Assembly (NCBI RefSeq): GCF_030412265.1
Contig: NZ_JAUHLN010000002.1
Span: 806,001-870,000 of the forward strand
Length of the DNA stretch: 64,000 nt
From: Fictibacillus terranigra
GTDB lineage: Bacteria; Bacillota; Bacilli; Bacillales; Fictibacillaceae
Direction: 5' to 3'
Under the pieces are notes generated by a model. The model did not search any database, had not been told where the DNA came from, and saw only the letters and a list, made by a program, of their open reading frames with translations. The stretch's first letter is position 1. Each line of letters begins with the position of its first letter. The position numbers were made by a program, and so were the translations under genes. This document shows, one piece after another, positions 1 to 64,000 of the stretch.

Positions 1-1131
1 ACCCGACTTATCCAAACCAACTGGAACCGCAGCTGGTACGGAGCCTTCCCACTCCACCCGGCTCCGGACAAACCTTGTAAATGGATTGGGCTTTAGAAAA
101 TCTTCCTGCAGTTCTGTTTTTAAAACGCCGAGATGAACCTTATCAGCATTCAGCGCTTTTAAAAGAAACGGCCGCACGAACAGCTCACAGCCAACAAAGC
201 AGGCTGATGGGTTTCCGGAGAGGCCAAATAAAAGCTTCCCTTCATAAACAGCTGCGGAAGTCACGCTCCCAGGCCTCATCGCAATCTTATTAAAAAGCAA
301 TTCAGCTTCCATTTTTTTATAAATCGCCGGCAGATGATCAAAATCTCCTACTGAAACCCCCCCAGTAGTAATCAACACATCACATTGTTGTAAGGCGGCG
401 ATGATACCATTATACGTTTGCTCCAGATCATCCGGCATCTTCCCGAGCAAACGGGGTTCACCCCCGGCTTTTTTTATCTGGGAAGCAATCATGTACGCGT
501 TGCTGTTTCTGATCTTTCCGGGAACAAGCTCCTGCCCCACATCGAGCAGTTCGGTACCAGTCGCCAAGATGCCGACCACCGGCTTCTTCATGACCTGCAC
601 TCTTTCATAGCCGAAAGTAGCCAGAAGAGCTACAGCACCCGGATGAATTTTTGACCCTTTTTTCAAAATGGGAGTACCCTGTTTCGTGTCTTCTCCTTGT
701 TTTGAAATATTATGACCGGGGGAAAAAACTCTTCCTATTTCAATTTTCCCGCTGCCGATCTCCTTTACAAGTTCAAGCATGATGACCGCATCCGCACCTT
801 TGGGGATTGCAGCCCCCGTCATTAACCTGACGGCCTCACCTTCTTGAACCGTTTTTTCAGAAACATGTCCAGCTCCAATGGAATCGATAACTTTTAACAG
901 GACAGGTGCCTGCTTCGATGCACACTGTGTATCCTCAGCTCTAACGGCAAAACCGTCATAAGGAGAACGGTCAAAGGGAGGCACATCATGAGTGGCTATA
1001 ATGTCCTCGGCTAAATAACGGTTGTCACATTCTTCTAGAGGAACCGTTTCTGTCGGCAATGTAATGGTTTGTTCAAGGATTCTGCTTGCCGCTTCCCAGA
1101 CAGGAATGATTTCTCGTTTTTCAATTGGCAC
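1..1131 (-). CDS. moeA: Molybdopterin molybdenumtransferase MoeA (3' end cut by window edge)
   Basis: Inserts molybdate into adenylylated molybdopterin in the last step of Mo-cofactor synthesis. The translated 377 codons, all in one open frame running off the left edge, show MoeA hallmarks: an N-terminal segment with the PFDRSPYDGFAVR block, the LMTGAAIPKGAD block, a central MoCF-type domain with GILATGTELL and TTGGVSVGDFD, and an RPG followed by GLSGNPSACF. The C-terminal domain IV is just beginning at the edge. I chose the GTG at 1131 because GAGGTGA sits 5 bases upstream; an ATG at 1149 lies upstream of that ribosome site. No other Mo-cofactor gene is visible in the window, so partners must lie to the left. 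Confidence 0.93.
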   Translation of the reverse strand, partial: MPIEKREIIPVWEAASRILEQTITLPTETVPLEECDNRYLAEDIIATHDVPPFDRSPYDGFAVRAEDTQCASKQAPVLLKVIDSIGAGHVSEKTVQEGEAVRLMTGAAIPKGADAVIMLELVKEIGSGKIEIGRVFSPGHNISKQGEDTKQGTPILKKGSKIHPGAVALLATFGYERVQVMKKPVVGILATGTELLDVGQELVPGKIRNSNAYMIASQIKKAGGEPRLLGKMPDDLEQTYNGIIAALQQCDVLITTGGVSVGDFDHLPAIYKKMEAELLFNKIAMRPGSVTSAAVYEGKLLFGLSGNPSACFVGCELFVRPFLLKALNADKVHLGVLKTELQEDFLKPNPFTRFVRSRVEWEGSVPAAVPVGLDKSG

Positions 1132-1164
1132 GATGCTCACCTCTTTCATTTATTTTTCCATCAT

Positions 1165-1929
1165 TTATAAATATTTAGCAAACCATTTTACAGTTTCAAG
1201 GTAGGCTGTTCTTGATACTTTATGGCCTGAAGTTTCATCTGCGATATATTGAATCTTCTCAGGATTTTTATAAACAGCCTTTGCTTTTCGATAAAAATCA
1301 TAACTTTGGCTGAACGGCACCACTTCATCAATCTTGCTGTGCCATAATAAAAGAGGGCGGTTATCAAGCTTCTCCATGCAGGATGTTAAATCAAAAGGCT
1401 TGATGATGGAGATCACCTTTGCCAGCGCTTCCTCTGAAAAAGGAAAAGATACTTCCTGCTGTTTTATTTTTTCGATCTGCCAATAGGCGAAATTTTCATA
1501 ACTCGGCGTTCCCATAAGTGTTACAGCAGCCTTAACATAAGGATATTGAGACAATGAACCGAAGGTAATTATCGCTCCCATTGAAGTGCCCGAAAGCCCT
1601 ACCCGCTGCTCGTCAATCAAGCCTTCGCGGTCAAGAGACTGAACCAGTGTATGTACGTCCGTTATTCCTTGAACAACAATATCCCAGAAGGAGTACATCC
1701 TTTTATCTCCGGAAACGTCCGTTATTCGTTCACCATGATGGAGCATATCGGGAAGAACGACTCGATAGCCTTTTTCTGCTAGGGCATAGGCAAAATGAAG
1801 GTTGTGCTCCTTCGCACTTGTAAACCCATGGATGAATATCATTAGTGGAAGCTTCTCATTCTCTTTCCCTGCTTCAAAGGCATGCAGCACCGGAATATTT
1901 TCGATTGTTCGTGTTTCTATGGTTACCAT
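1165..1929 (-). CDS. yitV: YitV-like alpha/beta-hydrolase (esterase)
   Basis: A 254-residue soluble alpha/beta-hydrolase, probably an esterase. Visible features are the oxyanion-strand motif IFIHGFTSAKEH near residues 31-42, the nucleophile elbow GLSGTSMGA (Ser near 115), an acidic residue in LLWHSKIDEVVP, and a C-terminal His in ETSGHKVS, i.e. a full Ser-Asp-His triad. Length and sequence match B. subtilis YitV (about 255 aa), and yitU lies two genes away as in B. subtilis. A short AAGGAT precedes the ATG. It is 15 bases downstream of the moeA start side and transcribed the same way. Substrate is unknown. Confidence 0.85.
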   Translation of the reverse strand: MVTIETRTIENIPVLHAFEAGKENEKLPLMIFIHGFTSAKEHNLHFAYALAEKGYRVVLPDMLHHGERITDVSGDKRMYSFWDIVVQGITDVHTLVQSLDREGLIDEQRVGLSGTSMGAIITFGSLSQYPYVKAAVTLMGTPSYENFAYWQIEKIKQQEVSFPFSEEALAKVISIIKPFDLTSCMEKLDNRPLLLWHSKIDEVVPFSQSYDFYRKAKAVYKNPEKIQYIADETSGHKVSRTAYLETVKWFAKYL

Positions 1930-1987
1930 ATCCTTCTCCTTTGCTTACCGTTTTCTCTATCATAACAAGTTAATTGAAATTTGCCGA

Positions 1988-2010
1988 TAAAAAAACCCGT
2001 TTGCACGGGT
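1988..2010 (-). terminator. Intrinsic terminator of the 91-aa protein gene
   Basis: Read on the minus strand, ACCCGT and ACGGGT form a short GC stem with a 4-base loop, followed by a run of T (seven A on the plus strand at about 1989-1995). It lies just past the stop of the 2018-2293 gene and upstream of the esterase gene. Confidence 0.75.
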
Positions 2011-2017
2011 CTTTGCC

Positions 2018-2293
2018 TTACTGTTTCTTTTCGTTGTAGTAATCAACGGGATACATGCTTCCTTCCGAAACCATTTCATTGTCTCTAATATCGAACGGAT
2101 CGGGATGACCCGCTTTATTGACTGGAAGTTTTCCTTGTTTATCATCTTTTGTAAGGAATGGAAGGACTTTATCTTTCATCTCATTAACCATCATTTTAGC
2201 CATGACCCGGTTTGAACCTTTTCGTAAGAGGTAGGATGTTACCCCAGCAGCGGACAATGCAAATCCGGATAGCAGCAAATATTTTTTCTTCAT
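2018..2293 (-). CDS. Small hypothetical protein with N-terminal membrane anchor
   Basis: A 91-residue protein I do not recognise. Residues 1-3 are lysine-rich, residues about 5-22 are a hydrophobic stretch with small residues (possible signal anchor), and the remainder is polar with Lys, Asp and Asn. AGGAGGAG about 6 bases before the ATG strongly supports translation. It has its own terminator and is divergent from yitU. No Cys lipobox is present. It could be a small membrane-attached or exported protein; no function can be assigned. Confidence 0.7.
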   Translation of the reverse strand: MKKKYLLLSGFALSAAGVTSYLLRKGSNRVMAKMMVNEMKDKVLPFLTKDDKQGKLPVNKAGHPDPFDIRDNEMVSEGSMYPVDYYNEKKQ

Positions 2294-2429
2294 GGAAACT
2301 CCTCCTTCTTATCATGGATATGTAGTAGGATTACCCTCGACCACGAAAGGTAAAACTTCCTTATATTGGACAGTGATTAAGGAAAGCATTACACTAAACT
2401 TGAGAACCGTAGAAAAGGCAGGAATCTGA

Positions 2430-3248
2430 ATGAAGAAACCATATTTAATCGCGCTAGATCTTGACGGCACCTTATTGAATGATAAAAAAACGATTTCCAA
2501 CCGAACCAAAAAAGCCGTTCTTCAAGCTAAAGAGGATGGCCACATTGTCTGCATTTCAACCGGACGTCCATACCGGGCGAGCACGATGTATTATGACGAG
2601 CTTGGGTTAAAGACACCGATCGTAAACTTTAACGGCGCGTTTGTCCATCACCCTCACGATAAAAAATTTGGTGTATATCATAGTCCTTTGGAACTTTCCA
2701 CCGCTAAAAAAGTCATTCAAACTGCTGAAGATTTTCTAGTTAAAAATATTATGGCTGAAGTATTGGATGATGTGTATTTGCATAAAGATGATGAAGTCAT
2801 CGTTAATACATTTATGATGGGTGAAAATCCTGCTCAGACTGGAGATCTTCAATACATGCTCCAAAAGGATCCTACCTCCATCCTGATTCACCCCCAGGAC
2901 CATCATGTGGCTGAATTACGGGATCAGCTGAAACAGGAACACGCGGAAGTGATTGACCAGCGAGTTTGGGCTGCTCCATGGAGCATCATTGAAATCATCC
3001 GTGCTGGTTTAAACAAGGCCGTCGGATTAAAAAAAATCGCTGAATACTACAATATTCCTCAAGAAAGGGTCATTGCGTTCGGAGATGAAGACAATGACCT
3101 TGAAATGATTGAGTACGCAGGGCATGGCATCGCAATGGGCAACGCGATATCTGAACTGAAAAACATCGCAAACTGCGTTACAGCAACGAACGAAGAAGAG
3201 GGCATCGCTCTTTATTTAGAAAATGTATTGTCATTAAAATACAGTTGA
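2430..3248 (+). CDS. yitU: YitU-type Cof/HAD-superfamily phosphatase
   Basis: A 272-residue cytoplasmic HAD phosphatase of the Cof (IIB) type. Motif I is DLDGTLL (nucleophile Asp10, general acid Asp12), motif II is the STGRP segment near residue 45, and motif IV is FGDEDNDLEM near 217-226 with the following GIAMGNA. The long cap between the motifs is typical of Cof proteins that act on sugar phosphates, FMN precursors or pyridoxal phosphate. B. subtilis YitU is reported to have 5-amino-6-ribitylamino-uracil phosphate phosphatase activity in the riboflavin pathway; that function is inferred here only by family. A terminator follows directly. Confidence 0.88.
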   Translation: MKKPYLIALDLDGTLLNDKKTISNRTKKAVLQAKEDGHIVCISTGRPYRASTMYYDELGLKTPIVNFNGAFVHHPHDKKFGVYHSPLELSTAKKVIQTAEDFLVKNIMAEVLDDVYLHKDDEVIVNTFMMGENPAQTGDLQYMLQKDPTSILIHPQDHHVAELRDQLKQEHAEVIDQRVWAAPWSIIEIIRAGLNKAVGLKKIAEYYNIPQERVIAFGDEDNDLEMIEYAGHGIAMGNAISELKNIANCVTATNEEEGIALYLENVLSLKYS

Positions 3249-3255
3249 TTCCAAA

Positions 3256-3293
3256 AGCCCGGCAAAAGGAGAACCTTCTGCCGGGCTTTTTTA
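3256..3293 (+). terminator. Intrinsic terminator of yitU
   Basis: AGCCCGGCA (3256-3264) pairs with TGCCGGGCT (3279-3287) around a 14-base loop and is followed by a run of six T. Perfect 9-bp GC-rich stem. Confidence 0.92.
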
Positions 3294-3377
3294 TAAATTT
3301 TGGAAGAGTGGCCATTCTACATAAAACTCGTGCTTGTGTAAAAAACTAAAGTAAACCCCGTTAGGAGGCGAACATAT

Positions 3378-3521
3378 ATGAGCAAGCACAGCAAATCAAA
3401 AAGAGCCATACAGCAGGGCGCCGATGAAGCAAGGAATAATGACGTTCAGCAGCAGCTGAATGAAGATATTCAAGAAACGAAACAAGAGGTTCAAAAAGAA
3501 ATTACGCTGGGAGGAAATTAA
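3378..3521 (+). CDS. Small hydrophilic protein (47 aa)
   Basis: A short open frame encoding 47 residues, very rich in Lys, Gln, Glu and Asn and predicted helical. TAGGAGGCG lies 8 bases before the ATG. It ends 4 bases before the start of the next gene, whose ribosome site lies inside its last codons, so the two are probably translationally coupled. The composition resembles small spore or stress proteins of Bacillus, but I do not recognise the family. Confidence 0.6.
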   Translation: MSKHSKSKRAIQQGADEARNNDVQQQLNEDIQETKQEVQKEITLGGN

Positions 3522-3525
3522 GGCT

Positions 3526-3789
3526 ATGGGTAACAATATTTTTCAAAGAGCAAAAGAAGCGGTTTCCAATCTTGTTGGAAAAAATGAAGAAGGGCAGCAC
3601 ACTCAGCAGCAGCGCCAGGATGAACAAATCAGCCAGCAAAAAAATGATTTCAGCAACGACGACATTTCTGTAGCGGAAAACATTATCTCATCTGCCATGG
3701 CGGACTCATCTGACGCAGAGCGCCAGCAGCTTGCTGAGCTTCAACAAGAGCTTGACCAGACAAAAAACAGCACCAAAGATCAACTGTAA
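3526..3789 (+). CDS. DUF3813-like small protein
   Basis: An 87-residue protein starting MGNNIFQRAKEAVSNL, glutamine-rich in the middle and with a C-terminal helix of the type ADSSDAERQQLAELQQELD. As far as I remember, this pattern fits the DUF3813 family found beside yitU in Bacillus, but I could not compare it. I chose the ATG at 3526: GGGAGG (3509-3514) lies 11 bases upstream, while the longer frame from 3460 overlaps the preceding small gene and has no ribosome site. It forms a two-gene unit with the 47-aa protein. Function unknown. Confidence 0.6.
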   Translation: MGNNIFQRAKEAVSNLVGKNEEGQHTQQQRQDEQISQQKNDFSNDDISVAENIISSAMADSSDAERQQLAELQQELDQTKNSTKDQL

Positions 3790-3821
3790 AAGGCCGAGAG
3801 TTTTCTCTCAGCCTTTTTTTG
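3788..3821. terminator. Intrinsic terminator between convergent genes
   Basis: AGGCCGAGAG and CTCTCAGCCT form a stem with a TTTT loop and one mismatch, with A-rich left flank and T7 right flank. It can serve the plus-strand small-gene pair and, in reverse, the GDSL esterase gene. Confidence 0.85.
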
Positions 3822-3828
3822 TACTTTT

Positions 3829-4416
3829 TTACTGCTGTAAAATGGGTTTTGTAGAACATGCTTTTGTAAGCTTTTCCATTTTTTGGATGACGAGATCCGC
3901 CAACAGCTTATACCCCTTTTTATTGAAATGCAGGCCATCTTCGTTCAGCATCTGGCAATAATCCTTGCCGATCATCTCTGCCCACAAATCAACAAAATGA
4001 GTATTGTACTTTTTTGCCAGTTCTCTTACCGCTTTCGCATAGTGTTTTAAGCCCTCATTTGACCTCGCGTGCTGAAACCGCTCATTGACGGGAGATGGAG
4101 AAACAAGGATCACCTTTGATGGGCCCAGCTTTTCTATCATATATTCGAGATTATTCTTATATTCTTCGACTTCGATCAAGCGGTGGCTGCTCGCATCATT
4201 CGCACCAAAAAGGATGGTCACCAGATCAGGGTTATGCCGCAGCACATCTTCCTGGAAACGGGTTAATGCGACCCTTGTCGTTTCAGCAGGAACCCCGGCA
4301 TTTATAACATTCCATTTCTGCAGGGATAAACGAACGCGCGACGTCAGTCTAAGTGAACCATCATCGCTTTTTTCCTTGGATGTAATACTGTCACCGAAGC
4401 AGACCAATGTTTTCAT
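3829..4416 (-). CDS. SGNH/GDSL-family esterase
   Basis: A 195-residue SGNH hydrolase, expected to hydrolyse ester bonds in small lipidic or acetylated substrates. Block I is CFGDSIT (Ser near residue 9), block II carries NAGVPAETT, block III is FGANDASS and block V is EDGLHFNKKGY with the catalytic Asp and His. The overall pattern, including the KVILVSPSPV strand, resembles isoamyl-acetate-hydrolysing esterases (IAH1 type). There is no signal peptide, so it is probably cytoplasmic. The open frame extends to 4485, but the ATG at 4416 has GGGGGGAG 4 bases upstream and begins directly at block I, so I chose that. Substrate not predictable. Confidence 0.82.
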   Translation of the reverse strand: MKTLVCFGDSITSKEKSDDGSLRLTSRVRLSLQKWNVINAGVPAETTRVALTRFQEDVLRHNPDLVTILFGANDASSHRLIEVEEYKNNLEYMIEKLGPSKVILVSPSPVNERFQHARSNEGLKHYAKAVRELAKKYNTHFVDLWAEMIGKDYCQMLNEDGLHFNKKGYKLLADLVIQKMEKLTKACSTKPILQQ

Positions 4417-4504
4417 GAACTCCCCCCTTGCCACTTTTGTCGTTCCATTAACATAATTATTCGATCGTAAATTTGATTTACTCACAGTCGCAACGTGAAT
4501 ATTT

Positions 4505-4513
4505 TGTTATAAT
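4505..4513 (+). promoter_or_regulatory. Extended -10 promoter element for the GNAT/Nfu_N unit
   Basis: TGT followed by TATAAT (4508-4513) makes an extended -10 element 35 bases before the acetyltransferase ATG. No good -35 hexamer is visible, which is usual for TGnTATAAT promoters. Confidence 0.55.
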
Positions 4514-4547
4514 GTAGCTACAATACCTATTTGCATGGAGGATTTCA

Positions 4548-5000
4548 ATGTTTGTCTATGAAGTACCGGCTGACGCCACCGACGATTTAAAGAAAAAAAT
4601 AGCCGATTTGGTCTCTCAGCAGCGAACGCGGTCAGAAGATGATGGCAGTTATCAAAAAGTGTTAAGCGGCATTTCTTTGGCCATCCGGAAAGATTCGAAC
4701 TCGGGTGTCATTATTGCTGAGGAGGCAGGAGAAGTTCATGGAATAGCTTTTTACAACCTTGGAATCAGCTTGCCGCTCGGCGGGCCCTACCTTTGGCTGA
4801 ATGAACTTTTTGTCAGGGAAAATTCGCGAAACAAAGGGATCGCCAGAAAAATTTTGCTTCATCTGATCCATTGGGCAGAACGCGAAGGCATTAAGTCCAT
4901 CGAACTTGAAACCGGGATCAACAATTCAGTCACAAAACATTTGTATAATTCCCTTGATTTTCATGATATCGTTTCACAGAGGTATCAATTTAATTTCTAA
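4548..5000 (+). CDS. GNAT-family N-acetyltransferase
   Basis: A 150-residue acetyltransferase of the Gcn5 fold. The acetyl-CoA loop is visible as ENSRNKGIARKILLHL (R-x-x-G-x-A type) near residues 107-122, preceded by the beta-strand WLNELFVR and followed by the strand IKSIELETGINN. GGAGGATTTCA lies before the ATG. It is followed after 18 bases by an Nfu_N-domain gene on the same strand and probably co-transcribed with it. The acceptor substrate cannot be read from sequence. Confidence 0.85.
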   Translation: MFVYEVPADATDDLKKKIADLVSQQRTRSEDDGSYQKVLSGISLAIRKDSNSGVIIAEEAGEVHGIAFYNLGISLPLGGPYLWLNELFVRENSRNKGIARKILLHLIHWAEREGIKSIELETGINNSVTKHLYNSLDFHDIVSQRYQFNF

Positions 5001-5018
5001 TTACAGGAGATGATAAGA

Positions 5019-5276
5019 ATGGATGTAGAATTCGGAATACAACCAACTCCCAACCCAAACTCTTTGAAGTTTTCAGCGAGCCAGCCCTTTTTGGAAGTCA
5101 GATTATCCGCACGGGCAGGAGAGGCAACTGATTCAGACCTGGCAAATTCGCTTCTTGCCATTGAAGGTGTCGAATCGATTTTCGGTTTTCAGGATTTCAT
5201 TACCGTAAATAAATTCCCTGAAAGTGATTGGGACGAACTTGTGCCACATATTCAAAAAGTATTAGAAACGCTCTAA
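5019..5276 (+). CDS. Nfu/NifU N-terminal-domain protein
   Basis: An 85-residue protein corresponding to a stand-alone Nfu_N domain. The diagnostic segment is the start IQPTPNPNSLKFS, followed by AIEGVESIFGFQDFITVNK. Nfu_N domains accompany Fe-S scaffold proteins but lack the CxxC cluster-binding domain, and no CxxC is present here. I chose ATG 5019, since the upstream ATG at 5010 sits only one base from the AGGAG ribosome site, whereas 5019 has 9-base spacing. A bidirectional terminator follows. A role in Fe-S assembly is inferred from the family only. Confidence 0.82.
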   Translation: MDVEFGIQPTPNPNSLKFSASQPFLEVRLSARAGEATDSDLANSLLAIEGVESIFGFQDFITVNKFPESDWDELVPHIQKVLETL

Positions 5277-5278
5277 TC

Positions 5279-5317
5279 AAAAAACGTACCTGCAATGATT
5301 CAGCAGGTACGTTTTTT
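5279..5317. terminator. Bidirectional terminator
   Basis: AAAAAACGTACCTGC (5279-5293) is perfectly complementary to GCAGGTACGTTTTTT (5303-5317), with A-tract and T-tract flanks. It serves both the Nfu_N gene and the convergent yitT gene. Confidence 0.93.
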
Positions 5318-5319
5318 CA

Positions 5320-6171
5320 TTAATCATCTTTACGGAACAAGCCGAATACCCCAGTAGTGTTTACAATATTGGTAAAGGCACTCGGGTCGACCTCTTTAAT
5401 GATGTTTTCCAGATCATATAGTTCATAGCGGGTGACTACAATGACCAGCATCTCTTTGTTTTCATTTGAAAAAGCTCCTTTTGCCGGTACGATCGTGATC
5501 CCGCGGACTAGCCTGGAATGGATGGCCTCTTTCAATTCGTTTCCTTTTTTCGTAACTATCATTGCTGTCAGCTTTTCATGGCGTGTATGGATGGCATCGA
5601 TGACACGTGTACTCACATATAACGCTACAAGTGTATAAAGTGCTTTTTCCCATCCGAAAAGCAATCCGGCCGCCAGGATGATACTCCCGTTTAAGATCAA
5701 GAAATAGGTTCCAATCGGGCGATTATGCTTGCGGGATAAAATCATAGCTACAATATCGAGACCCCCTGTTGAGGCACCATATTTCAGCGTAAAGCCCACT
5801 CCGATCGCCGCAATAACTCCGCCGAACACCGCATTTAGCAGGATATCCTTTGAGATCTCAACAATAGGGATAATTTCGAGGAAAAATGTCATCATAAAAA
5901 CGCAAAAAAAGCTGTAGATCGTAAAGGATTTTCCTACTTTCAGCCAGCCTAAAACAGCAACCGGGACATTTAGTGCGAACAACAGCATCCCTGTTGAAAT
6001 TGGGATTGGTGAATGGACGAGCAGATTCGATACGAGCTGCGCTACACCAGTAAACCCGCTCGCATAGACCTTGGCTGGTATTAAGAATAAATTTAGGGCA
6101 ACGGCGTTCAATGCTGCACCAAAAATAATCACAACAATTTTCTTGATTTCCTGCATGGGTGTGTAATTCAT
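5320..6171 (-). CDS. yitT: YitT-family membrane protein (DUF161 + DUF2179)
   Basis: A 283-residue integral membrane protein. The first about 200 residues contain five to six hydrophobic helices including NLFLIPAKVYASGFTG and KYGASTGGLDIVAMILSRKH, which are typical of YitT/DUF161 proteins. The last about 80 residues form the cytoplasmic DUF2179 domain (RLVRGITIVPAKGAFSNENKEML and the TGVFGLF end). Length equals B. subtilis YitT (about 280). It is divergent from the DegV gene, as the yitS-yitT neighbourhood of B. subtilis suggests. The transported or bound molecule is unknown. Confidence 0.9.
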   Translation of the reverse strand: MNYTPMQEIKKIVVIIFGAALNAVALNLFLIPAKVYASGFTGVAQLVSNLLVHSPIPISTGMLLFALNVPVAVLGWLKVGKSFTIYSFFCVFMMTFFLEIIPIVEISKDILLNAVFGGVIAAIGVGFTLKYGASTGGLDIVAMILSRKHNRPIGTYFLILNGSIILAAGLLFGWEKALYTLVALYVSTRVIDAIHTRHEKLTAMIVTKKGNELKEAIHSRLVRGITIVPAKGAFSNENKEMLVIVVTRYELYDLENIIKEVDPSAFTNIVNTTGVFGLFRKDD

Positions 6172-6332
6172 TATTCAATTTCCTTTCGATTCATAGCTTC
6201 CCAACTATACTTTTTTATCAGAATTAACTTCGGGAGTCAATAGGTGCAAGTTCTTAAACTCAAACATTCTATTGCCTTTGCCATTGCTCAAGTATACACT
6301 TAGAGTATCTTACATAAATGAAGGTGATTGAT

Positions 6333-7199
6333 ATGGGAGTCCAGATCATAACAGACAGCGGCTGCGATTTGCCGCAGCACATCATAGACGAGTTTGAGAT
6401 TAATATGCTTCCTTTAGTGGTAACCATTCATGACCGTGAAGAATATGACCGGAAAACCATACAGCCTCTTCAGCTGTATAACGAGATGCGCGAAGGAGCG
6501 GCTCCGAAAACATCCCAGGTTCCTCCTCTTCTTGTCAGGGAAGCCTTTCAAAAATGCGCACAGTCTGGTACCCCTTGCGTATACATCACTCTTTCCTCAG
6601 GTTTAAGCGGGACGTTTCAGACAGCTGAGCTGATCCGCCAGGAGGTGCTTGAGGAATTTCCTCATGCCAGCATTGCTGTTGTAGACAGCAAATGTGCTTC
6701 ACTGGGCTTTGGACTTGTCGTCTATCAAGCAGCGAAGCTTGCGAAAGAAGGAAAGAGTCTAGAACAAGTGATCAAAGCTGCGGAATATTACCTCAGCCAT
6801 TCTGAGCATATTTTTACTGTAGATGACCTGGAATATTTACTGCGGGGCGGACGGGTAAGCCGAACAGCAGCTGTCATGGGAAGCCTGCTGAAAATTAAGC
6901 CGGTTCTTCATATGAAGGAAGGCAAACTCTATCCTATCGAAAAGATTCGGGGAAAAAAGAAAGTGTTTGGCCGGATGATTGAGTTGATGAAGGAACGCGG
7001 CACTTCCTTTGAAAATCAGATTATCGGGATCAGCCATGCGGATGATCAAGAAGCCGCTAATACACTTAAAGAAATGATCAGGGCAGAAACAGGATGTGAG
7101 CAGATTATGATTTCGATGATCGGGTGTGCCATAGGCTCACATGCAGGTCCGGGAACGATTGCCATGTTCTTTTTAACAAAGCCGTATTCCGATGCATAA
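6333..7199 (+). CDS. yitS: DegV-family fatty-acid-binding protein (YitS-like)
   Basis: A 288-residue DegV protein. These bind a fatty acid between two domains, and some present it to fatty-acid kinase FakA. The opening IITDSGCDLP motif, the SQVPP segment, the TLSSGLSGTFQTA loop, the VDDLEYLLRGGRVS segment and the closing HAGPGTIAMFF are all family signatures. ATG 6333 is preferred over the in-frame ATG 6318 because AAGGTGAT lies just before it. It is divergent from yitT. B. subtilis YitS is about 283 aa, so this is full length. Confidence 0.9.
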   Translation: MGVQIITDSGCDLPQHIIDEFEINMLPLVVTIHDREEYDRKTIQPLQLYNEMREGAAPKTSQVPPLLVREAFQKCAQSGTPCVYITLSSGLSGTFQTAELIRQEVLEEFPHASIAVVDSKCASLGFGLVVYQAAKLAKEGKSLEQVIKAAEYYLSHSEHIFTVDDLEYLLRGGRVSRTAAVMGSLLKIKPVLHMKEGKLYPIEKIRGKKKVFGRMIELMKERGTSFENQIIGISHADDQEAANTLKEMIRAETGCEQIMISMIGCAIGSHAGPGTIAMFFLTKPYSDA

Positions 7200-7244
7200 C
7201 TTTCATCCCGCACGCCCATGTTAAATCATGAGGAGGCGAGATGC

Positions 7245-7382
7245 GTGACTCATAAGTACACGAAAGATGATAATAAAAAGAAACACGATCACCAAGCGGA
7301 TCGACAGCTTAAGAACCAGGCAGAACACGAGAATAAAATGGCTGGTAAACATTCTTATTCAAAAGAGGCCGATCATCTTTAA
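7245..7382 (+). CDS. Small charged protein, GTG start (45 aa, DUF3941-like)
   Basis: A 45-residue Lys/His/Asp/Asn-rich protein. The in-frame start is GTG at 7245, with GAGGAGG 8 bases upstream; the ATG at 7241 is out of frame and stops after three codons. The ending HSYSKEADHL resembles, from memory, the DUF3941 small-protein family of Bacillus. A strong terminator follows 6 bases after the stop. It is probably co-transcribed with degV (45-base gap). Role unknown. Confidence 0.6.
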   Translation: MTHKYTKDDNKKKHDHQADRQLKNQAEHENKMAGKHSYSKEADHL

Positions 7383-7388
7383 GAACAT

Positions 7389-7418
7389 AAAAAAGCATCC
7401 TATGCGGATGCTTTTTTA
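7389..7418. terminator. Intrinsic terminator (bidirectional)
   Basis: AAAAAAGCATCC and GGATGCTTTTTT flank a 5-base loop. It serves the 45-aa gene and, reversed, the hmp gene whose stop is at 7419. Confidence 0.9.
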
Positions 7419-8648
7419 TTATAACTGTACAGTTTCCGGTTCTGTAAGTTCCGCTGCAGGACCAAAGAATTCAAAATGAATATGGCTGTTGGAGACTCCT
7501 AATTCCCCAAGGTACTTGTATATAGCCTTCATAAAAGGCACCGGCCCGCAAAAATAATAATCAGCTTTAATATCCAGATTGAGCTCCTTAAGCCACTCCA
7601 GGTCAATATACCCCTCTTTATGGAATACAGCTTGTTCTTTGTCTGCATCAGATGGCTTTTCATACACCACATAACTGTGAATATGGTCCAATTCAGCCGC
7701 TTTTTTCACATGTTCTCTAAACGCGTGATGTGAGCTGTCGATGGCCGCATGAATAAACGTTATTTCCCTTTCATGGGGAGCTTGATACAGCGTATTTAGC
7801 ATACTGATCATCGGGGTTAAACCAACCCCTCCGCTCAGCAGCACAACCGGGTTCTCTCTTTTTGTATCAAGATAAAACTCCCCTGCTGGAACACTGACTG
7901 GGAGAATGTCCCCTTGTTTGATATGATCATGGAGATATGTCGAAACTTTCCCTGGATGTGCTCCCTCCCCCTCTTTCTTAACACTGATCCGGTAATATGG
8001 TTTGCCAGATGCATCTGATAAGCTGTATTGGCGGATGTGACTGTATTCTTCCCCCATGATGTTAAACTTGATACTGATGTATTGTCCCGGTTTAAAATCA
8101 GCGATTGGTTTTTGATCTGCTGGCACCAGGTAATAAGACGTAATGACAGAGCTCTCTGCCTCGACACGATCCACGATAAAGTCCCGGAACCCTTCCCAGC
8201 CTCCTTGCTGCTGTTCCGATTCAGCATACATTTCACTCTCTATCCCGATAAATGCATCAGCAATCACACCATATGCTTTACCCCATGCCTCTATAATCTC
8301 TGGGGTGGCTGCATCCCCAAGCACCTCCTTGATCGCGATAAGAAGATGCTCCCCTACGATCGGATAATGCTCAGGCTGAACACCTAAGCTTCTGTGCTTC
8401 TGGGCAATCTGCTTCACTGCCGGTATGATCGCTTCCAGCTGGTCAATATTGGCTGCTGCAGCATAGACGGCGTTGGCCAGTGCTGTCTGCTGACGGCCCT
8501 TCTTTTGATTCGCATGATTAAAAATATTTAAAAGTTCAGGGTGTTTGGTGAACAAATTTTTATAAAAACAGGAAGTAATCTCCGTTCCGTGAGTTTTAAG
8601 AACGGGTACGGTTGATTTAATCACTTTAATTGTCTCTTGGTCCAGCAT
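7419..8648 (-). CDS. hmp: Flavohemoprotein Hmp (nitric oxide dioxygenase)
   Basis: A 409-residue cytoplasmic enzyme that converts NO and O2 to nitrate using NAD(P)H. An N-terminal globin domain (about 1-140) has the proximal-heme His in [16 protein letters not shown]. The ferredoxin-reductase-like FAD domain follows with RQYSLSD, then the NAD domain with [15 protein letters not shown] and [10 protein letters not shown]. Length matches family members (about 400). Start at 8648 is preceded by AAAGGGGA. The promoter region carries a CRP/FNR-type palindrome and a TATAAT, suggesting oxygen- or NO-responsive control. Single-gene unit. Confidence 0.95.
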
Positions 8649-8686
8649 GACAAAGTCCCCTTTGCTTTAGTATCGATTACACGCTA

Positions 8687-8729
8687 ATTATAAAAAAGCG
8701 GAACGCTCCTCATTGTGATTACAATCACT
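8687..8729 (-). promoter_or_regulatory. hmp promoter: -10 box and CRP/FNR-like operator
   Basis: On the minus strand a TATAAT (8692-8687) lies about 40 bases before the hmp ATG. Upstream, 8714-8729 reads TGTGATTACAATCACT, matching the CRP/FNR consensus TGTGA-N6-TCACA at 9 of 10 positions. Its centre (8721.5) is about 41.5 bases before the start point expected near 8680, the classical class II activator position. No separate -35 hexamer is obvious. No clear NsrR-type site was recognised. Confidence 0.7.
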
Positions 8730-8790
8730 TTTCTCATGTCTTATTTGTGAAAAATAAAAAGACGCTCCTGCCAAAACAGCGTTCATTCTG

Positions 8791-8818
8791 CAAAAAAAAA
8801 ACACCTTATAAAGATGTT
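8791..8818 (-). terminator. Terminator of the histidine kinase gene
   Basis: On the minus strand AACATCTT and AAGGTGTT form an 8-bp stem (one G-T pair) with a 3-base loop, followed by nine T. The stem overlaps the last codons of the kinase gene. Confidence 0.75.
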
Positions 8819-9960
8819 CTTTCAACGGCCTCAGGAATATTTATCGTAAAAGTGGTATAGGAAGCATTTGAATCCACAAGGATTTGGCCGTTATGCTTTT
8901 CAACAATTTGTTTGCATACGGATAAACCCAAACCTGTCCCGAGTTCTTTCGTTGTGATGAAGGGTTCGAATATATTTTCAAGGAGATGGGCCGGAATTTG
9001 TGAACCATTGTTCGATATTTTTAATTTAACCATGCCAGAAGACCTGTATGCTTTAACTTTAATCACCCGTTCTTCCGGAAGATCACAAAGTTCTTCTACC
9101 GCATTGTTCAATATATTCAAGATCACTTGCTTCAGCTGATTTTTATCCCCTTCAACCTTCAGATCTGAAGAGATTTCTACCATTAAGTTGATTTTCGCTT
9201 CCAAAAAACGAGGATACATAAAGTCGATCATTTCATGCATGCAGGCAGTAAGATCAAAGACGGCAATGAGGTCATCGAGCCCTTTCATTTTTGAAAGCAA
9301 CAGAAATTGGCTGATCTTGTCCTGCAAATTTTCCATTTCATCATTGATGATAGAGATATAATGATCAGTTTTATCATTAGGAACGAGCTCAGATTCCAAT
9401 AGATAGATGAATCCCTTGATCGCAGTTAATGGATTTCTAAATTCATGGGCAAAGCTTGCCGCGATCTGCCCAAGTATCGTAAGCCTGTCACTATGCATCT
9501 CCTGAATAAACTGGTTTTTGTTCTCGATGATCACATCATTCAGCGACGAAAATTCTTTAATCGCATAGTAGAGAAGATGGTCAAAAAACTGATTGATCAT
9601 GAGGATGATCCACTTCTGTTCTTCAGGGCGAAAAAGCGGATTGAGTGCTTTTTCGTTTACGATTTGCCTTCCAATGTTAATGTTGTATACAAACTCGCTG
9701 ATATCTGTCTTCGCTTCAATCCGTTCAAGTGCAATTTTTTTTGTAAGGCTTTTAATAAGAGCAATATCCGGATTTTCGATATATTGATACAACAAATCAA
9801 GTGTGCTGCTCCCGTTTTTTGCGACCTCTTTATAAAACGGGTCTTCCTTCTTTATTAAGGCGTGGTCCAGCCATTCTTTCACGATCCCCGCATGCTGTGA
9901 TCGAAGATGATCAATCACCTGATTCATCTGTTTGCTGGACAACGTTTCAACATCAACCAT
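8806..9960 (-). CDS. Orphan soluble histidine kinase (sporulation-phosphorelay type)
   Basis: A 384-residue kinase with no membrane segments. Residues 1-150 form an all-helical sensor region resembling the RsbR-type N-terminal domain. HisKA has the H box FAHEFRNPLTAIKGF (His near 170), and HATPase_c shows an N box (ILNILNNAVEEL, near 280) and G boxes with FEPFITTKELGTGLGLSVCKQIVEKH. The H box closely resembles that of B. subtilis KinA-family kinases that feed Spo0F, and no response-regulator gene is adjacent, so I infer a phosphorelay input kinase. The ligand is unknown. It has its own terminator. Confidence 0.85.
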   Translation of the reverse strand: MVDVETLSSKQMNQVIDHLRSQHAGIVKEWLDHALIKKEDPFYKEVAKNGSSTLDLLYQYIENPDIALIKSLTKKIALERIEAKTDISEFVYNINIGRQIVNEKALNPLFRPEEQKWIILMINQFFDHLLYYAIKEFSSLNDVIIENKNQFIQEMHSDRLTILGQIAASFAHEFRNPLTAIKGFIYLLESELVPNDKTDHYISIINDEMENLQDKISQFLLLSKMKGLDDLIAVFDLTACMHEMIDFMYPRFLEAKINLMVEISSDLKVEGDKNQLKQVILNILNNAVEELCDLPEERVIKVKAYRSSGMVKLKISNNGSQIPAHLLENIFEPFITTKELGTGLGLSVCKQIVEKHNGQILVDSNASYTTFTINIPEAVERTSL

Positions 9961-10050
9961 GAAACCACTGCCTCTCTCTTTGTCATGTTTCTTTCATTAT
10001 GCAACACTTTGAAAAGATGAACAATATTTGTCTACCCTTTTTTTATAAAG

Positions 10051-10077
10051 GTTTGAGCAGTTAAATGTTGTGGAAGA
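10051..10077 (+). promoter_or_regulatory. Weak sigma-B-like promoter candidate
   Basis: GTTTGA (10051-10056) and GGAAGA (10072-10077), separated by 15 bases, partly match the general-stress consensus GTTT-N13-15-GGGTAT. The downstream SDR resembles stress-induced dehydrogenases. The -10 match is imperfect. Confidence 0.3.
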
Positions 10078-10120
10078 ATAAAATCGTATTCAACCCAATG
10101 ACAAAGGAGTGGATGAAAAT

Positions 10121-10990
10121 ATGAGCGACCAGCAAGGAAGAAAAATTGACCCGCCCGCACAGCACCAGGATCGCCAGCCGGGAACTGAAACAGAAATGAG
10201 TCCGGCCCCTCAATCACAGACGAAAGCCTACAAAGGGAGCGGAAAGCTGAAAGGAAAAGCTGCCCTGGTGACTGGGGGCGACAGCGGGATCGGAAAAGCA
10301 GCCGCTATCGCCTATGCAAAAGAAGGGGCAGATGTGGCAATCATCTATCTCGACGAACAAAAAGACGCGGAAGAAACAAAGTCTTTAATCGAACAAGAAG
10401 GGGTACGCTGCCTGCTATACTCCGGTGATATCGGAGACGAAAACTTCTGTAAAGATGCAGTGGAGAAAACAGTGGCTGAGTTTGGAAGGCTTGACATTCT
10501 CGTAAACAATGCTGGTGAACAGCATCCGCAGAACAGCATCGAAGATATTACGGCTGAACAGCTGGAAAGAACGTTCCGCACGAACATCTTTTCCATGTTT
10601 CATCTGACAAAAGCGGCGATAAAACATTTTAAAGCCGGAAGCTCGATCATTAATACAGCTTCCATTACTGCTTATAAAGGCCATCCCAAGCTGATCGACT
10701 ACTCCTCGACAAAAGGAGCGATCGTATCGTTTACACGGGCATTGTCCAATTCAATTGTTGAAAAAGGAATCCGGGTGAATGCTATAGCCCCAGGTCCAAT
10801 ATGGACGCCGTTGATCCCGTCAACCTTTACGGCAGACGAAGTGGATGTTTTCGGAAAGGACTCACCTATGAAACGCCCGGGGCAGCCGGACGAATTGGCA
10901 CCTGCCTATGTGTATTTGGCAAGTGATGACTCTTCTTATGTTTCAGGGCAAACCATTCACATTAACGGTGGGACAGTGGTAAACGGATAG
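10121..10990 (+). CDS. SDR-family oxidoreductase (general-stress type, YdaD/YhdF-like)
   Basis: A 289-residue NAD(P)-dependent dehydrogenase. A hydrophilic N-terminal extension of about 40 residues, rich in Pro and Gln, precedes the Rossmann fold. The cofactor motif is TGGDSGIGKA, the NNAG motif is present, and the catalytic set is Asn, Ser (INTASITAYKG), and YSSTKGA. The extension and sequence match B. subtilis general stress proteins YdaD (GSP39) and YhdF. ATG 10121 is chosen over GTG 10109, since AAAGGAG ends right at the GTG. A terminator follows. Substrate unknown. Confidence 0.87.
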   Translation: MSDQQGRKIDPPAQHQDRQPGTETEMSPAPQSQTKAYKGSGKLKGKAALVTGGDSGIGKAAAIAYAKEGADVAIIYLDEQKDAEETKSLIEQEGVRCLLYSGDIGDENFCKDAVEKTVAEFGRLDILVNNAGEQHPQNSIEDITAEQLERTFRTNIFSMFHLTKAAIKHFKAGSSIINTASITAYKGHPKLIDYSSTKGAIVSFTRALSNSIVEKGIRVNAIAPGPIWTPLIPSTFTADEVDVFGKDSPMKRPGQPDELAPAYVYLASDDSSYVSGQTIHINGGTVVNG

Positions 10991-10995
10991 TTTTG

Positions 10996-11022
10996 AAAAG
11001 CCGATCTGCATCGGCTTTTTTT
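10996..11022 (+). terminator. Intrinsic terminator of the stress SDR gene
   Basis: AAAAGCCGAT and ATCGGCTTTT flank a 4-base loop, followed by further T. Confidence 0.9.
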
Positions 11023-11082
11023 ATTTGGATAAAAGAGCAGGCAATTGTCACACACTAAGAAAAGAACGCTAGGAAAGGGTGT

Positions 11083-11916
11083 ATGACATTGCATACCATG
11101 TGGAAGGGCAGCATTAGCTTTGGACTCGTAAATATTCCAATTAAACTGTTTGCTGCAACCGAAGACAAAGATATTAAAATGAGATATCTTCATAAAAAAT
11201 GCCATAATCCGATAAAATATGAAAAATCCTGTCCGGTTTGTGACGAGCATGTGGAACAGGAAGACATCGTTAAAGGGTATGAATACGAGCCCGGAAAATT
11301 TGTGCTCGTAGAAAAAGAAGACCTCGACAAAATCGCCGGATTGAAAAATAAAGCGATTGAAATCATTGATTTCGTTTCTTTGGAAGAGATCGATCCGATT
11401 TACTTTAACCGTTCCTATTTCATCGGACCGGGAGAAAACGGAGGAAAGCCATTCACTTTATTGAAAGAGGCCATGAAAGAAAGCGGAAAGATCGGACTAG
11501 CCAAAATTACCATCCGCTCTAAAGAGAGCTTAGCTGCTGTAAGAGTTTATGATAAAGGGCTTGTTATGGAAACGATCTATTATCCCGATGAAGTCCGGAA
11601 TGTTGATCACGTTCCTGGACTGGATGAAGATATACAAGTGAATGACAAAGAACTTGAAATGGCTAAACAATTAATCGAACAACTTTCTACTGCGTTCGAA
11701 CCTGAAAAATATAAAGATGAATACAGGGAAGCGCTTCTGAACATCATACAAAGCAAGATTTCTGGCGAGGAGATTAAAGTATCTGAAGAACGTCCACGGA
11801 CCAATGTGGTCGACTTGATGGAAGCATTACAGGCGAGTATCGACCAGTCGAAGACAGGAGAAACAAAACCTAAAACAACGGCCAAAAAGGCCAAACCAAA
11901 GAAAAAGAAAGCCTAA
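11083..11916 (+). CDS. ku: Ku DNA end-binding protein (YkoV-like)
   Basis: A 277-residue bacterial Ku, a homodimeric ring that binds DNA double-strand ends and recruits LigD in non-homologous end joining. The N-terminal MWKGSISFGLVNIPIKLFAATE is diagnostic, followed by the Ku beta-barrel core (HKKCHNPIKYEKSCPVCDEHVEQEDIVKGYEYE). The C-terminal tail is Lys-rich (KTTAKKAKPKKKKA), as in Bacillus Ku. ATG at 11083 has AGGAAAGGG upstream. The ligase gene starts 6 bases after its stop, so the three genes form an operon. In Bacillus this system acts mainly in spores and stationary cells (known for ykoVU). Confidence 0.95.
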   Translation: MTLHTMWKGSISFGLVNIPIKLFAATEDKDIKMRYLHKKCHNPIKYEKSCPVCDEHVEQEDIVKGYEYEPGKFVLVEKEDLDKIAGLKNKAIEIIDFVSLEEIDPIYFNRSYFIGPGENGGKPFTLLKEAMKESGKIGLAKITIRSKESLAAVRVYDKGLVMETIYYPDEVRNVDHVPGLDEDIQVNDKELEMAKQLIEQLSTAFEPEKYKDEYREALLNIIQSKISGEEIKVSEERPRTNVVDLMEALQASIDQSKTGETKPKTTAKKAKPKKKKA

Positions 11917-11922
11917 CAGAAA

Positions 11923-12879
11923 ATGCAACTGCCGTTCAAACCAATGCTCGCTTCCTTAGCAAGTGATCTGCCTGACGGGCACGATTGGATTTTTGAAATA
12001 AAATACGACGGTTATCGCTGCATTGCTTTATGGTCTGAATCTGGCGTTCAGCTGTTCAGCAGAAACGGTCATTCATTCAATCATTCTTTTCCTGAGGTTG
12101 TTAATGCGTTCATGGTGAAGACCGAGCAGATGAAGCCTTTTTTACCGCTCGTTTTAGATGGTGAACTATGTATATTGGAGTCCCCCTATAAAGCATCATT
12201 TGAAGCCTTGCAGAAAAGAGGAAGACTTAAAGAGGGTCAGAGAATTAAAAAGGCCGCGGTCGACCGCCCTTCCACTTACCTTGTTTTTGATGTATTGAGT
12301 GAAAGAGGAGTCCAGATCACCGAAGTTCCCTTGAAGGAGCGGAAGAAAAAACTCAAAGAGATTTTTAAAACACTTGCCACAGCAGAAAATAAGGCGGGCA
12401 AACCGTTGGCTTGTATTGATTTTCATTCCAACGGCAGTGAGTACTGGGAGCTTGCACAAAAACAGCACAGCGAGGGCTTGATTGCGAAAAGGTGCAAAAG
12501 CAAATATATACCTGGAGTACGTACAGACCAATGGGTAAAAATAAAAAATCCGAAGAGCGGAGTATTTTTTATTACTGCCTACGATAAAAATAATGGCTAT
12601 TTTCATGTCGGTGCACTACGTGATGGCAAGACGGTTTCAGCCGGACTTTTTTCACACGGGCTGACTCCGGAAGAACGCAGTGTGCTAATTGAGATAATTA
12701 AAAAGAATAAAACAGGGGAAGACCGTAACTTTATCATCGTTACACCTTCCATTTGTGTGGAACTGCAGTATTTAGAGCTGTATAAGGATCAGTTGAGACA
12801 TCCCCGTTTTGTTGCTTTTCGTCTGGATGTCAGGTGGGAGGATTGCACATGGGAAAAAGCAGTCAGCAGCAAGAACTGA
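11923..12879 (+). CDS. ligD: LigD ATP-dependent DNA ligase domain (separate gene)
   Basis: A 318-residue ATP-dependent DNA ligase, the sealing enzyme of bacterial end joining. Motif I is EIKYDGYR with adenylated Lys27; LDGEL, the VFDVLSERG segment, AKRCKSKY (motif IV/V area) and WVKIKN follow. The OB-fold portion ends with the FRLDVRWEDCTWEKA segment, exactly where the ligase domain of B. subtilis LigD (YkoU, about 611 aa) joins its polymerase domain. Here the frame stops and the polymerase is a separate overlapping gene. It lacks a phosphoesterase domain, as in Bacillus. No clear ribosome site precedes the ATG, suggesting coupling to ku. Confidence 0.92.
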   Translation: MQLPFKPMLASLASDLPDGHDWIFEIKYDGYRCIALWSESGVQLFSRNGHSFNHSFPEVVNAFMVKTEQMKPFLPLVLDGELCILESPYKASFEALQKRGRLKEGQRIKKAAVDRPSTYLVFDVLSERGVQITEVPLKERKKKLKEIFKTLATAENKAGKPLACIDFHSNGSEYWELAQKQHSEGLIAKRCKSKYIPGVRTDQWVKIKNPKSGVFFITAYDKNNGYFHVGALRDGKTVSAGLFSHGLTPEERSVLIEIIKKNKTGEDRNFIIVTPSICVELQYLELYKDQLRHPRFVAFRLDVRWEDCTWEKAVSSKN

Positions 12880-13766
12880 ACATCAACGGTGTAAAAGTTG
12901 CCGTTACTTCTCCTGATAAGCCGCTATGGCCAAAGAAGGGATTAAAGAAGATCCACTATCTCGAATATTTAACACGTGTTGCCCCCTACCTGCTGCCCTT
13001 TTTAAGAAACCGTGCACTTACGGTGATCCGCTATCCGCACGGCGTGGACGATGAGCGCTTTTATCAGAAAAATTGCCCCGATTATGCACCTGACTTTATT
13101 GAGACCGTTCGGGAGGACCAGATTGACTATATTGTCTGCAACACCCTTCCATCCCTCCTATGGCTTGGAAATCAGCTGGCGTTCGAGCTTCATATCCCCT
13201 TTCGTAAGAATGGCACCTCAAGACCATCCGAAATCGTGATGGACCTTGATCCTCCATCCAGGGATGAGTTTGTGCTTTCAGTGGAAGCTGCTCTTCTTAT
13301 AAAAGAAGTCTGTGACAAACTAAAGCTGAAGGCATTTGTGAAAACGAGCGGGAACAAAGGGCTTCAAGTGTATGTTCCATTGCCAGAAAATGAATATACC
13401 TTTGATGATACGAGAAGGTTTACCCAGTTTCTCGCTCAATTCCTTATCACAAAAGAACCCGGGTGGTTTACGATCGAGCGTCTGAAAAAGAACCGTGGAA
13501 ACAAATGCTATATCGATTTCATTCAGCATGCAGAAGGCAAAACAATCATCGCTCCCTATTCTGTTCGGGGGAACGAAGAGGCACTTGTCGCTACGCCGCT
13601 TTGGTGGGATGAATTAGAAAGAGACCTTCGTCCCGAAGCCTTTCCGTTAGATACCATCCAGCAGCGGCTTGAAAAAACAGGCGATCCTTTTGCTGAATTC
13701 GAAGAGACAAAGTCCGTGCAGCGCTTCGATCCCGTTCTTGATTGGCTGAAAGAGCAAAAACTGTGA
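12849..13766 (+). CDS. ligD: LigD primase-polymerase domain (separate gene)
   Basis: A 305-residue archaeo-eukaryotic-type primase/polymerase of NHEJ, which fills gaps at joined ends. Visible are the PDKPLWPKKG start, LLPFLRNRALTVIRYPHG, the catalytic acidic motif EIVMDLDPPS (near 128-137), the TSGNKGLQVYVPL motif and a later Asp in KCYIDFIQ. ATG 12849 has GGGAGG 6 bases upstream, inside the ligase coding region; the genes overlap by 31 bases in the -1 frame. In B. subtilis this domain is fused to the ligase. A terminator follows. Confidence 0.92.
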   Translation: MGKSSQQQELNINGVKVAVTSPDKPLWPKKGLKKIHYLEYLTRVAPYLLPFLRNRALTVIRYPHGVDDERFYQKNCPDYAPDFIETVREDQIDYIVCNTLPSLLWLGNQLAFELHIPFRKNGTSRPSEIVMDLDPPSRDEFVLSVEAALLIKEVCDKLKLKAFVKTSGNKGLQVYVPLPENEYTFDDTRRFTQFLAQFLITKEPGWFTIERLKKNRGNKCYIDFIQHAEGKTIIAPYSVRGNEEALVATPLWWDELERDLRPEAFPLDTIQQRLEKTGDPFAEFEETKSVQRFDPVLDWLKEQKL

Positions 13767-13772
13767 ATCATA

Positions 13773-13799
13773 AAAAGCTCCGGCATCAGCCAGAGCTTT
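13773..13799 (+). terminator. Terminator of the ku-ligD operon
   Basis: AAAGCTC and GAGCTTT pair around a loop that also contains CGG/CCA; it is followed by TTTC only, so termination may be moderate. Confidence 0.65.
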
Positions 13800-13809
13800 C
13801 ATTATTTGC

Positions 13810-13950
13810 TTATTTAGTATGGAATACCCGGACCTCGAACGGTTGAAGTTCACTGTTATCCAGTCCTTTTCCATCGAACTCATACTTCGGAACAAGGAGT
13901 TTTTGCAAACGTTTGTCCTGCCGCCGATTCCATGGTATACGATTACATAA
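13810..13950 (-). pseudogene. C-terminal remnant of an alpha-glucosidase/amylase-like gene
   Basis: One minus-strand frame is open from the TAG at 13953-13951 to the TAA at 13812-13810 and encodes about 46 residues ending LQPFEVRVFHTK. That ending is typical of the C-terminal beta-domain of GH13 alpha-glucosidases (for example MalL-type enzymes, which end in similar L-x-P-[YF]-E-x-R-V-[YF] strings). There is no start codon or ribosome site, and the rest of the gene is absent. B. subtilis has malL in its maltodextrin cluster, so this is plausibly what remains of it next to mdxR-like and mdxEFG. The assignment rests on a short segment. Confidence 0.45.
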
Positions 13951-13971
13951 CTAATAAGCAACTGGTATTTA

Positions 13972-14012
13972 AAGAAACAGCCTGGTTTATAAACTCTAAA
14001 CCGGCTGTTTCG
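13972..14012 (-). terminator. Terminator of the LacI-family gene
   Basis: GAAACAGCCTGGTTTA (13974-13989) and TAAACCGGCTGTTTC (13997-14011) form a 15-bp stem with one bulged base; on the minus strand it is followed by TTTCTTTAAAT. Confidence 0.8.
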
Positions 14013-14019
14013 CTTTCCC

Positions 14020-15063
14020 TTATATGGTTTTCTCCTTTGGAGCGGAGAGTGCCATACAAGATTGCCTTTCGACAAGCTTGTATGGTACTGCTATCCTTCT
14101 AGGTGTGAGATCCGGCTTTGCAATAAGATCCATAAGACAATCCGCAGCCTCATATCCCAGTTGAAAAATATTGATGTCCACCGAAGTTAATGCAGGTGTT
14201 GAGAAGTCTGCGAGCATCACATTGTTAAAGCTCAGCACGGATATATCATAGGGAACAGAGATGTTCATTTCGCTTAATGTACTGAGAACCCCGAACGCCA
14301 TCAAATCATCCATGACGAGGAGAGCAGTCGGCGGTTCCTCCAATGCCATCAGTTTTCTGATGGCTTCCTGGCCGCCTTCTTTTAAGAATTCTTCATGGAT
14401 AATGTATTCGTCACGATAAGGGATGTGGTGGATTCTCAACGATTTTTCATAGCCAAGAAGACGGTCGATGGTTACGACCAAATGTGAGCTTCCCCCAACA
14501 AATCCTATCTTATCGTGCCCGAGGGAGATTAAATAGTCTGTCATCTCTCTTGCTGCTTTGAAATTATCATTATCAATGTGTGTAATGGCGTCTTCATTCT
14601 TAAACGGCTTACCGATCACAGTAAATGGAAACTTCTTTTCAATGAGATAGTTCATTACCTTGTCATCTACACTGGAATACAAGAGGATGATCCCGTCTAC
14701 TCTTCCGCCCTGAACCATGCGAACGACACCATCATGAATTTCATCTTCTGTCTGGCCCGTGGACATGAACAGTGCGTATTCCTTTTCATGCACGATCGTA
14801 CTGATTCCGCGGATCACTTCAGGGAAAAATGGATTTTGAAAGGCCTTGTCAGCAGAGCCTGGCATTACGAGACCAATGGCTTGTGTGGAGCGGTTCGCCA
14901 GACTTCTTGCATTGAAATTAGGATGATACCCTAGATGCTCCATCGCTTCTCTTACTCTATGCTTCGTTTTTTCAGAAATTCTTGGATTGTTGGCTATGAC
15001 CCGGGAAACGGTGGATGGAGCTACATTTGCCAGTTTTGCTACATCTTTAATCGTAACGGTCAT
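14020..15063 (-). CDS. mdxR: LacI-family maltodextrin regulator (MdxR/MalR-like)
   Basis: A 347-residue transcription factor. The LacI DNA-binding domain begins directly (VTIKDVAKLANVAPSTVSRVIANNPRIS, then the hinge region LANRSTQAIGLVMPGS), followed by a periplasmic-binding-protein-like effector domain (about 60-330) with GGRVDGIILL and PTALLVMDDLMAFGVL. Three ATGs follow one another; GGAGG touches the first, so I chose the third, at 15063, with 6-base spacing. The frame stays open upstream to 15261, which misleads automatic calls. Downstream of mdxG and the same strand, it is the likely repressor of mdxEFG and the amylase, whose promoters carry LacI-type operators. It corresponds to B. subtilis MdxR (YvdE). 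Confidence 0.85.
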   Translation of the reverse strand: MTVTIKDVAKLANVAPSTVSRVIANNPRISEKTKHRVREAMEHLGYHPNFNARSLANRSTQAIGLVMPGSADKAFQNPFFPEVIRGISTIVHEKEYALFMSTGQTEDEIHDGVVRMVQGGRVDGIILLYSSVDDKVMNYLIEKKFPFTVIGKPFKNEDAITHIDNDNFKAAREMTDYLISLGHDKIGFVGGSSHLVVTIDRLLGYEKSLRIHHIPYRDEYIIHEEFLKEGGQEAIRKLMALEEPPTALLVMDDLMAFGVLSTLSEMNISVPYDISVLSFNNVMLADFSTPALTSVDINIFQLGYEAADCLMDLIAKPDLTPRRIAVPYKLVERQSCMALSAPKEKTI

Positions 15064-15352
15064 CATCATCCTCCTCTCTTGTTTTATCATGCTGCAGCAT
15101 TCATTCAATAGCTGCAGTATGATTGCGTTTTCACCGCTGCTTTCGTCGCTAAGCTCTATTTTAATCAAATCTTTTGAAAAAGAACAGCTGAGATTGATTT
15201 CTGCGAATGGATTCCTTACATATGCATAACGATCGCCAAAGTCATCGCCAGATGCTCCCAAAAGCCCGCCTCTTCATTCCAGTATAGGTGGATTCATCCA
15301 TTAATAAACCACATCCATTGTCAAGATCTATATGGCACCTGGTATATTCATG
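15064..15352. other. Intergenic gap between mdxG and the LacI gene
   Basis: No complete gene. The frame of the regulator stays open upstream to 15261 with a protein-like stretch (GDRYAYVRNPFAEI and onward) ended by a TGA, which could be a trace of a lost gene, but I cannot assign it. A cre-like TGAAAACGCAATCA (one mismatch to the catabolite-response consensus) reads on the minus strand near 15120-15135. No terminator is visible after mdxG, so the regulator may be partly co-transcribed. Confidence 0.35.
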
Positions 15353-16195
15353 TTAGCCTTTGGTACCTCCTGCCGTCAGCCCAGAAACGAAGAAACGCTG
15401 CAACGAAAGGAACAAGAGTCCGATCGGTATCGCGATTAAAACCGATCCAGCTGCAAATAGCGTAAAGGAATTGCCAAACTCATCGGATACCATATTGAAT
15501 AGACCAACAGCCAATGTCTTTTTCTCATCTGACTGAAGCAAGATGGATGCCAGGATAAAATCTGCAAATGGCGAGATGAAGCTGAATAAAGCAACTACAG
15601 CCAGGATTGGCTTCGCGAGAGGAAGAATGATCTGCCAAAAGATACGGAAATGTCCCGCGCCATCGATGCGTGCAGATTCATCCAGTTCTCTTGGGATCGT
15701 GTCAAAGTAACCTTTTGCCAGCCAGGTGTTCATGGGGATTAATCCGCCAACATATACCAGAACAAGACCGAAATGCGTGTCAAGCAGCCCCACTAGGTTC
15801 ACCAGAATATAGATTGCAAGAATCGCTACGAACTGAGGAATCATTTGTAATACAAGAAATAGGAGCAAACCATTTTTGCGTCCGAAGAAACGGTAGCGGG
15901 AAAATGCATAGGCTGTCAGCCCGATAAAAATAACGGAAAGAATCATGGTGCTGATACAAATCTTCAATGTGTTCCAATACCAGGTTAAATATTGTGTTTT
16001 TGTAAACAGGTCTTTATAATGCAGCAATGTTGCATTCTGAGGGATAATGGTGGAACTCGTTAAGCTGTCCCCGGGATTCATTGATGAACCAATCACCCAG
16101 AGGATCGGATAGATCACGATAGTAATTGCAGCCAGAAGGACCAGATAAGACAGGGTGAGACGTATTATTTTTTCTTGCTTTATGCTCATCTGCAT
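15353..16195 (-). CDS. mdxG: Maltodextrin ABC transporter permease MdxG (MalG-like)
   Basis: A 280-residue inner-membrane permease with six predicted helices. The EAA loop that docks the ATPase reads ELDESARIDGAGHFRIFWQIILPLAKP (near residues 180-205), which is classic MalG. Its N-terminal helix and the C-terminal SLQRFFVSGLTAGGTKG tail also match MalG proteins. I placed the start at ATG 16195 inside the mdxF stop codon region (TGATG overlap), with GGAAGGA 5 bases upstream; another ATG exists at 16189. It pairs with MdxF. The ATPase (MsmX/MdxK type) is not in this window; in B. subtilis the shared ATPase MsmX is encoded elsewhere. Confidence 0.93.
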   Translation of the reverse strand: MQMSIKQEKIIRLTLSYLVLLAAITIVIYPILWVIGSSMNPGDSLTSSTIIPQNATLLHYKDLFTKTQYLTWYWNTLKICISTMILSVIFIGLTAYAFSRYRFFGRKNGLLLFLVLQMIPQFVAILAIYILVNLVGLLDTHFGLVLVYVGGLIPMNTWLAKGYFDTIPRELDESARIDGAGHFRIFWQIILPLAKPILAVVALFSFISPFADFILASILLQSDEKKTLAVGLFNMVSDEFGNSFTLFAAGSVLIAIPIGLLFLSLQRFFVSGLTAGGTKG

Positions 16196-17475
16196 CACAT
16201 TCCTTCCTCTTTAAATGCTTTGGTCCGCTTAAAGTTAATCAGCGCAACAGTAACGATAACTACAGAAAGCAGAACGGTAACAGCTGCGGCTTTGCTGTAC
16301 TGTGCAGAGGTCATGGTCAGATTGTAAATCCATGAAATTAGAATATCTGTTCCTCCCGCACTTTGTCCGGCAACGGCAGGGCCACCCTCGTTAAAGAGAT
16401 AAATAACGTTAAAATTGTTAAAGTTGAACGTATACTGTGTAATGATAATCGGTGCGGTAGCAGCCAAAATCATCGGAAGTGTAATCGATTTGAACTTATC
16501 CCAAACCGTCGCGCCATCGACGGTCGCTGCCTCATACAATTCCTCAGGAATAGATTGGAGCACTCCTGTTGTCATCGCCATGATGAACGGGAAGCCAAGC
16601 CAAGTCTGGATGAAGATGATTGCAACTTTCGTCCATTGCGGATCGGTGAGCCACGGTATGGGATCGATTCCAAAGGCTGCCAGAATATCGTTGTTAATTG
16701 CTCCGAACGAGTCGTTAAACATTCCACTGAACACAAGTATGGAAACAAAAGCCGGCACTGCCCAAGGAAGAATTAACAGTGTCCGAATGATTCCTTTGAA
16801 TTTAAGGTCCTTCTGATTAATAATAACCGCAAGAAAAATTCCTGCTGCTACCTGCAGCGTAGTCGCTGTAAATGTCCAGATAATCGTCCAGGCGAATACA
16901 GAAACAAATGTATTTCTCCAGATATCCATCGTAAACATTTCGGTGAAGTTTTGAATTCCTACCCAGTCTACAAGCCTGGCAGGCGGTGAATGGTACAAAT
17001 CATAGTTTGTAAACGAAAGGAACACCATGAACAGAATAGGAAACACAACCACAAAGATCAGGATAAAAAATCCAGGTCCTGCTAAAAGATAGGGGAATCC
17101 CTTATCGATCACATTTTGATATTGTTCTTTAATGCTTGTGACCGCAAAGCCCTGATCTCTCTTCTTGCCATTTTGAAACGCATCGTAAATGTTAAACACA
17201 TAAAAAACGATGCCGAAGCCGATCACGATAAATGCGATGACCCCTTGTACGAGAAGGATGATGGAATGGTCTCGCGGAAGTTCGGTCCCGAGGGTAAAGA
17301 ATCCCCACAGCCCCATGTTCAGCAGATTGCCAAAAACGATGAAATAGGACGCTGCAAGGATAAGGAATATAGCCCCTTTGATTCTTTGTTTATTGTATAG
17401 CTGGCCGATCCCAGGAATGATAGAGAGCAAGGCCGCGGTTTTTCGATGATTGGATTGATATGCTAACGCCTCCAT
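16195..17475 (-). CDS. mdxF: Maltodextrin ABC transporter permease MdxF (MalF-like)
   Basis: A 426-residue permease with about eight membrane helices and the EAA loop ELYEAATVDGATVWDKFKSITLPM. The N-terminal portion contains LSIIPGIGQLYNKQRIKGAIFLILAAS, a membrane-hairpin segment seen in Bacillus MdxF proteins. ATG 17475 has AAGGGG 12 bases upstream; an in-frame ATG at 17499 has no ribosome site, so the start is uncertain. It overlaps mdxG. A pair of RNA hairpins separates it from mdxE and probably lowers its expression relative to the binding protein. Confidence 0.92.
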   Translation of the reverse strand: MEALAYQSNHRKTAALLSIIPGIGQLYNKQRIKGAIFLILAASYFIVFGNLLNMGLWGFFTLGTELPRDHSIILLVQGVIAFIVIGFGIVFYVFNIYDAFQNGKKRDQGFAVTSIKEQYQNVIDKGFPYLLAGPGFFILIFVVVFPILFMVFLSFTNYDLYHSPPARLVDWVGIQNFTEMFTMDIWRNTFVSVFAWTIIWTFTATTLQVAAGIFLAVIINQKDLKFKGIIRTLLILPWAVPAFVSILVFSGMFNDSFGAINNDILAAFGIDPIPWLTDPQWTKVAIIFIQTWLGFPFIMAMTTGVLQSIPEELYEAATVDGATVWDKFKSITLPMILAATAPIIITQYTFNFNNFNVIYLFNEGGPAVAGQSAGGTDILISWIYNLTMTSAQYSKAAAVTVLLSVVIVTVALINFKRTKAFKEEGM

Positions 17476-17506
17476 GCTGTAGGCTGTCCCCTTTCTCATA
17501 CACGTG

Positions 17507-17561
17507 CTATAGATGCATCTTCCAATGTCTGATTTTCAGATATTAGAAGATGCACCTATAG
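17507..17561 (-). other. 26-bp mRNA hairpin in the mdxE-mdxF gap
   Basis: Two 26-base arms (17507-17532 and 17536-17561) beginning and ending in CTATAG are inverted copies differing at three positions; in the minus-strand RNA these give two G-U pairs and one A-C mismatch. The loop is three bases. No T-run follows, so it looks like an mRNA-stability or processing element rather than a terminator. Confidence 0.8.
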
Positions 17562-17569
17562 TGAAAGCA

Positions 17570-17591
17570 GTACCCGGAAGTTACCGGGTAC
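17570..17591 (-). other. Second hairpin directly after mdxE
   Basis: GTACCCGG (17570-17577) and CCGGGTAC (17584-17591) form a perfect 8-bp GC-rich stem with a 6-base loop, 15 bases after the mdxE stop. It is not followed by a T-run on the minus strand. With the larger hairpin it may protect the mdxE 3' end. Confidence 0.75.
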
Positions 17592-17605
17592 CGCCTTCCT
17601 CTATA

Positions 17606-18871
17606 TTATTTATCGGTGTGTTTTGCCTTAATGTTCTGCTCGATCGTTTTGGATGCGTCTTCCAATGCTTTCTTGGAATCTTGTTTGCCTGTGGCAGCAA
17701 GCTGCAGCGCGTTCCCTGCAGGCACCCAAACTTCGGCCATTTCAGGTACGTTTGGCATTGGAACACCTCGTTCTGATTGAAGGGCAACTGCTTTTGCTGC
17801 TTCGTTGTCAGCAATGATCGGATCTTTCATTAGAGCTTTGATCGGAGGGATCTCCTGAGTTTTTTCGTAGCGGATTTTCGCGTTCTCCTCGTTTGTGATC
17901 CACTCTACGAATTTTTGAGCCCATTTTTTGTGCTCAGAATACGCACTTACGTTCCAGCCTTTAACACCGATGAATGTTTTAACATACTCACCGTTAGGAA
18001 GCTTCGGCATTGGTGCAACACCAATATCGATCCCTGCATCTTTATAGCCTTGGAAAGACCAAGGTCCGTTCATTACAGAAGCGACTTTCTTTTCATTGAA
18101 TAGACCATCGATGGTTTGACCTGCTTTTTTGCCGATGATACCTTTAGGGAATAATCCTTCTTTGTACCATTTAGAAATGTAATCCGCACCTTCAAGAGAG
18201 CCATTGTTTGTTAAACCAAGATTTTTCGTATCCAGTGTTCCATTATTGTCTTTAAAGACATAGCCGCCGAAACCGCTCAGGATGCCGTGAGCGAAATAGA
18301 AATCTGTCCAGTTCGCCAAGAAACCGTATGGTGCTCCGCCTTTTCCGCCTTTAGAGAACGTATAGACATCATCGAAGGTGGCAGGCGCTTGTTTCATGTA
18401 TTTTTTATTGTAGATGAAAACCGGTGTTTCTGTGGATTTAGGAAGACCATAGAGCTTTCCTTTAAATGTTAAAGCTGAGATTGAAGAATCCGTATATTGG
18501 CTGGTAATATCATCCGAGACATTTAGAGGTGCAATCAGACCTTCAGTAGCCAAAGGCCCTACACGGTCATGAGGGGTAGTGATAACGTCCGCCCCTTTGT
18601 GTGTCGGTCCGTCAAGACGAAGTTTATCCTGCTGATCCAGCATCGGCATTTCTTTGAATTGAATTTTAATTCCGTATTTTTTTTCAAAGCTTTTCGCAGC
18701 TGGTTCAAGGCCGACACTTTTATCTGTATCTTCCCAGACTACTAATTTATCCGGTTTTCCCTCTGCCTTTCCTTGATTGTTGCTGCCTCCGCTTGTGTCC
18801 TTTGGACCACAGGCAGAAAGAACACCAAAAGCAAGCACTGGCGTTAACATATAGGCCATCAACTTTTTCAT
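17606..18871 (-). CDS. mdxE: Maltodextrin-binding lipoprotein MdxE
   Basis: A 421-residue extracellular solute-binding lipoprotein. Signal peptide MKKLMAYMLTPVLAFGVLSAC ends in a lipobox with acylated Cys21. The mature part is MalE-like (KLVVWEDTDKS start, later GPWSFQGYKDAGIDIGVAPMPKLPNGEY and KKWAQKFVEWIT). The annotated frame can begin at 18928, but ATG 18871 has GGGGGAA upstream and starts the signal peptide properly. It is first in the mdxEFG operon. The promoter has TTGTCA-N16-TATAAT with LacI-type operators downstream. Confidence 0.95.
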   Translation of the reverse strand: MKKLMAYMLTPVLAFGVLSACGPKDTSGGSNNQGKAEGKPDKLVVWEDTDKSVGLEPAAKSFEKKYGIKIQFKEMPMLDQQDKLRLDGPTHKGADVITTPHDRVGPLATEGLIAPLNVSDDITSQYTDSSISALTFKGKLYGLPKSTETPVFIYNKKYMKQAPATFDDVYTFSKGGKGGAPYGFLANWTDFYFAHGILSGFGGYVFKDNNGTLDTKNLGLTNNGSLEGADYISKWYKEGLFPKGIIGKKAGQTIDGLFNEKKVASVMNGPWSFQGYKDAGIDIGVAPMPKLPNGEYVKTFIGVKGWNVSAYSEHKKWAQKFVEWITNEENAKIRYEKTQEIPPIKALMKDPIIADNEAAKAVALQSERGVPMPNVPEMAEVWVPAGNALQLAATGKQDSKKALEDASKTIEQNIKAKHTDK

Positions 18872-18904
18872 TTTTGTTCCCCCTATTTGGTTTAAGATCT
18901 TGAA

Positions 18905-18916
18905 CAACCGTTTGCA
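18905..18916. promoter_or_regulatory. LacI-type operator candidate 1 (mdxE leader)
   Basis: CAACCGTTTGCA has the central CG with flanking pseudo-palindrome expected for LacI/MalR-type repressors (compare GCAAACGTTTGC). It lies about 70 bases inside the mdxE transcript. Confidence 0.5.
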
Positions 18917-18959
18917 CAACTCACTCAAAAAAAATCAGGCCGTCGCCTAAAGTACGTTG

Positions 18960-18973
18960 TGAAAACGCTTGCA
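18960..18973. promoter_or_regulatory. LacI-type/cre-like operator candidate 2
   Basis: TGAAAACGCTTGCA matches the cre consensus TGWNANCGNTNWCA at all but one position and also resembles a MalR operator. It lies about 10-23 bases after the expected mdxE start point, a typical roadblock location. Confidence 0.6.
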
Positions 18974-18989
18974 TCAATACTTTAATTTC

Positions 18990-19017
18990 ATTATACCTGC
19001 CTTTTTATTTTTGACAA
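18990..19017 (-). promoter_or_regulatory. mdxE promoter
   Basis: TTGTCA (19017-19012) and TATAAT (18995-18990) with a 16-base spacer on the minus strand. The -35 shares the same seven bases with the divergent amylase promoter. Confidence 0.75.
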
Positions 19018-19040
19018 CACTTTTTATTCGCTATTATAAA
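19011..19040 (+). promoter_or_regulatory. Divergent amylase promoter
   Basis: TTGACA (19011-19016) followed after 17-18 bases by TTATAA/TATAAA (19034-19040). A second TTGACA at 19062-19067 with TAAATT 17 bases on could be an alternative promoter. Confidence 0.6.
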
Positions 19041-19049
19041 ACGCTTTCA
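19038..19049. promoter_or_regulatory. LacI-type operator candidate 3
   Basis: AAAACGCTTTCA overlaps the -10 and expected start point of the amylase promoter and shares AAAACGCTT with operator 2. Confidence 0.55.
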
Positions 19050-19195
19050 GCAAGTTATTCGTTGACATCAATTGCAAAATATACTAAATTAATGGTGAAA
19101 TCATCGCATCGGGGCAATGCTACCTCAGGTACAACCTCCAAAAAGAGTTTGTGCCTTTTTTGTATGCGGAGCGCGCAACCGATTGCAGTTATTAA

Positions 19196-20962
<1,767 letters not shown>

Positions 20963-21171
20963 TAATCACTCGATCTGTAAAGTGCCTCATGGACTTTTGC
21001 TCCTGGCATGAGTTCATGATGGCTCTTTAAGTTTTAAGCTTATAGATAGGACTTTACATCACCGCGACATTAGCTTTCCATTTGATCAGGTTATAGGGTT
21101 AGTTCCAATCGATGTCAGTCTCATCCACCCAGTTTCAAGTTGAGTTTTCAACCGTTTTTATGAGTTAAAAG
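20963..21171. other. Non-coding gap between amylase and asnO
   Basis: No gene or strong terminator is visible right after the amylase. A weak inverted pair CTCATG/CATGAG occurs near 20988-21014. The only clear structure is the terminator beginning at 21172. Confidence 0.4.
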
Positions 21172-21202
21172 AAACCGCGGAACACGTTCCGCGGTTTGTT
21201 TA
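21172..21202. terminator. Terminator of asnO (possibly bidirectional)
   Basis: AAACCGCGGAA (21172-21182) and TTCCGCGGTTT (21187-21197) form a perfect 11-bp stem with a 4-base loop, flanked by A-rich and T-rich sequence on both sides. Confidence 0.9.
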
Positions 21203-23050
21203 TTAATCCACAATATTGATCTTATAGTCTTTCAGCCACGTATCGATCTGTGAGAGATGTGCCATGAGCTGCGGGCCGGTCATAAGCTGCCCGAACCAAG
21301 GAACTTTAAATGCTTCGCCGTTTGTATCAATAATCTCCTGAACTTTATTTTTCTTCATCAGTTCCAGAATAGGTGAACTCTTCTTATCGACGATCGACTG
21401 AAGCCATTCTTTCACACTTTGTGTATAGTTCGGGTTATGTGTTTTCGGATAAGGACTTTTCTTTCGGTAAAGAACTTCATGCGGGAGAATTCCCGTCAAC
21501 GCTTTTCTCAGGAGCCCCTTTTCCCGGCCTTCGAGCATTTTCATCTCCCATGGTATATTCCAGGCATATTCAACGATTCGATGGTCAGCAAACGGCACCC
21601 TGACTTCCAGGCTCGCCCCCATGCTCATCCGGTCCTTACGATCGAGCAATGTCGTCATAAACCAGATCATGTTTAAGTAAAAAATCTCACGCCGCTTTGC
21701 TTCCATTCCTGATTCTCCATCAAGTCTTGGCATTTCAGCAAGCGATTCATGGTAACGTTGTTTTACATAGGATGATAGATTAAGTTTGTTCTTCCAATGA
21801 TCATGCAATAGATCTTCCCGTTCCTCTGTTGAACTCATCCATGGGAAAAGAGGGCGGTTCATGACTTCAGGTTTATGAAACCATGGATAACCGCCAAAGA
21901 TTTCATCTGCACATTCACCTGAAAGGGCTACAGTAGACTGCTCTTTAATCAGCCGGCAGAACCATATTAATGAAGAGTCTACATCTGCCATCCCCGGGAG
22001 GTCTCTTACTGTGACGGCTTCCCTTAGGTGATTAACGAGCAGCTCTGTATCGATCACACAGCTGTGATGGACCGAGCCAGTCGCCTCCACCATTTTTTGT
22101 ATATAAGGACCGTCGGCATTCGGCTGAAAGTCACTCGCTTGAAAATATTTATCGTTATCTACATAATCAATACTAAATGTATGGAGCGGTCCTCTCTTCT
22201 CTGTTTTAAAGTGTTCAGCCGCGATTGCTGAGATTACGCTTGAATCCAGTCCTCCCGATAAAAAAGTACAAACCGGCACATCAGCCACGAGCTGCCGCTG
22301 AACGGCATCGACAACAAGCCCTCTTACATTGGCTACTGTTTCGTCAAGCGTATGAGAATGGCATTCACTTTTAACGTTCCAATACCGCCACAGTGTTTTG
22401 CCGTTCCTATCAAACGTTAACGCATGGCCCGGCCTAAGTTCACTGATACCTTTAAACACGCCATGGCCTGGTGTTCTGGATGGCCCCAGCCCCAAAACCT
22501 CTTGAAGCCCTTCTCTCTCCAGTTCCGCTTTTATTTCCGGATGGGCCAGTATTGCCTTTAATTCTGAGCCGAACAGAAGACGCCCTCCCGCTATAGAGTA
22601 AAAGAGGGGTTTAACTCCAAGCCGGTCCCGTGCTAAAAACACCTTTTCCTTTTTCGAATCCCAGATTGCAAAAGCAAAGATTCCATTAAAGTGATCGATG
22701 CAGCTCTCGCCCCATTCCAAGTAGGAAACAAGCAGCACTTCTGTGTCTGAATGTCCTTCAAAGCGGTATCCTTTTTTCAGCAGTTCTTTTCTTAAGTCCT
22801 CCGTGTTGTATAGCTCCCCGTTATAACATAAAGTACATGCCGCGTTCCCGGCACCTCTTGTCATCGGCTGTGCGCCGCCCTCAAGATCCACGACTGCCAG
22901 CCTTGCGTGGCCGAAGCCGGCATGTGTCCGGCTCCATACGTTTAAAGCATCCGGACCGCGCTTCGATAAGGTTGCTGCCATTTTAATTAGTGTTTTATTC
23001 TCTTGTGAAACGTCGTGCTCCCAGTCTACCCACCCTGTTATCCCGCACAC
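21203..23050 (-). CDS. asnO: Asparagine synthetase (glutamine-hydrolysing), AsnO type
   Basis: A 615-residue class II glutamine-dependent synthetase: aspartate + Gln + ATP gives Asn. The N-terminal Ntn amidotransferase domain begins CGITGWVDW and has RLAVVD, YNGELYN and HSDTEVLL. The synthetase domain has the PP-loop CTFLSGGLDSS (near 265) and SGECADEIFGGYPWF. I place the start at GTG 23050, so that Met is followed immediately by the nucleophile Cys2, with AAGGA 8 bases upstream; the ATGs at 23059 and 23056 would add three residues before Cys and block it. The length then equals B. subtilis AsnO (about 614), the sporulation-linked paralogue. Confidence 0.92.
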   Translation of the reverse strand: MCGITGWVDWEHDVSQENKTLIKMAATLSKRGPDALNVWSRTHAGFGHARLAVVDLEGGAQPMTRGAGNAACTLCYNGELYNTEDLRKELLKKGYRFEGHSDTEVLLVSYLEWGESCIDHFNGIFAFAIWDSKKEKVFLARDRLGVKPLFYSIAGGRLLFGSELKAILAHPEIKAELEREGLQEVLGLGPSRTPGHGVFKGISELRPGHALTFDRNGKTLWRYWNVKSECHSHTLDETVANVRGLVVDAVQRQLVADVPVCTFLSGGLDSSVISAIAAEHFKTEKRGPLHTFSIDYVDNDKYFQASDFQPNADGPYIQKMVEATGSVHHSCVIDTELLVNHLREAVTVRDLPGMADVDSSLIWFCRLIKEQSTVALSGECADEIFGGYPWFHKPEVMNRPLFPWMSSTEEREDLLHDHWKNKLNLSSYVKQRYHESLAEMPRLDGESGMEAKRREIFYLNMIWFMTTLLDRKDRMSMGASLEVRVPFADHRIVEYAWNIPWEMKMLEGREKGLLRKALTGILPHEVLYRKKSPYPKTHNPNYTQSVKEWLQSIVDKKSSPILELMKKNKVQEIIDTNGEAFKVPWFGQLMTGPQLMAHLSQIDTWLKDYKINIVD

Positions 23051-23164
23051 AGTCATCATCCTTTCCTTTACGGATGCTGTTTCATCCTTCCATAAGTGCC
23101 CAATACTTACTTTATGCAGGTAAGTAATAATGGTTCACGGTATAGGATAGGGAACAATGCACAA

Positions 23165-23194
23165 TTGAAAAGCTAGCAAGCTAGCATGTATAAT
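23165..23194 (+). promoter_or_regulatory. Promoter of the AI-2E-family permease gene
   Basis: TTGAAA (23165-23170), 18-base spacer, TATAAT (23189-23194). The spacer carries the direct repeat GCTAGC-AA-GCTAGC (23172-23185), which might bind a regulator. Confidence 0.55.
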
Positions 23195-23225
23195 GAGATA
23201 TATTCTAATGATCGCAGGTGAAGAT

Positions 23226-24347
23226 ATGCCTCAATCCAAAGCTTTTCGTTTCGGTTATGCTATTCTGCTTGTCTTTTTAATCATTTTGGCAGGAACAAAA
23301 ATAAGTTTTGTGTTCCGTCCCTTTGTCGTGCTTGTTCAAACTTTGTTTTTCCCTTTTTTGCTTGCCGGTGTTCTCTATTATCTGTTCAGGCCGATCGTTA
23401 CTTTTCTTCATGCAAGAAAAGTACCGAAAACATTGTCCATACTGCTGATTTATTTAGCAGCCATCGGACTGTTCGTTCTCTTGTTTTACTCCATCGGCCC
23501 TGTTCTTCAGCATCAGGTTAACAGCCTGATCAAGAATACACCGTTTCTTATGGATGCGATCCGTACAAAAGTGGCTGAACTGCAAAACAATGAATGGATC
23601 AGCCGTTTTCAGGAAAACAGCCAGTTCAGTATGAATGACCTCTCTGATAAGATTACGAAATACCTTTCAAAAAGTGCAGCTACAATCGGCACGAGCGTCA
23701 CCAATTTTATTAGTGTAATCACAAGTATTATTATGGTTTTCGTTACGGTCCCTTTTATCTTGTACTACATGCTGAAGGAGGGAGAAAAAGCTCCTCGTAT
23801 GGTGCTCCGTCTCCTGCAGCCGGCACAGAGAAAAAACGGCATTAAAATCCTTGCTGATATGGATATGGCATTAAGTTCATATATTCAAGGGCAGATTCTT
23901 GTCAGTGTATGTGTAGGAATTCTTCTCTATATCGGCTATCTGATCATAGGGATTGACTATTCCCTTCTGCTTACTGTGATTGCGATGTTTACGAATGTAA
24001 TCCCTTTTCTCGGCCCGATCATTGGTGTAATCCCCGCATTGATTGTTGCCGTGATTGATTCTCCATTTATGATTGTAAAAGTATTGATCGTTATGGTGAT
24101 CGCTCAGCAGATCGAAGGCAACATCATTTCCCCTCAGGTGATGGGAAAGAAGCTGGATATTCACCCGCTTACCATCATATCGATCCTTCTCGTTGCAGGA
24201 AGCCTTGGTGGATTGCTTGGATTGATACTCGCTGTTCCCGTTTATGCCGTGCTCAAGGTCATCGTCCTTCACACCTACAGCCTCATTAAGCTGCGCACAG
24301 AGCAATCGGGCGAACAGCAGCCAGAAGAAGATAAGATTATTTCATAA
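23226..24347 (+). CDS. AI-2E-family (PerM-like) membrane permease
   Basis: A 373-residue membrane protein with seven to eight helices and the family pattern: two N-terminal helices, a soluble segment (about 100-160), then FVTVPFILYYMLKEGEKAPRM and the C-terminal LGPIIGVIPALIVAVI and QQIEGNIISPQVMGKKLDIHPL motif, which is diagnostic. ATG 23226 has AGGTGA 5 bases upstream; the longer frame from 23193 would start at the promoter itself. Members export AI-2 or other solutes (some are Na/H antiporters); the substrate here is unknown. B. subtilis has several paralogues (YrrI, YubA, YueF, YtvI). Confidence 0.85.
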   Translation: MPQSKAFRFGYAILLVFLIILAGTKISFVFRPFVVLVQTLFFPFLLAGVLYYLFRPIVTFLHARKVPKTLSILLIYLAAIGLFVLLFYSIGPVLQHQVNSLIKNTPFLMDAIRTKVAELQNNEWISRFQENSQFSMNDLSDKITKYLSKSAATIGTSVTNFISVITSIIMVFVTVPFILYYMLKEGEKAPRMVLRLLQPAQRKNGIKILADMDMALSSYIQGQILVSVCVGILLYIGYLIIGIDYSLLLTVIAMFTNVIPFLGPIIGVIPALIVAVIDSPFMIVKVLIVMVIAQQIEGNIISPQVMGKKLDIHPLTIISILLVAGSLGGLLGLILAVPVYAVLKVIVLHTYSLIKLRTEQSGEQQPEEDKIIS

Positions 24348-24387
24348 ACAAATGACGTGCTGGTTCAGCACGTCATTTGTTTTGTTT
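24348..24387 (+). terminator. Terminator of the permease gene
   Basis: ACAAATGACGTGCT and AGCACGTCATTTGT form a perfect 14-bp stem with a short loop, followed by TTTGTTTTG. Confidence 0.9.
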
Positions 24388-24451
24388 TGCGGTTCTCCTG
24401 TATTTAAAAAAATTGCAGCATGGGAACATCCCTTGCTGCAGTTTGCTACCA

Positions 24452-24988
24452 TTATTTAACTTGAGCTTCCTGTTTCTCGTAGATCGGCACCCAGCCTTCT
24501 TTTGATTTAAAGATGCGTACGGCTACAACTTTGCGATCATTCATGAGCGTAAAGTAATGGCGATAATTTTCGGGAACAGAGATAAGATCCCCCGGCTCAA
24601 GCTCTACGTCAAAAAATCTGCCCTCCGGCCCTTCAATGGCAAAGATCCCATGCCCGCTTACAATGAACCGTACTTCGTCATCCGAGTGGTGGTGTTCAGC
24701 CAAAAAGTTTTTCAAAAGTTCATCAAGATTGGGTGTCTCCGGTGACAGCGCAATGATGTCTTCGGTGACGTATCCTCTTCTTTCTGATAGATCATCAATC
24801 TCTTTTCTGAAGACCTGGATAATTTCATCTTTCTCTTCATCACTTAGAGAGTAGTTTTCTTTCAGGTGAGAAGGAAGTTTTTCAATGTCCCACTTTTCGT
24901 AAATGACTCCCTGGCTTTCAAGGTATTGGCTGACCTTCTCAAGCTCTTCATATCTTTCATTGTTGTCATGAAAACGTAATTGTGCCAT
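24452..24988 (-). CDS. mtnD: Acireductone dioxygenase MtnD
   Basis: A 178-residue cupin that cleaves acireductone to the keto-acid precursor of methionine (Fe form) in methylthioribose salvage. The metal motif EHHHSDDEVRFIVSGHG supplies two His and one Glu, and YRHYFTL supplies the third His. It is the last gene of mtnWXBD, 28 bases after mtnB, with GGGGGATTCC before the start. In B. subtilis the same four-gene order is S-box controlled. Confidence 0.95.
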   Translation of the reverse strand: MAQLRFHDNNERYEELEKVSQYLESQGVIYEKWDIEKLPSHLKENYSLSDEEKDEIIQVFRKEIDDLSERRGYVTEDIIALSPETPNLDELLKNFLAEHHHSDDEVRFIVSGHGIFAIEGPEGRFFDVELEPGDLISVPENYRHYFTLMNDRKVVAVRIFKSKEGWVPIYEKQEAQVK

Positions 24989-25016
24989 TTGGAATCCCCC
25001 TATGCTTTATCAATTT

Positions 25017-25658
25017 TTATATAAGTGATGGTTGTCCATCGTGAAGCTTCTGCAGCGATTTCAATTTAATATGATAGGAAAATAGAAACTCTAATGCTTC
25101 CAGGTGTTTTTTCGCTTCAAATCCCGACCTTCCCCACACGGTGATGCCGTGGTTCCTGATAAGGACCGCTCTTGTATCAGGACCGATCACTGTTCCAAAG
25201 CATTCCGCCAAAGTTTTAAGATCGGCATAGTTCTCAATAATGGGAACCGTAATTGCACCGTCTTCTTCCCAAATGTTAAAGGCTTTTATCAGTTCCTGCC
25301 CCCTGAAGGTAATTTGACCTTCGTCTCCATACAGTTCTGAAATCACATTATTGTCTACTGTATGAACATGAAGACAGCAGCCCGCATCGGTCAGCTGGTA
25401 AACTTTTGCATGAAGACCGGTTTCTGCGGAGGCACGGAGATGCGTTGGATCAACCGCTATCCCTTCTGCATCTACCAAAAGAAAATCCTCATTCGTTCTT
25501 CTGCGTTTATCCTTGCCGCTTGCGGTAACTAAAAAATTCAACGGATCATCGCTCACTTTTATGGACAAGTTTCCACTTGTTCCAGGAAACCAGTCCCTAA
25601 GCGCCAATTCATCCTTAACATCAGCCAGTTCTGTCCACAGTGCTTCAAGCGTACTCAA
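25017..25658 (-). CDS. mtnB: Methylthioribulose-1-phosphate dehydratase MtnB
   Basis: A 213-residue class II aldolase/adducin-fold dehydratase converting MTRu-1-P to 2,3-diketo-5-methylthiopentyl-1-P. Visible are the [12 protein letters not shown] start motif, [13 protein letters not shown], the Zn ligands in LHVHTVDNN and the third His in [22 protein letters not shown]. Its ATG overlaps the mtnX stop codon (ATGA), indicating translational coupling. Confidence 0.95.
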
Positions 25659-26317
25659 ATTGTCACTTCCTTTTTCTCGAGAAACTCAATGATTTCATAA
25701 AAAGTAGAGAAGGGAATAAAAGGAATATGGTGTTCTTTACATTTCTCGATCAAATAATCCCTCGCAAACACTTTGTCCGCAATCTTGGCAGCTTGAAGAT
25801 CTGTGATTGAATCCCCAACTACAATTTTTTCGTAGGAAGAGGAATCAAAGCCTCTCAGTATAGTAGGCTTACAGCAGCCGCAATCATTATTGCAGCCTGA
25901 ATCACACGAGTGCGGCCAAAGGATCTGTATTTTCTCCCCTTGAAAACTGCTTCCGTTGCAATAAATCTGCTCTTTGTTAATGATTCCGTTGAGCATAGGG
26001 TATACGAAAAAATCAATGCCACCGCTGACAATATATAAGGGAATGTTATTTTCCTTCGTATAAGCAACAAAGTCTTTAAATCCTTCACGCAGTTTTGCTG
26101 TAGAGAGAACATAGTCCGCGATCTCATTTTTCTTATTCGAAGGAATAAGGGAAAAGAGTTTACCCACTCCTTCGCGAATGGAGATCTCCTGATTGAGAAT
26201 TTGATCCTTTGTATATTCCCAGCCCCTAGGAGCAAAATTTTTCATAATATCGATGATGTTATCTTTTTCTGTGATGGTACCATCAAAATCACAAAATATT
26301 ATTTTCCTCTTGCTCAT
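25655..26317 (-). CDS. mtnX: 2-hydroxy-3-keto-5-methylthiopentenyl-1-phosphate phosphatase MtnX
   Basis: A 220-residue HAD phosphatase (Gram-positive branch, splitting the function of MtnC). [13 protein letters not shown] contains both catalytic Asp, [10 protein letters not shown] is motif II, and [16 protein letters not shown] is motif IV. A Cys-rich loop ([13 protein letters not shown], near 130-142) is characteristic of MtnX. Start ATG 26317 overlaps the mtnW stop by four bases (ATGA); the longer frame from 26338 lies inside mtnW. Confidence 0.93.
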
Positions 26318-27555
26318 GCTTTTACCAGCCCGCCCCATAGGTCCAGCGCCTGCTTTAACGGTTTGCTTTCCTGGCTGATCTGCTCAAGCGATTTGTTCAG
26401 AAGCAACCCATCGATGGCATCACGGAAAGCTCTTCCGCCTTCCACTGCTCCGCCAGGATGCCCGTGCACCCCGCCTCCAGCGTTAATGATGCATTCCACT
26501 CCAAAATCCTGCAATAAAAGAGGTGTTAAACCCGGATGAATTCCAGCTGAAGGGACAGGAAATGCGCCTTTCAGGTGAGGTTCTTTCTCTGTCAGCTCAC
26601 CTGCAATGCCGATTGCATCTTCTTTGCGAAGAGCAACACTACCGTACGGTGAAGGGAACAAGACAAGATCCGCACCCGCTAGTCGGAGCAGTTTGCCGAG
26701 AAGCAGCCGGTTGGAGATCCCATAAAATTCTGATGGAGTAATCGCCCCGGATACAGCAGGATGAGCCATGATCGGAAGGCTGATGTCAGGATCTTCAGCC
26801 AGGCTTTGCAAAACATCAAGCCCGTAGGCGAATACGTTAAAGAGCAATGCACTTGCCCCAAGCTCCACCGCTTTTTTCGCCTTATCTTTCAGGTCATACG
26901 TTCGGCCAGTCAGATTTACGGCATAAAGTGTTTTATGTCCTGTCACTTGTTCTGTCTCCATTAATACCGCTTTAGCTGCTTTAATTCTTTCTTCAAAAGG
27001 GGTCAAGGGATTATCAAAAAGAATTTCATCATCCTTGACAAGATCTACTCCACCCAGTGCCTGTTCTCTTAACTGGTTCTTAAAATATTGGAGATCTCTC
27101 CCGATGACCCCCTTGAAAATACTCATAAGAAGAGGTCTTTCAAATACACCAAGCTGATTACGGACCCCTTCAATTCCAAAAGCCGGTCCGGGAAAAGCTG
27201 AAGCGAGCTGCCCGGAAAAATCCAGGTCGATCAGCTTTACTTCTCCATCCAGTGACAGTTTTCCAAAAACGGTAGTCAATATTGCGGGCAAGTCTGGTGT
27301 GAAGTTAGCCGCAGGATAGGCAATTTTAAGAAGCGCCTGTTTTCTGGGAGCGCCAAAATATTGATTGACCCTTTCATCCTCGGGCAATTCCGTAATTTCC
27401 ACTACGTGTCCTTTATGGTTTCGCAGCTGCTCCTTTTGCAATTCTGGCAGATCCGTCCAAGAACCTACGGTTAATCCCAGTGCAATGCCTTCCGCTTTTT
27501 TCTCAAAGTTGCCTTTTGGATCATGAACCAGATAGGTTGCTGTTATTGTCGCCAT
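26314..27555 (-). CDS. mtnW: 2,3-diketo-5-methylthiopentyl-1-phosphate enolase MtnW (RuBisCO-like)
   Basis: A 413-residue type IV RuBisCO-like protein performing the enolisation step of methionine salvage. The N-terminal domain begins [13 protein letters not shown]; the barrel shows [23 protein letters not shown], corresponding to the GxDFxKDDE metal-binding loop with the lysine (Lys in LVKDD), and later [24 protein letters not shown] for phosphate binding. ATG 27555 has GGAGGG 8 bases upstream; the 5' extension to 27669 belongs to the riboswitch. Length matches B. subtilis MtnW (414). Confidence 0.95.
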
Positions 27556-27591
27556 GCTGAAATCCCTCCGAAAGCATAGATTTATTCCAAT

Positions 27592-27617
27592 AAAAAACCT
27601 CTTCCCGAGGGAAGAGG
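27592..27617 (-). terminator. Riboswitch-controlled terminator of mtnWXBD
   Basis: On the minus strand CCTCTTCCC and GGGAAGAGG form a 9-bp stem with a 2-base gap followed by TTTTTT. It sits between the SAM aptamer and mtnW and is the expected off-state structure. Confidence 0.9.
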
Positions 27618-27643
27618 CATAATATACACAAAAATACCGCTTC

Positions 27644-27752
27644 CTCTCATCTGCCAGCTGACGCTGCAAGAATTAGCACCGTTTTTATCCTAAAGGATAA
27701 GCCGGTTGCCGGGTTTCATCGGGCCAGTCCCTCCACCTGCTCTTGATAAGAG
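27644..27752 (-). ncRNA. SAM-I (S-box) riboswitch aptamer upstream of mtnW
   Basis: The minus strand opens with CTCTTATCAAGAGCAGGTGG, then GGCCCGATGAAACCCGGCAACC, GGTGCTAATTCTTGCAGC and closes with GATGAGAG, which pairs with the opening CTCTTATC as P1. These are all the conserved S-box blocks. SAM binding is expected to favour the downstream terminator, so mtnWXBD is expressed when SAM/methionine is low. Confidence 0.96.
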
Positions 27753-27787
27753 AAAATACAATTGTTTGAAAGTTAGAATTACTTGTG

Positions 27788-27816
27788 ATTATGACAGGTA
27801 ACAAAAAATCTGTCAA
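27788..27816 (-). promoter_or_regulatory. mtnWXBD promoter
   Basis: TTGACA (27816-27811), 17-base spacer, CATAAT (27793-27788), in the short gap after the mtnE stop and about 35 bases before the S-box. Confidence 0.8.
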
Positions 27817-27836
27817 TCTCTTAAAAAAGGAATCTC

Positions 27837-29009
27837 TCAAAATAATTTAAGCTTTGCGATCCTGTCCACAGCTTCTTTTAACCTGTTCTCATCCGTTAAG
27901 AGCCCTGCACGCACATAGCCATCGCCTTCTTTTCCAAAGCCGATTCCTGGTGCAACAACGACATGCGCATGCTCGAGAAGATAATCTGCAAAACTTTCAG
28001 ATGTAAATCCTGAAGGTACAGGCAGCCAACAAAAGAAAGATCCTTTAGGGGCAGTCACATCCCAGCCAATCTTCTTCAATCCTGAAATAAACACATCGCG
28101 CCGATTCTCGTACATATCGACCAGGTGCTCAACGCAATCCTGCGGCCCTAGGAGTGCTTTTGCTGCAGCGTCCTGTACAGCCGGAAAAAGGCTGACATAG
28201 AAGTGATCCTGAAGGAGATTAATGCTTTCAATCACACTTTCGTTCCCGATGGCAAAACCAACTCTCCAGCCAGCCATGTTATAAGTCTTGCTCATCGTAT
28301 AAATTTCAATCCCCTGTTCTTTTGCCCCAGGAACCTGAAGAAAACTCACCGGTCTATCACCGTCAAATCCAATCGCTCCATAGGCAAAGTCATGGACAAC
28401 AAGGATATCATTCTGTTGTGCAAATGCCAATGTTTCTTCAAAGAAAGGAATGGTTGCCACCCCGGCCGTTGGGTTATTAGGATAGTTCAAGAACATAAGC
28501 TTTGCCCGTTCTGCATCCTCTTTAGACACTTCAGAGTAATCCGGCAGGAAATCATTTTCTGCTCTTAGAGGCATCATGCACATCTCTGCTTCCGCCATGG
28601 CAAGTCCAGACCAGTAATCGGGGTAGCCAGGATCTGGAACAAGGGCCAAGTCACCTTTATTTAAAATGCATTGGGAGATTTCCACCAAGCCTGCCTTCCC
28701 CCCGAATAAGACAGCTACTTCTTTTAAAGGATCAAGGCCAACGCCAAACTCTCTCTTGTAATATTGAGCAACCGCTTCTTTTAAAAAATCATAACCTCTA
28801 AAGGGAGAATACTTATGATATTGCGTATTAAGGGCAGCCTCTTGCAAAGCAGCCACGATATGCGGAGGCGTTGGCTGGTCGGGGTTCCCCTGGCCAAGGT
28901 TGATGATATCATGCCCCTGAGCAGCTACAGCGCTTACCTTCCCAACCAGCTTTGCAAAAAATTGTTCAGGCAGACGAGTTAAAGCCTCTGCTTGCTGGAA
29001 TTGTTTCAC
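27837..29009 (-). CDS. mtnE: Methionine-pathway aminotransferase MtnE
   Basis: A 390-residue class I/II PLP aminotransferase that transaminates 4-methylthio-2-oxobutyrate to methionine, closing the salvage pathway. NLGQGNPDQPTPPHI, the NYPNNPTAG motif, the PLP lysine in YTMSKTYNMAGWRVGFAIG and the Arg in DGYVRAGLL are visible. It is located between the two S-box operons but has no S-box of its own; only about 97 bases separate it from the divergent mtnU. A separate promoter with different control is implied. Confidence 0.92.
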   Translation of the reverse strand: MKQFQQAEALTRLPEQFFAKLVGKVSAVAAQGHDIINLGQGNPDQPTPPHIVAALQEAALNTQYHKYSPFRGYDFLKEAVAQYYKREFGVGLDPLKEVAVLFGGKAGLVEISQCILNKGDLALVPDPGYPDYWSGLAMAEAEMCMMPLRAENDFLPDYSEVSKEDAERAKLMFLNYPNNPTAGVATIPFFEETLAFAQQNDILVVHDFAYGAIGFDGDRPVSFLQVPGAKEQGIEIYTMSKTYNMAGWRVGFAIGNESVIESINLLQDHFYVSLFPAVQDAAAKALLGPQDCVEHLVDMYENRRDVFISGLKKIGWDVTAPKGSFFCWLPVPSGFTSESFADYLLEHAHVVVAPGIGFGKEGDGYVRAGLLTDENRLKEAVDRIAKLKLF

Positions 29010-29106
29010 AGTTACACATCCTGTCTTTCGTAATTTTCTTGAAATTCTAATGAATTATGTTATACGCTTATTAAAAATCTGTCAAAACTTTTTAATGGAG
29101 GATCTT

Positions 29107-29892
29107 ATGAAACTTACTGTTGCAGCGATACAAATGGATATTGAGCTTGGCAATCCCAAGGAAAATATAAAGAGGGCATCGAAAAGGATCGAGCAAGCGG
29201 CAGAGAACAAACCGGATGTCATTGTTCTGCCTGAACTGTGGACTACGGGCTACGATCTCGAAAGGCTGGATGTGATCGGAGATGCAAACGGCGAGGAGAT
29301 CAAACGGATAATGAGCTCCCTTGCCCGTCAATACAAAGTAAATATTGTTGCAGGTTCCGTTGCTAAGAAAACGGATAAAGGAATCTTTAACACCTTGTAC
29401 GCCTTTAATCGAAAAGGAGAAATGACCGGCGAATACAGTAAACTCCATCTGATCCGTCTCATGCAGGAAGAAAAGTTTATTTCTCCGGGGTCAAGTAAAG
29501 GAAATTTCATGCTCGAAAACGTTCCTGCAGCCGGCGTCATCTGCTATGATATCCGATTTCCCGAATGGATCCGTGCCCATATTCTAGATGGCGCCTCCAT
29601 CTTGTTTGTTCCCGCCGAATGGCCATCCCAGAGGCTGACTCACTGGCGCAACCTGCTCATAACGAGAGCCATTGAGAATCAATGCTATGTTGTGGGCTGC
29701 AACCGTGTGGGCAGTGATAAGAACAACACGTTCGCCGGTCACACGATGGTCATTGACCCTTGGGGGGAAATTGTGGCAGAGGCAGGAGGAGAGGAAGAGA
29801 CCATTCTTTATGCTGAGATCAGCACTGATCTTGTTGAAGAAGTAAGAACAAGAATTCCTGTGTTTGAAGACAGGCGTCCGGAATTTTATTAA
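29107..29892 (+). CDS. mtnU: Nitrilase-superfamily amidase MtnU (omega-amidase-like)
   Basis: A 261-residue carbon-nitrogen hydrolase. The catalytic triad is visible: Glu in VLPELWTTGY (near 43), Lys in YSKLHLIRLM (near 110), Cys in AGVICYDIRFPE (near 144). In methionine salvage it is believed to hydrolyse the 2-oxoglutaramate-type product generated by the glutamine-dependent aminotransferase MtnE, pulling transamination forward; that is inferred from neighbours. ATG 29107 has TGGAGGATCTT upstream; the longer frame to 29050 lacks a ribosome site. Confidence 0.88.
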   Translation: MKLTVAAIQMDIELGNPKENIKRASKRIEQAAENKPDVIVLPELWTTGYDLERLDVIGDANGEEIKRIMSSLARQYKVNIVAGSVAKKTDKGIFNTLYAFNRKGEMTGEYSKLHLIRLMQEEKFISPGSSKGNFMLENVPAAGVICYDIRFPEWIRAHILDGASILFVPAEWPSQRLTHWRNLLITRAIENQCYVVGCNRVGSDKNNTFAGHTMVIDPWGEIVAEAGGEEETILYAEISTDLVEEVRTRIPVFEDRRPEFY

Positions 29893-29928
29893 AATTAGAA
29901 GCTATGTAAAAGCATATTATTTGATTTT

Positions 29929-29964
29929 CTTTCATATCGTGCATCACATACTGATGCATGAAAG
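29929..29964. other. Inverted repeat after mtnU
   Basis: CTTTCAT ... GCATCA and TGATGC-ATGAAAG form a nested inverted repeat with a 5-base bulge. No clear T-run, so it is a weak terminator candidate or a protein-binding site. Confidence 0.35.
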
Positions 29965-29983
29965 GGATCCTCACAAAAAAAAT

Positions 29984-30012
29984 TTGACAGCCAATGGATA
30001 AGATTGTATCAT
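29984..30012 (+). promoter_or_regulatory. mtnKA promoter
   Basis: TTGACA (29984-29989), 17-base spacer, TATCAT (30007-30012), about 57 bases before the S-box. Confidence 0.8.
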
Positions 30013-30068
30013 TGCCATTGTAAATTATTATTGCATTCTGTCTTTTCTAACAACTTTATATTTATTGT

Positions 30069-30222
30069 CTCTTATCAAGAGCAGGTGGAGGGAATTTGGC
30101 CCGATGAAACCCAGCAACCGACCGTAATACCATTGTGAAATGGGGCGTCTACTACTAGAAGCCTGGAGAGTATGGCACGGTGCTAATTCCAGCAAAACGA
30201 TTATTGTTTTGCAAGATAAGAG
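30069..30222 (+). ncRNA. SAM-I (S-box) riboswitch aptamer upstream of mtnKA
   Basis: Starts CTCTTATCAAGAGCAGGTGG, continues with GGCCCGATGAAACCCAGCAACC and GGTGCTAATTCCAGCA, and closes with GATAAGAG, exactly complementary to the opening P1 arm. It has a longer P3/P4 region than the mtnW copy. It is followed by a strong terminator before mtnK. Confidence 0.97.
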
Positions 30223-30241
30223 GCGTGGAATCTATATATCC

Positions 30242-30277
30242 AGGCCTCTTTTCTTCCAGAAAAGAGGCCTTTTTTTA
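30242..30277 (+). terminator. Riboswitch-controlled terminator of mtnKA
   Basis: AGGCCTCTTTTCT and AGAAAAGAGGCCT form a perfect 13-bp stem with a 3-base loop followed by T6-7, ending about 28 bases before mtnK. Confidence 0.95.
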
Positions 30278-30304
30278 ATACAAAAAATTCCGGAGGTAAA
30301 ATAG

Positions 30305-31516
30305 ATGGCCACAACGCTCAAACAAGCATACCAGCCGCTGAATGAACAAACCGTGGTGGAGCTTGCAAAAAAACTAGAATTGTTTACAGATTATCAACAC
30401 ATCGAAGTCCATGAGATCGGTGACGGGAACCTTAATCTGGTTTTCCGCCTCATTGATTCAGTTACCGGTAAATCCATTATCGTAAAACAGGCTCTTCCCT
30501 ATGCGAAGGTTGTTGGTGAAAGCTGGCCGCTTACCCTTGACAGGGCGCGCATTGAGAGCCATTCTCTTAAGAAATCAGCAGAATTTGCTCCTGAGCATGT
30601 TCCAGAGGTTTATTATACAGACCATCATCTGGCGCTCACTGTCATGGAAGACTTATCGTCTCACGTCATTCTGCGAAAAGGCCTGATCGAAGGGATTCAA
30701 TATCCTCATCTTGCTCACCACATCGGCACGTTTATTGCCAAAAGCTTGTTTTATACGAGTGATCTTTATCTGCATCCTTACGAGAAAAAAGAGCTTGTCC
30801 AAACGTTTATAAACCCTGAACTTTGCAAGATTACGGAAGACCTTGTGTTTACCGATCCGTTTTATGACATCGACACCAACGATTTTCCCTCGGAGCTGCA
30901 GGATGCCGTTTCCGAGCTATGGACTGATACCGAGTTGAAAAAAAGAGCAGCGGCACTTAAATATAAATTTTTGACAAGGGCTGAAGCACTTCTCCATGGG
31001 GATCTGCATACCGGAAGTATATTCGTTACGGAAACAACTACAAAAATCATCGATCCCGAATTTGCTTATTACGGGCCTCAAGGATTTGATATCGCCCACT
31101 TTTTTGCCAATATTGCATTGAATTATGCCGCCCACTCCTTCCATATCTCTGATCCGCTAAAAAGGTCCGACTATCAGGGCTATTTGCTTGGTGTGATTAA
31201 AGATACGTGGGAAACCTTCTCTGACCAATACCGGGAGCTTTGGAAAAAAGAAGGTGTGGAAGCCGCTACAAAACTCCCGGGATTTGAGGAAGAGATTCTC
31301 AGCGGCCTTTTTACAGATATGATCGGTTTTGCCGGTTGTGAAGTGATCCGCCGCACGATTGGACTCGCCCATGTCGAGGATCTTGAATCCATTGGAGACT
31401 TCAATGGCCAGATCGAGTTAAAAAAACGTGTGCTGAAGCTTGGAAGCGATTGGATAAAGAAAGCTGAAAGCATAAAAAATATCGATGAATTTATTACCTA
31501 CATCAGGAGTGTTTAA
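30305..31516 (+). CDS. mtnK: 5-methylthioribose kinase MtnK
   Basis: A 403-residue cytoplasmic kinase of the aminoglycoside-phosphotransferase fold, phosphorylating methylthioribose at C1. The nucleotide-binding part has [12 protein letters not shown] and [10 protein letters not shown]; the catalytic loop is [13 protein letters not shown] and the metal Asp follows in [26 protein letters not shown] lies before the ATG. It is first in mtnKA, 5 bases before mtnA, under S-box control. Confidence 0.95.
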
Positions 31517-31521
31517 CCATT

Positions 31522-32577
31522 ATGAGTACAACAGAAACATGGATTTCTTCATTACGATATAAAGGGGATCATCTTCTGCTGCTTGATCAGCAGCAGCTTC
31601 CCCATCATACTGTCTACATTAATGTTACGACCATTGAACAAGTGTGGGAATGCATAAAAAAATTGCAAGTGAGAGGGGCACCTGCCATCGGAATCGCCGC
31701 AGCTTTTGGGATTGTATTGTGGGCGAAGGCTAACCAATCCCTGCCTTATGACGAGTTCAAGTCCGAGCTGCTTCAGCAAAAAAATTACCTTGCCGGATCG
31801 AGGCCCACTGCGGTTAATTTGTTCTGGGCACTCGACCGGGTGACAGGCGTTGCCATACAAGCAGGAGACACTGAGGAGGCTGTTCAGCTTATCGAGCAAG
31901 AAGCTCTCCTCATTCAACAGGAAGATGAGGAAATATGCCGTAAAATCGGAGTGTATGCCCTCACTCTGCTAAAGAACGGAGACCGCCTGATGACCCATTG
32001 CAACGCAGGCGGCATCGCTACTGCCCGTTATGGTACGGCGCTTGCTCCCATGTACTTGGCAAAGGAAAAAGGCTGGAACTTATCCGTGTTTGCCAACGAG
32101 ACAAGGCCGGTATTTCAAGGAGCAAGACTGACGGCCTGGGAGCTCCAGCAAGCGGGAATTGACGTTACACTCATTACCGATAATATGGCGGCCCATACAT
32201 TAAAAACCAAGAATATTGCTGCGGTTATCGTCGGATGTGACAGGATTGCTGCAAATGGAGATACCGCAAATAAGATCGGTACATTCGGGCTTGCCTTGCA
32301 GGCAAAGGCATTAGGCATCCCCTTTTATGTGGCCTCGCCTCTTTCAACGATTGATTTGAACACACCTGCTGGAGAAGATATACCAATCGAGGAACGGCCT
32401 GCAGAAGAGGTGACTCACTTTCAAGGAACGCCCATCGCACCTGAAGGCATAAAGGTATTCAATCCCTCTTTTGATGTAACACCGCACGAGTATATTACCG
32501 CGATCATCACAGAGGAGGGAATCGCCTCAGGCAACTATAAGGAGCAGCTAAAAGAATTTTTTAATACGAAGAAATAA
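31522..32577 (+). CDS. mtnA: Methylthioribose-1-phosphate isomerase MtnA
   Basis: A 351-residue aldose-ketose isomerase related to eIF2B subunits. Signature segments are [14 protein letters not shown] (near 50-63), [18 protein letters not shown] with the catalytic Cys (near 160), [20 protein letters not shown] and [18 protein letters not shown] with the catalytic Asp (near 238). It converts MTR-1-P to MTRu-1-P, the substrate of MtnB. It is directly downstream of mtnK and ends in a terminator. Confidence 0.95.
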
Positions 32578-32610
32578 AGCTCGCGACCCTTTTGGTCACG
32601 AGCTTTTTGT
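32576..32610. terminator. Terminator between mtnA and the convergent GGDEF-EAL gene
   Basis: AAAGCTCG-C-GACC and GGTC-A-CGAGCTTT form a stem with one internal mismatch, then T. It overlaps the mtnA stop and the 3' end of the convergent gene. Confidence 0.85.
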
Positions 32611-34368
32611 ATGATACGTATGAAATAAATTTTCAACTTCAGCAGCACAGACCGGTTTTCCGATAAAAAATCCCTGTACATGGTCACAGCCGTAATCCTT
32701 AAGCACGAGAAGCTGCTGTTTCGTTTCTACGCCTTCAGCCAAAGCCGTTACGGACAGCCCTTTGCACATCGTGATGATCGCCCGGACAATGGCAGCATCT
32801 GTTGAATTGTGATCAGATTTTGAAAGGTTGCGGATGAAGGATTGATCAATCTTAAGAATATCAATCGGAAAATCCTTTAAATAGCTCAATGAACTATATC
32901 CTGTTCCAAAATCATCGATGGATATTTTGATGCCAAGCTCCTTTAATTCCCTCATGATGTTAATCCCATACTGTACATTCTCCACCATCATGCTTTCTGT
33001 CAGCTCCAAGTGCAAGAACCTTGGATCAATCTTTGAGCGCTGGAGTGCTTCTTTCACTTCGTATACAAAATCCAGCTTTTGAAATTGGCGGCCTGAAACA
33101 TTTACAGAGATGGAGAGTTCACTGTTGATCGTTTCATGCCATTTTTTCAGCTGCCGGCATGCTTCATTCAGTACCCATCTCCCTATGTGTCCGATCAGTC
33201 CGGTCTCTTCAGCAAGAGGGATGAAAAGCCCAGGCGAGACAATACCAAGACGCGGGTGATTCCAGCGGACAAGCGCTTCCAGGGCAATGACTTTTCCATC
33301 ATCCAGGCTGATCTGCGGCTGAAAATACAATGACAGTTCGTCTTTGGAAATGGCATGCCGAAGAAAGCTCTCCATCGTGAGCCTCTCCACTTTAAATTCG
33401 TTCATCTCGCCTTTAAAGAACTCCCATTCTCCCCTTCCCTTTTCTTTTGCCCGGTGAAGAGCGATCCCCGCATTCTTGATTAAAACATCTGATGTTAATC
33501 CGTCATCCGGATAGATGCTTATACCCATTGAGGCTGTCAAAACAAATTCCTGGCCATGATAGCTCAGCGGCACTGCCAGTGCTTCAGAAAGTTTCCTGCT
33601 GATCCTTCCTGCTTCCTCTGCACCGGAAAGGCCATTGATAACGAGCATGAATTCATCTCCCGCATAGCGCGAAAGCATGCTTTGACGCCCAATTCGTTTT
33701 TTCATCTGTTTTGCCGCGTACTTAAGAAACTGGTCCCCTGCTTGATGACCAAGGCTCTCATTCACCATCTTAAACTGGTCAAGATCAATAAAAATAACAG
33801 CGGTCTTCTCCCCCGCCTCCACGGTTTTCCTAAGGCACTTATCCAGATGCTGCTCAAAAAGATTTCGGTTTGGCAGTCCGGTCAGTAGATCATGAAAAGC
33901 AAGATGAGCGATTTTTTCTTCTGCTTCCTTTTGTTTTGTAACATTCTTACCGATTCCATAGACTCCGACTACCTCTCCGTTAACAATGATCGGCAGGTTG
34001 GTGATGCAGAATTCAAGGGTGTACCCTTTTTTATGGAAAAGCTTGGCTGTAAAACTCTGTGGCCGTTCATGTATCGATTGATTGAAGCAGTTGATCACGC
34101 TTAACTGATCCGCCTCTAAAACATAAGTGATCGCCGATGTTTTCAATACTTCCTGCTGTCTGTATCCAAGCAGTCTTGTCAGCGAGGCGTTCACACTCGT
34201 AATCACTCCGGCAAGATCCATGGAATAGATCAAATCAGGATTATGATCAAACAGAGATTTATAGCGCTGTTCCGATTCTTGAAGACTAGCATTCAGCTTC
34301 ATCATTTCATTGGTCGATGCTTTCACTAAATGGGACAGTGCCATTATTTCTTCGTTATCGTTCTTCAT
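32596..34368 (-). CDS. PAS-GGDEF-EAL cyclic-di-GMP protein
   Basis: A 590-residue protein with no membrane helices. After a short coiled coil, a PAS domain (about 35-150, YKSLFDHNPDLIYSMDL) is followed by GGDEF (about 160-320) and EAL (about 335-590). The GGDEF signature reads RYAGDEF, i.e. AGDEF; the inhibitory site RxxD is not evident. The EAL domain is complete: VIALEALVRWNHP, ESMMVEN, DDFGTGYSSLSYLKDFPIDILKIDQSFI, and E in ALAEGVE, so phosphodiesterase activity is likely and cyclase activity is possible. ATG 34368 is chosen for 6-base spacing from GAGGTG. Monocistronic. Confidence 0.92.
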   Translation of the reverse strand: MKNDNEEIMALSHLVKASTNEMMKLNASLQESEQRYKSLFDHNPDLIYSMDLAGVITSVNASLTRLLGYRQQEVLKTSAITYVLEADQLSVINCFNQSIHERPQSFTAKLFHKKGYTLEFCITNLPIIVNGEVVGVYGIGKNVTKQKEAEEKIAHLAFHDLLTGLPNRNLFEQHLDKCLRKTVEAGEKTAVIFIDLDQFKMVNESLGHQAGDQFLKYAAKQMKKRIGRQSMLSRYAGDEFMLVINGLSGAEEAGRISRKLSEALAVPLSYHGQEFVLTASMGISIYPDDGLTSDVLIKNAGIALHRAKEKGRGEWEFFKGEMNEFKVERLTMESFLRHAISKDELSLYFQPQISLDDGKVIALEALVRWNHPRLGIVSPGLFIPLAEETGLIGHIGRWVLNEACRQLKKWHETINSELSISVNVSGRQFQKLDFVYEVKEALQRSKIDPRFLHLELTESMMVENVQYGINIMRELKELGIKISIDDFGTGYSSLSYLKDFPIDILKIDQSFIRNLSKSDHNSTDAAIVRAIITMCKGLSVTALAEGVETKQQLLVLKDYGCDHVQGFFIGKPVCAAEVENLFHTYHTKSS

Positions 34369-34458
34369 CATGAGCACCTCGATTTATTCAAATGCCAAAT
34401 TACAGTTCTCTGTATTCTTTATCGGCCTTATTTGCTCATTTGTTTACACCAATCGACG

Positions 34459-34821
34459 TCATAAGCTCATCGGCAATACAGAATATCCATAATAGAACAC
34501 AAGGGCCAATGCAAGTATGAAAGTGATCCAGCGGGTCTTCTTCGGTTCATTGCGTTTTATACTATTCAGCATGACCTCCATAAGACCGATAACAGCCAGA
34601 CCAAGCACTCCTTTAACGATAAGCGGCCCCAGGTTCACTGCACCTGCTTTAATCCATAAATAAATTAGTGAAACACCCGTAAAAAAGGTCACAATGTAGA
34701 GCAAACGCAGAATCATATGAAGAATTTTAGATATTTTTTTATTTTTTCTCGTGTATAGACTATAAGTCACGAAGAACAAAACTAGCGCAATACTCCACGA
34801 AAAGACATGAAAATGCAACAT
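34459..34821 (-). CDS. yisL: YisL-like membrane protein (UPF0344)
   Basis: A 120-residue protein with four predicted membrane helices (about 5-20, 35-55, 62-82, 95-115). The sequence starting MLHFHVFSWSIALVLF with a central KISKILHMILRLLYI segment fits the UPF0344/DUF1516 family exemplified by B. subtilis YisL (118 aa). AGGAGG lies before the start. Neighbours yisK and asnO in the window are its neighbours in B. subtilis too. Function unknown. Confidence 0.85.
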   Translation of the reverse strand: MLHFHVFSWSIALVLFFVTYSLYTRKNKKISKILHMILRLLYIVTFFTGVSLIYLWIKAGAVNLGPLIVKGVLGLAVIGLMEVMLNSIKRNEPKKTRWITFILALALVFYYGYSVLPMSL

Positions 34822-34970
34822 ATTTATTTCCTCCTATGTATAATCCTCCACTTTACTATACCACGAACGTTTTCAGCCCGGGAAACACAAGAATTTATAG
34901 TAGGAAGAAAGCCTTTTCATTGCTATAATGTTAAGGGATTCACCATTAACTACAGATTGGAGTGAGAGAT

Positions 34971-36164
34971 ATGATTAAAACAGAAAACATCATCTCCAAA
35001 ACAGAACAATTCGGGGCGAACAACTATCACCCACTTCCAATAGTCATTTCCAAGGGCGAAGGTGTTTGGGTTTATGACCCGGAAGGAAACAAATATATGG
35101 ATATGCTAAGCGCATACTCTGCAGTAAACCAGGGGCATAGACATCCTAAAATTATTCAGGCGTTAAAAGATCAGGCGGACCGTATCACATTGACATCCCG
35201 TGCGTTCCATAATGATCAGCTTGGAAACTTTTACGAGAAAGTAACAGAACTCACAGGAAAGAACATGGTTCTTCCGATGAACACAGGGGCTGAGGCGGTT
35301 GAAACTGCGATTAAAACGGTCCGCCGCTGGGCCTATGACGTAAAAGGTGTTCCTGCCAATCAGGCTGAAGTTATCGCCTGTGAAGGAAACTTCCATGGCC
35401 GCACGATGACAGCTGTATCCATGTCTTCTGATGAAGAATACAAACGCGGATTCGGACCGATGCTTCCCGGCATAAAGCTGATTCCGTATGGTGATTTGGA
35501 AGCACTTAAGCAAGCGATCACACCGAATACGGCAGCCTTCATCATGGAGCCGATCCAAGGTGAAGCAGGAATCGTCATTCCGCCGGAAGGTTTCTTGAAA
35601 CAAGCACGCGAGCTATGTAAAGAAAACAACGTCCTCTTTGTAGCAGATGAGATTCAATCTGGACTAGGCCGTTCAGGCAAGCTGTTTGCGTGTGACTGGG
35701 AAGATGTTGTTCCTGATATGTACATTCTTGGCAAAGCATTAGGCGGCGGTGTTATGCCGATTTCCTGTGTAGCCGCGGATAAAGATATTCTTGGCGTATT
35801 TAACCCCGGAAGCCACGGCTCAACCTTTGGCGGCAACCCGCTTGCCTCTGCTGTTTCTGTAGCATCTCTTGAGGTTATTGATGAGGAAAATCTCGTTGAG
35901 CGTTCCTTCCAGCTGGGAGAACTTTTTTTAAGAGAGTTGAAATCCATCGATAACCCGATCATTACAGAGGTTCGCGGACGCGGCCTGTTCATCGGGGTTG
36001 AACTTAGCGAAGCAGCCCGCCCATATTGCGAAAAGCTGAAAGAGGAAGGCCTTCTTTGCAAGGAAACACACGAGAACGTGATCCGTTTCGCTCCTCCGCT
36101 TATTATTTCTCAAGAGGATTTGAACTGGGCAATCGAGCGTATTAAAAAAGTATTATCAGTTTAA
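34971..36164 (+). CDS. rocD: Ornithine aminotransferase RocD
   Basis: A 397-residue class III PLP aminotransferase converting ornithine and 2-oxoglutarate to glutamate semialdehyde. Visible are [23 protein letters not shown], the [13 protein letters not shown] phosphate-binding motif, [22 protein letters not shown], and the PLP lysine in [15 protein letters not shown] 34971 has TGGAGTG upstream and an extended -10 (TGCTATAAT, ending 34929) about 40 bases before it. It stands alone, without rocE, rocF or a RocR gene nearby. A terminator follows. Confidence 0.94.
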
Positions 36165-36180
36165 TAGAGGGAAAAAGCTT

Positions 36181-36213
36181 AAACAGGCTGGAAGTTTGCA
36201 GCCTGTTTTTTAT
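36181..36213 (+). terminator. Terminator of rocD
   Basis: AAACAGGCTG and CAGCCTGTTT form a perfect 10-bp stem with an 8-base loop followed by TTT. Confidence 0.9.
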
Positions 36214-36277
36214 GTTGGTGATCCTGATTGATACCGGGGAAATAATAAGGTGTGAAAAAGACAGAACATGGAGTTAG

Positions 36278-36345
36278 ATTCAATTATTCGAAGATAGGTT
36301 CAATTATCGCTAGTTTGGTTCAATTCGGTGGACTTTTGGTTCATT
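36278..36345. repeat. Tandem array of four degenerate GGTTCAATT units
   Basis: TTCAATT, GGTTCAATT, GGTTCAATT and GGTTCATT start their TTCA cores at 36279, 36299, 36319 and 36340, i.e. at 20, 20 and 21-base spacing. The bases between cores vary. The array lies in the non-coding gap (36214-36362) between rocD and the next, convergent, gene. Confidence 0.7.
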
Positions 36346-36362
36346 CCCATTAAAAAAGACCT

Positions 36363-36405
36363 CAAAAAAAAGCTTCAGTACCGCTTAATCCGCAATACTG
36401 AAGCT
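36363..36405 (-). terminator. Terminator of the SDR gene
   Basis: AGCTTCAGTA (36371-36380) and TACTGAAGCT (36396-36405) form a perfect 10-bp stem; on the minus strand T8 follows. Confidence 0.88.
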
Positions 36406-36420
36406 GAATCTATCATCATT

Positions 36421-37209
36421 TTATAATGCTTTCACCATACCTCCGTCGATCAGGAATGATTGGCCGGTAATATACGTGTTGGCATCTGACCCTAAATAGA
36501 CGATGGTTTTCGCAAACTCCTCTGGTGTACCATATCGGCCGAGCGGAATGCTCTTTTCCATCTGAGCCTTCACCTGTTCCGGGCTCACTGAATGAGTATC
36601 TGCAGCTTTACTGTCGAGCTCTGCCACCCGGTCGGTCCCGATGCGTCCAGGCCCGATCGTGTTGATTAAGATACCGTCCTTGCCCAGCTCCTGAGATAAG
36701 CTTTTGGATAAGCCATTAATGGCCGTCCTGAATGTATTCGACAGGATCAGTCCATCGATCGGCTGTTTAAATGAGGATGAAGCGATGTTAACGATTCTGC
36801 CGCCTCCATTCTCCCTCATGTATGGAAGCACTTCACGGACCGTTCGGACCAAACTCATAAGAGTGAGGTTGAACGCAAACTCCCACTCTCCATCACCGAA
36901 CGAATCAAAAGTTCCGGCTGGCGGTCCACCCGCGTTGTTTATGAGGACATCAATTCTCCCGAATGCGGCTGCGGCCGCTTTTACGAGCTGTGTAATTTCC
37001 TCCTTTTGAGTAATATCACAGACAGCATATTCTACCCGGCTTCCAGTCTTACTTCGGATCTCATCAGCAGTTGCCTTCAAAGCTTGTTCATCACGGCTGG
37101 TGATCATGACATTCGCTCCCTCTTCAGCAAACTTCATGGCGGTTGCTTTTCCAAGCCCTTTGCTTGAAGCGAGAATGAGCACTGCTTTACCTTTCAAACC
37201 TAAATCCAT
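36421..37209 (-). CDS. SDR protein with atypical catalytic tetrad (BKR-like)
   Basis: A 262-residue Rossmann-fold protein of the SDR superfamily. The cofactor loop reads ASSKGLGKA rather than TGxxxGIG, and NNAGGPP is present. At the catalytic position the usual Y-x-x-x-K is replaced by LSNTFR; the Ser in NIASSSFKQ is kept. This set fits the 'BKR-like' SDR subgroup described as lacking a perfect tetrad. It is next to a succinate-semialdehyde-type dehydrogenase and the YisK gene on the same strand (35- and 66-base gaps), so the three or four may form one catabolic operon. Substrate unknown. Confidence 0.82.
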   Translation of the reverse strand: MDLGLKGKAVLILASSKGLGKATAMKFAEEGANVMITSRDEQALKATADEIRSKTGSRVEYAVCDITQKEEITQLVKAAAAAFGRIDVLINNAGGPPAGTFDSFGDGEWEFAFNLTLMSLVRTVREVLPYMRENGGGRIVNIASSSFKQPIDGLILSNTFRTAINGLSKSLSQELGKDGILINTIGPGRIGTDRVAELDSKAADTHSVSPEQVKAQMEKSIPLGRYGTPEEFAKTIVYLGSDANTYITGQSFLIDGGMVKAL

Positions 37210-37244
37210 CGTCTAGTTCCCCCTAGCTTTCTGTTATTTATCGA

Positions 37245-38669
37245 TTAAATGACGATACTTACATACTTCGTTTCCAGATACGCTTCCATACCTTCGGTGC
37301 CGCCCTCTCTGCCTATTCCGCTTTCCTTGAATCCTCCAAACGGCGCCTGAGCAGCAGAAGGAACTCCATCGTTCCAGCCGATGATACCGTAGTCAAGGCC
37401 CTCAATCAACCGCGTGCCGCGTGACAGGCTTTCTGTGTAAACATAGGCAGCAAGCCCAAAGGGACTCTTGTTAGCGAGCTCGATTCCTTCTTCATCTGTA
37501 CTGATCTTCTGCACAGGAAGGACAGGGCCGAAGGTTTCTTCGTTCATGATGAGCATATCATGGTTAACATCTTTTAGGATGGTAGGTTCATAGAAACAGG
37601 CATTGCCTTCGTCTTTTCCTTTTCCCCCAAGTACGCAATCCGCTCCCTTTTCCACCGCGTTATCCACATGCTGCTTGATTTTTTCATAGCCGTCCCGGTT
37701 GATGATCGGCCCGATGTCAGTCCCTTCATCCATCCCGTTTCCGACTTTCAGTTTACGAGTCTCTTCAACAAGCAATTTTGTAAACTCTTCATATTTATTC
37801 TCGTGAACATAGACGCGGTTAATGCAAATGCAAGTCTGGCCGGCGTTCCTAAATTTTGAAGCAATGATGCCTCTCACTGCTTTATCAAGATCCGCATCGT
37901 CCAAAACGATCGATGGTGCATGCCCGCCGAGCTCCATGGAAACATTTTTGACAGTCTTTGCACTTTGCTCAATCAGCATTTTTCCGACTTCCGTCGATCC
38001 TGTAAACGTCACCTTTTTTACCTTGTCACTGTCCATGATCTCTTCTGCGATGACTGAGGACGGGCCAGTTAGCAAATTCACAACGCCTTTTGGAAACCCG
38101 GCTTCTTCGCAAAGCTCCACCAGTTTAATAGCCGTAAGCGGCGTTTCTTTCGGTGGTTTTACAATAAATGTGCAGCCTGCAGCCAAAGCTGGGCCGAGCT
38201 TTCGGGTAATCATGGCCGCCGGGAAGTTCCAAGGTGTAATGGCCGCGACCACACCGACCGGCTGTTTGATCACCTGCATACGTTTATTCTCGTGAGACGC
38301 AGGTATGGACCGGCCGTACACCCGCTTGCCTTCCTCGGAATACCATCGAATGAAGGAAGCTGCATATTGAACCTCGCCGAGCGACTCCTTCAATGGTTTA
38401 CCCATTTCTTTCGTCATGATTTCTGCTATCTCATCCTTCTGTTCCATCATCAGATCATAAAGTCTGTCCAAATAGGAAGAACGATCGTAGGCAGTCAACC
38501 GGGACCACGGCCCAAAGGCTTCATGGGCGGCTTCAATCGCAGCACGAGTTTCCTCCTTGCCGGCCGAAGCCACTGTTCCAACCAGCTCTCCGTTTGCAGG
38601 ATTCAGCACCTCAATTTTTTTCAGTTCAGTGCCGCTCCATTCTCCATTAATATACAGTACTTTTTCCAT
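37245..38669 (-). CDS. gabD: NAD(P)-dependent aldehyde dehydrogenase (succinate-semialdehyde type)
   Basis: A 474-residue aldehyde dehydrogenase. The cofactor strand AITPWNFPAAMITRK, the TFTGSTEVGKML loop, the general base Glu in MELGGHAPSIV and the nucleophile Cys in FRNAGQTCICINRVYV are visible, with EETFGPVLPV near the C-terminus. The pattern best fits succinate-semialdehyde dehydrogenases (GabD). AGGAGGC precedes the ATG. Its genomic context with an SDR and YisK suggests oxidation of an aldehyde intermediate in carboxylate catabolism; exact substrate is an inference. Confidence 0.85.
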   Translation of the reverse strand: MEKVLYINGEWSGTELKKIEVLNPANGELVGTVASAGKEETRAAIEAAHEAFGPWSRLTAYDRSSYLDRLYDLMMEQKDEIAEIMTKEMGKPLKESLGEVQYAASFIRWYSEEGKRVYGRSIPASHENKRMQVIKQPVGVVAAITPWNFPAAMITRKLGPALAAGCTFIVKPPKETPLTAIKLVELCEEAGFPKGVVNLLTGPSSVIAEEIMDSDKVKKVTFTGSTEVGKMLIEQSAKTVKNVSMELGGHAPSIVLDDADLDKAVRGIIASKFRNAGQTCICINRVYVHENKYEEFTKLLVEETRKLKVGNGMDEGTDIGPIINRDGYEKIKQHVDNAVEKGADCVLGGKGKDEGNACFYEPTILKDVNHDMLIMNEETFGPVLPVQKISTDEEGIELANKSPFGLAAYVYTESLSRGTRLIEGLDYGIIGWNDGVPSAAQAPFGGFKESGIGREGGTEGMEAYLETKYVSIVI

Positions 38670-38735
38670 CGTTCTTGCCTCCTCAAATCAATGAATTTCA
38701 TTCTACCCTGCTTTTCTTAAGCATATTAAAACGTA

Positions 38736-39632
38736 TCAGAATACTTTATTGCTGAGGGTTCCGATGCCTTCTACCGTGATTTCAATTTGATCTCCACTGT
38801 TCAAAAGGCGAGGCGGTTTAAAACCCTTTCCGACTCCAGCCGGTGTTCCGGTAGCGATGATGTCACCAGGTTCGAGCGTGGTTCCGGCAGAAAGCGTCTT
38901 AATGATTTCGGGGATAGTGAAGATAAAATCTTTTGTATGGCCATCCTGTCTCACTTCTCCGTTTACTTTCGTGACAAGCTTCAGTTCATGCGGATTACCA
39001 AGGTATTCCTTCGGTACGATGCATGGGCCCATTGGGCACGATCCATCCAGGCTTTTACCGATTAGAAATTGCTTGTGCCGTTTTTGCAAATCCCGGGCGG
39101 TTACATCATTGATGATCGTATAGCCGAACACATACTCCATCGCTTCTTCTGCAGGAATGCCGATTCCTTTCTTACCGATAATAACAGCCAGCTCTCCTTC
39201 ATAATCCAGCTCGTCTGTCACTCCTTCATGCCTCGGAATCTCTGCTTCATGGCCGATAACAGAAGTTGGAGCCTTTGAGAACATCATGACATGCTCGGGA
39301 ATATCCGCTTCACTGCCCATTTCAATGGCGTGGTCCTTATAATTTTTCCCTACACAAAAGATATTTTTAGCCGGCCGCGGTATCGGAGCGAGCCACTCCA
39401 GATCAGGGTCATCAAGACCGTATGTAAATAGCAGGTTTTCTTGAAATGCCTCTGATAATTGCTGGATTTGATCCAAAAAAGCATCGGCGGACTGTATGCC
39501 TTCGAGCATCGTTTCAGGGAAGGCCGCCTCTTGTTCTTTCGCAGCTTTACTGAGGTTAAAGACAACGTTTTGGTCTTCAATCAATCTGCCTAAAAACATT
39601 TCTCTCTGGTAGCGGGCTGTGACTAATTTCAT
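38736..39632 (-). CDS. yisK: YisK-like FAH-family hydrolase/decarboxylase
   Basis: A 298-residue fumarylacetoacetate-hydrolase-fold enzyme. The metal-binding Glu/Glu/Asp set is visible in LDYEGELAVVIGK-like sequence, with NYKDHAIEMGSEADIPEH, TARDLQKRHKQF, GKSLDGSCPMGPCIV and ATGTPAGVGKGF. B. subtilis YisK (301 aa), reported as an oxaloacetate decarboxylase linked to Mbl, shares nearly all of these segments. ATG 39632 has GGAAGGTGA upstream; the longer frame to 39653 has none. Same strand as gabD and the SDR gene. Confidence 0.9.
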   Translation of the reverse strand: MKLVTARYQREMFLGRLIEDQNVVFNLSKAAKEQEAAFPETMLEGIQSADAFLDQIQQLSEAFQENLLFTYGLDDPDLEWLAPIPRPAKNIFCVGKNYKDHAIEMGSEADIPEHVMMFSKAPTSVIGHEAEIPRHEGVTDELDYEGELAVIIGKKGIGIPAEEAMEYVFGYTIINDVTARDLQKRHKQFLIGKSLDGSCPMGPCIVPKEYLGNPHELKLVTKVNGEVRQDGHTKDFIFTIPEIIKTLSAGTTLEPGDIIATGTPAGVGKGFKPPRLLNSGDQIEITVEGIGTLSNKVF

Positions 39633-39656
39633 CGTGTTCACCTTCCATTTCATTCT

Positions 39657-39950
39657 TTAGAGTTTGCTGAATGCTTCATCAAAAAGGACGGCCATCTTCA
39701 GGTCTGTCTGAGATAACCCGCTCAAGCTCCAGGTTGTAAGCTTAATCGTAACAAGCTTGTAATTGACCGTAATGTAAGGATGATGCTGAAAACTTTCTGA
39801 AAGCTGACCCACTTCACTGACAAATTCAATCCCGTTCAAGAAATTCTCGAACCGGTATTTTTTAACCAGCCATTTCCCGTTCGTCAGCTTCCAATCCGGA
39901 TGCCTATCGATAAATCGTTCAATTACTTCCTCTGCAAGCACTTCATTCAT
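39657..39950 (-). CDS. Pterin-4a-carbinolamine dehydratase (PCD/PhhB)
   Basis: A 97-residue dehydratase of 4a-hydroxytetrahydrobiopterin. The signature E-x3-H-H-P appears as ESFQHHPYI, followed by the YKLVTIKLTTWSLSGLSQTDLKMA segment typical of the family. ATG 39950 follows an AGGCGGAAAAC ribosome site. No aromatic amino-acid hydroxylase is present in the window, so recycling may serve another pterin or the protein may act in Mo-cofactor-related chemistry as suggested for some PCD homologues. It precedes yisK by 24 bases. Confidence 0.88.
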   Translation of the reverse strand: MNEVLAEEVIERFIDRHPDWKLTNGKWLVKKYRFENFLNGIEFVSEVGQLSESFQHHPYITVNYKLVTIKLTTWSLSGLSQTDLKMAVLFDEAFSKL

Positions 39951-40099
39951 CCGTTTTCCGCCTTTCCGCCTCTTATTAAAACTATAACTGAGCCATTGAT
40001 GAAACGTCAAAATATTCGGTTAACATGCCTGTTTTATTTACCCCTTTTTTTATGATAAAATGACATGTTGAATAAAAATAACAGATATGAGGGATTGCT

Positions 40100-41875
40100 G
40101 TGAACATTGTAGTGAGCACACTCAATGCAAAATATATTCATACCTGCCTTGCACTAAGGTATTTAAAAGCCTATAGCGAACCGGATTTTCACGTGGAAAT
40201 GGCTGAATATACAATAAAAGATCCCGCGATTAACATCGTGAGTGACCTCTATATGAAAAAGCCGGACGTACTCGGCTTCAGCTGCTACATCTGGAATATT
40301 GAAGAAACGATTAAAGTCATTGAAATGATCAAAAAGATCAGCCCGGAGACAGCGATTGTTCTTGGTGGCCCTGAGGTGTCGTATGACGTGGCCCATTGGC
40401 TGGAACGGATTCCTGATGCTGATTTTATCATCGTGAATGAAGGCGAGATCTCATTTAAGCATTTCCTTTCCGAACACTCCGGTGATAAGCGCTATGAAAA
40501 AGTAGCGGGCTTGGCTTGGAGAAAAGAAGGAAAGCCAACGATTAACCCGCCGCGAGAAAAATTAGACCTCAAAACGGTTGCTAGCCCCTACCGTTTTGAA
40601 GAAGATCTGGATCAGCTCTCAAAGCGTGTGACCTATTTTGAGACAAGCAGGGGCTGTCCATATTCCTGTGCGTTCTGTCTCTCTTCCATTGAAGTGGGTG
40701 TCCGGTATTTTGATATCGAAAAAGTTAAGGAAGACCTGATCTTCCTTATGGATCACGGAGCAAAAACAATTAAGTTCGTCGACCGCACCTTTAACATCAA
40801 ACGAGACTATGCGCTGGAAATGTTTCAGTTCCTGATAGAAAACAGACGACCAGGCGTAGTGTTCCAGTTTGAGATCACGGCAGACATCATGCGGCCGGAG
40901 GTCATTGCGTATTTGAATGAACACGCTCCGTCAGGGCTTTTCCGATTTGAAATCGGAGTCCAATCTACCAATGATCACGTTAATGAACTCGTGCAAAGAA
41001 GACAGAACTTCGAAAAGCTGACAAGGACGGTCATGACTGTGAAAGAAGGCGGAAAGATCGCACAGCACCTTGACCTTATCGCCGGTCTTCCAGAGGAAGA
41101 CTATACATCCTTCCGTAAAACGTTTAACGATGTTTTCGCGTTTGGAGTGGAAGAAGTGCAGCTCGGGTTCTTGAAGATGCTTCGCGGAACTGGCTTGCGC
41201 CTGACGGCGGACCGCCATGATTATGTCTATATGAACCATTCGCCGTATGAGATTCTGGGTAACAACGTGCTTTCTTTCGACGAAATCATCAAAATCAAAC
41301 GTGTAGAAGATGTTTTGGAGAAATACTGGAATGACCACCGAATGGACGAGACGCTACACTTTCTCATCCATCATGTGTTTGAATCACCGTTTGATTTTTT
41401 CCAAGAGTACGGAGATTATTGGGAAGGCAAGGGCTGGTCGCGGATCGGGCACCAGCTGGAGGATTTATTTGCCAGGCTAAAAGAGTTCTTGCGGCATCGC
41501 GGAACCGCTCATGAAGAAGTGGTCGAGAGCTTGATGAAATACGATTATTTCTCTCGCAAAAAACACCGTCCGCACCGATCCTGGTGGAAAGAAACACTCT
41601 CCAAAGCAGAAACAGACCAGTATAACCGGTGGATTAAAAATCATCCTGAAGAAGTTTCAGACACGTTTAAAGAATACGGTTTGAGCGAGAAGGACCTTGT
41701 AAAGCATACCGTTCTTGACCTCGTATCATTTGATCTTCAGCATTACCTGCAGACACGTGAGATCATAGAAAAGCCCGTTCTCTCTTTGATCTATTACCAT
41801 CCGAAGACCCATGAAACAGAACATTACACCATTCCGCTCGAGCGAATTATACTTGAAGAACAGCCTTCTGTTTAG
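40100..41875 (+). CDS. B12-binding-domain radical SAM protein (DUF4080)
   Basis: A 591-residue protein: N-terminal Rossmann-like B12-binding domain (about 1-140, with LNAKYIHTCLALRYLKAY and VLGFSCYIWNIEET), radical SAM core with ETSRGCPYSCAFCLSSIEVG (CxxxCxxC cluster site near 193-200), and a C-terminal DUF4080 region (about 370-590). GGLAWRKEG and the FEIGVQSTN segment are family-typical. Whether cobalamin is bound is uncertain, as no DxHxxG motif is obvious. Monocistronic, with a terminator. Substrate unknown. Confidence 0.88.
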   Translation: MNIVVSTLNAKYIHTCLALRYLKAYSEPDFHVEMAEYTIKDPAINIVSDLYMKKPDVLGFSCYIWNIEETIKVIEMIKKISPETAIVLGGPEVSYDVAHWLERIPDADFIIVNEGEISFKHFLSEHSGDKRYEKVAGLAWRKEGKPTINPPREKLDLKTVASPYRFEEDLDQLSKRVTYFETSRGCPYSCAFCLSSIEVGVRYFDIEKVKEDLIFLMDHGAKTIKFVDRTFNIKRDYALEMFQFLIENRRPGVVFQFEITADIMRPEVIAYLNEHAPSGLFRFEIGVQSTNDHVNELVQRRQNFEKLTRTVMTVKEGGKIAQHLDLIAGLPEEDYTSFRKTFNDVFAFGVEEVQLGFLKMLRGTGLRLTADRHDYVYMNHSPYEILGNNVLSFDEIIKIKRVEDVLEKYWNDHRMDETLHFLIHHVFESPFDFFQEYGDYWEGKGWSRIGHQLEDLFARLKEFLRHRGTAHEEVVESLMKYDYFSRKKHRPHRSWWKETLSKAETDQYNRWIKNHPEEVSDTFKEYGLSEKDLVKHTVLDLVSFDLQHYLQTREIIEKPVLSLIYYHPKTHETEHYTIPLERIILEEQPSV

Positions 41876-41878
41876 ATA

Positions 41879-41911
41879 AAAAAGGATGCCCTTACTGAGG
41901 GGCATCCTTTT
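41879..41911. terminator. Bidirectional terminator
   Basis: AAAAAGGATGCCC and GGGGCATCCTTTTT around a 7-base loop. It serves the radical SAM gene and, reversed, overlaps the 3' end of the YknX-like gene. Confidence 0.9.
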
Positions 41912-43064
41912 TACTGTCTTTAACCGTTTTGTTTTTATGTTTATTCGCTTTAGGAACATTGACTTCCGTATTCTCAGTTAAATATGGGGTTGGATCTGAG
42001 ACAACCATATCTTCTGTAGTGATGCCTCCTTTAACCTCTATCCACTTCCCATAGGTCAAGCCCGTGCGGACAGCACGCTTCTTTAAGTACCCTTCTTGTA
42101 CGGTGTAAACAAACGGTTTTTCTTTGCTTTTCAAAAGTGATGAAATGGGGATAACCACCGCTTTTTCTTTTAAAACCGGTGTCATCTTCAATTTCAGATG
42201 CTGTCCGGTCTTAAAGTTGTTCTGCTGGTCCACTTTAACGATAACGGGAAATTTCGTACCTTCTTTGCCTTTCACTGCTTCTTGAAATTGTGACACTGTT
42301 CCACGCCACTGTTTGTCTTCCATAACAGGTGAAAGGATGACCGCCTTTTCACCGGCCTCCACCAACAAGGAAACTGTCTCTGACATATTTCCTTTGATCT
42401 GGACATCATCCTTGGATACAATCTCTACGACCGGTGTATTGCCTGCAGATGCGCCTTGATTCACGTTCTTCACTACACCCTGGGTATTGCTCTTGATCGA
42501 TAGGTTCTCTTTTTCTTCTCTCAGCTTGGTAAGCTGCTCATCTATGGATGAGTTCCTTGCCGCGGCCAGGTCGCTTTCCATTTTTGCTTTGGACTGCTCT
42601 TTTTCAAGCTGATTTTTTTTGCCCTCTTCTTTTTTATCTGTACCAAGGGCAGCAGACTGTGTTTGAAGCTTTGTTTGCAAATCCTTATAATATGTTTCTT
42701 TGACTGTATTTTCTTCTTTTTCCTGTTCCAGGCTGCGGATTTCTTTCTCAAGCTTCGGGTTTTCATACGTATAAAGGACGGTTCCAGGAGTAACTTCATC
42801 TCCTGCCTTGACTTCAATCTCTTTCACGTAGCCTAGCGTATCCTGGATATAAAATTTTTCATTTTCTGCCGGTTCAACGATCCCTTGTGTTATGACGGTC
42901 CGCTTAATATCCATCACCCTTGCCGGCTCAAGGTGAACATTCTGGACTCGGGCAAATGCGCTCTTGTCTTTGAAGAAAATCCAGCCATTCACCGCCAATA
43001 AAAAGGCGGAGAACAGTCCAATACCTAAATAAATGATTTTTTTATTCACGGTGAGGGCCCCCAT
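41892..43064 (-). CDS. yknX: YknX-like membrane-fusion (efflux adaptor) protein
   Basis: A 390-residue HlyD/RND-type adaptor. One N-terminal membrane anchor (about 8-27), a barrel-sandwich lipoyl half (GYVKEIEVKAGDEVTPGTVLY), a long helical hairpin (about 105-205, rich in Glu/Lys), the returning lipoyl half (SNTQGVVKNVNQGASAGNTPVVEI) and beta-barrel domains. It is directly coupled to the upstream Yip1-family gene (TAATG overlap), the YknW-YknX arrangement of B. subtilis. The ATPase and permease genes that normally follow (yknY, yknZ) are absent here: the next gene is convergent. Confidence 0.82.
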   Translation of the reverse strand: MGALTVNKKIIYLGIGLFSAFLLAVNGWIFFKDKSAFARVQNVHLEPARVMDIKRTVITQGIVEPAENEKFYIQDTLGYVKEIEVKAGDEVTPGTVLYTYENPKLEKEIRSLEQEKEENTVKETYYKDLQTKLQTQSAALGTDKKEEGKKNQLEKEQSKAKMESDLAAARNSSIDEQLTKLREEKENLSIKSNTQGVVKNVNQGASAGNTPVVEIVSKDDVQIKGNMSETVSLLVEAGEKAVILSPVMEDKQWRGTVSQFQEAVKGKEGTKFPVIVKVDQQNNFKTGQHLKLKMTPVLKEKAVVIPISSLLKSKEKPFVYTVQEGYLKKRAVRTGLTYGKWIEVKGGITTEDMVVSDPTPYLTENTEVNVPKANKHKNKTVKDSKKDAPQ

Positions 43065-43756
43065 TATAAAGTAAGCTGGCCATATTGCAATGCATAGGTC
43101 AATGAGGACAACAGAATGAACCCTATGTATAAAAGCGATACAGCAGCGATGATATAGGCTTTCGATTTATAGCTCGCCTGTTTTAAGCCGGCGTATGTCA
43201 GGTAGAACGCCCAAATGGTAAACACAGAGATAAATCCACTTAGGGAGATGATAAACGCGTTATTGGTCGCATAGTTGGCGATGACACCTAAACTTAACGG
43301 GCTGAGCACTGCATTTGTGTTCAGCATTCCCTGAAACGGAAGCTTCAGGAATGTTGACATCAAAAAAACACAATAAACGATGGATTGGAGTACAAATAGT
43401 TTCTTAAAACCAACCTCCCTGAAAAAGGGAAGAAAAACGATCGACATGCAAGAGATGATAATAGCAGGCGTTATGAAGCCGATCAAACCTCCCGCGGCCA
43501 TCAATAAATATTTGCTTGCCTGCAGTTTGTTATCTGTCAGTTTAACATCTTTTACCATCGGTATATCCAGCAGATGATCTGCTGAAAGAAAATAACTGAA
43601 CGCAGTCAAAAATGCACTGACGATACAAATCATTAAAAACCGCAGAAAAAATCCTTCCGCTTTGTTAAACCGGCGGAAATAACCAAATTGCTCCCTGGGC
43701 TGAACCAGACTTTTTAAAATATGCACTTCACCCGGCAACTTATGGTCCCCCTCCAT
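43064..43756 (-). CDS. yknW: YknW-like Yip1-family membrane protein
   Basis: A 230-residue protein with five membrane helices (about 40-60, 85-105, 120-140, 160-180, 205-225), the Yip1-domain layout of B. subtilis YknW (231 aa), an accessory for assembly of the YknXYZ transporter that protects against SdpC toxin. A GGAGGGGG run lies inside the first codons, 8 bases before a TTG at 43738, so the real start may be that TTG; I keep the ATG for lack of proof. It is coupled to yknX. Confidence 0.78.
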   Translation of the reverse strand: MEGDHKLPGEVHILKSLVQPREQFGYFRRFNKAEGFFLRFLMICIVSAFLTAFSYFLSADHLLDIPMVKDVKLTDNKLQASKYLLMAAGGLIGFITPAIIISCMSIVFLPFFREVGFKKLFVLQSIVYCVFLMSTFLKLPFQGMLNTNAVLSPLSLGVIANYATNNAFIISLSGFISVFTIWAFYLTYAGLKQASYKSKAYIIAAVSLLYIGFILLSSLTYALQYGQLTL

Positions 43757-43873
43757 TACTTTCTTTTTTCTCCATCATATCACAATTTTTTTATCTCGTT
43801 TGTCTTGTTTTGGAAATATCGTATGATTCTTTTTACACGGCCAAAAATACAAAGTCGATCATGGGATCATAAC

Positions 43874-43902
43874 GAAAAAACGCGTTCCAAAATCGGAACG
43901 CA
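43874..43902 (-). terminator. Terminator of the addB-addA-sbcD-sbcC operon
   Basis: GCGTTCC (43882-43888) and GGAACGC (43895-43901) pair around a 6-base loop; on the minus strand GTTTTTT follows. Confidence 0.85.
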
Positions 43903-43908
43903 TTCCTT

Positions 43909-46900
43909 TTACGAATTTTCAATAGCGGTGCGGCTTCCTTTACCCTCTGCGCTGGCAGGGGCCACGATCAGTTTCTTCGTTAATCTTGCTTTCAGTTCAG
44001 GCACATGAGAAATGATGCCCACAGATAAAGCGTTTGTATGAAGCTTTTCCAAAGCCGTGACCACCGTATCCAGCAGCTCCTGATCAAGCGTGCCGAATCC
44101 TTCATCCAAAAAGAAGAATTCCAGTGGAAACTTTCCTCTGAGCTGGATCTGGGTGGACAGGGAAAGTGCCAATGCAAGAGAAGTCAGGAAAGTTTCTCCG
44201 CCGGAAAGCGTTGAAACTGGCCGTTTAACACCACCGTTCGCATCATCCCGAATGACAAATCCATTAGACGAGTCAACTTCGATGGCATATCTGCCGCGAG
44301 TCAGTGTGCCTAGACGGTTTGACGCATCGCGGCTTACTTGAACGAGCTGCTCCTCCGCAACATACTCAACAAAGCTGTTGCCTCTGAAGACGGCCTGCAG
44401 TTTAGCGAGCGTTTTGAGCTGATCCTCTACTTCTCTTTTTTCTTTTTCAAGCTCATTGTACCGGACATGCCGCGTTTCCAGTGTCTTATGATGCTGTCCA
44501 GCTTCTCCCATCCTTTGTATGGCGGCCTGGAGCTTTTCCTTGCCAAGCTGTAATGCAGCAGTGATCTCTTCCCATTGCTCCTTCGTTAACGATTGTCCAT
44601 TTAACGAAGCCGTCATCTTCTGCTTTTCAGATTCCGTTCGCTTGGATTGATCATAATACTCTTCGATCTCTGACTTCCAAGTTTTCTGATCAAGTTCTGA
44701 TGCCAGGCATTTTCTAAGGTGATCCAGCGATTCAAAGGGTGAAGACTTTCTTTTCTCTTCCCACGCACTGAACATTTCTGCTTTTCTTTGCTCGCTTTTT
44801 TCTTTGGCATCCAAACAGGAACGCCATTCTTTATCTTTTGTATGGTAATGGTCCAAAGCCTTTTTTCTTTGTGCTTCAAGCTGTGTCAATTGTTCCGAAA
44901 GGCTGCTCAGTTTTCGCTCCGTCTGCTGAAGAAATTCTTCCGCATCGCGGCCACCGGTAATCCGTTCTGCCTTTTCACGTAAAAGCAAATGCTCCTGAAG
45001 CAGGCTGTTATGCTCTATTTCAAGCTTTGTTATGCTGCGGTCGATCTCATTATTCTGGTTACGGCAGCTTTCGATGATTTTTTCTTTTCCCTCGATGAAC
45101 GGTACCGCTTTTAGAAGACCTTCTTCAATCTTTTCCCGTTGGGCATCCAGCGACCGAACCCGTTCTTTCTCTTCTTTAACCTGTTCGAAAGGAAGGCCTG
45201 GAAAGCGTTCCTGCCAATTGGATTGCTGCTGATTCATCACGGATACCAGCTCTTGAAGTCTATTCCTGCGTTCCTCTTCTTCCTTCCTTAAATTATCCAG
45301 CTGCGCATTTACCGTGTAATGAGCGGAAGTAAATTCATGGTATTCAGAACGAATCTTTCTTGTTTCTTCTTCAATCTGAAGGATGTCCTGGCGTAATCCC
45401 TTAACACTCACCTCTGCATCATGCAGCTGCTGATCCAGTTCTGGGAGGGTATGAAGTGATATTTGCTTTTCTGATGGAGAAGAGATCAGGCCGGCAGCAG
45501 CCTCCGTTTTCTCTGGCAGATATTGATGGAGGTCCTCGGACATCCGTTCCATACTGCTCTTCATCAATAAAATATCATTTTTTAGTTCCCGCGAATTTTT
45601 CTGTACAATTTTTATCAGCTGAATTTGAGCCGCGGCCTCCTCGTCCGGTTTAAAATGCAGCATCGGATGGGGGTGGTCCTCAGATCCGCAAACCATGCAG
45701 GGCTGGCCGTCAATTAACTGTTCAGAAAGCTGGGCCGCCAGAACTTTTACCTGGTCATGCTCTCTTTGGGATACGAGCCGTTCCTCCATTTCCTCCGCCG
45801 TCTGAGTGACCATTTCCTGAACATGCTCAAGGTCAGACAGCTCATTATATAGCGCCAGAATACGGTCTGCTGTTTGCTGAATCTTGTTTTCAAGCTGTTT
45901 TTTCTTTGTTATCAGCCGCTCTGATTCGGTTTCACTCGTATTTAGAAGCTTTGCGGTTTTATCATGGGCTGCCTTCGCTTCCTTGAGCTGCTTGGCGGTA
46001 TGTTCCATTTCAAAGGCATACTCTGCAGCACGGTTAATCCTTTCTCTGCTTGCTGAGGATAAACTTTTTTCTTTTAACTGCTTTTGCAGTTCATTTTGCC
46101 GGTTAATGGCTTTATGCAGCAGATCTTCTGCCGCTTTTTGCCGGCTCTCAACCGATCGCTGCTGCTCTTTGTATTCAGATAGAATTCGCTCTCTTTCCTG
46201 TGCACTCTTCTTTTTCAGCGCCGCTTCTTTTACCATTTCAAGGACTGTCAGCAGTTGTTCCTTTCTTGCGATCAGAAGCGGTTCTTGATTTTCTTTTACT
46301 TTTTTGGTTTCTTCATACTTTTGATCGATTTCATCCGAGCGCGTTTTTGCTTGTGACGTCTCAGCTCGCAGATCTACTTCTCTTTTTTTGTAGTACGCCG
46401 ATTCCTGTTCTGCCTTTTCGGCTGCGTCACCATAGGGCAACAGCAGATCTGCGATCCTTGCGTTCTCCAGAGTATGTTCAATGGTATGGATCCTGGCCGC
46501 ATTAGCTTTAAGACGGGCTTCTTCCTCTTCCAAAGCTTTCAGCTGCTCCTGTGCGCTCCAGATCTTTCTGTTTGTTTCGTAGATTTGTTCCTGTGCCTCT
46601 GCCTCTCTCCTCTTTACCAATACATCCTGCTGAGCTTGCTTCCAGGCCGTCTCAGCATCCTTGAGTGCTTCCTTGGAGGCATCGCCAAGACCAGCCTGCT
46701 CTGCAGACAGATGATCCAAGACCCCTTTTGCTTCTTCAACACGTTTTTTTAATTTTTGGTTTAAACGGTCTCCATACTTTTCAAGCTGGAACAGCCGCTG
46801 TAGCATCTGTCTTCGTTCTGCTCCCTTTAACGACAAAAACTCGGCAAATTTCCCCTGTGGCAGAACAACTGCACGCGTGAAATCTTCAATGGTCAGCCCC

Positions 46901-47313
46901 AGAAGCTGCTGCACCTGATGTGTTACGTCACGTTCTTTGTCCGCATGGACAACCCAGCCGTCGGCCGCTTTTTCCAGCAGGCGGCACGTGCTCGTCCGAA
47001 TCGTGTGTTCACCTGTCCGTTTATAGTTCCGTTCAATTTTATAGCGGGAAGGAGCGGAACCTCCTCCAAGTTCAAATGTAAATGAAACAGAGAGAGTGTC
47101 CTCCGCATGGTTCAGTATCCCCTGTGTTCCGCCGGCTGCTCGTTCCACTTTTCCATACAGAGCCAGAGTAATGGCATCCAGAATGCTTGATTTACCGCTG
47201 CCGGTGGGTCCAAAAATTCCAAAGACCCCTCCGCCGCAAAGCGCATCAAAATCGATGCTCTGTTTTTCGCGAAAGCTTTGCAAACCTGCGACCTGCAATA
47301 ATATCGGTCTCAT
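43909..47313 (-). CDS. sbcC: Nuclease SbcCD subunit C (SMC-like ATPase)
   Basis: A 1134-residue Rad50-like ATPase that with SbcD opens hairpins and trims protein-blocked DNA ends. Walker A is FGPTGSGKSSILD (near 34-46); long coiled coils (about 170-480 and 560-870) flank a zinc hook with GQPCMVCGSEDHPHP (CxxC near 530); the C-terminal ABC half has TLSGGETFLTSLALALSLS and LEFFFLDEGFGTLD. It overlaps the sbcD stop by four bases (ATGA). Corresponds to B. subtilis YirY/SbcC. Confidence 0.96.
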   Translation of the reverse strand: MRPILLQVAGLQSFREKQSIDFDALCGGGVFGIFGPTGSGKSSILDAITLALYGKVERAAGGTQGILNHAEDTLSVSFTFELGGGSAPSRYKIERNYKRTGEHTIRTSTCRLLEKAADGWVVHADKERDVTHQVQQLLGLTIEDFTRAVVLPQGKFAEFLSLKGAERRQMLQRLFQLEKYGDRLNQKLKKRVEEAKGVLDHLSAEQAGLGDASKEALKDAETAWKQAQQDVLVKRREAEAQEQIYETNRKIWSAQEQLKALEEEEARLKANAARIHTIEHTLENARIADLLLPYGDAAEKAEQESAYYKKREVDLRAETSQAKTRSDEIDQKYEETKKVKENQEPLLIARKEQLLTVLEMVKEAALKKKSAQERERILSEYKEQQRSVESRQKAAEDLLHKAINRQNELQKQLKEKSLSSASRERINRAAEYAFEMEHTAKQLKEAKAAHDKTAKLLNTSETESERLITKKKQLENKIQQTADRILALYNELSDLEHVQEMVTQTAEEMEERLVSQREHDQVKVLAAQLSEQLIDGQPCMVCGSEDHPHPMLHFKPDEEAAAQIQLIKIVQKNSRELKNDILLMKSSMERMSEDLHQYLPEKTEAAAGLISSPSEKQISLHTLPELDQQLHDAEVSVKGLRQDILQIEEETRKIRSEYHEFTSAHYTVNAQLDNLRKEEEERRNRLQELVSVMNQQQSNWQERFPGLPFEQVKEEKERVRSLDAQREKIEEGLLKAVPFIEGKEKIIESCRNQNNEIDRSITKLEIEHNSLLQEHLLLREKAERITGGRDAEEFLQQTERKLSSLSEQLTQLEAQRKKALDHYHTKDKEWRSCLDAKEKSEQRKAEMFSAWEEKRKSSPFESLDHLRKCLASELDQKTWKSEIEEYYDQSKRTESEKQKMTASLNGQSLTKEQWEEITAALQLGKEKLQAAIQRMGEAGQHHKTLETRHVRYNELEKEKREVEDQLKTLAKLQAVFRGNSFVEYVAEEQLVQVSRDASNRLGTLTRGRYAIEVDSSNGFVIRDDANGGVKRPVSTLSGGETFLTSLALALSLSTQIQLRGKFPLEFFFLDEGFGTLDQELLDTVVTALEKLHTNALSVGIISHVPELKARLTKKLIVAPASAEGKGSRTAIENS

Positions 47314-48485
47314 TCTGCAGCACTCCTTTCCTCTTCTTCATCGGAAATCAGCTCAAGAAAAAGGGACAATACCTTTTCATCCGGTGTCCCTCCCCCTGTC
47401 TGGCGTTCGTAAAACTTGCTGAACAGCTCGTCGATCGGCAGCTTCTTTTGAACAGCCGTTTCCTGTGAAGGGCTGTTTTCAAAAAGGGGTTTGATATGAA
47501 TGATGCCTTTATGGGCTTTTCGGATGTTTTGTATGTCCTCCATCGCAATGCTGTCCTTTACGGAGATGGAAAGATCCACCCAGGCATTTCTGTTTAGCCC
47601 TTCATCCAGCCATCGGTATACCTCCGCGACTCCATTTGCCTGATAAACGACCAATGGCCTTCCGCATGACAGCGGAATCTCTTTGATCTCGGGAGCTTGA
47701 TCCGGTTCAACATCAATTATGGTCACGGATTTTGATTGGCCTGCTTCGGAAAAACTGTAGCTCAGCGGTGATCCGGAATAGCGTGCGGCCGTTTTGGCTC
47801 TCCTTACGTTCTGGGGCCGGTGGAGATGCCCCAGAGCAACGTATTGGGCCGCTTCAGGCAATGTTTCAGCCGCGACTGTATAAGCTCCGCCTATATGTAC
47901 CGGCCGCTCTGAGTCACTCTCGTTGCTGCCTGCAACGTATAAGTGGCTCATCGCGATATTGACACACCCAGGTAAAAAACACCCAGACATCTTTTTAAAA
48001 TATTTACCTACCCAGCTGTCGTACTCATTTCTTAACTGCAGTTCCTCGCCTGTCTCAGAAAGCATTTCCTTTAATCTTGATTCAGACGGATAAGGCAGAG
48101 CGCAGACGTTCAATTTCTCCTGTGTGCGCCCAATGCCATATGAATACATTTCCGTGCCAGGCAGTCCGACAAGCGTAATGCCGAGATTCCTTGCAAGTGG
48201 AGACGAAGCGGAAAGCCGGTCTGGATGATCATGATTTCCTGCAATTGCGATGACATGCCGTCTGCCTTTGTCACTCAGCCTGGCCATCGTATCATAAAAC
48301 ATCTGTTCCGCCGCTGCCGGAGGGTTGACAGTGTCAAACACATCTCCCGCCATGATCACTGCGTCTACTTTTTCTTGCTCTGCGATGCTGACCAGCTCAT
48401 CAAGAAACTGCTGCTGCTCTTCCAGTCTGCTCCGTCCTTCCAATGTTCTTCCCAAATGCCAATCCGCGGTGTGAAGCAGCCTCAT
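47310..48485 (-). CDS. sbcD: Nuclease SbcCD subunit D (Mre11-like)
   Basis: A 391-residue metallophosphoesterase nuclease. Motifs: LHTADWHLGRTLEGRSR at the start (Asp, His), MAGDVFDT, AIAGNHDHPDRLS and YVALGHLHRPQ, all metal ligands in place. The C-terminal part contains the SbcC-contacting region. It begins 28 bases after addA and overlaps sbcC. The addB-addA-sbcD-sbcC order is that of B. subtilis. Confidence 0.96.
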   Translation of the reverse strand: MRLLHTADWHLGRTLEGRSRLEEQQQFLDELVSIAEQEKVDAVIMAGDVFDTVNPPAAAEQMFYDTMARLSDKGRRHVIAIAGNHDHPDRLSASSPLARNLGITLVGLPGTEMYSYGIGRTQEKLNVCALPYPSESRLKEMLSETGEELQLRNEYDSWVGKYFKKMSGCFLPGCVNIAMSHLYVAGSNESDSERPVHIGGAYTVAAETLPEAAQYVALGHLHRPQNVRRAKTAARYSGSPLSYSFSEAGQSKSVTIIDVEPDQAPEIKEIPLSCGRPLVVYQANGVAEVYRWLDEGLNRNAWVDLSISVKDSIAMEDIQNIRKAHKGIIHIKPLFENSPSQETAVQKKLPIDELFSKFYERQTGGGTPDEKVLSLFLELISDEEEERSAAE

Positions 48486-48513
48486 TCTGTTCCCTCCCTT
48501 TCAATCTGCCAGT

Positions 48514-51500
48514 CTATTTCACTTTCAACAAGTGACCGCCGTCAAAGAAATACAAATAACTCTCTTTCACGGGCTTCTTCAAGATCCGCTCTATCGCTTT
48601 TCCGTAAAGCTCCAGCTGGACACGGTACCGTTCAAGCAGTATTTTCTCTGCGCCTTCAAAGCCGCCGGCAAAGCGGCTGCCTATAGTGTCTGACTTGTAA
48701 TCTATTAAAATAAAACCATCTTCCTCAGCAATCATACAATCAATAACACCCTGTACAAGAATGGATTCCTTTGCTGAGCCTTGCCATCTTATTGCCGCTT
48801 CCTCCACGGGAAGCGCCATGCTGAACGGCATCTCTCGAATAATGTTTGGCGCAAGGCTCACCCTTTTTCCAATTTCCGTTTCAAAAAACTGGGAAATGGC
48901 TCCGATGTCGATGTGCTCGGCCTGTTCCTCCGTCAAAAGCTCTTTGTTCACCATTTTTGCCAGCAGTTCTTTAATTTGTTCCGGTTCAGCCGGCAAAGAC
49001 AGGTCCATATGCTGCATCACTGCATGCATGGCCGTTCCCCGTTCGGCTGCACTGAGCGACCTTTCCTGCATAAAGCGTGGTCTGCTCGCATTCGCTGACG
49101 AAAACCCTCTCTTCAGCGGGCGATCGCTGTATTCATCAAGGAACTGGTATTGTTTCTTTATTTCTGTGACCGACTGCTTCGATAAGGTCGATGTCGCCGG
49201 CTTGTAGCCATATTCCCAGTTTAATCGCCGTTCTGCTTCTCCTTTTTCCTCAGAAGCGAGATCAACAGGTTTGTATTCCTTAATGGCCGAAAGAATTTCT
49301 TCCTGAATGATTTTTCTGCTTTCATGTTCTTGTTCATAATCGGCAGCATCAAAAAGCTCGATCCTCCATTTTGCCGGGTCGATAAATGTCTCGCCTCTTC
49401 CGTGCTCTGCCGTCTGCAAAAGGTTCCTCAGATCTTCGCTGTCTTTGTGCCTGATGACCGCGCGGCCAATCCAGTCCAAATAGCTTTTTGCCTGTGAGCG
49501 GTCATAGTCCGGGAGGATCCATTCCACGCTTTCCAGTGCTTCTCCCCACTGATTCACCGACTTCTCCAAATCATTGAGTGTCCCCAGCAGATAGAGCTTC
49601 TCCTTCGCCCGGGTTAAGGCGACGTACAGTACCCTCATCTCTTCTGCCAGCAGCTCCATTTTCTTTCTGCGCTGTATGGCGAGCTGCGGAAGCGTTGGAT
49701 AGGCTACCCTGAATCTCGGATTGATGTAGCGAGTGCCAAGCCCGAGTTCTTTATGAAGAAGAACGTTCTCCTTCAGATCCATCGTATTAAACTGTTTATT
49801 TAACCCCGCTGTGAAAACAACCGGAAATTCAAGGCCTTTACTCTTATGGATCGTCATGACCCGCACGACATCTTCCTGTTCTCCAAGTGCACGCGCAGCA
49901 CCCAAATCCTTTCCGCGGTCCTGCATTCTCTCGATAAATCGAAGAAATCTGAATAGCCCGCGGAATGATGTCTTCTCGTATTGTCGCGCGCGGTCATATA
50001 AAGCACGAAGGTTAGCCTGCCGCTGTTTGCCTCCGGGCAGGCCCCCGACAAAATCAAAATAGCCCGTTTCACGGTAGATTCTCCAAATTAAATCTGCCAG
50101 TGAACCTTGTCTCGCGGTTTCCCTCCACTGTCCAAGAAGCTTCGTAAAGTGTCGAAGCCGGCTGATGATGTTTTTGTCTTCTCCGCTCGCGATATATTCT
50201 GTCACTGCACCATAATAAGTGCTCTTTTTATCTGCCAGCCGGACAGCCGCCATTTCATCTCCAGTGAACCCTACAATGGGAGATCGCAGAACAGAAGCGA
50301 TCGGGATATCCTGCAGCGGATTATCAACGACTTTCAACAGGGAGAGCATAATGTTCACTTCGACTGCCTCAAAATAGCCGGTAGAAAGCTCTGCATAGGA
50401 TGGGATGCCCTGGCGCTTGAACTCTTCAAGGATGATGGGAGCCCAGCTGCTTGTGGCGCGGAGCAAAATGACGATATCTTTATATTTTACCGGTCTCATG
50501 TTTCCTGTTGTCTTATCCAGAACGTGATATGGAGTATTGGACTCTGTCCCGATCAGCTGCTTGATCTTCTCTGCCATTACCCTCGCTTCAAGGAGCACCG
50601 TTTCACTGTCTGATTTTTCGCTTTCACCGCTCGACTCGCCGTCTTCGTCAAGAACAGGCGAACTCTTATTGATGAGCAAAAGCTCTGCTGGTGCAGCCGC
50701 TTCAGGATAATAGCCTGCTCCAAAGGAAAGCTCAGCTTCCTTGCTGTAGGCGATCTCGCCGACAGATTCATTCATGATCTGCTTGAAGATATAGTTTGCG
50801 GCATCAAGCACTTCCGAACGGCTTCTGAAGTTTTTGGCCAGATCGATACGCAATCCTGTCCCTCCATCACCCTTCTTCGAAAATGTTTTGTATTTCGATA
50901 AGAATAGCCCTGGTTCAGCCAGCCGAAAACGGTAGATGCTCTGTTTGACATCGCCAACCATAAACAGATTTCCCTCTTCTTCATTTCCTTTGCTCACGAG
51001 CCGCACAATCGATTCCTGCACGAGGTTCGTGTCCTGATACTCATCGACGAGAACCTCAACAAATCGGTTTCTGTACTCGAGAGCAGCAGAAGAAGGCACA
51101 GGGTTCTGAACTGTGGAAGATGGCGCGCTTAATATCTCCAGGCAGAAGTGTTCAAGATCCCCAAAATCAAGCAATCCTTTTTCCTGCTTTTCTTTTAAAA
51201 AACGGCGGCCAAATTCCTGAACCAGCTCCGCCAAATATTGTACGACCGGAGCCATCTCCTGCAAATGGCTCACATACGATTCCGGCGGTCTGCTGAACAA
51301 GTCTTCTTTTATTTGAGTGACTTTCTTTTTTACCTGGTCCCGCATCTTCTTAACTTTTTCCTTGAGAACAGGATCTACCTCTTTTCCGCGCACCTGCTTC
51401 ATCGTTCCAAAAGATCCGGACTGAAACTCGTCATAAAGTTCCTGCCAGGAGCGGACAGCAGCGGCTTCAAGGTGCTTCACGAAAATCAGATCGTTCTCAA

Positions 51501-52269
51501 TCGTCTCACCGTAGGGTGCTGGTCCTTCTGGAGACCTCGCTGTCTCGAGCGCTCGTTCAAGCACAGTACTTAAACCGTTCAGCTGCATCGCAACATCTTG
51601 TAGCAGCTCTTTCGTCCACGGCAGGTCATCGATTGCCTGTAAACCGGTGTCGTACTGAGCCGCCATCTGCTGAAGCCACTGGGCGGGATTTGGATGGCTC
51701 CGTGAAAAATCATAAAGTTTCAGTATAAGCCGCTGCAGTTCAATATCATTGCGGTCCGAGCTGTAGGCATCAACCACCTCGAAAAACGCATGGCCCTCTC
51801 CCTTGCTGTACTCTTCTTCAAACAGTTCTTCCAATACTTCCTGCCGGATTAGTTCGGCTTCGGTATCATCAGCGATCCGAAAGCCCGGGTCCAGATCAAT
51901 CTGATAATAGTACTTTCTCAGTACTTCAATGCAAAAAGAGTGAAGCGTGGAAATGGATGCTTTATTCAGCAGACCGAGCTGTCTTCGGAGATGAAGAGAA
52001 GCAGGATGCAGGGATAGCTCCTTTTCAATCGCATCTCCGATCCTTTTTCGCATCTCAGCCGCAGCAGCGTTTGTAAATGTAACGATGAGCAAACGGTCGA
52101 CATCAGCGATTTCTTGCCTGATCATCGTAATAATCCGCTCAACAAGCACCGCTGTTTTTCCTGACCCTGCAGCAGCGGCGACTAAAATGTCCTGTCCCCT
52201 GACTTGAATGGCTTGCCACTGGTCATCAGTCCAGATGCTCTCTGCTGGCTTTTCTGCAATTTTAATCAT
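48514..52269 (-). CDS. addA: AddAB helicase-nuclease subunit AddA
   Basis: A 1251-residue UvrD-type helicase with a C-terminal RecB-family nuclease, the RecBCD counterpart that resects double-strand breaks. Walker A is VAAAAGSGKTAVLVERI (near 32-48), motif II is VLVDEYQDTNLVQE, later motifs VMTIHKSKGLEFPVVF and LYVALTRAKEKLYLLG, and the nuclease signature ILIDYKSDT near 1180. Its ATG lies inside the addB 3' end (8-base overlap). B. subtilis AddA is 1232 aa. Confidence 0.97.
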   Translation of the reverse strand: MIKIAEKPAESIWTDDQWQAIQVRGQDILVAAAAGSGKTAVLVERIITMIRQEIADVDRLLIVTFTNAAAAEMRKRIGDAIEKELSLHPASLHLRRQLGLLNKASISTLHSFCIEVLRKYYYQIDLDPGFRIADDTEAELIRQEVLEELFEEEYSKGEGHAFFEVVDAYSSDRNDIELQRLILKLYDFSRSHPNPAQWLQQMAAQYDTGLQAIDDLPWTKELLQDVAMQLNGLSTVLERALETARSPEGPAPYGETIENDLIFVKHLEAAAVRSWQELYDEFQSGSFGTMKQVRGKEVDPVLKEKVKKMRDQVKKKVTQIKEDLFSRPPESYVSHLQEMAPVVQYLAELVQEFGRRFLKEKQEKGLLDFGDLEHFCLEILSAPSSTVQNPVPSSAALEYRNRFVEVLVDEYQDTNLVQESIVRLVSKGNEEEGNLFMVGDVKQSIYRFRLAEPGLFLSKYKTFSKKGDGGTGLRIDLAKNFRSRSEVLDAANYIFKQIMNESVGEIAYSKEAELSFGAGYYPEAAAPAELLLINKSSPVLDEDGESSGESEKSDSETVLLEARVMAEKIKQLIGTESNTPYHVLDKTTGNMRPVKYKDIVILLRATSSWAPIILEEFKRQGIPSYAELSTGYFEAVEVNIMLSLLKVVDNPLQDIPIASVLRSPIVGFTGDEMAAVRLADKKSTYYGAVTEYIASGEDKNIISRLRHFTKLLGQWRETARQGSLADLIWRIYRETGYFDFVGGLPGGKQRQANLRALYDRARQYEKTSFRGLFRFLRFIERMQDRGKDLGAARALGEQEDVVRVMTIHKSKGLEFPVVFTAGLNKQFNTMDLKENVLLHKELGLGTRYINPRFRVAYPTLPQLAIQRRKKMELLAEEMRVLYVALTRAKEKLYLLGTLNDLEKSVNQWGEALESVEWILPDYDRSQAKSYLDWIGRAVIRHKDSEDLRNLLQTAEHGRGETFIDPAKWRIELFDAADYEQEHESRKIIQEEILSAIKEYKPVDLASEEKGEAERRLNWEYGYKPATSTLSKQSVTEIKKQYQFLDEYSDRPLKRGFSSANASRPRFMQERSLSAAERGTAMHAVMQHMDLSLPAEPEQIKELLAKMVNKELLTEEQAEHIDIGAISQFFETEIGKRVSLAPNIIREMPFSMALPVEEAAIRWQGSAKESILVQGVIDCMIAEEDGFILIDYKSDTIGSRFAGGFEGAEKILLERYRVQLELYGKAIERILKKPVKESYLYFFDGGHLLKVK

Positions 52270-55200
52270 CGCCTCGTCCTCCTTCCTCGTTCATTTTTGA
52301 TAATATGCTATCATCACTCTCGGCTTTTAACAGCCTGTATTGGTTTTCTTCCAGTGACTGATCAAACTGGCACACCGGACGATAGGAGCAGAATGTACAT
52401 GGCACTTTACTTTTCATCCGATAAGGGGATATATCTATGACCCCTTCCGTAATATCTGTGCCGACATCCTTGATCACCTTTCGAACATAATTCGTCATGG
52501 TGGCAAACTGTTCCTCGGTTGCTACGGATGAATGCGTCGGATGAAAACCTTTTGAAGTCATGGAAACCGGTATGATATCCGATTTCTTTTCAAAGACTGT
52601 ATCCATTAATTGAACAGTCTCTATATCTGCCAGGACTAAACCTTTCATCTTGAACTTCTTGTAGAGTTCCTGCTGTACTTCTTCAACTGTGAGCAATTTT
52701 TTGTTTGAAATTATTGGGTTGTGGATGTGGAAATACAGTACACCTGCCGGATGGGCGTCCCTGCCGAGCCATTTCTTCGAGTGGCTGATCACAACATCCA
52801 GATACGTAAGCATTTGCAAAGCGATTCCATAATAAACCTCTGAAAGATTTAGGCCTGTCGAGCTGGATTTATAATCGATGACCCTTAACATCAAGCCGCT
52901 TGATCCTTCAGCGGCATCCACGCGGTCAATTCTGCCGATAATCTCCATCGTTGTGCCGTTCGGGAGCTTGTATTTAAGCGGCGGGAGAGGCTGCTGTTTG
53001 CCAAACCCGAGTTCAAGCCCGATTGTATTAAAGCCGCTCGCCCGCGCATGTTCGCTTAACATATGAGAAGCTCTGCCGACAATATCCTTCAATTTGCTCT
53101 TTATATATAAATGGCGTTTCGTACTGAGCAAAATCCGGCTCTGAAGTTTTAACGCCAGGCTTTCGACCATGTCACCCGCAATACGGTAACAATCCTTCAT
53201 GGAAAGATCGCGCCAGCTCATATGGTTTGAACCTAGAAAATCATCCATGTTCTTAAGGGCGGCATGAAAGAGCTGGCCGATATCCGGTGCTTCCAATCGG
53301 TACATTTTTCTTTCCTGAAGCTTCAGTCCATAAGAAAGAAACTGTGAAAAAGGGCAAGACTGGTGCAATTCCATCCTTGACACACTGGCTGTAATCTCAT
53401 TTCCGTATAGCTCTTGCGTCACAGCCGGTGTAAGCTTGTTTTCTTGATTATAATAAAACAAACTTCCCAGCACGGTTTTTCCAAGCCATCTCCACCGATC
53501 CTGAAACGTTGTCCAGTTGTAGACATCCCACCAGACCCGTGAAATGGGATAACCTTTTTTCCATTCACGGAGCTGGGTATTCAGATAGGAAATGGCTTTT
53601 TGCGGATGCTGGATGTAAGCCAGACCGTTGCCTTGTTCCGGATCGCCTTGAATCAGCTCTTCTTTCAGCCCAGGGAATAGTGATTTCACCCTGCCGATTA
53701 CCATGGAAGGAAGCAGATTTTTCCCCTCCTCATCAGCCAGCGGATAAGAAATATACAGCTTATCTGTCGCATTTGCCAGTGAATGGTAGATAAGGAATTG
53801 CTCATCTAACAGCTGCCTCCTTGAACCAGGAGCAAGAGAAAGGCCGTTCTTTTCAAGCACATCTCTGTCATCTTCTGAAAGAATTCCTTCCTCTTTCGGC
53901 TTGGCTGGCAAAATCCCATCATTAACACCCAAAATGAAGTGGCATTTTACTCCGGAATACCTTGAACGGTCCATCGTACCGGCCAGCACCTGATCGAGGG
54001 CTGGCGGTACAAGGGCAAACTTCATGCTTTCTAAGCCTGTTTCGAGCATTTTTACCCATAGATCCAGTTTGATGCTTTCTCCGCCCGTAATCTCTACCAT
54101 TTCATCTAAAAGCTCTATGACCGCATCCCACACCTGATCATGTTCACGTGCGATCCTGAGCTTTCCTTCCTGCTGTGCTCTCTGGCTGAGACGTTCCAGC
54201 TTCATCGGGATATGCAGTCGCTCAAGATAAAGAAACAGCACCTCACAGAAGCCGCGTACATTTTCCGCCTTTTTCAAGTCACGAGAAAGCTTGTCCAGTG
54301 GAGACACAATCATATGCCTGACTTCGTTCAGACGCTCCTGCTTTTCTTTTTCCTCATCCGTCTGAACGAATTCATGCTCCTCCAGTGCTTGAAAGCGCTG
54401 CACCTTCCAAGGCTTCTTCTCTGTCCAGCGATGTCCTTGAATGCCGTATGCAAGCACATAGTTTTCAAGCTCATCCATTTCATGGCGAAGTTCTGTCCAT
54501 GAGAAATCACTGTCCACCGGATATAACAGATCGGTTTTAACAGCGCGGAAAATGGATTCGTAGCGCCAGTTGCTCGTCACAGTTTCCAGTGACGACCGGA
54601 TCAATTCAACAAGCGGGTGGTGGAGCATCGGCTTTTTTTGATCCAAGAAAACGGGAATTTCATATTCTTCAAAGACCGTTTCAATCAGATCCTGGTAATC
54701 GTTCATATTTCGAATGGAAAGGGCGATTTCTCTGTATCTGTAGTTTTCATCACGGACGAGCCGGATAATTTCCCGTGCTGCTGCCTCAATCTCTGTTCTC
54801 CGATTGACGGCAGACTGAATCGCTATTCCGGCTGGCTGTTCAAATTCCATGGCTGGCCTGCGGTCATATTGGCTTTCTAAATGACCGAGTGACGGTGTAC
54901 TGCTGAATCTTGGCGTTTTCTCAAGAATGACCGGCTCTTCCTCAAACACCCCTTCTTCCTTTGCAATTTTCCGAATGGAAGAGAGTGTTTTTTTAGGGGT
55001 ATAGAAAAGATCCAGCTCATGGGGGGCTCCAGCACCGCCGTCGGAATCAGCAGTAAGCGCAACCGTTACTTTTTCGGCATGCTTTAGCATCATCCGCAGA
55101 ACCTCGAGCTCTTGCGGTGTAAAATGATGAAAACCGTCTATGTAGAATTCAGCCTCTTTTATATACTCTGAATAAGGGATTTTTTCAGCAAGCAGCCTTA

Positions 55201-55762
55201 AATAATCCTCTGTATCCACGTACTTATGAACCAATGCTTTTTCCAATTCACCATAAATTAAAGCGAGATCTGTAAGCTTGTCCTTTAGTACGCTGCCCTT
55301 TGTCTCACTGCTAAATTGCAGAAGCGTCCGAGCGTTCCACTCGAGCTGCTCTGCATCCACGCAGTAGCGCTTGAACTCTGTAATCATATTTTCCATAAGA
55401 TCATAGAACCCGTTCTGGTCTGACGCCTTTTTGAATACCTTCAGTTCCTGTTTTTTGTTCTCTATAATTTTCCTGAGCATCATATTCATTCCGACACTCG
55501 TAATATGAAGCCTGGTCATCCCTCCGACATCACCAAGGACTTTCCATGCCAGACGGGAAAAACTGAACACCTGGGCACGCATCATTCCTTCGAGACCAGG
55601 TGTCTTCGCCAACTCATATTCGGATTGAAACGTCATCTGATCAGGCACCAGATAAATAATGGGTTTTCCTTGCGGCTGTGTAAAAAGAGACTCTCTGATC
55701 TCGCTTAAACTGCGGTCGCTCTTTCCGCTTCCTGCTCTTCCAAGAATAAAGCGCAAACTCAT
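52262..55762 (-). CDS. addB: AddAB helicase-nuclease subunit AddB
   Basis: A 1166-residue subunit carrying a Walker A (ILGRAGSGKSDRSL at residues 6-19), a degenerate helicase core that recognises Chi, and a second RecB-type nuclease domain with LRVIDYKSSSTGLNL near 970. Four cysteines for the 4Fe-4S staple are visible: one in HQSCPFSQF (near 800) and three in VPCTFCSYRPVCQFD (near 1125). B. subtilis AddB is also 1166 aa. It is first in the repair operon. Confidence 0.97.
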   Translation of the reverse strand: MSLRFILGRAGSGKSDRSLSEIRESLFTQPQGKPIIYLVPDQMTFQSEYELAKTPGLEGMMRAQVFSFSRLAWKVLGDVGGMTRLHITSVGMNMMLRKIIENKKQELKVFKKASDQNGFYDLMENMITEFKRYCVDAEQLEWNARTLLQFSSETKGSVLKDKLTDLALIYGELEKALVHKYVDTEDYLRLLAEKIPYSEYIKEAEFYIDGFHHFTPQELEVLRMMLKHAEKVTVALTADSDGGAGAPHELDLFYTPKKTLSSIRKIAKEEGVFEEEPVILEKTPRFSSTPSLGHLESQYDRRPAMEFEQPAGIAIQSAVNRRTEIEAAAREIIRLVRDENYRYREIALSIRNMNDYQDLIETVFEEYEIPVFLDQKKPMLHHPLVELIRSSLETVTSNWRYESIFRAVKTDLLYPVDSDFSWTELRHEMDELENYVLAYGIQGHRWTEKKPWKVQRFQALEEHEFVQTDEEKEKQERLNEVRHMIVSPLDKLSRDLKKAENVRGFCEVLFLYLERLHIPMKLERLSQRAQQEGKLRIAREHDQVWDAVIELLDEMVEITGGESIKLDLWVKMLETGLESMKFALVPPALDQVLAGTMDRSRYSGVKCHFILGVNDGILPAKPKEEGILSEDDRDVLEKNGLSLAPGSRRQLLDEQFLIYHSLANATDKLYISYPLADEEGKNLLPSMVIGRVKSLFPGLKEELIQGDPEQGNGLAYIQHPQKAISYLNTQLREWKKGYPISRVWWDVYNWTTFQDRWRWLGKTVLGSLFYYNQENKLTPAVTQELYGNEITASVSRMELHQSCPFSQFLSYGLKLQERKMYRLEAPDIGQLFHAALKNMDDFLGSNHMSWRDLSMKDCYRIAGDMVESLALKLQSRILLSTKRHLYIKSKLKDIVGRASHMLSEHARASGFNTIGLELGFGKQQPLPPLKYKLPNGTTMEIIGRIDRVDAAEGSSGLMLRVIDYKSSSTGLNLSEVYYGIALQMLTYLDVVISHSKKWLGRDAHPAGVLYFHIHNPIISNKKLLTVEEVQQELYKKFKMKGLVLADIETVQLMDTVFEKKSDIIPVSMTSKGFHPTHSSVATEEQFATMTNYVRKVIKDVGTDITEGVIDISPYRMKSKVPCTFCSYRPVCQFDQSLEENQYRLLKAESDDSILSKMNEEGGRGDD

Positions 55763-55841
55763 ATCCTCACCTCTGTCAACCTAATAAACTTAACTCTATT
55801 ATCTCATAAAATAGTATGTAAAAGAATGATTACGACTGCAG

Positions 55842-55874
55842 AAAAGCCTGCCTTTAACTGGAACAAGGCAGGCA
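55842..55874 (-). terminator. Terminator of the diguanylate cyclase gene
   Basis: GCCTGCCTT and AAGGCAGGC form a 9-bp stem around a 10-base loop; on the minus strand TTTTC follows. Confidence 0.82.
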
Positions 55875-55889
55875 TCGAACGGCTGTTGA

Positions 55890-56818
55890 TCACCGCTTAA
55901 TGTGTCTTTTATTCGTATACATTCTTTCATCCGCCAGACGCAGGTAATACTCAATGTTATCTACGGCGTCTTCATGCAGGCTTATCGTCCCATATGCCAG
56001 CGAAACACTGTCATTCCATGAACGCAAATAGCGGTCAAATCGGCCGGCGAGCTGAAAGGCTGTTTGCTCTGTATGGCCGGGAAGTAAAAATACGAACTCA
56101 TCTCCCCCGAACCGGAAGCCAAGATTCATTTTCAGCTTTTCAGCAAAGAACGCGAACTGCTGCAGCAATTCATCTCCCTTATGATGGCCAGACCGATCAT
56201 TGATCTCTTTAAAGTTGTTGATGTCCATCATGATCAGCGACAAGGGATACCTGTCCCTTGTCGCCTTCTGAACTTCCGTTTCAAGACAATGATAAAAATA
56301 GCGCCTGTTGTATAAGTTCGTCAAAGGGTCTCGAATGCTCAGCTCTTTCAATCGGCCGCTTGCTTTAAAAAATAACCGCTTAAGACACCGATCATTAAAG
56401 AATTGGCAGCATGTCCCCATCTCTCCAGAAAAAAAAGCTTATTCTCTGCTGTCTCTTCTTTAATCAGGTTCTGAACAGCACGGTTCCCCTCCTGCCGCAG
56501 ACTTTTTGCGAGAAGAGGCAGCAGCTGATGGGGAATTGCCTTTTGCCCTGCAAAATCATGCCCCTGCTTAAAACCGCGATCTTCCATTTGCTGCATACAG
56601 GAGTTGAACTCTTCATGCTGTATAAAAATACCGTTTATCAAGGCAGTTAACATTCTTTTCAAATGCAGCCGATAGTGTGAACCCGTATAGGCCAGGAAGG
56701 CAACAAACATTTCGTTCTTTTCCAAGTAAAGAAGGTGCCGGTTGATGATGCTGGGGATGGATGCAATATGTACGTTGTACAGACGGTTTTTGAGGTCGGC
56801 AATGTCCGTTTCTGCCAT
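55890..56818 (-). CDS. GGDEF diguanylate cyclase with in-gene -1 frameshift (sensor + GGDEF)
   Basis: Two overlapping frames make one 309-residue protein if the ribosome shifts -1 at 56366-56372. The zero frame (ATG 56818, AGAGGG 9 bases upstream) encodes a 156-residue helical sensor domain, ending at TGA 56350-56348. The -1 frame encodes the GGDEF domain: SIRDPLTNLYNRRYF, IMMDINNFKEIND, RFGGDEFVFLLPG and YLRLADERMYTNK, with an intact active site for making c-di-GMP. The junction would read GYFLKASGRLKELS. The downstream frame has no convincing start of its own. It is preceded by a c-di-GMP-I riboswitch. Alternatives are a real inactivating 1-base deletion in the T6 run or a sequencing error. 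Confidence 0.72.
56366..56372 (-). other. Canonical -1 slippery heptamer U UUU UUA
   Basis: In the zero frame the codons are TAT TTT TTA AAG, so the heptamer T-TTT-TTA is in exactly the phase required for simultaneous -1 slippage. The zero-frame stop lies 15 bases later and the -1 frame continues through the GGDEF domain. A strong downstream RNA stem is not obvious. Confidence 0.65.
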
Positions 56819-56894
56819 AGGTTGGATCCCTCTATTCAATAGGATTTAAGAAGTGACCGGCGTTTAATTCACGATGAATTTTGCCCGTACATAT

Positions 56895-56937
56895 CAAAAA
56901 AAGCCATCTCCTCCTGAGGGAAATCGCTCTTTTCCCT
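56895..56937 (-). terminator. Riboswitch expression platform (terminator and competing antiterminator)
   Basis: Terminator: AGCGATTTCC (56928-56919) pairs with GGAGATGGCT (56911-56902) with one G-G mismatch and is followed by T7. Antiterminator: AGGGAAA (56937-56931) pairs with TTTCCCT (56923-56917). The antiterminator consumes both the 3' strand of aptamer stem P1 and the 5' strand of the terminator, so the structures are mutually exclusive. Confidence 0.7.
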
Positions 56938-57026
56938 TTGGCAACCCGGCCGCCATGGTTTTTTACAAACGTTAGGCCCGCAGCTTTGCGTCCCACCTTT
57001 TCAGATGGTTTGCTCTGAGACAAAGG
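56935..57026 (-). ncRNA. Cyclic-di-GMP-I (GEMM) riboswitch aptamer
   Basis: The minus strand carries the GEMM-I blocks in order: GAGCAAACC, a P2 stem CCATCT-GAAA-AGGTGG with GNRA loop, GGGACGCAAAGC (within 56983-56997), the tetraloop-receptor strand GGGCCTAA, then ATGGCGGCCGGGTTGCC. P1 is CCTTTG (57026-57021) with CAAAGG (56940-56935). A 63-residue open frame over this region is a shadow. It controls the downstream diguanylate cyclase gene. Confidence 0.93.
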
Positions 57027-57049
57027 TCTCTTCCATTCATTTTATAGTA

Positions 57050-57078
57050 ATTATATACTATATTCCTATTATTACCAA
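57050..57078 (-). promoter_or_regulatory. Promoter of the riboswitch/diguanylate cyclase transcript
   Basis: TTGGTA (57078-57073), 17-base spacer, TATAAT (57055-57050); the predicted start near 57043 lies about 17 bases before the aptamer. Confidence 0.75.
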
Positions 57079-57099
57079 CCATAAAATGAAGCTATTGGC

Positions 57100-57738
57100 C
57101 TATTTTTTCATTTTCCATCTCTTATACCACCGATATCCGATTCGTATTCCATTCAGCACCGGATAAGGTACCCTAAGAGGAAACCTATAAAAGAACGGCA
57201 GGTAGATTTTATAATAAGCTTTTCTTAAATCACTCCACTTGTAGCATTCCTCGTTCTTGCAAAAATCAGAAACATCAACAATGATGCCTCTGCCCTCGGA
57301 AATCATCACATTTTTGCCATGAACATCCCGTGGAAAAAGTCCTCGTTTTTGGGCATAGCGCAACGCTTCATCCACGTCGCGAATCACTTTTTCGGGAATT
57401 TTCACCCCTTTATGCAGGCAATCATAGAGGGTGATTCCTTTGATGCGCTTTAAAATCAAATGGCGTTCTCCATATCCGTAACACTGCGAATATCCCTGGT
57501 GTTCCCCAAGCTGCCGGTACACAGAGATCTCTTCGAGGAGTTCTTCATGATTTCTGCCATAGATCTTAACGACCAGGTCAGGATATTCAGGATGAACGAA
57601 AACGGCCGCATAATTACCGCATCCGAGGAGTTTCCAAGGCTCGGGTGCGTACAGCACTTCTACCGGATCACCTGGATTTCTGCTGATTATTCTTGCTTCC
57701 TGTGTTAACTCTTCTGCTAGCTCCGTATACTTATTCAT
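57100..57738 (-). CDS. Small Ser/Thr-kinase-like protein (YrzF-like)
   Basis: A 212-residue protein with a minimal protein-kinase-like fold. The Gly-rich area reads LLGCGNYAAVFVHPEYPDLVVKIYG with a candidate ATP lysine, the catalytic loop is FPRDVHGKNVMI, and the metal site is IIVDVSDF in place of DFG. The C-terminal tail is basic and aromatic (YRWYKRWKMKK). Similar short proteins occur in Bacillus (YrzF type). ATG 57738 has AAGGTGGA upstream; the longer frame to 57774 has none. Kinase activity is plausible but unproven. Confidence 0.75.
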   Translation of the reverse strand: MNKYTELAEELTQEARIISRNPGDPVEVLYAPEPWKLLGCGNYAAVFVHPEYPDLVVKIYGRNHEELLEEISVYRQLGEHQGYSQCYGYGERHLILKRIKGITLYDCLHKGVKIPEKVIRDVDEALRYAQKRGLFPRDVHGKNVMISEGRGIIVDVSDFCKNEECYKWSDLRKAYYKIYLPFFYRFPLRVPYPVLNGIRIGYRWYKRWKMKK

Positions 57739-57792
57739 GATCCACCTTGCCCGGTTCCAAAGTCTATCGCACAAAGCGATGAAACAGCTCTA

Positions 57793-58161
57793 TTATTTGT
57801 GCTCTATCAGCGTATCAAAAAGAAAATGTTTCATCAGCAATTCTGCCTTATTCCGCAGATGGACATTCGGGAACCTCATGACTTCCTGGTATCCCCGGAT
57901 AAAAATCTGATATTCTGTGATGTCATCCACTGGCTTTCCATCCGTCACTTTAATTTTACGCTTCATCATTTCTTTTTTTATGTCTCTTAATTCATAACTG
58001 ATAGCGTTCATCACATTCTCAATGAGAGTAACATACGGCTGCTTTAATTTGAAAGGGGCAACAGCAATCACTTTTAAATCCCGGTTAAAGATGGTAAGCA
58101 GCATAGGATACATAATATATTTGTCTACTAGTATACGATCAGTTTCATCGCCGTATAACAT
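57793..58161 (-). CDS. Conserved-looking hypothetical protein (122 aa)
   Basis: A 122-residue soluble protein that I do not recognise with certainty. It has a hydrophobic strand (YPMLLTIFNRDLKVIAVAPFKLKQPYV, about 18-44) and a charged helical C-terminal half with KKEMMKRKIKV and LRNKAELLMKHFLFDTLIEHK. GGGAGGG lies 6 bases before the ATG. It is 22 bases after the WYL-like gene and on the same strand, so likely co-transcribed. No membrane segment or known motif. Confidence 0.65.
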   Translation of the reverse strand: MLYGDETDRILVDKYIMYPMLLTIFNRDLKVIAVAPFKLKQPYVTLIENVMNAISYELRDIKKEMMKRKIKVTDGKPVDDITEYQIFIRGYQEVMRFPNVHLRNKAELLMKHFLFDTLIEHK

Positions 58162-58183
58162 GGTTGGCCCTCCCGATCGCCGT

Positions 58184-58387
58184 TCAGGCCGTTTTTCCGG
58201 CGACCGACAAAATATTAGACAGCTTAAACATGCGGATTTGTTTGCGTAGGCAGCAATAAGCGATTAACGTATCTCCGTCACAGGAAATCGGAAAAACGTA
58301 ACGCTGAGTAAGCTGTCCGGCGCCAGACTGATAGATCATCGTAAAGGGAGAACGTTCAGACACACAACGCGCCAGCAATCGATTCAT
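58184..58387 (-). CDS. Small WYL-like domain protein (67 aa)
   Basis: A 67-residue protein resembling a single ligand-sensing WYL-type module: FTMIYQSGAGQLTQRYVFP, a beta turn, then IAYCCLRKQIRMFKLSNIL, which matches the 'YCHLR...R.F.l.rI' pattern of WYL domains. There is no attached HTH domain. I chose ATG 58387 with GGCGGTGG 5 bases upstream. It leads a possible operon with the 122-aa protein. Function unknown; a WYL label is an inference from pattern. Confidence 0.6.
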   Translation of the reverse strand: MNRLLARCVSERSPFTMIYQSGAGQLTQRYVFPISCDGDTLIAYCCLRKQIRMFKLSNILSVAGKTA

Positions 58388-58452
58388 TTTAGCCACCGCC
58401 TTACCATTTTTTATTCATAGTATATGCGAACAAACGTTCCTTATGCAACTAG

Positions 58453-58487
58453 AAAAATATGCCTATCCTTAATAAGGATAGGCATAA
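58453..58487 (-). terminator. Terminator of the RsbR-like gene
   Basis: TATGCCTATCCTT and AAGGATAGGCATA form a perfect 13-bp stem with a 3-base loop; on the minus strand TTTTTCT follows. Confidence 0.9.
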
Positions 58488-58499
58488 AATCGAATAATA

Positions 58500-59333
58500 T
58501 TACACGTTTTGCAATAATCCCCTTTGTTCAAGCGCCTGATGGAGGCTTCCTGCGATGGAAAATCCCTCAAAGCAGATTCCCAGCGCAACAACGGTCTGAG
58601 CTAGTTCAGGCCTCATGCCTGTCAACGTTACCTCTACACCAAGAAGCTTTAACGATGTGATCACTTGAAACAGATTTTGGGCAACCATCGTATCAATGAT
58701 CGGAACGCCTGATAAATCAATAAAAAGGTGCTCAATCTGCAATTCCATACATTTGTTAAGAGCGATCTCCATGATTAATTTAGAGCGGTGAGTATCAATG
58801 GGGCCAACCAGCGGCAAGACCCCGACGGTCTGCGTAAGGCGGACAACAGGAACTGATAGTTCTTCAAGAGCCTCCCGGGCCAGATCGAGAAGATGATTAT
58901 TATAGTCCACATAAGCCACGCTGAAAGAATATACCACCTTATCCAATAATGGATCAACAATGCCTACAGCCCTCATGACTGTCTGGTTATCATATTCATT
59001 TTTTTCCACTTCTTTACCGACGAAGTCCCAGATCAATTTTCGGTACAGCCGTTGTGAATCAAGAGCGGCATCAAGGGACAAGTTGATCTCCACCGCAGCT
59101 TGCCCGCTTTTTTTTCCCCATTCCAAAAATCTTTTTTCTGATTGTTCGAGGTTTGAGTATAAAGCTTCACCAATGAATTGAAACAGTTCGATGCGCCAGT
59201 CGATTAAAAGCTGTTTTTGCCGTTCATTCGGCGGATTGATTCCATTCTTAATCCGATTCTGTGTTACGGCGTCAGCAAGTTCTTCTTTATGCTGAATAAT
59301 GCGGTCTCCCAGAGCCCTTAAGTCCTTGTCCAT
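58500..59333 (-). CDS. RsbR-type stressosome protein (RsbRD_N + STAS)
   Basis: A 277-residue stressosome component. An N-terminal RsbRD_N/globin-like helical domain (about 1-155) precedes a linker helix and a STAS domain (about 160-277). Both regulatory phosphorylation sites of the RsbR family appear to be kept: Thr181 in VGPIDTHRS and Thr215 in VPIIDTMVAQ, 34 residues apart exactly as Thr171 and Thr205 of B. subtilis RsbRA. LTGMRPELAQTVVALGI is also typical. It is a single gene, away from rsbS, rsbT and sigB, like the RsbRB-RD paralogues. Its input signal is unknown. Confidence 0.88.
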   Translation of the reverse strand: MDKDLRALGDRIIQHKEELADAVTQNRIKNGINPPNERQKQLLIDWRIELFQFIGEALYSNLEQSEKRFLEWGKKSGQAAVEINLSLDAALDSQRLYRKLIWDFVGKEVEKNEYDNQTVMRAVGIVDPLLDKVVYSFSVAYVDYNNHLLDLAREALEELSVPVVRLTQTVGVLPLVGPIDTHRSKLIMEIALNKCMELQIEHLFIDLSGVPIIDTMVAQNLFQVITSLKLLGVEVTLTGMRPELAQTVVALGICFEGFSIAGSLHQALEQRGLLQNV

Positions 59334-59412
59334 CGTCTCCTCCTCAATCCCTCATATCGTTTTTATGCTCCTATCATCATACACTATAGCAGGCTCATAA
59401 TAAACGATTTCA

Positions 59413-61023
59413 TCACCTTTGGCGCCTTGCCTCATCATACGTTCCCAAGTACTCTTGGATCTCGCCTTCCTGAATCCAGGCCACACGGTTGAAGAGCTTA
59501 TTTAAAAAGTACCGGTCATGCGAAACAGCTACCACCGTTCCATTATATTCTTCGAGGGCATCCTCCAGGACTTCACGAGAATCAATATCCAGATGGTTGG
59601 TCGGCTCATCAAGCAGCAGCAGGTTCACATCCTGGTGGACGAGCTGGGCAAAGCGAAGCCGGGTATTCTCTCCTCCGCTTAGATCCTTTACCTTCTTGAA
59701 CACAGACTGTCCATAAAACAAAAACTTGGCTAGCAAATGCCGAGCAGTTCCTTCATCCACTGGAACTGCCTCACGAAAAGCCGAAAGTACTGTCTCATCC
59801 GGATGACTTTTCAGTCCGTTCTGGGAAAGAAATCCGGGTTTGACGGACCTTCCAATCTCGATAAGACCTGTAACCTCCTGCTCCCCTAAGATTGCTTTTA
59901 ACAGGGTAGACTTTCCTGTTCCATTATTGCCTACGATCGCTACCTTTTCACCAAACCGGATGAAAAGATCCACTTGTTTCAGTATCTCCCTTCCAGGATA
60001 GCTTACTGCAACATCCAGCAAAGTTAGGACTTCTTTTCCGCTTCGATCCTTCATCTGAAAACTGATTTCGGTTTTTCTGCGGTTCAGTACCGGGCGTTTG
60101 ATTTTTTGCATCCTTTCAATCGCCCGTTCCATGCTGCGCGCCCGTCTGTGAAGATCGCCATTGTCACCCCTGATCGCCCAGTCACGGAGCCGTTTAATCG
60201 CCTCCTCCATTTTTTTAATTCTTTTTTGCTGTTCCTGATACTGAGCAAATTCAGCAAGGAGGCGTTTTTCTTTTTCAGCTGCAAATACACTGTAATTTCC
60301 GTGATAAAGGGTCACTTCCCCGTCTTCGAGATCATAAATTTTGTTCACGGTGCGATCCAGGAAGTAGCGGTCATGAGAGATGATCATCACTGCACCCTTA
60401 TACTTCAGCAAATAGTCTTCAAGCCATTCCATCGTGCTTAAATCAAGATGGTTGGTCGGTTCGTCAAGCAAAAGCAGATCCGGCTCCTGCAGGAGAAGAC
60501 AGCCGAGCCCTGCCTTTGTCTTTTCGCCTCCGCTGATGGAAGAAAACGGCATATCCCTTACCGCTTCAAGGCCGAGGCCTTTTACGATTCCATTAATCTT
60601 GGATTCAATCGAGTAACCGCCTAGTTCTTCATAGGTCTCCTGCAGTCCGTATAGTTGATTCAGCCATTTTTCCAGCTGCTTTTCATTTGGGGCATCACTC
60701 ATTTTTGCAGTCAGAGCAAGAATTCTTTCTTGAATTTCATGAAGTTCAGAAAAGGACTGCATAAACACTTCATAAACCGAAGCATCGTCCGATCGGACCG
60801 GCACCTGCTCCAAATAGCCGGCTGCCGAACCTTTTTTAAGATGAACATTTCCTTCGTCCGGCTGCTCGATGCCCGCCAGCAGTTTAAATAACGTACTTTT
60901 TCCGGTACCGTTGCGCCCGATCAGGCCAATTCTGTCTGTGTGGTGGATTTCAAGCGATATGTTATTAAAAACAGTGTGTCCTCCGAAGCTTTTGGTGAGG
61001 CCGTTAGCGGAACAAATGATCAT
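59413..61023 (-). CDS. ABC-F family ATPase (ribosome-associated)
   Basis: A 536-residue protein with two ABC domains and no membrane helices. Domain 1: GLIGRNGTGKSTLFKLLAG (Walker A near 34-52), SSISGGEKTKAGLGCLLL, LLLLDEPTNHLDLSTMEW. The interdomain arm (about 235-320) is charged, with RIKKMEEAIKRLRDWAIRG. Domain 2: AIVGNNGTGKSTLLKAIL, KDLSGGENTRLRFAQL, LLLLDEPTNHLDIDSREVLE. These proteins act in the ribosomal E site, either in translation or antibiotic protection (VmlR, Msr, Lsa classes). Subclass cannot be decided by eye. The structured leader suggests inducible expression. Confidence 0.88.
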   Translation of the reverse strand: MIICSANGLTKSFGGHTVFNNISLEIHHTDRIGLIGRNGTGKSTLFKLLAGIEQPDEGNVHLKKGSAAGYLEQVPVRSDDASVYEVFMQSFSELHEIQERILALTAKMSDAPNEKQLEKWLNQLYGLQETYEELGGYSIESKINGIVKGLGLEAVRDMPFSSISGGEKTKAGLGCLLLQEPDLLLLDEPTNHLDLSTMEWLEDYLLKYKGAVMIISHDRYFLDRTVNKIYDLEDGEVTLYHGNYSVFAAEKEKRLLAEFAQYQEQQKRIKKMEEAIKRLRDWAIRGDNGDLHRRARSMERAIERMQKIKRPVLNRRKTEISFQMKDRSGKEVLTLLDVAVSYPGREILKQVDLFIRFGEKVAIVGNNGTGKSTLLKAILGEQEVTGLIEIGRSVKPGFLSQNGLKSHPDETVLSAFREAVPVDEGTARHLLAKFLFYGQSVFKKVKDLSGGENTRLRFAQLVHQDVNLLLLDEPTNHLDIDSREVLEDALEEYNGTVVAVSHDRYFLNKLFNRVAWIQEGEIQEYLGTYDEARRQR

Positions 61024-61024
61024 A

Positions 61025-61052
61025 GGTAAACACTCCTCAAATTTGGTTTACC
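61025..61052 (-). promoter_or_regulatory. Hairpin enclosing the ABC-F ribosome-binding site
   Basis: GGTAAAC (61025-61031) and GTTTACC (61046-61052) are perfect inverted arms. In the minus-strand RNA the GAGGAGT ribosome site lies in the loop, two bases before the ATG side arm ends, so the structure could reduce translation. Confidence 0.65.
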
Positions 61053-61065
61053 CATTCATCAGAAA

Positions 61066-61195
61066 AGCGAAAGCGCCCTGCTTAAGTCCGACAAGTGCTG
61101 GAGCTTTTGTCCCTCAACACGCTTTTTGTGCCGAGGGGCAAGAGTGAAGCGATCCGGGACGAAATCACAGTTATATTCGTCCTGGGAGGACCTAA
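61066..61195. repeat. Probable interspersed repeat element (about 130 bp)
   Basis: The stretch beginning AGCGAAAGCGCCCTGCTTAA and containing CGAGGGGCAAGAGTGAAGCG is non-coding, GC-rich and contains several short inverted pairs (for example GTCCCTCAACACGC with GCCGAGGGGC). From memory it resembles the interspersed repeat type found in several Bacillaceae genomes next to coding ends. Only one copy is in this window. Confidence 0.4.
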
Positions 61196-61246
61196 GATGA
61201 AATAATATTTCATCATTTATGCTGAAAACCGAAGTTCGTTTTCAGC
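61196..61246. other. Two short palindromes in the ABC-F leader
   Basis: GATGAAAT-A-ATATTTCATC (61196-61214) is nearly perfect dyad symmetry, and GCTGAAAAC (61221-61229) pairs with GTTTTCAGC (61238-61246) in a 9-bp stem with 8-base loop. Neither has a T-run on the minus strand. Confidence 0.5.
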
Positions 61247-61278
61247 CCTGGGCGCTGCAGCTAGACACTGCAGCCAGC

Positions 61279-61313
61279 AAAAAAACCATGCGCAAGTATA
61301 CCTGCCCATGGTT
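61279..61313 (-). terminator. Leader terminator/attenuator after the 36-codon ORF
   Basis: On the minus strand ACCATG-G-GC and GC-G-CATGGT form a stem with a symmetric internal mismatch and an 8-9 base loop, followed by T7. It lies about 45 bases after the small ORF and about 255 bases before the ABC-F gene. Confidence 0.75.
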
Positions 61314-61356
61314 TGATCCGTTGATGAGGAATGGGTATGGAAAACTTATTGATGCA

Positions 61357-61467
61357 CTAATGTTGTATGAAATTGGACAGACTTCTCCCGTTGACAGCTA
61401 TTACATGTGTAATAGAGCGCACTTCAACCGTTAGCCAATCCACCATACAACGTACACCATTCAGCAT
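61357..61467 (-). CDS. Short leader ORF (36 aa)
   Basis: ATG at 61467 with AAAGGAGGGGC 4 bases upstream, stop TAG at 61359-61357. The product is an unremarkable 36-residue peptide (starts MLNGVRCMVDWLTVEVRS). Promoter, strong ribosome site, short ORF and terminator in this order upstream of an ABC-F gene is the layout of a ribosome-sensing attenuator. It could equally be an independent small-protein gene. Confidence 0.5.
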   Translation of the reverse strand: MLNGVRCMVDWLTVEVRSITHVIAVNGRSLSNFIQH

Positions 61468-61505
61468 TCCTGCCCCTCCTTTCATCCAATAGTATATTTG
61501 TTCCA

Positions 61506-61535
61506 ATTATACCATTTTAAAAATTCATTCTGCAA
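61506..61535 (-). promoter_or_regulatory. Promoter of the leader ORF/ABC-F transcript
   Basis: TTGCAG (61535-61530), 18-base spacer, TATAAT (61511-61506), preceded by TGG. The start point is predicted near 61499. Confidence 0.65.
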
Positions 61536-61551
61536 TAGGCTCCACATCATT

Positions 61552-62220
61552 TTATGAAGACACATCTACGTGTATTATTGCGGCAAATCCTGCTTTCTTG
61601 GCTTTTCGCACCAGCTTTTCAGCATTTTCTTTTTGCTCAAAGCAGCCGATTTGGACCCGGTAAAACCTGTCGCATTTGTTTTCGTTAACCACTGGTTCAC
61701 CCTTGCCTTCCCTTTTGATGATCGCCATTCGATCTTTAATATCTCCCAGAAAATCTTCAAAACTCTTACCGATCCTTTGTAAAGCATTTACTGGGTCTCT
61801 CCGTCTGCCTGGATCCAGCTGAAAATGCCCTTTCACATGGAGCATCGGATTCCATTCATAGCTTTCACACAGCCATGCAAAAAACCATACATATCGCTTG
61901 TATGCTTCCTCTCCGGAAATCTTTCCTCCATAGCATAGCTCAACCCCTATCGCCCAGTCATTCGCATCCGATACCTGCTTCCTGACGTGCCAGGCTTTTT
62001 CATGCAGCGGGATGATCATCAGGACTTCCTGGTCATCAATAAATACATGGGCAGAAGCATCTAATTCTCTGCTGTTAAAATACTTAAAATTTTGAAGAGC
62101 TGAGGAACCTTCATTGCCAGTATCATGTGCTACCGCATACCGCGGAATTCTGTTGCTGCCAGGCCTTTGTTTCCACTTTTTATCGATCAGCATAGAAGTG
62201 ATATTATACCGTTGTGGCAT
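61552..62220 (-). CDS. N-acetylmuramoyl-L-alanine amidase with SPOR domain
   Basis: A 222-residue peptidoglycan amidase. The Amidase_2 fold (about 20-150) has the Zn ligands in AVAHDTGNEG (His), AWHVRKQ and VKGHFQLDPGRRRDP (His and the catalytic region), with NDWAIGVELCYG. A short SPOR-type peptidoglycan-binding segment follows (FYRVQIGCFEQKENAEKLVRKAKKAGFAAII, about 185-217). No signal peptide, as in phage-type or mother-cell lytic enzymes of the CwlA/XlyA kind. GGGGATGGG precedes the start. Probably a domesticated phage or sporulation-related amidase. Confidence 0.87.
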   Translation of the reverse strand: MPQRYNITSMLIDKKWKQRPGSNRIPRYAVAHDTGNEGSSALQNFKYFNSRELDASAHVFIDDQEVLMIIPLHEKAWHVRKQVSDANDWAIGVELCYGGKISGEEAYKRYVWFFAWLCESYEWNPMLHVKGHFQLDPGRRRDPVNALQRIGKSFEDFLGDIKDRMAIIKREGKGEPVVNENKCDRFYRVQIGCFEQKENAEKLVRKAKKAGFAAIIHVDVSS

Positions 62221-62266
62221 GAGCCCATCCCCTCATTTCTGTTTACCTATATATAGACAGAAAAAT

Positions 62267-62298
62267 AAAAAAAGAGCTGTCTGTATCGACAGCTCTTC
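62267..62298 (-). terminator. Terminator of the 29-aa membrane protein gene
   Basis: AAGAGCTGTC and GACAGCTCTT form a 10-bp perfect stem with a 6-base loop; on the minus strand a run of seven T follows. Confidence 0.92.
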
Positions 62299-62303
62299 TC
62301 CCT

Positions 62304-62393
62304 TTAATGGGTGGCGAACACCCACACCCAGTAGACGATTCCTGCAAGAAAACCAATTCCAAGCAGCAAAAACCATAATGTACTGTTTTTCAT
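62304..62393 (-). CDS. Micro membrane protein (29 aa)
   Basis: ATG 62393 to TAA 62304 encodes 29 residues: a charged start MKNSTLW, a single hydrophobic helix (FLLLGIGFLAGIVYWVWVF) and a short ATH tail. GAGGTTGGAAG precedes the ATG and a strong terminator follows 6 bases after the stop. The compact promoterless-looking but terminated unit supports a real single-pass small protein. It is too short for most gene callers. No function assigned. Confidence 0.65.
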   Translation of the reverse strand: MKNSTLWFLLLGIGFLAGIVYWVWVFATH

Positions 62394-62576
62394 CTTCCAA
62401 CCTCATTCTGATGTCATTGTCCACTTTGAGGGTACCATACCATCAACAAGAAAAGAAGTTCCAAAACAGGAAATTTTGTGTTAATAACAGATAAATGTTT
62501 GAGTAAATCGCCGCTACAGTATACTATATTTAATAGAAGCGCCAATATTGAACTAAACGTAGAATAGGTGAATGAT

Positions 62577-62996
62577 ATGAGTGATAATCGCACGGAGTCA
62601 ATTATAAATCTTGAAAAAAGCTTCCAAACTGCCTTTCGGACTTTCAGGAAAGACATTAATGACCTTTTTTCTGATGATGTCCCCGCCAACGAATTTGCAG
62701 TGCTGAATCTATTAAAAGATAAAGATTTTCTTACTGCGTCTGAACTGGCCGCAGAAATGAAGGTATCATCCAGCCACATTACCGGTGTAACAGACCGTCT
62801 AATAAAAAAAGATATGATTACGAGAGAACGTTCGGTTACTGACCGGCGGATCGTGTACGTAAAGATAACAGAAAAAGGCCACTCGGTTGCAGAAAAACTG
62901 GCTTCCATCCGCCACGAGTATTTCAAAGAAAAATTCTCCGCGCTCTCTGATGAAGAAGTAGAAAGAATGATAGACTACTTAAACCGAATGGTGTAA
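62577..62996 (+). CDS. MarR-family transcriptional regulator
   Basis: A 139-residue winged-helix regulator. The recognition segment reads LTASELAAEMKVSSSHITGVTDRLIKKDMI and the wing is RERSVTDRRIVYVKITEKGH, both classic MarR. Flanking helices form the dimer interface. ATG 62577 has AGGTGA 5-6 bases upstream; the longer frame from GTG 62568 starts inside that ribosome site. No obvious target gene is divergent; the upstream neighbour is the micro membrane protein transcribed away from it. Confidence 0.88.
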   Translation: MSDNRTESIINLEKSFQTAFRTFRKDINDLFSDDVPANEFAVLNLLKDKDFLTASELAAEMKVSSSHITGVTDRLIKKDMITRERSVTDRRIVYVKITEKGHSVAEKLASIRHEYFKEKFSALSDEEVERMIDYLNRMV

Positions 62997-62999
62997 TAA

Positions 63000-63240
63000 T
63001 AAAAGCCAAATGGCGAGAACTCCTGATCGAAGAGGGGCTCTTGCCATTTTTCCGGCGAAAACTTTCGGTCTGCAGGCGTATACATGCTCCACATCCCAAT
63101 ATCTTTAAAGCCTAATCGCTTATAGATTGAACCGCATCTGGATTATTATAGAACAGGCATAATGTCTTACCTTCCGCCAGCATTTCTTCGCATAATGCAG
63201 CTGTACACTTGCTTGCCAGTCCTTGCTTGTGGTATTCCTA
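63000..63240 (-). pseudogene. GNAT acetyltransferase pseudogene (frameshifted remnant)
   Basis: On the minus strand one frame encodes YHKQGLASKCTAALCEEMLA followed by EGKTLCLFYNNPDA, the acetyl-CoA loop and following strand of a GNAT, and then stops; a second frame immediately continues with GSIYKRLGFKDIGMWSMY, the conserved C-terminal strand. Upstream, the coding signal is broken by a TAG and no start is found. This is a decayed gene with at least one frameshift and a lost N-terminus. It overlaps the MarR gene terminator. Confidence 0.7.
63008..63052 (+). terminator. Terminator of the MarR gene
   Basis: AAATGGCGAGA and TCTTGCCATTT form an 11-bp stem with one G-T pair around a long loop, followed by TT. 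Moderate. Confidence 0.6.
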
Positions 63241-63335
63241 TAAGATTCAAGTGCCTGGATGAGTCTTCTCCTCACTGTTTCCCCAGTCTGAAATTCTCGG
63301 ATTGTTTTTTTCAGCGGAATCAACATATTACATAA

Positions 63336-63367
63336 GAAAACCCGCCATTTCAACGATGGCGGGCTTC
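63336..63367 (-). terminator. Terminator of mgtE
   Basis: CCCGCCAT and ATGGCGGG form a perfect 8-bp GC-rich stem with a short loop; on the minus strand TTTTC follows. Confidence 0.88.
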
Positions 63368-63370
63368 ATT

Positions 63371-64000
63371 TCACTCGAGATGCGAGAGAAAGATTGATGC
63401 GGTTCCGAAATAGACAAGCAATGAAAAAATGTCGTTAAGCGTTGTGATCAAGGGTCCTGAAGCAACAGCAGGATCCACGTTAAAGCGATATAAAAGAAGC
63501 GGGATCAGTGTTCCTGCAAGTGTCCCAATGATGAGCGTCAAAAATAGCGAGCTGCCGACGACGAGCCCCAGGATGGCATTTCCCTGCCAGAAATAAGCAA
63601 CCAGTGCGATCAAGATTCCGCAGGTCGTGCCAATGATTAATCCTACACCGAATTCTCGGAAAATAAGGCGCCAGATCACTTTTTTATCAATATCATTAGA
63701 AACAAGCCCCCGCACCACGACCGCCAGTGATTGCGTTCCAGTATTACCCGTCATTCCAGCGATCATCGGCATGAAAAAAGCGAGCGAAACGACCTTTGAC
63801 AGCGTACCTTCAAAAGCTGAAATGATACTGCCGGAGATGATACCGATAAACAGAAGGAGAATGAGCCACGGAAGCCGGCGGTAGGAAGCTACAAAAGCAC
63901 TCGTGCTAAAGTCGATGGACTTTCCTGAAGCAGATAATTTTTCAATGTCCTCATTTGCTTCCTCGATTAAAACATCAAGTACATCATCTACCGTTACAAT
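63371..64000 (-). CDS. mgtE: Magnesium transporter MgtE (5' part cut by window edge)
   Basis: The 209 visible residues are the end of a CBS domain (IVTVDDVLDVLIEEANEDIEKL), the plug-helix region and the five-helix transmembrane pore. MgtE signatures are RRLPWLILLLF, FMPMIAGMTGNTGTQSLAVVVRGL (the Mg-selective pore segment) and FNVDPAVASGPLITTLNDIFSLLVYF with the pore Asp. The N domain and most of the CBS pair lie beyond the right edge. In B. subtilis, mgtE is controlled by an M-box, which would be outside this window. Confidence 0.95.
   Translation of the reverse strand: MVTVDDVLDVLIEEANEDIEKLSASGKSIDFSTSAFVASYRRLPWLILLLFIGIISGSIISAFEGTLSKVVSLAFFMPMIAGMTGNTGTQSLAVVVRGLVSNDIDKKVIWRLIFREFGVGLIIGTTCGILIALVAYFWQGNAILGLVVGSSLFLTLIIGTLAGTLIPLLLYRFNVDPAVASGPLITTLNDIFSLLVYFGTASIFLSHLE

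Follow-up and report, generated by a model that had tools for sequence, protein, structure and literature searches.

The locus lies entirely on the minus strand of the window, by which we mean the whole 64,000-nucleotide stretch of Fictibacillus terranigra DNA analyzed here, and it is read from a promoter through a c-di-GMP-I riboswitch aptamer and a frame encoding a sensor domain into an ORF encoding a GGDEF domain (Table 1). The sensor frame, from ATG 56818 to the stop at 56348, comes to 156 residues by arithmetic, and the listing of this ORF starts at an upstream TTG and gives 163 aa. The sensor and GGDEF frames share a 30-codon overlap, 56438-56348, and joining them by a -1 shift gives a fusion of 309 residues, the same length as the protein in the nearest intact genomes. 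The earlier note had described a GGDEF gene split over two frames with an in-phase T TTT TTA heptamer, from which either a 156-residue sensor-only protein or a 309-residue -1 fusion could be read; the split is as described, the heptamer lies at 56372-56366, and we reproduced both lengths by arithmetic. On sequence grounds, the 3' part is a diguanylate cyclase domain with an intact GGDEF signature, which is present in the window and in all 22 orthologues described below.

Table 1. Features of the interrupted cyclase locus, in window coordinates
Feature	Position	Strand	Basis
Sigma-70-like promoter, TTGGTA / 17 nt / TATAAT	57050..57078	(-)	Consensus scan, 10/12
c-di-GMP-I riboswitch aptamer	56937..57024	(-)	RF01051, 78.6 bits, E 9e-14
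Candidate intrinsic terminator with T7 tail; excludes the GGGAAA/UUUCCC hairpin	56896..56928	(-)	Folding with and without constraints; function inferred
5' gene part: helical, globin-like sensor domain, 156 aa, premature stop	56348..56818	(-)	ORF and predicted fold
3' gene part: GGDEF (diguanylate cyclase) domain, -1 frame, 176 aa	55890..56420	(-)	PF00990, E 5.3e-32
In-phase T TTT TTA heptamer, most likely coincidental	56366..56372	(-)	Phase and orthologue comparison
Single-base gap in the alignment with the nearest relatives, at the zero-frame stop	56350..56351	(-)	Alignment; relatives in one frame

Orthologues and the position of the break

A protein search of 34 genomes of the family at E values up to 1e-40 placed the gene in 23 of them, the window's own included, and an alignment-based search of 60 relatives at E up to 1e-60 again recovered these 23 genomes, with no match among the 26 from other families. 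The earlier note had asked how related genomes carry the reading frame, and the answer was the uniform one that the note had named as refuting its proposal: in all 22 other genomes with the gene it is unshifted, as one open frame without stops, and it is split only in the window's genome, the one genome by which this species is represented. The 22 orthologous proteins have lengths of 309-316 aa, and no two of them are identical in sequence. In this count L007, L008 and L028, which are one genome, were entered once, and L009-L014, which may duplicate some of the 22, were left out. Within the genus, three of seven genomes were without a match at an E cutoff of 0.001. The match in G014 showed one TGA in the alignment-based search, where it reaches profile position 313 of 314 in a frame of 315 aa; we took this TGA, near the end of the frame, as the natural end, and the protein search lists no stop there. 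At five of six distant Fictibacillus loci (L010-L014, ~4100-4550), a second GGDEF-like stretch lies ~630 bases downstream of the orthologue.

The two nearest genomes are 84% identical to the window at the DNA level, and we located the break by aligning the window with three copies that come from two genomes (L006 from one, L007 and L008 from the other). Throughout the coding part of the window there is a single one-base gap, at 56350/56351, which coincides with the zero-frame stop and lies 15 nt past the heptamer, outside the T tract. The zero frame is homologous to the relatives through the heptamer and up to the aspartate that immediately precedes the stop, and beyond the gap it is the -1 frame that is homologous, which puts the break at the linker between the sensor and GGDEF domains. 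At the position of the heptamer the two nearest relatives have a different codon, so that they share neither the slippery site nor the break. We also considered an ancestor with seven T at the heptamer and rejected it because the nearest relatives have this other codon there. Hence, the one-base deletion that the earlier note had offered as the competing explanation fits the comparison, but the T6 tract does not hold as its place, as the gap falls at the zero-frame stop and the relatives are without T7.

We then assessed the state of the coding sequence on either side of the break. Against G004, one of the nearest genomes, the sensor part had a dN/dS of 0.14 and the GGDEF part one of 0.055, the second being a rough value only at a dS of 1.35, and against G005 the corresponding values were 0.131 and 0.061. 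Of the columns that are invariant in 20 distant orthologues (defined without L028 and L029, the two nearest genomes of the 22), the window keeps all 60 in the GGDEF part and 12 of 13 in the sensor, and the single changed sensor column is at a position that is also changed in G004. From 81 mechanical ORFs of G004 (100 aa or more), 16 without a match of at least 60% in the window were dropped; among the remaining 65, which are syntenic, only the cyclase gene is frame-split, and one other runs past the end of the window. Given that the gene shows no other damage and that no other compared ORF is split, the break is recent or an error. PMC3711429 regards a frame transition seen as a singleton in a non-orphan gene as a likely indel or sequencing error.

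The best explanation, to which we assign a probability of about 0.93, is that this is a riboswitch-controlled gene for a globin-like sensor-GGDEF cyclase, interrupted here by a recent one-base deletion or by a sequencing or assembly error. It rests on what was observed at the locus and in its relatives, namely that the orthologues are in one frame, where the gap falls, that the GGDEF part shows no decay and that the aptamer is conserved. Error forms one half of this explanation; that the organism has an unbroken gene, split only in sequencing or assembly, is a real possibility, which we put somewhat below even odds. The gene is otherwise undamaged, and according to PMC3711429 a singleton validated by homologues is expected to be an error and not a genuine indel. 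However, the sequence at the gap forms no long homopolymer, and every other ORF compared is unbroken within the window, which indicates that the assembly is not generally indel-prone.

Slippery sequences in the overlap

To set the heptamer against its background, we scored in-phase X XXY YYZ heptamers in the 45 window ORFs of 150 aa or more (17,944 codons; overlapping ORFs were dropped and the sensor ORF is not among them). These ORFs contain 106 such heptamers, or 0.0059 per codon, with T TTT TTA itself in phase seven times, and at this rate at least one in-phase heptamer is expected in 30 codons with a probability of ~0.16. The overlap has three, T TTT TTT (56435-56429), T TTT TTA and T TTA AAG, of which the last two overlap each other, and this is more than the number predicted from the window rate. 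A T8 run at 56436-56429 (-) is also present, and the two nearest genomes have a shorter run there. The three heptamers and the T8 run together suit slippage better than average sequence does, which is weak evidence against the deletion reading.

The heptamer is missing at the window's place in all 22 orthologues. In L047 and L050, T TTT TTA lies five codons upstream of that place in an unsplit frame, and somewhere in the gene the unsplit orthologues carry T TTT TTA in phase in 13 of 22 cases and any in-phase heptamer in 21 of 22. When folded without pseudoknots, the 80 nt 3' of the heptamer gave a z-score of 1.70, a poorer fold than that of most shuffles (196 of 200 fold at least as well), and the 95-nt span around the heptamer was unremarkable (z 0.51, 131 of 200 shuffles at least as stable). 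Reading by eye, we saw no Shine-Dalgarno-like stretch before the heptamer. The riboswitch and the GGDEF domain exceed chance and the heptamer does not clearly do so; it is most likely a coincidence.

Several alternatives would give the split gene a continuing function. One is a real deletion after which the GGDEF part is made separately, by termination-reinitiation at a TTG overlapping the stop (TTGA, 56351) or from ATG 56420. Overlapping start and stop codons do exist in the sequence and the GGDEF part is undecayed, but by eye the TTG has no Shine-Dalgarno-like stretch before it and GGAGAG lies directly against ATG 56420, and with the arrangement found in no relative we regard this as very unlikely. 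Similarly improbable is a real deletion compensated by newly arisen slippery sequence, in which slippage would partly suppress the indel and give a low, riboswitch-gated level of fusion. The three in-phase heptamers and the T8 run of the overlap are, as this would have it, found in neither of the two nearest genomes, and an undecayed GGDEF part would be seen too if the fusion were still made, and hence counts against the deletion reading; even so, rescue of the split gene by slippage is unlikely.

The central claim of the earlier note was programmed -1 ribosomal frameshifting at U UUU UUA, which would yield both the sensor-GGDEF fusion and the sensor-only protein and so gate the synthesis of c-di-GMP. 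We rejected this reading and now consider it extremely unlikely, although the heptamer is correctly phased within the overlap, as the X XXY YYZ sites of dnaX-type programmed -1 frameshift genes are, the fusion has the length of the proteins of the nearest relatives, and the GGDEF part is undecayed. Against it, none of the 22 other genomes with the gene has split frames, the heptamer is unconserved, the gap relative to the relatives lies downstream of it, and it has no marked structure after it in the pseudoknot-free shuffle folding and no Shine-Dalgarno-like stretch discernible by eye before it. In addition, the zero frame still matches the linker of the relatives over about seven residues that slippage at the heptamer would exchange for others. 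The locus differs from dnaX-type genes in its lack of conservation, in that no stimulator was found, in having its gap elsewhere and in being confined to a single genome. In open-access texts we found no account joining UUUUUUA with programmed ribosomal frameshifting, and the terms diguanylate cyclase, GGDEF and programmed frameshift co-occur there only in what is, by its title, a Vibrio fischeri resequencing study.

We give almost no credence to RNA polymerase slippage on the T8 run 56436-56429 as a means of restoring the frame in some transcripts; the run is indeed within the overlap, but the nearest relatives combine shorter runs with one frame, ~27 residues would be replaced, including R133 and W134, which are invariant in 23 of 23 sequences, and PMC3711429 names T runs of more than 8 for slippage of this kind.

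Riboswitch, sensor and control of the cyclase

The match of the leader to RF01051, at 78.6 bits, is well above the gathering score of 35, and RF01051 is found upstream of the gene in 20 of 22 orthologues. This supports the c-di-GMP riboswitch that the earlier note had proposed ahead of a diguanylate cyclase gene, and shows it to be conserved. The two remaining orthologues, in G003 and G025 (L030 and L056), gave no riboswitch hit upstream, even with E values of up to 1 allowed. In the alignment with the two nearest genomes both promoter hexamers are retained and the spacer is not the same. Two SAM riboswitches (RF00162) are present elsewhere in the window, at 27644-27752 (-) and 30069-30222 (+). 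GEMM (c-di-GMP-I) RNAs are located upstream of certain diguanylate cyclase (DGC) and phosphodiesterase (PDE) genes, according to PMC12564702, and our locus has the same aptamer family and the same type of controlled gene; compared with these systems, the window copy precedes a broken gene and its OFF-switch logic is drawn from folding only.

In the window leader the P1 helix, CCUUUG/CAAAGG, is compatible with the terminator ending in T7, whereas the GGGAAA/UUUCCC hairpin cannot coexist with the terminator and also competes with P1. Folded to the end of the U run, the free leader had an energy of -47.7 kcal/mol, with the terminator formed and P1 not formed, compared with -44.5 kcal/mol when P1 was enforced, which kept the terminator, and -42.1 kcal/mol when the antiterminator was enforced. 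The free fold therefore already has the terminator, in a calculation without ligand or tertiary contacts, and the terminator hairpin is absent from the list of a simple terminator scan. These folds can be read as compatible with an OFF switch. In the intact relatives, binding of c-di-GMP would stabilize P1, the stabilized P1 would block the antiterminator and allow the terminator to form, and terminator formation would lower transcription of the cyclase, a negative feedback. If the deletion in the window is real, the strain would make a 156-residue sensor-only fragment and little or no sensor-controlled cyclase.

The product-inhibition site RxxD has its usual place before GGDEF, and there it was found in neither the window nor the 22 orthologues. 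With RxxD absent, feedback through the riboswitch may take the place of inhibition of the enzyme by its product.

The sensor part is 78% identical to the G004 protein over residues 1-166. It gave no good match to a Pfam family and no NCBIfam result, and a profile search of solved structures returned only two weak unrelated matches. From its predicted model (pLDDT 84.4), the sensor is predicted to resemble the globin sensor domains of globin-coupled sensors, with globins leading the Foldseek list. However, in comparison with the globin-coupled diguanylate cyclases DosC and BpeGReg, it has no Pfam globin match, its best Foldseek E value is 0.06, phycobiliproteins score as high as globins against the model, and no His is invariant in the 23 sensor sequences; H97 is present in 21 and H28 in 22 of them, neither of which was placed as the proximal ligand.

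Programmed frameshifting at this locus would have been a new way of controlling c-di-GMP synthesis, and the comparison with relatives removes that claim. The cyclases concerned are proteins without an RxxD site and with an unnamed globin-like sensor. What remains, for Fictibacillus and its relatives, is a conserved, riboswitch-controlled family of these enzymes in which the product probably acts at the RNA level to repress its own synthesis.
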